A stretch of DNA of 33,710 nt from Acidobacteriota bacterium. GTDB taxonomy: Bacteria; Acidobacteriota; Terriglobia; Terriglobales; Acidobacteriaceae. The stretch covers positions 1 to 33,710 of the forward strand of contig JAJZHE010000010.1 in assembly GCA_021804655.1 (NCBI GenBank), written 5' to 3'. The notes beneath the pieces are model-generated. The model was not told the DNA's origin and did not search any database. It saw nothing but the letters and a program-made list of their open reading frames with translations. Position numbers and translations under genes: made by a program. How positions within the stretch are numbered: the first letter of the stretch is position 1; each line of letters opens with the position of its first letter. This document shows positions 1 to 33,710 of this stretch, in pieces.

Positions 1-177
1 GATTTTGACGGCGAATTGCTTCGCGCGCTTCCGAGCGAGGTTGATCCATGTGGGGAAAACGGGGAGTTTCACAGCTTTGTGTATGCGTCGCCCGCGTTTT
101 CATCGCCCATCGCCATTCGCTCCGGAGAAGTGGTCGAGCGCGACGGATTTGTCTTCGCCGATCTCCTGCCGGAGTGA
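1..177 (+). CDS. C-terminal part of a diphthine--ammonia ligase-like / adenine nucleotide alpha-hydrolase family ATP-binding protein (truncated by window start)
   Basis: Frame 1 reads DFDGELLRALPSEVDPCGENGEFHSFVYASPAFSSPIAIRSGEVVERDGFVFADLLPE*; the DPCGENGEFH motif is typical of the Dph6/MJ0570 family. Not in the ORF track because it has no start in the window. Confidence 0.8.
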   Translation, partial: DFDGELLRALPSEVDPCGENGEFHSFVYASPAFSSPIAIRSGEVVERDGFVFADLLPE

Positions 178-208
178 GTTCTGCCGGAGCGAGTCCTGCG
201 GGAGTGGA
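164..208. repeat. Three degenerate 15-bp tandem copies (tcctgccggagtgag / ttctgccggagcgag / tcctgcgggagtgga)
   Basis: Read directly from sequence; spans the stop codon of the first CDS and abuts the stop of the convergent glycosylase gene. Confidence 0.7.
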
Positions 209-784
209 TTACGCGATCCAGTCCAGCAGCGCACGCCAGCGGGCCAGCTTGTCGGCCTGACGCAGCGATGCGTAGGCGGGACTGGTCGAAGGCAGAGACA
301 GGTAGCGCAGTTCGGCTGATGCAGGCAGCGTGGGCAGGACAAGTGAGCGAAAGAGATTCTCTGCCGCGCGTCCGTTGAAGGCGATGGCGTGCAGCTCCGA
401 GTGCATCTTCAGGAAGGCGGCAAAATCGTTGGGAACGATAGACGAGCGCTGGATGGCGCTGTCGAGGCTGCCTGGACGTACGCCGGATTGACAGACATCC
501 CACAAAGCAATGCAGTGAGCGGGAAGCTGCTCGGCGCGTTGCGCGTACGGCAATGCAGGATCGAAGCCAAGCAGCGCGCCAAGGATGGGCCAGAAGCTGT
601 TCCGTGGCTGCGCGTAGTACTGCTGCCGGGCAAGCGAGGCCGCGCCGGGCAGACTGCCCAGGATGAGCAGGCGCGCGTCGGAGCGCGCGATGGGCGGAAA
701 TCCGATGGAGGGTGCGAGGCCCGCTGCGGCGGAATGCGCGGCGGGCCTGGGCGATGGCCGATTACTTCGTCGCGGCAAGGTCAA
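209..784 (-). CDS. DNA-deoxyinosine glycosylase / uracil-DNA glycosylase superfamily (HDG-like)
   Basis: ARLLILGSLPGAASLARQQYYAQPRNSFWPILGALLGF...ALWDVCQSGVRPGSLDSAI is typical of the family; start may be internal. Confidence 0.82.
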   Translation of the reverse strand: MTLPRRSNRPSPRPAAHSAAAGLAPSIGFPPIARSDARLLILGSLPGAASLARQQYYAQPRNSFWPILGALLGFDPALPYAQRAEQLPAHCIALWDVCQSGVRPGSLDSAIQRSSIVPNDFAAFLKMHSELHAIAFNGRAAENLFRSLVLPTLPASAELRYLSLPSTSPAYASLRQADKLARWRALLDWIA

Positions 785-3700
785 CTTTTTTCAGGTTGTC
801 ATCGGGAACGCGATCGATGAGCAGCAGCAGCGGATCGACGCCTGCTTTGTCCGGCAGTGAATCCGTGACGAAGGTGTAGGTGTTCGTGGCTCCGGCGTTT
901 CCGCTCACGACGTGGACGCGCTGGCGGGCCAGCACTGCGCCGTAATGGAAGCCTTTGGGGGGTGCGGCGAGCGCGCCGACCTCGATCCAGTCATCCATGG
1001 GCACCTCGACTTCGTTGCCCTTGGCATCCGCCTTGTATTTGTGAGTCTGAATCACAACGGTGACGGTGTATTTGCCATCGGGACGCTTGACTGCGGTGGC
1101 ACTGAGCGCACGATTGGAAAACAGCGTGATGTCCTGGAAGAGGTCCTTCATCAAGTATTGGTATTGCGCAGGCGTCTGCGCGGAGAGCGCGTTGACCAGC
1201 GCCCACGAGGTTGGATAGGGCGCGCCGCGATAGCCGAACTCGCCCAGAATCTGGCGCAGAGCGGCGTTCACGTGATCCTCGCCGATCATCTCGCGCAGGT
1301 AATACATCACGACGGAACCCTTGCGGTAGTGGATGTAGCCCTGGCTGGCCTCGACGCGCATCAACGGGCGCTCTTTCAGGCGCTCCGTGCCGCGCGAACG
1401 CAGATAGGCGTCCATCTCGTACTGGAGAAATTTGCGCATGGCGTTCTGGCCGTACTGCTTCTCCATGACCATGAGAGCCGAGTACTGAGCCAGCGTTTCC
1501 GACATTGAGGTTGCGCCCTCCATGTTCGCGCCGATGAGCTGGTGCGCCCACCACTGGTGCGCCATCTCATGCGCGACGACGTAAAAGACCATGTCGATGT
1601 CGTCCGGCTTTTCAATGTCGGCGATAAAGCCGATCGACTCCGAGTACGGCATGGTTCCAGGGAAGGCCTGGGCGAAGCTGGCGACGCGCGGGAACTCGAC
1701 GATGCGCGCCTCACGCTGGTAATACGGGCCAAAGTTGGCAGTGTAGTAAGCGAAGGATTTCTGGACCGAATCGAGCATGCGCGGTACGTTCCACGGCTGC
1801 TGGCGCAGGTAGTAGACCTCGATGGAGATGGGTTGGCCGCTGGGCGGAGTCCAGGTGCGGCGCGCGACGGTGTAGTCGGCGGAGAGGAAGGAATAAAAAT
1901 TGAGCGCGATGTGGTCGAGCTTGTACTCGTAGAAGTTGCGATTATCCTGCACCCAGGAGCGGATCAGCGAGCCGGGCGCGATCGCCGTCTGGCCGCGGCT
2001 GGTGCTGATGATGGTATCCACGTTGACCCAGTCGGAGTTGTTGGAGATATAGGTGTTGCGACAGTCGGCTGTGCAGTTCACCTCCAGCGTTGGCATGAGG
2101 TCTTTTTCCTTCAGCCCGAAGCGATGGCGGACGTTGGGATCGGTCAACTCGTTGTCCGACTGATAGCCGATCTGCGGCAGGATGGTGTTGTTGAAGAAGC
2201 TGCCGTTCTGAGCCACGCCGGTCATAGTGGTCTGGTTTTCAAAGCCCTGCGGATGGCTCTCGACATCAAGGTGAAGCGTGCGCTGCTCGCCGGGCTGCAT
2301 CGGCGTCGTCAGGTTGTAAATGCGGAAACCGGTCTCGGCGTCGTTTGTGGCCAGCTCCGCGCCGGGCAGGCTAATGCGCGAAGTGAAGTTGCGGTCGGTG
2401 GTGAACCAGACCTGGGAGATGGGCGCGGAGGTTTCGTTCTGAATCTGCTCGATGGAGTGCAGGACCAGGCCGCGGCGATGGGGATAGATGGCGACGTTGT
2501 AATGCACGTCCACGATGCGGGGCTGCGGCAGATTCTCGTATTTCTTCCAGTTCTTTTCGTAGTTTGCCTGGCGGCGTTGCGCCTGGTATTCGCTGTCAAA
2601 ATGATTCAGGATTTCCGTGTTGTAAAAAACCCATGATCCAGTCAGCACGAAACCGGCAAAGCCAACATAAGCCGCAACGCGAACCACGCCATGGAAGCGC
2701 TGACGTGCGTTGAAGAGGCGCGCGCGCCAGCGCGTATCGCGCCCACGCTGCCACAGCAGCACGCTGGCCACAGCCAGCAGCAGACAGAAGAATCCCCAGT
2801 ACAGCGCAAACCAGCGCCAGGAGACGATCCACGGGGCGAAACCGAAGAAGTCCGAGTAGGTCATCGTGGGCAGCGAGCCGAAACGCAGCATGCTGGAAGC
2901 AACATGAAGCGGCCGCCACATGAAAGCATTCGCTACAACGACTCCGATGAACGCAAAGTAGCCAATGTATTTGTTGGGCGAAAGAACATGGATAAAAAAC
3001 GCCAGCGCAGTGAAGAAGGCAAAGCTGACCATCGCGTGGAAGAGCAGCGAATCAGCATAGAGGCCAATCTGAAAACGCGTGTAATGATGCGCCGCCTGCA
3101 CGATGACGGCGACCATCCCCACCAGCACCTGAATGCTGAAGATGGCCGTCAGCAGCGCACTGAACCGCGCGACATAACCGGGCCACTCCGGAACCGGCAA
3201 CGCATCCTGCACCTCATCGACATTGGCATCGCGATCTTCCCAAACCAGCACGCCTGAGAAAAAGGTGATCATCGCGATGAGAAACATATACAGTGTGCCG
3301 CTGATGATGTCGGTCATCGAATAGGTGACCGGGCGCGTCGTAAGTCCGTATCCTGAACGCGCGTTGAAGATGAGCGCGGTGACGGAGTTGAGCAGGGCGG
3401 CCAGGGTGAGCACGATGAAGGTGACGGTCTTCATCAGGCGGCGCATCTCGATGCGCGTGGAGGCCAGCAGTTGATGCACTCGCGCCGAAGCGCTGAATTG
3501 CAGCGTGAAAGTGGGCCGCACATGCAGCGTCTCCTGCTTCTCGTCGTTATCGGCAGGCTTGCTTTTTGAGGCACGCGCGGCGCGCTCTTCAAAGCGGAAA
3601 CGCCAGCAGGCAAAGGCGAAAATCGCACCGCCGACAGCAATCCAAAGCAGACGATTCCACAGCAGAAGGCCGTCAAAGGCGAGTACATGCGTGTTGCGCT

Positions 3701-4376
3701 GGGCGACGGTCCAGTATTTGGTCACGTAGTTGAAAGCGTCGTTGCCGAATGGATCAAGCATGGCCGCGAGCTTTTCATTCTGCATGTCCGAGGTGAGTGC
3801 GCTTGCGATGGCGTCGGCAACAATCAGCAGGATGCCGCCGATGAACGAGAGAATCGTCGAGCGCGTGAGCACTGCGATGGTGAAGAGAATGGCCGCGATG
3901 AAGAGCGTGTTGGGCAGCGCGAAAAGCACGATGCTGACACCGTGCGCGGCCCAGACAACGGGGCCGAAGCGATCATGATCCACCCACGGCATGAGCGGCG
4001 CGAGCAGCGCGCCCAGGCTGATGCCGAGCATGGGAATCGTGGAAACAACGACTGCGCCGAAGAAGCGCCCCAGCAGAAAGTCCATTCTGCGGATCGGCTT
4101 GGTGAAGAGGATCTGGTGCATGTTCGCGGAGAACTCGCGCGAGGCAGCCGAGTTCACAAACGCAACGGTCATCAGCAGCGTGATGAACCACATGATCGAG
4201 TAGAACTGCTGGATGACAAACGGAGCGTTGCGGAAGGTGTTGCCGATGGCTCCGCCCACTGTGACCTGATCCGTGCTGAGCGCCAGCAGAATAAGCAGCG
4301 TGACGATGGCCGTGAAGACCCAGAGCATCGTCGAACGCAGCCAGTAGCGAACCTCGAAGGTGAAGAAACGCAGCAT
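762..4376 (-). CDS. ABC transporter permease fused to an M1-family (gluzincin) aminopeptidase-like domain
   Basis: 1204 aa; N-terminal multi-TM ABC-2 type permease, C-terminal HEMAHQWWAHQLIGANMEGATSMSE (HExxH plus downstream Glu). Confidence 0.9.
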   Translation of the reverse strand: MLRFFTFEVRYWLRSTMLWVFTAIVTLLILLALSTDQVTVGGAIGNTFRNAPFVIQQFYSIMWFITLLMTVAFVNSAASREFSANMHQILFTKPIRRMDFLLGRFFGAVVVSTIPMLGISLGALLAPLMPWVDHDRFGPVVWAAHGVSIVLFALPNTLFIAAILFTIAVLTRSTILSFIGGILLIVADAIASALTSDMQNEKLAAMLDPFGNDAFNYVTKYWTVAQRNTHVLAFDGLLLWNRLLWIAVGGAIFAFACWRFRFEERAARASKSKPADNDEKQETLHVRPTFTLQFSASARVHQLLASTRIEMRRLMKTVTFIVLTLAALLNSVTALIFNARSGYGLTTRPVTYSMTDIISGTLYMFLIAMITFFSGVLVWEDRDANVDEVQDALPVPEWPGYVARFSALLTAIFSIQVLVGMVAVIVQAAHHYTRFQIGLYADSLLFHAMVSFAFFTALAFFIHVLSPNKYIGYFAFIGVVVANAFMWRPLHVASSMLRFGSLPTMTYSDFFGFAPWIVSWRWFALYWGFFCLLLAVASVLLWQRGRDTRWRARLFNARQRFHGVVRVAAYVGFAGFVLTGSWVFYNTEILNHFDSEYQAQRRQANYEKNWKKYENLPQPRIVDVHYNVAIYPHRRGLVLHSIEQIQNETSAPISQVWFTTDRNFTSRISLPGAELATNDAETGFRIYNLTTPMQPGEQRTLHLDVESHPQGFENQTTMTGVAQNGSFFNNTILPQIGYQSDNELTDPNVRHRFGLKEKDLMPTLEVNCTADCRNTYISNNSDWVNVDTIISTSRGQTAIAPGSLIRSWVQDNRNFYEYKLDHIALNFYSFLSADYTVARRTWTPPSGQPISIEVYYLRQQPWNVPRMLDSVQKSFAYYTANFGPYYQREARIVEFPRVASFAQAFPGTMPYSESIGFIADIEKPDDIDMVFYVVAHEMAHQWWAHQLIGANMEGATSMSETLAQYSALMVMEKQYGQNAMRKFLQYEMDAYLRSRGTERLKERPLMRVEASQGYIHYRKGSVVMYYLREMIGEDHVNAALRQILGEFGYRGAPYPTSWALVNALSAQTPAQYQYLMKDLFQDITLFSNRALSATAVKRPDGKYTVTVVIQTHKYKADAKGNEVEVPMDDWIEVGALAAPPKGFHYGAVLARQRVHVVSGNAGATNTYTFVTDSLPDKAGVDPLLLLIDRVPDDNLKKVDLAATK

Positions 4377-4391
4377 GCTGGACTCCTCGGG

Positions 4392-5291
4392 TTACTTCGC
4401 GCCGAGACCGGCGATATTGGCAAAAAAGACATCTTCCAAGTCCGGCTGAACGGCAACGAAATCCGCGTCCGGAGCCTGCTCTGCAAACACGTGGATCTGC
4501 GGCTGACCGGCGACCAGCTTGTGCGAAATCACACTCATGCGCGCCTTGTATGCATCGATCTGGTCGCGCTCCACTCCGCGCGTCCACACTCGACCTGCAA
4601 GGCTTGCCACGGCAGCATCCGGCGCGCCGGAGAAGAGCACGCGCCCCTGATGGATGATCGCCATATTCCGGCACAGTTCCATCACATCCTGAACGATGTG
4701 CGTGGAGAGGATGACGACGACGTTTTCGCCGATCTCGGCCAGCAGATTGTAAAAACGATTGCGCTCGCCCGGATCAAGTCCAGCAGTCGGCTCATCCACA
4801 ATCAGCAGTTTGGGGTCGGCCAGCAGCGCCTGTGCAATGCCAAAACGCTGGCGCATGCCGCCGGAAAATCCTGTAAGCGCCTTGCGTCGATGGTCCCACA
4901 GATTCACCCGGTGCAGCATGGCGTGGACCACCTCGCGACGCTGCTTGCCGTGCGTGATGCCCTTCAGCAGGGCAAGGTGGTCGAGCATCTCTTCAGCACT
5001 CACACGCGGGTAAACGCCGAAGTCCTGTGGCAGATAGCCAAGCAGCTTGCGAACCTCGTCTTTTTGCGCGAGCACATCGATGGAGCCGAAGCGGATCGAC
5101 CCCGAGTCTGGTTCCTGCAGAGTGGCGATGGTGCGCATCAGCGTCGATTTGCCAGCGCCATTCGGCCCCAGCAATCCGTAAAGGCCGCATGGAATCACCA
5201 GCGAAACGCCATCGAGCGCCTTCACGCCGTTTTTGTAGGTTTTGGTCAGGTTCTGGATGCGCAGCTCAAGCGGAGTTTCTGTCACAGACAA
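4392..5291 (-). CDS. ABC transporter ATP-binding protein
   Basis: Walker A GPNGAGKST, signature FSGGMRQR, Walker B LLIVDEPTAGLDP, adjacent to the permease-peptidase gene. Confidence 0.95.
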   Translation of the reverse strand: MSVTETPLELRIQNLTKTYKNGVKALDGVSLVIPCGLYGLLGPNGAGKSTLMRTIATLQEPDSGSIRFGSIDVLAQKDEVRKLLGYLPQDFGVYPRVSAEEMLDHLALLKGITHGKQRREVVHAMLHRVNLWDHRRKALTGFSGGMRQRFGIAQALLADPKLLIVDEPTAGLDPGERNRFYNLLAEIGENVVVILSTHIVQDVMELCRNMAIIHQGRVLFSGAPDAAVASLAGRVWTRGVERDQIDAYKARMSVISHKLVAGQPQIHVFAEQAPDADFVAVQPDLEDVFFANIAGLGAK

Positions 5292-5450
5292 CTCTCCTCA
5301 GCGGCACCGCACCTGGAACAACACGATGGCCGCATTCTGAAGGATGAAAGATGTGCGGAAGCGATTGCAGAAAGTCAGGCGTCCGCGGCAAACACGAGAA
5401 AACAGTTGCCTCATAGTACGCGAAAACGCCGACGATTGTTCCCGGAAAAA

Positions 5451-6257
5451 TCAGTTATATCGATCCAGCTCGGCAGCATAGCGGGTGGTGAGCGCATCAA
5501 TGTATTCATCGGCTGTCCATTCTTCCCGTACCGCATCGAAGTTCAGCAGATGACAAGCGGCCTCGACAACGCCGTACGAGACCTCGTCCTGCTGCAGCAA
5601 CTCGATCAGATCGGGCAGAACGCGCAGTTCCATCCGCTTGCCCAGGCCAGCGACAGCTTCTTCGCGCGTGTCCTGGTTGCCATCGTTGAGTCGCTCAATG
5701 AGCGCATTACGAACCTCAGGCGAATCCACGCTGCCCTGTACACCCAGACCAAAGGTGGCCCAGTCGCGAATATCGGGGTCTGCATCGCGCGTCAGGTCGA
5801 TGAGGGGCGCAACGGCTTCCGCATGGTCGGCGAAACAGCTCAGCCCAAAGGCAGCGGCAAAGCGAACATCCGGATCGGGGTGACGTCGATACCGCAGAAT
5901 GAGCGGAATCGCTGCCGGATTGGAGAGATGGCCCAGTGCCACCAGACAGGAATCGATCACTTCGAGATCCTGTTCGTCTTCCAGCACCGCGGTGACCACC
6001 GGATAGATTTCATCCGCAAAGACTGTAGACGGATGATCGGGCGTCTTGCCCAGTTGCGCCAGAATATCGATCCCGCGACGCCGACGCGCTGGCCGACGAT
6101 CGCGCGCCCACTCAACAGCGTGCGTCAGCACATCACGATTGGCAATCGCCTGAAGCTTGCTCACAGCCTCCCACGGACCACCAGCTTCGTCTTCGTCATC
6201 GTAGTCGCCGTGCAGCGTCTGTCGAAACAGATCGTCGATTTCTGTCAACTCGGCCAT
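5451..6257 (-). CDS. HEAT repeat domain-containing protein
   Basis: Repeated helical units (e.g. DPDVRFAAAFGLSCFADHAEAVAPLIDLTRDADPDIRDWATFGLG). Start chosen at MAELTEIDD; ORF extends to 6293. Confidence 0.8.
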   Translation of the reverse strand: MAELTEIDDLFRQTLHGDYDDEDEAGGPWEAVSKLQAIANRDVLTHAVEWARDRRPARRRRGIDILAQLGKTPDHPSTVFADEIYPVVTAVLEDEQDLEVIDSCLVALGHLSNPAAIPLILRYRRHPDPDVRFAAAFGLSCFADHAEAVAPLIDLTRDADPDIRDWATFGLGVQGSVDSPEVRNALIERLNDGNQDTREEAVAGLGKRMELRVLPDLIELLQQDEVSYGVVEAACHLLNFDAVREEWTADEYIDALTTRYAAELDRYN

Positions 6258-6395
6258 ACAAACCTCTGCGCAGAATCTCTCTCTCTGCGTCACATTCTAG
6301 AGAATACGCGATTCCCCGCATGCAGCATATTCGGCGCGTAAGATGGCCAAAAGGACTTGTGCCAAGGCCGTGAAAACATGACCGCTGGAGGACCG

Positions 6396-8888
6396 ATGCG
6401 AAACTGGGGTTGCGGAAAGACCGCTGGTTGGATGATGACAGCGCTTTGCCTGTGTGTGTTCGGTACGCTGGCGCGCGGCAATGAGATCTCAACTGCTGGG
6501 GCTGGATCGATTGCGCATCGAACTGCAACAATGCGGCACTTGGACGGCTTCTTCCCCATCGATTGGGACGAAACGGCTGGAAAACTTTACCTGGAAATTC
6601 CGCAAATGAACCAGGACTTTCTTCTGCTGGATCAGTTGCCGTATGGCATGGGTTCCAACGACATCGGGCTGGATCGCGGCCAACTAGGTTCCGAACGAGT
6701 CGTCCACTTTGAGCATGTCGGCGGCAAGGTGCTGCTGGTTCAGACCAATCTGCGCTTTCGCTCGTCAGCAGCGGACCCAGATGAACAGCTCGCCGTTGCG
6801 CAGTCTTTTGCCCAGAGCGTCCTGTGGGGATTTCGCGTCGAAGCCGAAGATGGTCATCGCGTGCTCGTGGATGCCACGGATTTTTTCCTGCGCGATGCGC
6901 ACAACGTCGCCGAACGCATTGCATCCGCCCATCAGGGTATCTATCGCGAAGAGATAAGCCGCAGCGCAATTGCCATGGATGCAACGAAAGACTTTCCGAA
7001 GAACACGGAAGTCGAAGCAGTGGAAACCTTCGTTTCGCAGAGCGAGCCAAAGGGAAAATATCTGGAGCAGGTCACCCCCGATGCGCACGCGGTGACGGTC
7101 CGCGAACACACTTCGCTGATTGCACTTCCAAATGATGGTTATCAACCGCGCGTTTACGATCCTCGCTCAGGATATTTCCCGCTGCGCTTTCGCGATGAAG
7201 CCGCAGGCGTGAACGAGCGCCTGGACAAGAGATACATCGAGCGGCATTGGTTGCAGAAGAAAGACCCCACTGCGGCGGTCAGTGATCCGGTCGAGCCAAT
7301 TGTCTACTACGTCGATCGCGGCGCTCCGGAACCCATTCGAAGTGCGCTGGTGGAGGGCGCAAGCTGGTGGAATCAGGCTTTTGAAGCAGCCGGTTTTCAC
7401 AACGCTTTTCAGGTGAAGGTGTTGCCGGAGGGTGCCGACCCAATGGACATTCGCTACAACATGATTCAGTGGGTGCATCGCGCGACGCGTGGCTGGAGCT
7501 ACGGTGCCTCTGTCATCGATCCGCGCACCGGCGAAATCCTCAAAGGCCAGGTCACGCTGGGGAGCCTGCGCGCGCGGCAGGACTATCGTATTGCAGAGGC
7601 GCTGCTTGCGCCTTATCTGGACGGCAAACCGATCCCCAGGCAGATGGAAGCGATGGTGCTGGCGCGCACGCGTCAACTGGCCGCGCACGAGGTGGGCCAC
7701 ACTCTTGGACTGGCGCATAACTTCGCCGCATCCAGCCAGGGACAGGGCGAATCCGTCATGGATTATCCGCATCCGTGGATCACGCTGGATGCAACCGGCA
7801 AACCGACACTCGATCACGCCTATGCGACCGGCATTGGAGCATGGGACAAGGATACGATTCGCTACGGCTACACGCAGTTTGCTCCCGGGGTCGATGAACA
7901 AGCAGCGCTTCAGCAGATGCTGCATCAGGAAGTTGCCGGCGGAGTCCGCTACATCACGGACGAAGACGCACGGCCATTGGGCGGAGCGCATCCTTACGCA
8001 CATCTGTGGGACAACGGAGCGGATGCACCGACGGAACTGGAGCGGCTGCTGACCGTACGTGCTGCGGCTTTGAAGCGCTTCGGACCGGATACGATTCGCA
8101 TCGGCGAACCGATGGCGGAGATGGAAGTGACGCTGGTGCCGCTTTATCTACTGCATCGCTACCAGACCGAAGCCACCGCCAAGCTGATCGGCGGGCTGGA
8201 CTATCGCTATGCCGTCCGTGGCGACGGCGGAATGGTGACAGAGATGATCCCCGCGGCAAAGCAGCGCCAGGCGCTGGCCGCCGTACTGAAGACTCTGGAC
8301 GCATCAACGCTGACGCTGCCGGATTCCCTGTTGCAGTTGTTGCCACCTGTGCCGCCGGGCTATCCGCGGACACGCGAATCCTTCGGAGGATTCACAGGGG
8401 TGACCTTTGACCCAGAGGGTGCCGTCGAAGCAGCAGCAGGATTGACGGTCTCGCTGCTCTTCGACCCTGCGCGCGCCAGCCGACTTGTCGAATATCACGC
8501 ACGCGATGCAAGCCTGCCCGGATTGGAGGAAGTGATTCGACAAACACTGGCTGCGACGTGGGATGCACCGCGTCAGCCCGGACTTGTCGGGTTGACGCAA
8601 AATACCGTCGATGATCTGGTCCTGCGAGGACTGCTGGGGTTGGCCGCGAACGCCAAAGCTTCCCCTGAAGCAAGAGCCGAGGCGCTGGAGCAGGCAATCC
8701 AGCTCAAGCACTCGCTGCTCGATCGGCAGTTGACCGCCACTGAAGCGATTGCGCACCGCGATGCCGCCGTTCGCCAGATCGAAGATTTTCAGCGAAATCC
8801 TGCGAAGTATGCTCCCGCTCCCATCTTGCCCACTCCGCCCGGTCAGCCCATTGGCGAGGCGGCAGACGATGAGACAACGTCGGATTGA
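6396..8888 (+). CDS. Secreted zinc-dependent metalloprotease (DUF5117/DUF4953-like)
   Basis: HEVGHTLGLAHNF metzincin-like zinc motif, signal peptide MRNWGCGKTAGWMMTALCLCVFGTLARG, SD ggagg upstream of the ATG at 6396; ORF opens at 6357. Confidence 0.87.
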   Translation: MRNWGCGKTAGWMMTALCLCVFGTLARGNEISTAGAGSIAHRTATMRHLDGFFPIDWDETAGKLYLEIPQMNQDFLLLDQLPYGMGSNDIGLDRGQLGSERVVHFEHVGGKVLLVQTNLRFRSSAADPDEQLAVAQSFAQSVLWGFRVEAEDGHRVLVDATDFFLRDAHNVAERIASAHQGIYREEISRSAIAMDATKDFPKNTEVEAVETFVSQSEPKGKYLEQVTPDAHAVTVREHTSLIALPNDGYQPRVYDPRSGYFPLRFRDEAAGVNERLDKRYIERHWLQKKDPTAAVSDPVEPIVYYVDRGAPEPIRSALVEGASWWNQAFEAAGFHNAFQVKVLPEGADPMDIRYNMIQWVHRATRGWSYGASVIDPRTGEILKGQVTLGSLRARQDYRIAEALLAPYLDGKPIPRQMEAMVLARTRQLAAHEVGHTLGLAHNFAASSQGQGESVMDYPHPWITLDATGKPTLDHAYATGIGAWDKDTIRYGYTQFAPGVDEQAALQQMLHQEVAGGVRYITDEDARPLGGAHPYAHLWDNGADAPTELERLLTVRAAALKRFGPDTIRIGEPMAEMEVTLVPLYLLHRYQTEATAKLIGGLDYRYAVRGDGGMVTEMIPAAKQRQALAAVLKTLDASTLTLPDSLLQLLPPVPPGYPRTRESFGGFTGVTFDPEGAVEAAAGLTVSLLFDPARASRLVEYHARDASLPGLEEVIRQTLAATWDAPRQPGLVGLTQNTVDDLVLRGLLGLAANAKASPEARAEALEQAIQLKHSLLDRQLTATEAIAHRDAAVRQIEDFQRNPAKYAPAPILPTPPGQPIGEAADDETTSD

Positions 8889-8912
8889 GGCCGGGTAGCA
8901 TCTCAGCTCGCA

Positions 8913-9971
8913 TCAGCGAAAGTGCTCCCAGCCCAGCGCAGCGAGCGTTTGGCGCTGACCATCTTGCAGCAGGGTCACAACCGGTTGCCCGCGGCGCGAA
9001 GCCAGCACACGCCCGATAACAGTGACAGGCGCGCCGACCAGTGTACGCGGCAGACGAAGGCCGGACGGCGTCGTGAACAGCAACTCGTAATCTTCGCCAC
9101 CATGCAATGCCTGATCGAGCGAAGCCCCCGGACCAAGCGGAATCCGCTCGGCATCGATCTCGATGCGAACGCCGGATGCAAGCGCAAGATGAGACAGTTC
9201 CGTCGAAAGTCCATCGGAGATATCCAGCGCAGCCGTCGCCAAAGCGCGACGGCGAAGGGCCACTCCCTGAGCGATGCGCGGCGCGGGATAGAGATGCGGC
9301 CGATTTTCCTCTCCGCCATCAACTTTGCTGCCAGCCTGCTTGATTTTGCTGCCAGTCTGCTTGATGCGTGTAAACCGGCGAGGATGCGCGGCCAGCGAAG
9401 CCAGCTCTGCGGCGGCACCACCAAGCGAGCCGGTCACGCACACCCGATCCCCTGCCCGCGCACCGGAACGCAACAGTGCGCGTCCACGAGGAACAACCCC
9501 GGTCAGCACAATATCGGCGAAAGCCAGCGGAGACTGGGCAAGATCGCCGCCGGCCAGTGCGACCCCATGCCGCGCAGCAAGCGCGAGAAAGCCATCCAGA
9601 AAGCGCCCCAGCCAGCTTGTGCCGCGCGATGAGCTGCGAGTGAGCTCCACAGGCAGGGCAAGCGAAAGAAACGCTGCGACAGGCTGTGCCCCCATCGCCG
9701 CCAGGTCACTCAGCCCGCGAGCCAGCGTGCGATGTCCAATCGACTCCGGAGGGTGCCAATCCAGGCGAAAGTGACGATCGGCGATGGAAAGATCGGTCGT
9801 GACGGCCAGTTCTTCGCCGTGGCGAGGGCGCAGCAAGGCGCAGTCGTCGCCAATCCCGAGAGCTACGCGTGCGTTTGGCAACCTGGCCGCTCGACTCCGA
9901 ATCAAGCGAAGGATATCCAACTCGCCCACGGACTCCGCCTGAGCCGTCGCATTGCGGAGAAGATGCGCCAT
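8913..9971 (-). CDS. thiL: Thiamine-phosphate kinase
   Basis: GIGDDCALLRP, TTDLSIADRHFRLDWHPPESIGHRTLARGLSDLAAMGA, LDISDGLSTELSHLA, LHGGEDYELLFT. Start chosen at MAHLLRN; ORF extends to 10121. Confidence 0.92.
   Translation of the reverse strand: MAHLLRNATAQAESVGELDILRLIRSRAARLPNARVALGIGDDCALLRPRHGEELAVTTDLSIADRHFRLDWHPPESIGHRTLARGLSDLAAMGAQPVAAFLSLALPVELTRSSSRGTSWLGRFLDGFLALAARHGVALAGGDLAQSPLAFADIVLTGVVPRGRALLRSGARAGDRVCVTGSLGGAAAELASLAAHPRRFTRIKQTGSKIKQAGSKVDGGEENRPHLYPAPRIAQGVALRRRALATAALDISDGLSTELSHLALASGVRIEIDAERIPLGPGASLDQALHGGEDYELLFTTPSGLRLPRTLVGAPVTVIGRVLASRRGQPVVTLLQDGQRQTLAALGWEHFR
9324..9364. repeat. 21-bp tandem duplication within thiL
   Basis: tttgctgccagcctgcttga / tttgctgccagtctgcttga at period 21; encodes KQTGSKI-KQAGSKV. 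Confidence 0.8.
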
Positions 9972-10206
9972 AACAGCAGGATAGCGCCCCTGCCCGCAGG
10001 CATGGCCAGCCATCTCAAAAACGCAAATCCTGCCCCGTAGGCAGTGCAAAATGGAACTTGAGCAGGAAAACAAAAGGAGCTTCGGACGGTTTAGCTCAAT
10101 ATCTGCATTAAAATAGGACAAGCACGCGATCCGAGCACATGCCCTTTTCGGGCCGATACGTTGAGTGCGCGTTCCAAAATCATCCAGGGAGTCTGCGAGT
10201 TCAGCT

Positions 10207-11154
10207 ATGCTGCATAAACGCCATTACATTCTGTTTGTTTCGCGGGATGACGATGGCCGCGTTCGCAAGATTCCCGTGCCCATGCATTACTTTTACGGTT
10301 TTGTGGCAGCGGCGCTGGTGGGGGCTTTCACCATCATGGGGCTGGCCGGCTCGTACACGCGCATGCTGCTGAAGACAGAGAGCTTCAACCAGATGCGCCA
10401 GGAGCGCGAGCAACTGCGGCAGAATTACCGGCAGATGGCGCAGATCGCTCATGACCGTGATGTCCAGGTCGCCTCACTGGGCGCGATTGCCGGAGAAGTT
10501 TCTACGATCTACGGCCTGAAGTCCAATCACGGACCCTCACGGCAGGCGAATCCGACACCGGCCTCGCTGGCTCTGGCCGACACCATGAGTCCGCAGCAGG
10601 TCAAACAATCCTTCGACGAGTTTTATGCTTTGCGGACGCAGGCGCTCAGCGGAAAGGTTGCGCGCGCCCTGGAAACTGGCCTCGACCCCGACGTCGTAAG
10701 CGGGCTGAATGACTGGACGCAGCTTGCCGACGTACCGTCGATGTGGCCGGTCGAAGGGCCTGTCACCTCCAGCTTTGGGGAGCGTGTCGATCCATTCAAC
10801 GGCGAGGGAGAGTTCCACACCGGCATCGATATCTCCGCACCAAGCGGAACACCCGTGCGCGCAACCGGCGATGGCGTCGTACAGTTGGCGGGTGAAGAAT
10901 CCGGCTACGGTCGCCAGATCGTCCTCGATCACGGCCATGGCGTCAGGACAACGTATGGACATCTGTCGGCGATCGGTGTCATGCCCGGTCAGTCGGTGAC
11001 GCGAGGACAGATTATTGGCTATGTTGGACGTTCGGGGCGCGCAACTGGACCGAATCTGCACTATGAGGTGCGCATCAACAATGTGCCCGTCAATCCTCAC
11101 AAATACCTGCGATTGACCTATGAGCAGGCCAGCGCGGAGTATCAACAGAAGTGA
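10207..11154 (+). CDS. M23 (LytM-type) family metallopeptidase, membrane anchored
   Basis: GEFHTGIDISAPSGTPVRATGDGVV...GYGRQIVLDHGHGVRTTYGHLS...GRATGPNLHYEVRINNVPVNPHKYL; start at MLHKRHYILF. Confidence 0.93.
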   Translation: MLHKRHYILFVSRDDDGRVRKIPVPMHYFYGFVAAALVGAFTIMGLAGSYTRMLLKTESFNQMRQEREQLRQNYRQMAQIAHDRDVQVASLGAIAGEVSTIYGLKSNHGPSRQANPTPASLALADTMSPQQVKQSFDEFYALRTQALSGKVARALETGLDPDVVSGLNDWTQLADVPSMWPVEGPVTSSFGERVDPFNGEGEFHTGIDISAPSGTPVRATGDGVVQLAGEESGYGRQIVLDHGHGVRTTYGHLSAIGVMPGQSVTRGQIIGYVGRSGRATGPNLHYEVRINNVPVNPHKYLRLTYEQASAEYQQK

Positions 11155-11238
11155 GCGCTTCGGTCTGACCGGAGCTTCCGGGATCACGAAAAAACTCAAC
11201 CCTGCCGAAGCCTGCCTGGCGTCATTCGTTGCCGTTGC

Positions 11239-12000
11239 TCACTCCGGCTTGTGTCTCTTCTCCGCGCGCCGCAACAGAAATCCCACGGACTGCATTCCTG
11301 TCGCCGCCACAATGCAAGCGGCAACCACGGCGACGAATTGCGCCTTCTGTTTCTCCATCGTCTGGTATCCGATTCCATGCGCCGCAGCCAGCGCAAAAGC
11401 CGCATAATTCCATCGCTGCAACCGTTTCCATCCCGGCGTACCCAGACGACGCAGCGCCCAGTCGCTGGAAGTGGCCAGCAGTGCCAACACAACGAGCGCG
11501 CTGCCCAAACCCGTAAAGTTGTTGAAGCCAAAAAGATCATGCCGCAGCGGCAACCAGTGCCCATGCTCCTGCGGGCCATAGACGTAATAGAGCCACGGCC
11601 GTCCCCGCAGGTGAACGCACTGTCCCACTCCCGTATGCAGCAGCGCCAGTGCGCCGGCCCATATCCCAAGATCGCGGCGCAGATCGCTCGATACCGGATT
11701 CCGCCTGCCCGTCAGCACATTCCAGGGGCCTGTCATCAGCGATAAAGCCAGCAGAGCGATCGCCACATACGCCGTTGCAAAGCTCAGTCGCGTGATCGGA
11801 TCGGGATATGGCCGCGTGCAGTCAAGTACAGCTACTGTCGTCCCGCTCAGCAACGCCAACGGCAGATGATGCCGCACCAGCCTTCGCCGCATCCGCTCAA
11901 CTGCTGCTCGCGGGCGAAGAACCACTCGCTCGTCACGCAGAGTCTGCCGCCCGCGCGCATCCATGCCATGGTCTTCCATTCGACACATCCCAGATACCAC
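11239..12000 (-). CDS. Ferric reductase-like transmembrane domain protein (YedZ/MsrQ-like heme membrane protein)
   Basis: Multi-TM with RRDLGIWAGALALLHTGVGQCVH and RWNYAAFALAAAHGIGYQ histidine-bearing helices. Start uncertain. Confidence 0.7.
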   Translation of the reverse strand: MVSGMCRMEDHGMDARGRQTLRDERVVLRPRAAVERMRRRLVRHHLPLALLSGTTVAVLDCTRPYPDPITRLSFATAYVAIALLALSLMTGPWNVLTGRRNPVSSDLRRDLGIWAGALALLHTGVGQCVHLRGRPWLYYVYGPQEHGHWLPLRHDLFGFNNFTGLGSALVVLALLATSSDWALRRLGTPGWKRLQRWNYAAFALAAAHGIGYQTMEKQKAQFVAVVAACIVAATGMQSVGFLLRRAEKRHKPE

Positions 12001-12189
12001 AGACAGATTACCCCATGGTGCGACTTCAACCGGAGATCCACGGCTTGCTCACACGATAGGGCAATGGTGCGGCAGGCTGATTCATTCAGAGCAGAAGCAA
12101 GGAGCAAAGCACTCTGGGTGTCCATGAGCAACCGCCGACGAAGAAATGCAGCGATCTCACCAGTGCATATCTGCGGCTTGCCGACGACG

Positions 12190-14229
12190 CTACCCAGCAT
12201 CCCCGCGGCAGATCGCCACAATCGCCGGACCGTAGTGATCCACTTTCGCCGGGCCGATCCCATGCACCGAACCGAGCGCGGCAAGACTTCGCGGCCCAGC
12301 CAAAACCACGTTTTGCAGCGTCGCATCCGTCAGCACAAAAAAGGCCGGCTTGCCCGCAGTCGCTGCCTCGGCCTTGCGCCATGCCCGCAGCCGGCTGTCC
12401 AACTCCGCCTGCGCAGGCGTCAACTTCACATGCGCACCATTGCCCCTGCCAGGAGCCGCATTCGACGACTGCGGCTTCTGGCGGCGCACAGCCGCACCCC
12501 GCGAAGCACTCTCCTCGTTCGCGCGCAGAAAGACGGTCAGCGGCTCCGCCTCGGTCCAGTTTCGCCCTTCATGCGTCAGCGCCACCTTGCGAAAAGTCAC
12601 CTCCCGACCCTCCGGACTCTTCCACGATTCCACTGTCAAATTGACCAGGCCAGCCCGAGCCAACCCATCCAGCAGCATGTCAAAGACGCGTCGCTCTCCC
12701 TCCACACCTGACTCCGTCTGCAGCCGCCCTGCTGATCGCGATCCGCTCGCTTGCAGCTCTCGCAAAATCCGCCGCAGTTGCCGCGCCTCATCCGGACCTG
12801 ACTCCACAAACGGCACTGCCTCTGCCGTCTCAGGAGAGCAAAAATCGCAGTGCCCACAGGGTGATCCCGGCTTGTCGCCGAAATGCCGCACCAACGCCGA
12901 CATCCGGCACTGTGCCGTCTCCGCAAACGCCACCATGTCGCCCAACTGCACCCTCCGGTGCTCTCTTTGCGTCTGATATTCCGCGCGCCATTGATCCGCA
13001 TCCTGCTTCCGCAGCAAGCCTCGCACTCGACCCTGCACATCGAATGCCGCCACCCCCTGCGCCGCCAGCTTGTCCATCGCCCGTCCAAACATTGCGGGAT
13101 CCATCTTCAGCTTTGCCCACACATCCTCCGGCTCCTGAAATTCCTCCGTCAGTGCTCGACCCACGCGCGCCAGTTCCTCCACCGCCGGATAATCGCGATC
13201 AAAGAAACTCTCATGCATCTTGCGGTCGGCAAAACTGTGCAGCAGAATGGCCCGCGATCGATGCCCATCGCGCCCAGCTCGCCCCACCTCCTGGTAATAC
13301 GCCTCCACTGACCCCGGCAGCGCTGCATGCATCACGGTGCGCACATCCGCCTTGTCGATCCCCATCCCAAATGCAATGGTAGCCACCACGACCTGCACTT
13401 CCCCGGCCTGGAAGCCCCGCTGCACGCGCTCCCGCACCGCCGGACTCAGCCCCGCATGATAAGCAGCGGCAGGAAACTGCCCATTGAATATCTCTGCCAT
13501 CTCCTCGGCCGCCTTGCGCGATGGCGCATACACGATCGCGGGCCGCGTCTCCGCCGCCTTCAGATATTTCCCAATGAAATCGTTGCGCTGAGGCTTCGAC
13601 ATCTCGACGATTTCCAGCGCCAGGTTCTCCCGGCGAAAACCATGCACAAACAGCGCCGGTTCCACCAGCCGCAGTTGCGTCACAATGTCCTGCTGCACCC
13701 GCGGCGTCGCCGTCGCCGTCAACGCAATAATCGGCGCTGGACGCAACAAGGGCAGCCACTCGCCCAGCGTCCGGTAGTCGGGACGAAAATCGTGTCCCCA
13801 CCCGGAAATGCAGTGCGCTTCATCCACTGCAATCAGTGCCGGCGTCCGTCGCGCCAGCATCTCCGGAAACCCCGGCACCCGTAATCTCTCGGGCGCGATA
13901 AACAGAAATTGCAGCGTGCCATCCAGATACTCCCTGCACGCCTGCCGCGCTGCCTCGCGCGACAGCCCGGAGTGGATGCACGCCGCCCGCAGACCATGCG
14001 ATGCCAGTCGTGTCGCCTGGTCGTCCATCAGCGCAATCAGCGGACTGACCACCAACGCTGGGCCGCCACGCGCGAGCGCCGGCAACTGATAGCAGATGCT
14101 CTTCCCCGCTCCGGTCGGCATCACCAGCAGCGCGTCGCGACCGCCAGCCACAGCATGGCAGACCGCTTCCTGATTCTCTCGGAATCCCGAAAATCCAAAT
14201 GTGCTTTTAAGCAGTGAAACCAGGTCCAT
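12190..14229 (-). CDS. recQ: RecQ family ATP-dependent DNA helicase
   Basis: LVMPTGAGKSICYQLPAL, AVDEAHCISGWGHDFRPDY, ALTATATPRV, GRAGRDG, Zn-binding CRMSALVRHFGDKPGSPCGHCDFC, C-terminal HRDC-like region. Confidence 0.95.
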   Translation of the reverse strand: MDLVSLLKSTFGFSGFRENQEAVCHAVAGGRDALLVMPTGAGKSICYQLPALARGGPALVVSPLIALMDDQATRLASHGLRAACIHSGLSREAARQACREYLDGTLQFLFIAPERLRVPGFPEMLARRTPALIAVDEAHCISGWGHDFRPDYRTLGEWLPLLRPAPIIALTATATPRVQQDIVTQLRLVEPALFVHGFRRENLALEIVEMSKPQRNDFIGKYLKAAETRPAIVYAPSRKAAEEMAEIFNGQFPAAAYHAGLSPAVRERVQRGFQAGEVQVVVATIAFGMGIDKADVRTVMHAALPGSVEAYYQEVGRAGRDGHRSRAILLHSFADRKMHESFFDRDYPAVEELARVGRALTEEFQEPEDVWAKLKMDPAMFGRAMDKLAAQGVAAFDVQGRVRGLLRKQDADQWRAEYQTQREHRRVQLGDMVAFAETAQCRMSALVRHFGDKPGSPCGHCDFCSPETAEAVPFVESGPDEARQLRRILRELQASGSRSAGRLQTESGVEGERRVFDMLLDGLARAGLVNLTVESWKSPEGREVTFRKVALTHEGRNWTEAEPLTVFLRANEESASRGAAVRRQKPQSSNAAPGRGNGAHVKLTPAQAELDSRLRAWRKAEAATAGKPAFFVLTDATLQNVVLAGPRSLAALGSVHGIGPAKVDHYGPAIVAICRGDAG

Positions 14230-14410
14230 GGCGACTCTTCCATGGTGACATGTCCAGCACAGAAACGGACAGGAGCGCAGGAGATCCCAACCGATGAAGT
14301 TTCAGCCAGCAGCACGATCCAGAGCCGCTTGAGACTGTGCTCGGCGCAAGCAATATCCGAAAAATGAAGATTATTCAGCAGATGCCGAGGCTCTGTTCTC
14401 CATGCTCATG

Positions 14411-14442
14411 GAAGAAAAATCCGCAGCGAGTTTCTGCGGATT
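14411..14442 (-). terminator. Intrinsic terminator downstream of tRNA-Val
   Basis: On the minus strand: AATCCGCAG-aaactcg-CTGCGGATT followed by TTTCTTC; perfect 9-bp stem with T-rich tail. Confidence 0.8.
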
Positions 14443-14487
14443 CGTTACCAGCTTGGACTAGGAGAAAGCGCAGGAATTTGGGGAATA

Positions 14488-14564
14488 TGGTAGGCACGAG
14501 GAGACTCGAACTCCTGACCTCTACCGTGTCAAGGTAGCGCTCTAACCAACTGAGCTACGCGCCT
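14488..14564 (-). tRNA. tRNA-Val (anticodon GAC), CCA encoded
   Basis: Reverse complement AGGCGCGTAGCTCAGTTGGTTAGAGCGCTACCTTGACACGGTAGAGGTCAGGAGTTCGAGTCTCCTCGTGCCTACCA; acceptor, D, anticodon (CTACC-TTGACAC-GGTAG) and T arms all fold. Confidence 0.97.
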
Positions 14565-14665
14565 GTTGCACCTGCTCCTCCAGTGTAGCGCATTTGTTGC
14601 GGTTCCGGGTGCGGCAGCCACGCCAGAGCGGCGACGGGAAATGGGATCGTGTAACATGCTGGGGT

Positions 14666-15340
14666 ATGGGTACGAGCGGGGAAATTTCGGGCCTGAGTGT
14701 CGCCACGATTCCCGGGGAACGGCGCATCAGTCCACTGCGCACCGCGCCGAACCTGCTGACCATGGTCCGCATTGCGCTGACACCTCTGCTCGTCCTGGCG
14801 GTTCTGGAGCGACAGTATCAGGCAGCGTTTCTGATGTTTGCAATCGCGGCCCTGACCGACGCCATGGATGGGCTGCTGGCGCGCTGGCTGGAGCAGCGCA
14901 CCCGCCTGGGCCAGTATCTTGATCCCATCGCCGACAAGATTCTGCTCAGTTCGCTTTTTCTCGTGCTCACGCGCATGGGCGTTCTGAAGACCGAGATCGC
15001 TGCCGTGGTCTTTGGTCGCGATATCGGCATGCTTTGCGTGGCTGCGATTCTCTACTTCAGCACCGGCCTGCGAGACTTTCATCCCACTCTGCTCGGCAAG
15101 GCGAACAGCCTGAGCCAGGTGCTGGCTCTCGGCATGGTACTGCTGAGCCGCATGACCGGCGCACTGGAGTTTGGAAGCTGGATTGGTGCCGGAGAGCGAA
15201 TTGCTCTCGATGCAACCATGCTGCTGACCATCATCTCCGGTTTCCACTACGCCCTGGTGGTCTCGCGTCGTATCGGCACCGTCTACGCAGAACATCCCCT
15301 TGGACCAATACCAGAGGCTCGTCGGGAACGCGCAGCATAG
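14666..15340 (+). CDS. pgsA: CDP-diacylglycerol--glycerol-3-phosphate 3-phosphatidyltransferase / CDP-alcohol phosphatidyltransferase
   Basis: TAPNLLTMVRIALTPLLV and CDP-alcohol motif DAMDGLLARWLEQRTRLGQYLDPIADK. Confidence 0.9.
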   Translation: MGTSGEISGLSVATIPGERRISPLRTAPNLLTMVRIALTPLLVLAVLERQYQAAFLMFAIAALTDAMDGLLARWLEQRTRLGQYLDPIADKILLSSLFLVLTRMGVLKTEIAAVVFGRDIGMLCVAAILYFSTGLRDFHPTLLGKANSLSQVLALGMVLLSRMTGALEFGSWIGAGERIALDATMLLTIISGFHYALVVSRRIGTVYAEHPLGPIPEARRERAA

Positions 15341-15352
15341 ACCACGCGTCAC

Positions 15353-15514
15353 TCACGACTCTTCTGCTTCGGCGGGCGCTTCCACCTCTTCCGCCGCGAT
15401 GTCTCGCAGCTCCGCAGCGTCAAAAATCTCGCCACAGTTCACACATTCCACAAACTCGGCGTCTTCCTCGCGGGAGACAAAACGGACTTGAAGATGCTTG
15501 CACGGGGTGTTCAT
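15353..15514 (-). CDS. Small (53 aa) putative zinc-ribbon protein
   Basis: MNTPCKHLQVRFVSREEDAEFVECVNCGEIFDAAELRDIAAEEVEAPAEAEES; CxH...CxxC ligands and an acidic tail; divergent to the isc operon. Confidence 0.6.
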   Translation of the reverse strand: MNTPCKHLQVRFVSREEDAEFVECVNCGEIFDAAELRDIAAEEVEAPAEAEES

Positions 15515-15676
15515 AAGGTTTCGCGTCTTCACCAAAAGGAAAATGGTGTCTGTGCGCATGATTGTAAAGGGCGCAGAGGACGAGGGAAAGCTGGATTTTG
15601 CGAAAAATGCGAAAAAATTGCCGGAAATGGTTTTAGGGGAAACAAAAGGATTCGTCACCGAAAGATAGCGCCTCCA

Positions 15677-15705
15677 TTGAACTGCGACAAAAATAGTCCT
15701 ATACT
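15677..15705 (+). promoter_or_regulatory. Predicted promoter of the isc operon with an Rrf2/IscR-type dyad in the spacer
   Basis: TTGAAC -17 nt- TATACT; spacer contains GACaaaaatAGTC with the half-site spacing of IscR type-1 boxes. Confidence 0.6.
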
Positions 15706-15802
15706 GGAAACAGGCGAATCCAGCCTGCATTCCGACCAGTTGTTCCGCTCCGGGGAAAGACTGGAATTGAAGCAGAATCGGATTGCTTCGAAGGACGCTT
15801 CC

Positions 15803-16264
15803 ATGCTGAGGTTGACGAAAAAAGCCGACTACGGGCTGATGGCGCTGAAGTATCTGGCCGAGCATCCGGATTCTGTTTCCGTGAGTGCGAAAGACATCGC
15901 AGACACCTATGGAATTCCCCCTCAATTGCTCGCCAAAGTGTTGCAGCGGCTGACGAAAGTGGGACTGCTACGCTCACATGCCGGGATGAATGGCGGCTAT
16001 GAGCTTTCGCGGGGCGCTCAGACGATTTCAGCCTTCGAAGTGATTCACGCGATCGACGGGCCGTTGTTCATTACCTCCTGCACCAAGGGAAGCAAGTCCT
16101 GTGATCTGGAACCAAGCTGCACCATCAAGGAACCGCTGGCGCGTGTCAACGATAGCATCGCCGGCGTGTTGAAGAGCATCAGTATTCATGACATGGCAGA
16201 TTTTGACGTCTCCGCCGGTCATGGCATGGAGTCCCAGCCGCTGGTCATGTTGACGCGTGCCTGA
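15803..16264 (+). CDS. Rrf2 family transcriptional regulator (IscR-like)
   Basis: MLRLTKKADYGLMALKYLAEHP...DIADTYGIPPQLLAKVLQRLTKVGLLRSHAGMNGGYELSR; Cys cluster CTKGSKSCDLEPSC; first gene of the isc operon. Confidence 0.93.
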   Translation: MLRLTKKADYGLMALKYLAEHPDSVSVSAKDIADTYGIPPQLLAKVLQRLTKVGLLRSHAGMNGGYELSRGAQTISAFEVIHAIDGPLFITSCTKGSKSCDLEPSCTIKEPLARVNDSIAGVLKSISIHDMADFDVSAGHGMESQPLVMLTRA

Positions 16265-16356
16265 CTGGGTTGATGCCAGACGGAGATATTTTGTAAACGA
16301 CGCGGAAAAGCGTACCGCTGTATGAGCTAAGCAGAAAGAGTGGAGAGGAATACGCA

Positions 16357-17610
16357 ATGAGCACTGTGACGATCAATCCTGTTGTACCGGCGGGTGTGAC
16401 TCTGCCAATTTATATGGACAATCATGCCACCAGCCCGATGGACCCGCGCGTGCTGGAGGCGATGATGCCGTTCTTCAGCGTGAAATTTGGCAACGCAGCC
16501 AGCCGGAATCACTCCTTTGGCTGGGAGGCGGAGCAGGCCGTGGAGCAGGCGCGTGAGCAGATTGCCCGTCTGATCGGAGCAACCGCCAAGGAGATCATCT
16601 TTACCTCTGGAGCAACGGAGAGCAACAACCTGGCCATCAAGGGCATCGCGGAGATGTATCGCGAGCGCGGCAACCACATCATCACCCAGGTCACTGAGCA
16701 CAAGGCGGTGCTGGACACCTGCAAGCGGCTGGAAAAATACGGCTACCGTGTCACCTATCTGCCCGTGAAGGCCGACGGACTGATCGACATGGACGACCTG
16801 CGCCGCGCCATCGACGACAAGACCGTCCTGGTCACGATCATGAGCGCCAACAACGAGATTGGCGTGGTTCAGCCGATCGCCGAGATTGGCAAGCTCTGCC
16901 ACGAAAAAGGCGTAATCTTCCACACCGATGCGGTGCAGGCGGTGGGCAAGATTCCCATGGACGTGCAGGCGATGAACATCGACGTGCTCTCCCTGACGGC
17001 GCACAAGATTTACGGACCCAAGGGCGTCGGCGCGCTTTACGTCCGTCGTCGCAACCCGCGCGTGCAGATTGCTGCGCAGATTGACGGAGGCGGCCATGAG
17101 CGCGGCATGCGCTCCGGCACGCTGAATGTGCCAGGCATTGTGGGCCTCGGCAAAGCCTGCGCCATCGCACAGGAAGAGATGGCCACCGAAGCCGCGCGGC
17201 TCTGCGCCATGCGCGATCACTTGCGGAAGCGCTTCGAGTCCGAGTTGGATTATGTGGAAGTGAACGGATCATGGGAGCACCGTCTGCCCGGCAACCTGAA
17301 CATGAGCTTCATCTATGTGGAGGGCGAAAGCCTGCTGATGGGCATCAACGACGTGGCCGTATCGAGCGGTTCGGCCTGCACCTCGGCGACCCTCGAACCA
17401 TCCTATGTGCTGAAGGCGCTGGGCCTCGGCGATGACGTCGCGCATAGCTCCATCCGCTTCGGCCTAGGGCGCTTCAACACCATGGCGGAGTGCGATTATG
17501 TGGCCGACAAGGTGATTGGCATTGTGAAGAAGCTGCGCGAGCTTTCGCCGCTCTACGAGATGGTGAAGGACGGAATCGATCTTTCCAAGATCGAGTGGGC
17601 CGCGCACTGA
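16357..17610 (+). CDS. iscS: Cysteine desulfurase
   Basis: [21 protein letters not shown] lysine [20 protein letters not shown], active Cys loop [21 protein letters not shown]. Confidence 0.96.
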
Positions 17611-17700
17611 TGCAGCGTTCAGGCAGAGGATTGCGGCATCTCTGTGGTGCCGCGCAGCAGGATCAACAAAAGGTACTGAAAAAACAAGGAGGCTGGAAAC

Positions 17701-18114
17701 ATGGCATATAGCGACAAGGTAGTGGATCACTACAACAATCCCCGCAATGTGGGCACGCTCGACAAGTCCTCGGAAGAAGTGGGCACAGGTCTGGTCGGCG
17801 CGCCGGAGTGCGGCGACGTGATGCGTCTCCAGATTCGCGTCAACCCGGAAACCCAGGTGATCGAAGAGGCCAAATTCAAGACCTTCGGCTGCGGCTCGGC
17901 CATTGCCAGTTCTTCGCTGGCGACCGAGTGGGTGAAGGGCAAGACCGTCTCCGAAGCGCTTGAAATCAAGAACACCGACATCGTGAAGGAGCTGGCGCTT
18001 CCGCCGGTCAAAATTCACTGCTCAGTGCTTGCCGAGGATGCAATTCGCGCGGCGATCGGCGACTGGAAGAAAAAGAACGGCGTCGCAGAAACCGAGGCAG
18101 TCGCAGCGCACTGA
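17701..18114 (+). CDS. iscU: Fe-S cluster assembly scaffold
   Basis: MAYSDKVVDHYNNPRNVG, three conserved Cys (APECGDVM, FGCGSAIASSS, KIHCSVLA) and the LPPVK HscA-recognition motif. Confidence 0.97.
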   Translation: MAYSDKVVDHYNNPRNVGTLDKSSEEVGTGLVGAPECGDVMRLQIRVNPETQVIEEAKFKTFGCGSAIASSSLATEWVKGKTVSEALEIKNTDIVKELALPPVKIHCSVLAEDAIRAAIGDWKKKNGVAETEAVAAH

Positions 18115-18179
18115 GTCCTCTTTTGTGGAGCTTGTCGTGCAGCAGCGCGGCAGCAGTGCGTAGCGCGGAGTAAAAAGCA

Positions 18180-18587
18180 ATGGAGCAGATGGTACAGATC
18201 GGCGCGTCACCCTCGTCCGCCGTGGAGCAATCGGCGATTGCCCCGCAGTCCGGCGGCAAGGGCATTGAAGTGACGCCTCGTGCCGTGGAGCGCATCCGTG
18301 TGGCGATGGCAAAAGAAGGTATTTCGCCATCCCAGGGTGGATTGCGTCTCGGCGTGATGGGCGGCGGATGTTCCGGATTGTCCTACAACATCCGCTTTGA
18401 CACGCAGCCACGCGAGCGGGATCGCATCTTTGAATTTGAGGATGTACGCATCTTTGTCGATCCGAAGAGCTTCATCTACCTGCATGGCATGACGCTGGAT
18501 TATGAACAGACGCTGATGCGACAAGGCTTCAACTTCATCAATCCAAACTCCACGCGCTCCTGTGGATGCGGATCCAGCTTTTCCTGA
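18180..18587 (+). CDS. iscA: Iron-sulfur cluster assembly accessory protein
   Basis: GLRLGVMGGGCSGLSYNIRF...NPNSTRSCGCGSSFS: conserved A-type carrier Cys and CGCG tail. Confidence 0.95.
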   Translation: MEQMVQIGASPSSAVEQSAIAPQSGGKGIEVTPRAVERIRVAMAKEGISPSQGGLRLGVMGGGCSGLSYNIRFDTQPRERDRIFEFEDVRIFVDPKSFIYLHGMTLDYEQTLMRQGFNFINPNSTRSCGCGSSFS

Positions 18588-18722
18588 GCAACGGGCGGCG
18601 CGGGATTGCACACGTGGCTGCCTGCAATCCGTCCTTTCGATCGGTGCCGCAGCCGAACTGCGGCGGTTCTCTTCCGTTTGCCCGCACGGATTACCCCTGA
18701 GAATAGCGTTGAGGATGCAAAG

Positions 18723-19394
18723 ATGAACTGCACAAGCTGCCAAAAGCCGATGCAAGGCTCGCTGCTCGTCTGCGCCGCCTGCGGCGCTGTGCAGGGAGAT
18801 GGCGCAGCCGCAATCGACTACTTTCAGGCTCTGGGCGTGGAGCGAAAGTTTGGCCTGAATGCTGGAGATCTCGAACGGGAGTTTCATCGCCTCAGCCGTC
18901 GCCTGCATCCGGATCGCTTTGTGCGAGCTACCGCTGAGGAGCAGCAGAATTCCCTGCGTGCGACTGCGCTGCTCAACGACGCCTGGCGCACGCTGCGCGA
19001 TCCAGTGGAGCGCGTGGAGTATCTGCTGAAGATCGAAGGTCACGCTGTCGGCGAAGAGCACGCGGGCAAGGGAAAATCCGCTGAGCGTCAGCCACCGCCC
19101 GACCTGCTGGAAGAGGTCTTCGAGTTGAATATGCAACTGGAAGAGTTGCGCATGAGCCAGAAGATGGGCGAGACCGCGGAAGCATCCGTCGTGGCCGATC
19201 TGACTGCGGCTGCAACACGTTTCGAAGCCATGTTGCAGACGGTGGATGAGAGGCTCGCCGTCGAGGGTGCAAAGTGGGATTCAGGAGAATCCAGGGCGCA
19301 GGCTGCGTCGCGGATGATCGAGTTGCTGGATCGTCGGCGCTATGTGCGCAACCTGGTGCGCGATGTGCGCGAAACGCTGAAAACAGCAGCATAA
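18723..19394 (+). CDS. hscB: Fe-S co-chaperone HscB with N-terminal CxxC-CxxC zinc motif
   Basis: J-domain with HPD (RLHPDRF), HscB C-terminal helical domain, N-terminal MNCTSCQKPMQGSLLVCAACGAVQ. Confidence 0.93.
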   Translation: MNCTSCQKPMQGSLLVCAACGAVQGDGAAAIDYFQALGVERKFGLNAGDLEREFHRLSRRLHPDRFVRATAEEQQNSLRATALLNDAWRTLRDPVERVEYLLKIEGHAVGEEHAGKGKSAERQPPPDLLEEVFELNMQLEELRMSQKMGETAEASVVADLTAAATRFEAMLQTVDERLAVEGAKWDSGESRAQAASRMIELLDRRRYVRNLVRDVRETLKTAA

Positions 19395-19411
19395 TTTTTT
19401 GCGGGAGAATC

Positions 19412-21445
19412 ATGGGACCCATTGTTGGCATTGATCTAGGAACAACAAACTCACTGGTTGCCTACATGCAAGGCAATGAACCAGTCGTGATCCCGGGTGT
19501 GGACGGCTCGAATCTGGTGCCGTCGATTGTGACGCTCGATCCGCTTTCTACAGACGCCACGGCTGAGGCAACGCCACGACCTACGGTGACGGTGGGCAAC
19601 TCCGCGCGACGCGCTCTGATCGCCACGCCGGAGCGCGCAATCTACTCTGTCAAGCGTCTGATGGGCCGCGGCATCGAAGACATTGGCGAAGAGCTGAAGC
19701 TCTTCCCCTTCCGTATTGCGCCGGATGTGCAGCCGGGTGAAGTACTGCGCATCACTCTGGGTGAAATGAGCTTTACCCCCAGCGAAATTTCCGCCTACAT
19801 CTTGCGACAGTTGAAGCGTAACGCTGAGCGTTTTCTGGGTACACCGGTGAAGCAGGCAGTGATCACCGTGCCCGCCTACTTCAACGATGCGCAGCGACAG
19901 GCGACGCGCGACGCCGGACGTATGGCCGGACTCGACGTGCTGCGGCTGGTGAATGAGCCGACGGCAGCCGCGCTTGCCTACGGCCTCGATCGCGCAACCG
20001 ACGGCAGCGAGCCAGTGCGGACAGTCGCCGTCTACGATCTGGGCGGAGGCACCTTTGACGTCTCCATCCTCAGGCTGAACGACGGCATCTTTGAAGTCGT
20101 GGCAACCAACGGCGACACGCATCTGGGCGGCGACGACATCGACAATCTGCTTCTGGTGGTGGCGCTCGATGAGATTCGCGCCGAACACGGCGTCGATCTG
20201 CGACAGCAGCCCGATGCCATTCAGGCGCTGCGCAAGGCGGTCATCGAAGCCAAGATCGCGCTCTCCGCCGAGTCTGTGGCAAAGCTGGATATCGAACTGC
20301 CAGGCGGCGATCGCTATCGGCGCGAGATTCCCCGCGCGGTCTACGAGCAGTTGATTTCCCCCGTACTGGAACGCACAGCCGGTCCGTGCAGGCAGGCGCT
20401 TGCCGACGCTGGCATAGTTCCGGAGCAGGTCGATGAAGTGGTGCTGGTCGGTGGCTCCACGCGCATTCCAGCCGTGCGCACGCTGGTGGATGAAATCTTC
20501 CACCTGAGCGCGCGCGGGCGCAAGCCGCACACCGAGCTGAACCCGGATGAAGTGGTGGCGATGGGAGCCGCGGTTCAGGCCAGCATTCTCGCCGGCAACT
20601 CCGCAGCGACCGATCAGTTGCTCTTGCTCGACGTTACGCCGCTTTCGCTCGGTATCGAGGCGCTGGGCGGCGTGGTGGCGCGCGTCCTGCAGCGCAATTC
20701 CACGATTCCCGCCTCCGCCACCGAACACTTCACCACCGGAGTGGACGGACAGACCAACGTTGCTATTCACGTGCTCCAGGGTGAGCGCGAGTTGGCCAGG
20801 GACTGCCGGTCGCTGGCGAGATTTGACCTGAAAGGAATTCCTCCGATGCCCGCAGGTCTGCCGCGCATCGAGGTCAAGTTTCTGATCGACGCCAACGGCA
20901 TTCTGCAGGTCTCCGCGCGCGAGCAGCGCTCCGGAATCGAGGCGCAGATTGAAGTCAAACCCACGTATGGATTGACGGACGAACAAGTGGAGACGATGAT
21001 CCTGGACTCCTTTGACCACGCCGAAGAAGACTTCGCTGAGCGACAGTTGATCGAGGCGCGTCTTGAGGCCGACACCATCCTGAGCGCCGTGGCCAAGGCT
21101 CCGGAAAATGCAGCCTGGAGCCTCCTCACCGAGAACGAGCGATCTGCCGTCTTTGCCGCGCGCGATCATCTGGCCGCAACGCAGTCGGGCAGCGATTTGA
21201 AAGCGATTCGAGCGGCGACAACGGCGCTCGATCAGGCGACGCGGCGCTTCGCCGAGCTGATGATGGATCAGGCGGTGTCCGCGGCGATGCGCGGCAAAAC
21301 CATGCAGGCGGCGGATCGGACGCTCAACGCTGACGAGATTCATGCGCCGCATCCTTTCGCGCCCGCACAGATCAACCAGCAACCTGACCAGCAACCCGAG
21401 CAGCAACTTGCGACAACATCCGCAACCGGAGAAAGCCATGACTGA
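19412..21445 (+). CDS. hscA: Hsp70-family Fe-S chaperone
   Basis: GIDLGTTNSLVAYM, AVYDLGGGTFDVSIL, VLVGGSTRIPAVR; located between hscB and fdx. Confidence 0.95.
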   Translation: MGPIVGIDLGTTNSLVAYMQGNEPVVIPGVDGSNLVPSIVTLDPLSTDATAEATPRPTVTVGNSARRALIATPERAIYSVKRLMGRGIEDIGEELKLFPFRIAPDVQPGEVLRITLGEMSFTPSEISAYILRQLKRNAERFLGTPVKQAVITVPAYFNDAQRQATRDAGRMAGLDVLRLVNEPTAAALAYGLDRATDGSEPVRTVAVYDLGGGTFDVSILRLNDGIFEVVATNGDTHLGGDDIDNLLLVVALDEIRAEHGVDLRQQPDAIQALRKAVIEAKIALSAESVAKLDIELPGGDRYRREIPRAVYEQLISPVLERTAGPCRQALADAGIVPEQVDEVVLVGGSTRIPAVRTLVDEIFHLSARGRKPHTELNPDEVVAMGAAVQASILAGNSAATDQLLLLDVTPLSLGIEALGGVVARVLQRNSTIPASATEHFTTGVDGQTNVAIHVLQGERELARDCRSLARFDLKGIPPMPAGLPRIEVKFLIDANGILQVSAREQRSGIEAQIEVKPTYGLTDEQVETMILDSFDHAEEDFAERQLIEARLEADTILSAVAKAPENAAWSLLTENERSAVFAARDHLAATQSGSDLKAIRAATTALDQATRRFAELMMDQAVSAAMRGKTMQAADRTLNADEIHAPHPFAPAQINQQPDQQPEQQLATTSATGESHD

Positions 21446-21860
21446 CGCGATCAACGAGAAACACTCTATTCCTACAGACAAACTGGTGCGCGTCACCTTT
21501 GAGCCAGAGGGGCGCACGGTCGAGTTTGAATTCGGCACCATGCCCTATGACCATCACGGCAAGCCAATGTCCTTTCTGGATGTAGCGGAAAACTACGATA
21601 TTTTCCTGGACCACGCCTGCGGCGGCTCGTGTGCCTGCACGACCTGCCACCTGTGGGTGAAAGAAGGCGCGGCAGGGATCAGCGAGGCTGACGACGACGA
21701 ACTGGACCGCATGGATATGGCCGCCGACCAGCAGTTGAACAGTCGCCTGGGCTGCCAGGCTGTGATTACAAAACCAGGCAACTACGTTGTCGAGATTCCC
21801 AAGTGGAATCGCAACTATGTCTCTGAAGGCAAGCCGCTGACGCTTGCCGAGAACCAGTGA
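21438..21860 (+). CDS. fdx: ISC-type 2Fe-2S ferredoxin
   Basis: HACGGSCACTTCHLWVKEG...LDMAADQQLNSRLGCQAVI-like pattern; start overlaps the end of hscA. Confidence 0.94.
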   Translation: MTDAINEKHSIPTDKLVRVTFEPEGRTVEFEFGTMPYDHHGKPMSFLDVAENYDIFLDHACGGSCACTTCHLWVKEGAAGISEADDDELDRMDMAADQQLNSRLGCQAVITKPGNYVVEIPKWNRNYVSEGKPLTLAENQ

Positions 21861-21870
21861 GGGTGACGGA

Positions 21871-22083
21871 ATGGCACGCGAAATCTACTGGACCGATGCG
21901 GAAGAAATTGGAATTCAGTTGCAGGAACTGTACCCGGATCTCGATCCGCTGACCGTCCGCTTCACCGATCTTCACCGCTATGTCGTCGAGCTTCCCGGTT
22001 TTGCCGATGATCCGGCCAAATCCAATGAGTCCCGACTGGAAGCGATCCAGATGGCCTGGTACGAAGAGTACCAGGACGCCTGA
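21871..22083 (+). CDS. iscX: Fe-S assembly protein IscX
   Basis: YWTDAEEIGIQLQELYPDLDPLTVRFTDLHRYVVELPGFADDPAKSNESRLEAIQMAWYEE is diagnostic. Confidence 0.96.
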   Translation: MAREIYWTDAEEIGIQLQELYPDLDPLTVRFTDLHRYVVELPGFADDPAKSNESRLEAIQMAWYEEYQDA

Positions 22084-22088
22084 GCCTC

Positions 22089-22205
22089 TAAAGCATTTTC
22101 CGGAAAGGTGTAAACCAAAACCATTCTGCGGATTGGATTTTTCCTCAAGAAAAATCCACCCTCACGAACTTCGGAAAGTTTATCGTATTTTCGGAAAATG
22201 CCTTA
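22089..22205. repeat. ~117-bp inverted-repeat (REP/MITE-like) element with internal hairpin
   Basis: Ends taaagcattttccg (22089-22102) and cggaaaatgcctta (22192-22205) are inverted (13/14); internal ggatttttc-ctcaa-gaaaaatcc hairpin at 22135-22157. Confidence 0.7.
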
Positions 22206-22766
22206 ATCCCAGTCTCGATTGAAGTGGCGACGCTCCCGCCAATCAAAGACATTTCGGTGCATCTCGATCGACGCCGACTCGCCGGGTATCAAGTAAACCG
22301 CAACCACGTCAAAGCGTGTGCGAATCCGGCGAAGCTCCTGCGGCAGCGAGCGAAGATACAGCCGAGCCATGGAGCGCAGCATTCTCCGTTTGCTCTGGTC
22401 CACGGCCAGTTGCGCCGGAACCATACCACGGCTCGTGCGCGTCTTGACCTCAACGAAGCAGAGCGTCGAGCCATCCATCGCCACCAGATCAAGATCGCCA
22501 CGCTCCTGCGGGCTACGCCAGCGGCGCGCAATTACTTTCCAGCCCTCGCGCTGAAGATGCCAGAAGACGATATCCTCCCCGCGCTCCCCGATGAGCAGAT
22601 GTGCAGGCTGTCTGGGAACTCCTGGGATATGTTGCATGAGCCATTGCACTGCGCCTCCAGAGCGCTGCAAAAATGCAATCCAGCCGCGCTGCATCCATCG
22701 ACCTGCACGTGAGTTTGGTGCCTGTCTGGTCCACGCCTGCACCAGCAGTTTGCGCTTTTGCACCAT
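22203..22766 (-). CDS. YraN/UPF0102 family endonuclease-like protein
   Basis: GERGEDIVFWHLQREGWKVIARRWRSPQERGDLDLVAMDGSTLCFVEVKTRTS. Start at MVQKRK is a choice; ORF extends to 22841. Confidence 0.88.
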   Translation of the reverse strand: MVQKRKLLVQAWTRQAPNSRAGRWMQRGWIAFLQRSGGAVQWLMQHIPGVPRQPAHLLIGERGEDIVFWHLQREGWKVIARRWRSPQERGDLDLVAMDGSTLCFVEVKTRTSRGMVPAQLAVDQSKRRMLRSMARLYLRSLPQELRRIRTRFDVVAVYLIPGESASIEMHRNVFDWRERRHFNRDWD

Positions 22767-22768
22767 CT

Positions 22769-22957
22769 TTACTCGCACTCTCCCGGACAGGCCGCCTTCG
22801 CCTGAGCGCTCATCGCCCGAATCGATCGCTCGACACCGCACATAAGGGATTCAAGTTGGCTCCATCGCAGCACCGAAGCAGCGATGAACTCGATTGCCAT
22901 GGCGAACATGCTGGCATCGTTCCACATTTCATGGTGCATGACAAGAGCGTGCTTCAT
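22769..22957 (-). CDS. Possible 62-aa small protein upstream of yraN
   Basis: MKHALVMHHEMWNDASMFAMAIEFIAASVLRWSQLESLMCGVERSIRAMSAQAKAACPGECE; stop lies 2 nt before a candidate yraN ATG. Confidence 0.25.
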   Translation of the reverse strand: MKHALVMHHEMWNDASMFAMAIEFIAASVLRWSQLESLMCGVERSIRAMSAQAKAACPGECE

Positions 22958-23136
22958 CCATCAACGAAAGCCTGAAGCCGCCCGTATCCGACCCGCGATC
23001 AAAGCGGGGCTGACGAAGCGCGACGAAGCCACCGAGATAGAGATGAAACACGCTCAAGCATCGTCAGCCGATTGCCGCAGGGAAGCGTGAACGACGGGAT
23101 TGTTTTCCTTGTCGCACTTCATGCCTATAATGAAGC

Positions 23137-25437
23137 ATGGCGATCCAGCAACCGAATCCGGGTGCGTTAGCGGATACATCGCCTGCTGCGTCTGCTTCGA
23201 TCGCTCAAGGCGGGGTAAAGCAGTCCGGCGGAAATGCCATTGCGCAACGTTTTGAGCGACTGATCCTCCAGGTGCATGAGCACCGTCCCAGCGAAAATCC
23301 TGACCCCATCCGCAAGGCATGGGACTTTTGCGTCCGTTTTCATGAGGGCCAGATGCGCGCCTCCGGTGAGCCATACATCATCCATCCGCTGGAGGTGGCC
23401 GAGGTGCTGGCGGAGATGAAACTGGACGCGACAGCGATTGCCGCCGGCCTGCTGCACGATGCCGTGGAAGATACGCCTGTGACCTCCGATGAGATCGCCG
23501 CCGAGTTTGGCGAACAGGTCGCGCATATCGTCGAAGGCGTGACGAAGATCGACAAGATACAGTTTGCCAATCGCGAAGACCGCCAGGCGGAGAATGTGCG
23601 CAAGATGCTGCTGGCCATGGTCTCCGATGTGCGCGTGGTGCTCATCAAACTTGCCGACCGGCTCCACAACATGCGCACGCTGGAACATCTGAAGCCGGAG
23701 CGACAGGAGGCGATTGCCCGCGAGACGCTGGATATTTATGCGCCGCTCGCTCATCGGCTGGGCATGGGCAAAGTGCGCGGTGAGTTGGAAGACCTTGCCT
23801 TTCGCTACACCGATCCAGTCAGTTATCAGCAGGTCTCGGAAGCCGTGGAAGCGCGCCGCGCCGACGGCGAGCAATTCATGGCGCACGTGGAAGAGACCAT
23901 CGTCGAGCAGTTGCGCGAACACAATATTGAGGCGCGCGTGGAGTGGCGCATCAAGCGCCTCTACTCCATCTGGCAAAAACTCCAGAAAGCGCAGGTCTCG
24001 GTCGATCAGGTCTTCGATCTGCTGGCCATCCGCATCATCACCCAGGACAAAGCCGGCTGCTATGCGGCGCTGGGGCTGATTCACATGCTGTGGCGTCCCG
24101 TGCCCGGGCGTGTCAAGGACTTTATCGCGATTCCTCGCGCCAACCTTTACCAATCCCTGCACACCACCGTGATGGGTGAAAACGGGCATCAGTTTGAAGT
24201 GCAGATTCGCACCGAAGAGATGCACCGGATCGCCGAAGAAGGCATCGCAGCGCACTGGAAGTACAAGGCCGGCGAGAGCGTCATCTCCGCCCGCGATGAG
24301 CAGCGGCTGGCCTGGGTGCGCCAGCTCGTGGACTGGCAGCGGGAGATGACCGACCCCAACGAATTTCTCTCCAGCCTGAAGATGGACCTCTACCCCGAGG
24401 AGGTCTACACCTTCACGCCGCGCGGCAAGGTCGTCATCGTCCCCGCCGACGGCACACCCGTGGACTTTGCCTACACCGTACACACCGAAGTGGGACACAC
24501 CTGCGTCGGTGCCAAGGTGAACGGGCGCATGGTGCCGCTGCGCACCAAACTGCGCAACGGCGACATCGTCGAGATCGTGACCCAGAACGGACATACACCC
24601 AGCCGGGACTGGCTCACCTTCACCAAAAGTCCGCGCGCACGCAACAAGATCAAGCACTGGCTGAACGAAAATCAGCGGCTGCGCGCCATCGACGTGGGGC
24701 GCAAGCTGCTGGAGCGCGAAGCGCGCAAGTTCAAAGTGCCCATGAACCGGATCGAAGACGGCGACCTGGGACGGCTGGCAGGCGACTATGGACTGGCGAC
24801 GGCCGTGGATCTGTTGGCGGGCATCGGCTTTGGCAAGCAGTCAGCACGGCAGGTGCTGAATCGCCTGGCGCCAGAGCTGTTGCACGCGCCCGGCGAAGAA
24901 CAGGAAGAGACCACAGACACCGGTGCGGCGGCCATGTCGGAGGCGGTCCGCAAGCTGCACCTGACCGGCTCGGATTCGTTGCAGGTAGAGGGTCAGAACG
25001 ACCTGCTCGTCTATCGCGCGCGCTGCTGCAACCCCATTCGCGGCGAGGAGATTGTCGGCTACGTCACGCGCGGCAAGGGCGTCGCCGTGCATGCCCGGAG
25101 CTGTCCCAATGTCCAGAACCTGCTCTACGAAAGTGACCGCCGCATCGAAGTGGAGTGGGCGCCGACGGCCTCGGAGATGGCCGGGCGCGCCCAGCGCTAT
25201 CCGGTCCGCATCACGGTCCACTGCGACGACCGCTCCGGCATGCTCAAGGAGATGACGGCCATCATCTCCAGCGACGACACCAACATTCGTGCTGTGGAAA
25301 CGCGCGACGGAGCCAACGGTGAAGCAATTGTCGAGTTTGTGGTCGAGGCTGAGGATGTACGCCACCTCAGCCGCATGGTGACTGGATTGCGCCGCCTGCC
25401 CGGAGTGCGCGAAGTGCAGCGTGCGCAAAAACTGTAA
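23137..25437 (+). CDS. rel: Bifunctional (p)ppGpp synthetase/hydrolase
   Basis: HD domain (GLLHDAVEDTPVT), synthetase motif PGRVKDFIAIPRANLYQSLHTTV (RxKD), TGS (VYTFTPRGKVVIVPADGTPVDFAYTVHTEVGH), C-terminal ACT. Confidence 0.97.
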   Translation: MAIQQPNPGALADTSPAASASIAQGGVKQSGGNAIAQRFERLILQVHEHRPSENPDPIRKAWDFCVRFHEGQMRASGEPYIIHPLEVAEVLAEMKLDATAIAAGLLHDAVEDTPVTSDEIAAEFGEQVAHIVEGVTKIDKIQFANREDRQAENVRKMLLAMVSDVRVVLIKLADRLHNMRTLEHLKPERQEAIARETLDIYAPLAHRLGMGKVRGELEDLAFRYTDPVSYQQVSEAVEARRADGEQFMAHVEETIVEQLREHNIEARVEWRIKRLYSIWQKLQKAQVSVDQVFDLLAIRIITQDKAGCYAALGLIHMLWRPVPGRVKDFIAIPRANLYQSLHTTVMGENGHQFEVQIRTEEMHRIAEEGIAAHWKYKAGESVISARDEQRLAWVRQLVDWQREMTDPNEFLSSLKMDLYPEEVYTFTPRGKVVIVPADGTPVDFAYTVHTEVGHTCVGAKVNGRMVPLRTKLRNGDIVEIVTQNGHTPSRDWLTFTKSPRARNKIKHWLNENQRLRAIDVGRKLLEREARKFKVPMNRIEDGDLGRLAGDYGLATAVDLLAGIGFGKQSARQVLNRLAPELLHAPGEEQEETTDTGAAAMSEAVRKLHLTGSDSLQVEGQNDLLVYRARCCNPIRGEEIVGYVTRGKGVAVHARSCPNVQNLLYESDRRIEVEWAPTASEMAGRAQRYPVRITVHCDDRSGMLKEMTAIISSDDTNIRAVETRDGANGEAIVEFVVEAEDVRHLSRMVTGLRRLPGVREVQRAQKL

Positions 25438-25478
25438 CGTCGAAACTTCATATCCGCAACGGACAAACGGGGACAAGC

Positions 25479-26540
25479 ATGCGTAAAGGAACGATCCAAA
25501 CCGCAGCACTGCTCTATGCCGCAGTCACCATCACCGCCGGCGTCCGGACGATGGCACAGAAGCCAGCCCTCGCCTCTCACCAGACAACGCCGCAGACCCT
25601 GCTCGCAACTCCACAGACCGTTGCCTGGGGATACTACTGGGCGCACGCGAAGCCGGTGATGACCGTGCACTCCGGCGACACCGTCACCATCCAGACGCTC
25701 TCCACCTGCGGCTCCGATGAGCGGCTGGAAAAAGAAGGTGTTGCGGCAAAGGATATTCCGCCGTACAACGAAGCGATCTTCCAGCAGGTCAAGGACCGCG
25801 GACCAGGCGGCCACATCCTCACCGGGCCACTGGCCATCGCTGAGGCCGAGCCGGGCGACGTGCTGGAAGTGGACATCCTGAAGATCAATCTCGACGCGCC
25901 TTTTGCCTGCAACGGATTCGGCCCGGGCCGGGGATTTCTGCCCAACGATTTTCCTTATGGGCGAACGAAGATCATTCCGCTTGATCGCCAGAAGATGCTC
26001 GCCCACTTTGCGCCCGGCATCGAAATTCCGCTGCATCCCTTCTTCGGCAGCATGGGCGACGCACCGCCGGAGTCCGCCGGTCGCATCGACAGCGCGCCGC
26101 CCTGGATGCACGGCGGAAACATGGACAACCGCGAACTGGTCGCCGGCACCACGCTCTATCTTCCGGTACACGCATCCGGCGCGCTCTTTGAAGTCGGCGA
26201 CGGCCACGCCGGCCAGGGCAACGGCGAGGTAGACATTACTGCGCTGGAAACCTTCCTGACCGGAACCTTTCGCTTCGTCGTGCACAAGCACCAGCATCTG
26301 CTGTGGCCGCGCGCTGAAACGCCCACCAGTTACATCACCATGGGTTTCAGCCCGGATCTGACGACGGCGACCAGGCTGGCCGTACGCGAGATGATCGACT
26401 TTCTCGTCACCCAGAAGCAACTCAGCCGCGACGATGCGTATATGCTGACCAGTGTTGCCGTGGACGTGGACATCACCCAGCTTGTGGATGGCAGCGTTGG
26501 CGTGCACGCAATCTGCCCGAAGAACATCTTCTCGCATTGA
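25479..26540 (+). CDS. Acetamidase/formamidase family protein with signal peptide
   Basis: AEPGDVLEVDILKI, HPFFGSMGDAPPE, WMHGGNMDNRELVAGTTLYLPVHASGALFEVGDGHAGQGNGEV. Confidence 0.92.
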   Translation: MRKGTIQTAALLYAAVTITAGVRTMAQKPALASHQTTPQTLLATPQTVAWGYYWAHAKPVMTVHSGDTVTIQTLSTCGSDERLEKEGVAAKDIPPYNEAIFQQVKDRGPGGHILTGPLAIAEAEPGDVLEVDILKINLDAPFACNGFGPGRGFLPNDFPYGRTKIIPLDRQKMLAHFAPGIEIPLHPFFGSMGDAPPESAGRIDSAPPWMHGGNMDNRELVAGTTLYLPVHASGALFEVGDGHAGQGNGEVDITALETFLTGTFRFVVHKHQHLLWPRAETPTSYITMGFSPDLTTATRLAVREMIDFLVTQKQLSRDDAYMLTSVAVDVDITQLVDGSVGVHAICPKNIFSH

Positions 26541-26625
26541 GGCGAATTGCAGCGATGATCCGGTCATCGTGGAAAAGTTCTGGCGAAGCATGGGCTGGTC
26601 GGCTTTACAATCATGCTTGCCACCC

Positions 26626-29600
26626 ATGCTGAATCCTGCCAGCCTGCTGTCGAAAAAGACCTCTCGCCGAGTCAGTTGCAGGATTGCGGCAGTCCTTTTT
26701 TGTGTCGCTTCCTCTCTGGCTCCATACGGCCTGCCAATGCAGGCCCAGCAGCGATCCCAGACCGCCCAGAGCGGCGCGGCAGGCTCTTCGATCGCGCGTT
26801 CCTCGTCCTCGGAGCAGGTTCAGCGCGTGGTGCTTTTGCTGCGCGGATCAGACGTGCAGCAAAAAGCTCTGGCTACGCTGCTGGACCAACAGCAGACACC
26901 GGGAAGCTCCGCATTTCACCAGTGGCTGACGCCCGCCGAGTTCGCTGCTCAATTTGCGCCCACAACCGCGCAGACTGCTGCTGTCACCCACTGGCTCACT
27001 GCGCAGGGATTGACCGTGGAGCCGCTGCCGACAAGTCGCCTATGGATTGTCTTCAGCGGAACGCGCGCTCAAGTGGAGACAGCGTTTCAGGCGCGATTGA
27101 CAACAGCCGGAGCGGATGCCGATGGTGTGCCCATTTTGCGCTTTGCCGCGCAGCCGGTGATTCCCCCGGCGATTGCTCAGCAGGTGGTCGGTGTGGTTTC
27201 CCTGGATGGCGTACGTGTGACAGCAGCGTTGACTCCAGCAGTGAATACAGACGCAGCGACACTTGCGGTAGCCAGCACGTCCAATCCCTCTCTCCCGCTG
27301 ACGCCCATGCTGCTGGCACAGACCGGCGCACTGATCGCGCCAGAGAAGACCGCTGCAGCAGCGCAAACCGGCGCTCAACTGAGTGTAGCGGCGGATGCGA
27401 ATACAAGCGGTGGAACGAATACCGGCACAGGAGCCACCATCGCGATTCCCACGCGCAGCAATCTGCGGCAGGAAGATGTCGCAGCTTTTCGCTCCGCATT
27501 CAACCTTGGCAGCGGTACGGGCCAGTTCGCCGTGCTGCCGGATGGGAACGACCCCGGTCGCACAACCGACGAATCTGCGGCCGCGGCGATGACCGATTGG
27601 GCCATGGCCGCTGCGCCCGGCGCTCAGGTCAACGTGATTCCCTCCGAGAGCACAAATGCGACCGATGGCCTGGACCTGGCCTTTGCGGCGGCAGTGAACC
27701 ATGCTGCGGGACATACGATTCTGCTCGGCTATGAATCCTGCGAGACAGCGATGAGCGCAGCCCACGCGGCCTTCTATGCCGCGCTGGACAAACTTGCCGC
27801 CGCCGAAGGCGTCGCTGTCGTTGCAGCCAGCGGCGACCACGGCGTGGAAGAGTGCGGCGCGACGAACAGCGCGCCCTCCACCGGCATGCAGAACGGACCT
27901 GCCGTCAACGCACTGGCTTCCACGCCCTGGAACCTGGCTGTTGGCGCAGCAACACTCACCTCCAGCAGCGCAGGAGGCAACTCTGCCGGGATTGCCGGCT
28001 GGGAACCGGCTTCGGCGACGGCGCAAGCCCAGGCGACAGGCGGCGGCGTCAGCGCACTCTACGCCACACCGACATGGCAAAGCGCGCAAGGGATGCCGAC
28101 AAGCGATCCGTCAACGGGCAGCGCATCCGGAAGCTCATCTGGCAGCGCATCCAGCAGCGGCGCAGCGCATCACCGCTACCTTCCCGACGTGGTCTTGCCC
28201 GCAGCATCCTCCGGCGCAGCTTTTTGTATGAGCGGAGCCAATCTGGCGGCATCCTGCAATGCGATGCAATCCAGTGGCAGTGCGATTGCAGCGGCGATGA
28301 TGGCCGGGTTGGCCGCTCGGCTTGATGCGCAATACGGCGCGCAGGGCAATCTGGCGCCGAATCTCTATCGCCTCGCGCGCATGGCGCCCTCAAATGCTTC
28401 CGGCACGACAACGAATGCAGCGAGTTCGCTTGCAACCGCCGCCGTGGCGCCTGCGACCCCGGTAAACACCTCGGCCACATCCGCTCCAGCGATTGTGGAT
28501 GTCACAACCGGTGGCAACCGGCTCTTCTGTGCCTCCGGCGCATGCTCTGCTTCCACCGCTGCGGATTCCACCGCCGGGCGCGTCGGCTTTGCCGCCGCTG
28601 TCGGCTACGATCTGGCAACGGGCCTGGGAACGGTGAATGCCGCTGCGCTGATGGCGCAATGGACGCGTCCCGATGCCACCGGAACCGATCAGGCTCAGGT
28701 GCTGATGACCAACCAGAACGGGTTGACCTACAACCCCTCCACCGACATCGATCTGACCGCCAAGGTTACCTCGCTCTCTGGCGGCGCGGTGCCCACCGGC
28801 ACTGTCCAGTTCTATGACCAGACCAGCCAGCAGAATGCAGGCACACCCGTCACGCTTGCCGCCGACGGCACAGCTTCTTACGTCGAACCCGCGCAGTTCA
28901 CCATTGGCGGTCACAACATCGAGGCCATCTACAGCGGCGACTCCACCTATGCGGGCGGAACCTCGCTGCCTGTCACTTTCAACATCCAGCCCAGCTCCAC
29001 CACGCTGGTCGTTGCGCCCTCCACAACCACGCCTGCCGCAGGAGCCTCCGTCACCGTCACCGGTACCGTGACCTCTTCGAATCCGGGCAACTCCCCACCC
29101 ACTGGCATCCTCACCGTCAATCTTGACGGCGTGCCGCAAGGCACAGCGAAGTTTGCCACCACCAGCAACGTGACCACCGCAAGTTACAACCTGACTTCGC
29201 CCACCTCCGGCTCACACACCCTGCAGGGCATCTACTCCGGAGACACCAACTACAACCAGTCCACTTCGCCTTCCGTCACCATCTCCATCGCAAAAATAGC
29301 AACGACCGTCTCGATCAGTGCAACCCCCAGCAAGCTGGCGCAGGGCACGCCCGAGAGCTTTACCGCGACCATTGCACCCGCTGCCGCCACCACCACTACG
29401 TACACCATCACCGGCACCGTTTCGTTCTATGACGGCGGAACCACGCTGCTGGGAACGGCTCCTGTATCCAGCAACGGCGCGACGCTCTCCGATATCGCCA
29501 TCTCCGCCGCCGTGGCCCACACCATCACCGCCGTTTACTCCGGTGACGCAACCTGGGCTTCCAGCACGAGCAGCCCTCTGGTTCTGGAGCCGATTCTGCA

Positions 29601-30462
29601 ACCGGTCACGGTTACCCTCACCAGCACCTCTGCCGTACTCTCACCCGGCCAGGCGGCAAACCTGACGGCAACAGTCACACCCGTCACCGCGCCTGCCGCC
29701 GCCATCGAACAGAACCCCACCGGCAACGTCTTCTTTTACGCTGGAACCCAGCTCATCGGCGAAAGTGCGCTCTCCGTCGGCATCGCCGACACCGCCGTCG
29801 CCACCCTCAACGTTCCCACCCTCCCCGGCGGAACCTACCAACTGACCGCCATCTACTCCGGCGATGCCATCTTCGGCCAGGCCACCTCCAACGCGCTCGG
29901 CTTTTCCGTCGAAAGCTTCACCATCGCTTCCACCACCACATCCATCACCATCACACAGGGACAATCGGCGACCGTTCCCTACACCATCACTGCAACCGGC
30001 GGGCTGACTGGGCCGATCCAGATTCTTTGCGGCGAGCAGAATCCGCCCACGGTCGGCGCCATCACCTGCACCTTCAACCCTTCGATTGTGAGTGGGACAG
30101 AGGCCGCGACCCTGACGATCACCACCTATCCGGGAACCATTCAAGCCGCGAACCATGCACCGCACCGGCCCGGCGGCGCGGCCAGAACCGGCGCATTGCT
30201 GGCCCTGGCCGGAGTCCTGCTGCTGCCGCTGGGCCGTCGACGCGCGCGCTGGCTGCGCCATGCCCATCTGCTGATTGCGCTTTGGTTCGTGGGCATCGCC
30301 TTCACCAGCCTTGGATGCAGCAGCACAACGCCCTCGTCCAACGGAACCAACACCAGCGGGACGCCGCTCGGCACGGCTACGCTACAGATCACCGGCGCGG
30401 CCTATGTCAACAACGTCACCGTCAGCAACCACAGCTATCTGTCGGTCAATGTGGTGCCCTGA
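26626..30462 (+). CDS. S53 (sedolisin/kumamolisin)-like protein with pro-domain and multiple Ig-like domains; catalytic dyad apparently lost
   Basis: Pro-kumamolisin-like domain, ASGDHGVEEC, AVGYDLATGLGTVNA, four Ig-like repeats with AIYSGD motifs, C-terminal hydrophobic tail. Start at MLNPASLL followed by signal sequence; ORF opens at 26452. Confidence 0.88.
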   Translation: MLNPASLLSKKTSRRVSCRIAAVLFCVASSLAPYGLPMQAQQRSQTAQSGAAGSSIARSSSSEQVQRVVLLLRGSDVQQKALATLLDQQQTPGSSAFHQWLTPAEFAAQFAPTTAQTAAVTHWLTAQGLTVEPLPTSRLWIVFSGTRAQVETAFQARLTTAGADADGVPILRFAAQPVIPPAIAQQVVGVVSLDGVRVTAALTPAVNTDAATLAVASTSNPSLPLTPMLLAQTGALIAPEKTAAAAQTGAQLSVAADANTSGGTNTGTGATIAIPTRSNLRQEDVAAFRSAFNLGSGTGQFAVLPDGNDPGRTTDESAAAAMTDWAMAAAPGAQVNVIPSESTNATDGLDLAFAAAVNHAAGHTILLGYESCETAMSAAHAAFYAALDKLAAAEGVAVVAASGDHGVEECGATNSAPSTGMQNGPAVNALASTPWNLAVGAATLTSSSAGGNSAGIAGWEPASATAQAQATGGGVSALYATPTWQSAQGMPTSDPSTGSASGSSSGSASSSGAAHHRYLPDVVLPAASSGAAFCMSGANLAASCNAMQSSGSAIAAAMMAGLAARLDAQYGAQGNLAPNLYRLARMAPSNASGTTTNAASSLATAAVAPATPVNTSATSAPAIVDVTTGGNRLFCASGACSASTAADSTAGRVGFAAAVGYDLATGLGTVNAAALMAQWTRPDATGTDQAQVLMTNQNGLTYNPSTDIDLTAKVTSLSGGAVPTGTVQFYDQTSQQNAGTPVTLAADGTASYVEPAQFTIGGHNIEAIYSGDSTYAGGTSLPVTFNIQPSSTTLVVAPSTTTPAAGASVTVTGTVTSSNPGNSPPTGILTVNLDGVPQGTAKFATTSNVTTASYNLTSPTSGSHTLQGIYSGDTNYNQSTSPSVTISIAKIATTVSISATPSKLAQGTPESFTATIAPAAATTTTYTITGTVSFYDGGTTLLGTAPVSSNGATLSDIAISAAVAHTITAVYSGDATWASSTSSPLVLEPILQPVTVTLTSTSAVLSPGQAANLTATVTPVTAPAAAIEQNPTGNVFFYAGTQLIGESALSVGIADTAVATLNVPTLPGGTYQLTAIYSGDAIFGQATSNALGFSVESFTIASTTTSITITQGQSATVPYTITATGGLTGPIQILCGEQNPPTVGAITCTFNPSIVSGTEAATLTITTYPGTIQAANHAPHRPGGAARTGALLALAGVLLLPLGRRRARWLRHAHLLIALWFVGIAFTSLGCSSTTPSSNGTNTSGTPLGTATLQITGAAYVNNVTVSNHSYLSVNVVP
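28700..29930 (+). repeat. Four degenerate Ig-like (Big_3-type) domain repeats within the S53-like gene
   Basis: Recurrent GTVxFYD...L/AIYSGDSTY...T units (AIYSGDSTY, GIYSGDTNY, AVYSGDATW, AIYSGDAIF). Boundaries approximate. Confidence 0.8.
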
Positions 30463-30510
30463 TCAAACCAGGGTTGGCAGGGCAGGGTTGGCAGGTGGGC
30501 TGGCGACTCC

Positions 30511-31812
30511 TTATCCGAGCATCTCTCCAAATGCTGCGCGCGCTGCGGAAATGGTTGCTCCCACCTCTGCCTGACCGTGCGCCACACTCAGGAACATCGC
30601 CTCAAACTGCGAAGGCGGCAGCCACACACCGCGCTCCAGCATCGCCCGATGAAACTGCCCAAAGCGCGCCGTATTGCTGGCTGCTGCCTGTTCATAGTTC
30701 GTCACCGGACCGTTCGTGAAAAACCACGTCCACATCGATCCCACGCGGTTCAGCGTCACGGAAATCCCCGCCGCCTGCGCAGCCTCCGCCACGCCCTCCG
30801 CCACCGCGCGCGCCGTCGCTTCAAGCTGCGGATAGATCGTCTCGCGCCGCGCTGCCAGCTCGTCCAGTGTCGCGCATCCGGCGGCCATCGCCAGCGGATT
30901 TCCGCTCAGCGTCCCCGCCTGATAGACCGGCCCCAGCGGCGCCAGCATCTCCATATACCCGCGCTTGCCGCCGAACGCTCCGCACGGCAGTCCGCCGCCC
31001 AGAATCTTGCCCAGCGTCACCAGGTCCGCATCGATACCATACAGTTCAAGCGCCCCTCCCGGTGCCAGCCGGAAGCCCGTCATCACCTCATCCACAATCA
31101 GCAGCGCGCCGCGCTCGGCCGTCACGCGCCGCAGCCCGGCCAGATAACCTTCCCCCGGCGGAATGCAGCCCGCATTCCCCACCACTGGCTCCAGAATCAC
31201 CCCCGCAATCTCACCCGGAAACCGCGCAAACGCACTCTCCACCGCGGGCAGGTCGTTATATGGAAGCGCCAGCGTCAGGCCGGCAATCTCCTCCGGCACG
31301 CCGGCCGATCCCGGAATTCCAAGCGTCGCCACGCCCGAGCCAGCCTTCACCAGAAGCCCATCGGCATGCCCGTGATAGCAGCCCTCAAACTTCACAATCC
31401 GTTTCCGCCCGGTCGCCGCGCGCGCCAGCCGTATCGCAGACATCGTCGCTTCCGTGCCGGAGCTGACAAAACGCATCCGCTCCATCCCCGGATACACCGC
31501 CTGCACGCGTTCGGCCAGGTCGCCTTCAGCCGCCGTCGAAGCTCCATAGCTCGCCGAGTTCCGTGCTGCGCGCGCAACTGCCTCCACCACCGCGGGAAAC
31601 GCATGGCCCAGAATCATCGGACCCCACGAGCCAAAGTAATCGATGAACCGATTGCCGTCTGCGTCAAAGAGATACGCGCCCTCAGCTCGCGCCACAAACG
31701 GCGGCTGCCCGCCCACTGCGCGAAACGCACGCACCGGCGAGTTCACCCCGCCGGGAAACAGCTTCTCTGCGCGCACGCGCAGACGTTCGGAATTGTCATG
31801 CTGCATGGTCAT
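30511..31812 (-). CDS. hemL: Glutamate-1-semialdehyde 2,1-aminomutase
   Basis: [73 protein letters not shown]. Confidence 0.97.
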
Positions 31813-31949
31813 GGATGGCCTTCACACCTCTTTCGATCTTCAGTATAGGTGCGCTGCCCACCTGGTTTTTCGCACTGCGAAGATCTCCGCCTGCACTTCA
31901 TCATCCAGAACCTTGCATCGCCTGCACAGCCTTCGCCATCCAAGAAGCT

Positions 31950-32489
31950 ATGAGCGACTCCGTCTCTCCGTTGCGCGATCATTCACAGCTTTCGGATCAG
32001 CTCGGCGACCGCCTGCTCGTCCTCTTCGATGGCCACTGCGGGCTTTGCCACGCCTCCGTGCGCTGGCTGATGCGCCACGATCGTCAGGACCGTCTGCGCT
32101 TCGCTCCGGCTGATTCCCCCGCAGCGCGCGCCCTCCTCGCCGCAGTCTTCCCCGCCTCGACCCATCCATATCCGATCCATTTCGCTTCAGCGACGCCCGA
32201 CACCATCCTCGTTCTCACTCCCCCCACCGCTGCTCAGGACGTACCTCATATCCTCACGCGCTCCACGGCCGTGCTCGCCTGCCTGAACACACTCGACACA
32301 CCATGGCCGCAGTTTGCCGCGCTCGCGCTCTGGATTCCGCTGCCTCTCCGCGATGCCGCCTATCGCCTGGTCGCACGGCTACGCCTCTTCCCGCGCTATG
32401 CCATCTGCCCGCTGCTGCCCTCGCAGCACATGCTTCCGCCGCAGCCAGAGACTTTGCCTCCTGCCGAACAGCGCATGGAAGCCGAATGA
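31950..32489 (+). CDS. DCC family thiol-disulfide oxidoreductase-like protein (DUF393)
   Basis: LLVLFDGHCGLCHASVRWLMRHDRQDRLRFAP, then RSTAVLACLNTL and YRLVARLRL..RYAICPLLP. Start at MSDSVSP. Confidence 0.88.
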   Translation: MSDSVSPLRDHSQLSDQLGDRLLVLFDGHCGLCHASVRWLMRHDRQDRLRFAPADSPAARALLAAVFPASTHPYPIHFASATPDTILVLTPPTAAQDVPHILTRSTAVLACLNTLDTPWPQFAALALWIPLPLRDAAYRLVARLRLFPRYAICPLLPSQHMLPPQPETLPPAEQRMEAE

Positions 32490-32551
32490 AGCTTCGCTGT
32501 TTGGCAGTCGCAATGATACTCTCCGCCAATCTTCAACTTTCGGAGGAACGC

Positions 32552-32596
32552 ATGCAAAAGAAAACCGTACGGGATATTGAGGTTAGGGCCAGTTAA
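32552..32596 (+). pseudogene. Possible N-terminal remnant of phosphoglycerate kinase truncated at the TIR element
   Basis: cggagg SD then MQKKTVRDIEV, resembling Pgk N-termini (e.g. B. subtilis MNKKTLKDIDVKGK); the reading frame enters the TIR at codon 12 and stops. Confidence 0.35.
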
Positions 32597-32853
32597 CCCT
32601 ACCAGGGCGGATGGCGTTGCGAGCGAAAATGGGGCCAGACAAGACGGAGGACGAGGGGTTTGGTGGTTCCAAATTCGAGTCCGACAACGAAGGATGGCCC
32701 CATTTTCTCCGCAACCCGAAGGGCTGGGGCCAATTTTTCCTCATCTCTTCGTCCTTCGTCGCTTGCATACACCCGGTATTCCGCTCTCCTCTCTCCTTGA
32801 TATGAGAAAAATTGGCTCCCGGCGCCACCGTCCGGGTAGGGTTAACTGGCCCT
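32585..32853. mobile_element. Putative MITE-like / structured non-autonomous element with ~26-bp imperfect terminal inverted repeats
   Basis: Left agggccagttaaccctaccAGGGCGG (32585-32610) versus the reverse complement of 32828-32853 (agggccagttaaccctaccCGGACGG), 24/26; two internal inverted repeats. Confidence 0.65.
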
Positions 32854-32884
32854 TAAGGGGAAGAGAGCAATCAAAGGAGAACGA

Positions 32885-33010
32885 ATGACAACAGGACGCG
32901 GCTGGAAGCTCGCAGCAACGACCAGAACAAAGCGCGTCTTCTCGGGAACGCTCCTGGGCACGTACAACATCGGAAGCTCGCGCATCGCAATCTTCAGTGT
33001 TCCAAAATAG
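32885..33010 (+). CDS. Candidate 41-aa small protein with strong Shine-Dalgarno
   Basis: aaaggagaacgaATG; MTTGRGWKLAATTRTKRVFSGTLLGTYNIGSSRIAIFSVPK*. Below the ORF-track length threshold. Confidence 0.35.
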   Translation: MTTGRGWKLAATTRTKRVFSGTLLGTYNIGSSRIAIFSVPK

Positions 33011-33086
33011 TATTTCCGTCTGATAAGCCCGGCAGCGATGGCTTCAAAAAACCACAGGAAAGAAGCTGCCTACTGGTGCGTACTCT

Positions 33087-33125
33087 GCACAGCACCCTTG
33101 CAACCATCCTGCAAGGGTACTGTGC
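33087..33125. terminator. Strong hairpin, possible bidirectional terminator or structured RNA
   Basis: GCACAGcACCCTTGCA-accatcc-TGCAAGGGTaCTGTGC: 16-bp stem with one mismatch, 7-nt loop, no clear T-tract. Confidence 0.5.
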
Positions 33126-33152
33126 CGTCCCAGCTCCGCTGCGCTGAAAGCG

Positions 33153-33617
33153 CTACGGAATGGACGTGCCGGTATAACCGGAAGAATTGTTCACTCGATT
33201 CCAGCCGCCCGTGGCGATGGGATTGGAACCGCTGTTCCCGATGCTATTGGTGAACTGCTGGCTGCTGCCTACAGTCACAGGTTCTGCGACCAGGGTGGCG
33301 GTAATTCCGCTCTCGACGCTGTTGGCCGCAGCGCAGACAAGCTCAAGGATGCTGGTCGTGCTGCCAGCAACGCTGGCATACGCCGCGATCATCGGGATGT
33401 TGGTCGCTTCCGTCAGACTCACCTGTCCGTTTGCAATCGTCACAGCGGAAGAAGCAGTCTTGCTCTGTGCGCCCTGGCTTGCCGCTATAAGATCGCAGGA
33501 CAGCGTATCCGATACGCCTACAGGTCCGTTGACCAGGGCGTGGATCAGATAATCTCCGCAGTCAGAGGAATCTGCGCCAGCATGAAAATGCACGCGCGCC
33601 AGCCTCAGCCGATACAC
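33153..33617 (-). CDS. Hypothetical protein (beta-rich, no recognised family), GTG start in the ORF track
   Basis: 154 aa ORF ending ...NSGSNPIATGGWNRVNNSSGYTGTSIP*; low-complexity Ser/Thr/Ala content as in exported proteins. Start unsupported. Confidence 0.45.
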   Translation of the reverse strand: MYRLRLARVHFHAGADSSDCGDYLIHALVNGPVGVSDTLSCDLIAASQGAQSKTASSAVTIANGQVSLTEATNIPMIAAYASVAGSTTSILELVCAAANSVESGITATLVAEPVTVGSSQQFTNSIGNSGSNPIATGGWNRVNNSSGYTGTSIP

Positions 33618-33710
33618 TGGAATTTCGCGGCCCGTTGCGTCTTCGGGGCGTCTTCGGCGCGCGTTCCATCAAAGTCCAGCGTGGGGGAGCAGCATGACAG
33701 GCAACGAGAT

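Follow-up and report, generated by a model that had tools for sequence, protein, structure and literature searches.

MITEs usually have conserved ends and an interior that decays. Among the described systems closest to the locus studied here, MITEPsy1 of Pseudomonas syringae is a non-autonomous IS5-type MITE of 100 bp with mobility demonstrated in vivo, with TIRs near-identical to those of an IS5-family IS, CTAG/YTAA targets and a 4-nt duplication (PMC3189936). Autonomous elements of the IS427 group measure 832-865 bp and have inverted repeats of mostly 13-21 bp, a direct repeat of 2 bp and two overlapping ORFs (PMC3281130). Other bacterial MITEs, such as QMITE2 of Coxiella, are intergenic and multi-copy and have predicted stable folded transcripts (PMC10969869).

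The element described here lies in a 33,710-nucleotide stretch of acidobacterial DNA, which as a whole is termed the window. It is very likely a copy of a dispersed MITE family that is probably mobilised by IS5/IS427-type transposases. The family resembles MITEPsy1 in being non-autonomous, in its ends and in its target, but its members are ~270 bp long and are flanked by a TA repeat, and the accessible part of the MITEPsy1 report describes neither a conserved two-hairpin core nor an exchange of ends (PMC3189936). With the IS427 group of the IS5 family it shares the TIRs, the 2-bp repeat and putative partners of ~820-900 bp, one of which has two overlapping ORFs, but a transposase is missing, and the tested ISs are unrelated to its interior. 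Stable predicted folds, intergenic position and multiple copies are common to this family and to other bacterial MITEs (PMC10969869). It is set apart from them by TIRs that are more divergent than the interior, and covariation over the entire fold was measured here.

The window element and the gene that it splits

The whole MITE (GGGCC...GGCCC) occupies positions 32586-32852 on the plus strand, where the covariance model matches with 300 bits, and has copies in its own genome and in relatives; with the flanking A and T included (32585-32853), its length is 269 bp. The terminal and two nested inverted repeats that the preliminary description had reported are real, and the coordinates agree within a few bases. 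The left TIR, the 5' side of the outer stem (32585-32610, plus strand), pairs with the right TIR, the 3' side (32828-32853, minus strand), and both covary in 89 copies. Their arms of 26 nt are 92% complementary, with the inner 19 nt perfect, and within the whole window the TIR was found at these two sites only, with zero expected. In hairpin 1, the 5' arm (32625-32637, plus strand) belongs to covariation helix 4, which has double changes in 14 of its 21 pairs, and the 3' arm (32695-32707, plus strand) was recognized by inverted-repeat detection and covariation; these 13-nt arms are 100% complementary. Hairpin 2 has arms of 14 nt with a complementarity of 93%, the 5' arm at 32726-32739 (plus strand; covariation helices 11-13) and the 3' arm at 32806-32819 (plus strand; inverted-repeat detection and covariation). 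The predicted fold of the whole element has -142.9 kcal/mol, compared with -99.3 +/- 4.9 kcal/mol for shuffled sequences (z = -8.9), and 0 of 200 shuffles reached this value. A coding function, not credible already in the preliminary description, is rejected: no reading frame is open across all copies, and a Pfam search of the ORFs overlapping the window element matched no family. An Rfam search over the whole element likewise gave no match, even at E up to 1, and promoter- or terminator-like sites that were sought within the element were not found.

The element splits a 62-codon small gene (32552-33010, plus strand; MQKKTVRDIEV...AIFSVPK) that has an uninterrupted homologue in the relative G008 (L180) and no Pfam or NCBIfam match. 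The 5' part is now 14 codons long; for the 3' part, a separate ATG is present at 32885. When the occupied site GAGGTTA/GGGCC...GGCCC/TTAAGGGG is compared with the uninterrupted sequence GAGATCAAGGGG of G008, the left and right copies of the target repeat, TTA, can be assigned to positions 32583-32585 and 32853-32855. At the corresponding place of a congener locus (L179; G012:C67:19080-19300), a different short hairpin, AGAACCTGTTCACCATCTTC...GAAGATCGTGAACAGGTTCT, is present, which suggests that another insertion took place independently close to this site. Elsewhere in the window, at 26452-30462, a large ORF with a pro-kumamolisin activation domain and Ig-like repeats encodes a probable secreted peptidase.

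Copies, insertion sites and candidate partners

A single genome-wide copy without homologues elsewhere would have contradicted the preliminary description; blastn against the element's own genome and relatives, however, showed it to be multi-copy, with matches in 15 of 100 relatives. The window's own genome, an assembly of 87% completeness in 245 contigs, contains two more copies (C33 and C133), both running off contig ends, and a partial core (C170); as repeats are expected to break an assembly, it can be understood that these copies stop at contig breaks. Within the same bacterial family, a search with covariance model R1, which was built from 20 oriented copies, was positive in 31 of 200 genomes and in 13 of 79 genera. 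The copies per genome number ~30 in G119, 12 on one contig in G180 and 4 on one contig in G171. One congener copy is found on JAJZFR010000177.1, an Acidobacteria MAG, and none was found in the plasmid records searched. As is characteristic of MITEs, the copies are short, non-coding, bounded by TIRs and present at many unrelated sites. The literature searched, with incomplete coverage, contains no earlier description, and this is a new, previously unnamed MITE family that is spread through soil Acidobacteria.

Several related forms were also seen. Elements of 50-64 bp that consist of little more than two TIRs share genomes with full-length copies (L306, L307, L315-L317, L052, L082), and G181 has versions of 309-351 bp (L308-L313, L318) with the same core, the same TIRs and extra sequence. 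In addition, a ~95-bp repeat with GGCGTTTTCCGCAATGAAAACGCC, apparently representing a second dispersed palindromic family, directly adjoins several copies of G180 and G199 (L213, L214, L218, L221, L247).

Empty orthologous sites in relatives show that the element inserts cleanly. They came from a search of relatives with joined flanks, covering 16 junctions, with L019 and L030 left out; in G005, for example, the counterpart of the G003 copy at L044 reads ...GATTGTCT/AGGA, and in G013 that of L041 reads ...TTT/AGTTCATC. The target is YTAR, with the TA repeated at both ends. Two positions before the element, 85 of 87 copies have C or T, and two positions after it, 81 of 88 have A or G. An alignment of copies for ends and target-site duplications, as proposed in the preliminary description, gave TA on both flanks in 44 of 88 copies, and most of the others deviate on one side only. 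Alternatively, an A...T element might enter at Y^R and duplicate nothing. This fits copies with TA/TG and CA/TA as well as TGA stops at the orthologues of one site, but the TTA/TTA flanks of the window copy and the flanks of the ISs described below favour a short duplication.

The first base of the element converts the repeated TA into TAG, and an insertion at a stop codon would therefore leave the protein intact. Of 82 neighbouring genes oriented towards a copy, as judged by crude ORF calls, 32 end in such an edge TAG, composed of the flanking T, the repeated A and the first G of the element, which is an unusual feature; about 14% of the copies would be expected at a stop codon by the author's rough estimate, and the enrichment is modest by that rough figure. 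The edge TAGs probably reflect YTAR sites at stop codons together with purifying selection, and they illustrate how such an insertion can be harmless. Insertions would in general survive mainly where they do no harm. Copies between divergent genes and between convergent genes are equally frequent (21 each).

Which transposases may move the family? An 898-bp IS of G181, flanked by TTA/TAA, has a single ORF for a 275-aa transposase (P0001) that matches NF033580 (IS5 family) with 212 bits and contains the domains DUF4096 and DDE_Tnp_1. Its ends, GAGCCTGTTATTAAC, are identical to the MITE TIRs of G181 or deviate by one base, and a second TIR type, seen in other genera than the window's, agrees with one end of this IS in 17-18 of 18 positions. 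In G192, an IS of 818 bp with TA/GGGCGTGTTAACACTAT ends has two overlapping ORFs, which both match NF033580, each alone below the whole-protein cut-off. G002 and G014, which belong to the genus of the window, have relatives of the latter IS, with YTA/GGGCSTGTTCACACTAT ends, at the edges of contigs; the MITE TIRs of the congeneric genomes G014 and G006 agree with these ends in 15-16 of 18 nt, and the TIR of the window in 12-13 of 18, compared with 14 of 18 for the IS of G192. By their sequence features, the G181 and G192 candidates are placed in the IS427 group of the IS5 family. An IS5 transposase would thus recognize the TIRs of the MITE, move it in trans, and repeat the central TA of YTAR on insertion.

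The window's own genome, with its 87% completeness and 245 contigs, yielded no IS whose TIR matches, and no close relatives of the G181 and G192 transposases were found in the copy-rich genomes G003, G006, G171 and G180. Searches of the genus with IS4/IS5 Pfam models recovered loci whose ends do not match the TIRs, because the true partners are broken at contig ends; the partners surfaced only when other genera were searched for the TIR pattern and for the proteins. When the MITE core was compared with three ISs by blastn, nothing beyond words of 8-12 bp was detected. The core is therefore unrelated to the tested ISs, and the element is not a simple internal-deletion derivative of an IS5/IS427 element. 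Dispersed copies, empty sites, the TA repeat in YTAR and autonomous IS5-family elements with the same TIRs all support the MITE-like non-autonomous transposon that the preliminary description had considered.

Conserved core, variable ends and the origin of the covariation

The mean pairwise identity is 76% in the core and 58% in the TIRs, a contrast that is favoured by the core-rich sampling of the model; that a single core occurs with more than one TIR type is independent of this. The window element and the G181 copy at L232 share 79% of the core and 38% of the TIR. Placing the four TIR types on a tree of the core takes 10 changes, of which well-supported branches force at least 4; the types were assigned coarsely, and the tree is a quick one. 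The conserved two-hairpin core has been carried by at least two types of IS5 TIRs, with several exchanges of the TIRs. The ends have thus been replaced time and again around a folded interior that did not change, which is unusual.

The arms are kept among homologues with compensatory changes, and in 89 copies 60 of 77 pairs are altered on both sides. Standard pairs fill 93.4% of the paired cells, compared with 78.2% after shuffling and at most 48.6% after sliding, and the covariation score is 0.409, compared with 0.139 and at most 0.076, respectively; the pair counts lean towards the model, to which the alignment had been fitted, but the slid control is far away. Mismatches in the outer stem are evenly split (GT in 74, AC in 66 cells), and this absence of a strand bias speaks against a single RNA strand being under selection in that stem. 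Such even mismatches suit a recognition of both ends by the transposase or a template-switch correction. The inner stems have no consistent strand signal.

What keeps the arms complementary? Selection could act on the nucleic acid in its folded form, or template-switch repair during replication could be responsible. Stems are known to arise and persist through template switching (PMC8794818), and in this family a correction of quasipalindromes at the hairpins might restore the arms mostly by mutation, without selection on the fold. In favour of such a correction, pairs of the outer stem change straight from one Watson-Crick type to another, transversions included (for example TA 51, AT 29); wobble intermediates are few, and a strand bias is absent. 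However, it leaves unexplained why the core is conserved in paired and unpaired positions across 13 genera while the TIRs vary, and recognition of both ends by a transposase would couple the TIRs as well. We thus regard a mainly mutational origin of the covariation as quite possible, though short of probable. Less likely still, the core might be a functional structured RNA under selection, such as a stabiliser of mRNA 3'-ends, an attenuator or a small RNA, with transposition being only the way in which it spreads. Conservation and covariation of the fold, which the preliminary description had proposed to check, stood up to analysis: compensatory change is strong beyond the TIRs, in the inner hairpins, the core is better conserved than the TIRs, and in an insertion shared by G180 and G199 the element is 97.4% identical, compared with 88-93% in the 700-bp flanks. 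Yet in this insertion the near right flank equals the element in conservation, and the even mismatches of the outer stem, the inner stems without consistent strand signal, the failure to match Rfam, the element's lack of promoter- or terminator-like sites and the equal frequency of divergent and convergent gene settings speak against the RNA itself being selected.

The suggestion of a REP-like element is not supported, and the IS5-type explanation fits better. A palindrome of the REP/BIME type mobilised by a RAYT (Y1 transposase) would be in line with the short hairpin forms of 50-64 bp that have the same TIRs, but the symmetry of the TIRs, the YTAR target with its repeated TA and the existence of DDE elements of the IS5 type that share these ends speak against it, as does the absence of a GTAG/GGAG foot, including one of the 5' GTAG type; such a mechanism is highly improbable.

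For the dispersed, IS5-mobilised MITE family that we favour, the relation between core and ends is the important point. Interior and fold are conserved, whereas the ends vary by lineage and match different transposase types, and this is unlike the usual definition of a MITE. The core could be an independently conserved module that gains ends for successive, different IS5 transposases, with the fold as a heritable unit that has its own function at the RNA or DNA level. This idea is tentative and rather doubtful; if it is true, the two-hairpin core would be a parasite of several transposons. The family is a test case for partner switching by non-autonomous elements, and also for the question of whether strong covariation in a repeat results from structural selection or from template-switch correction.
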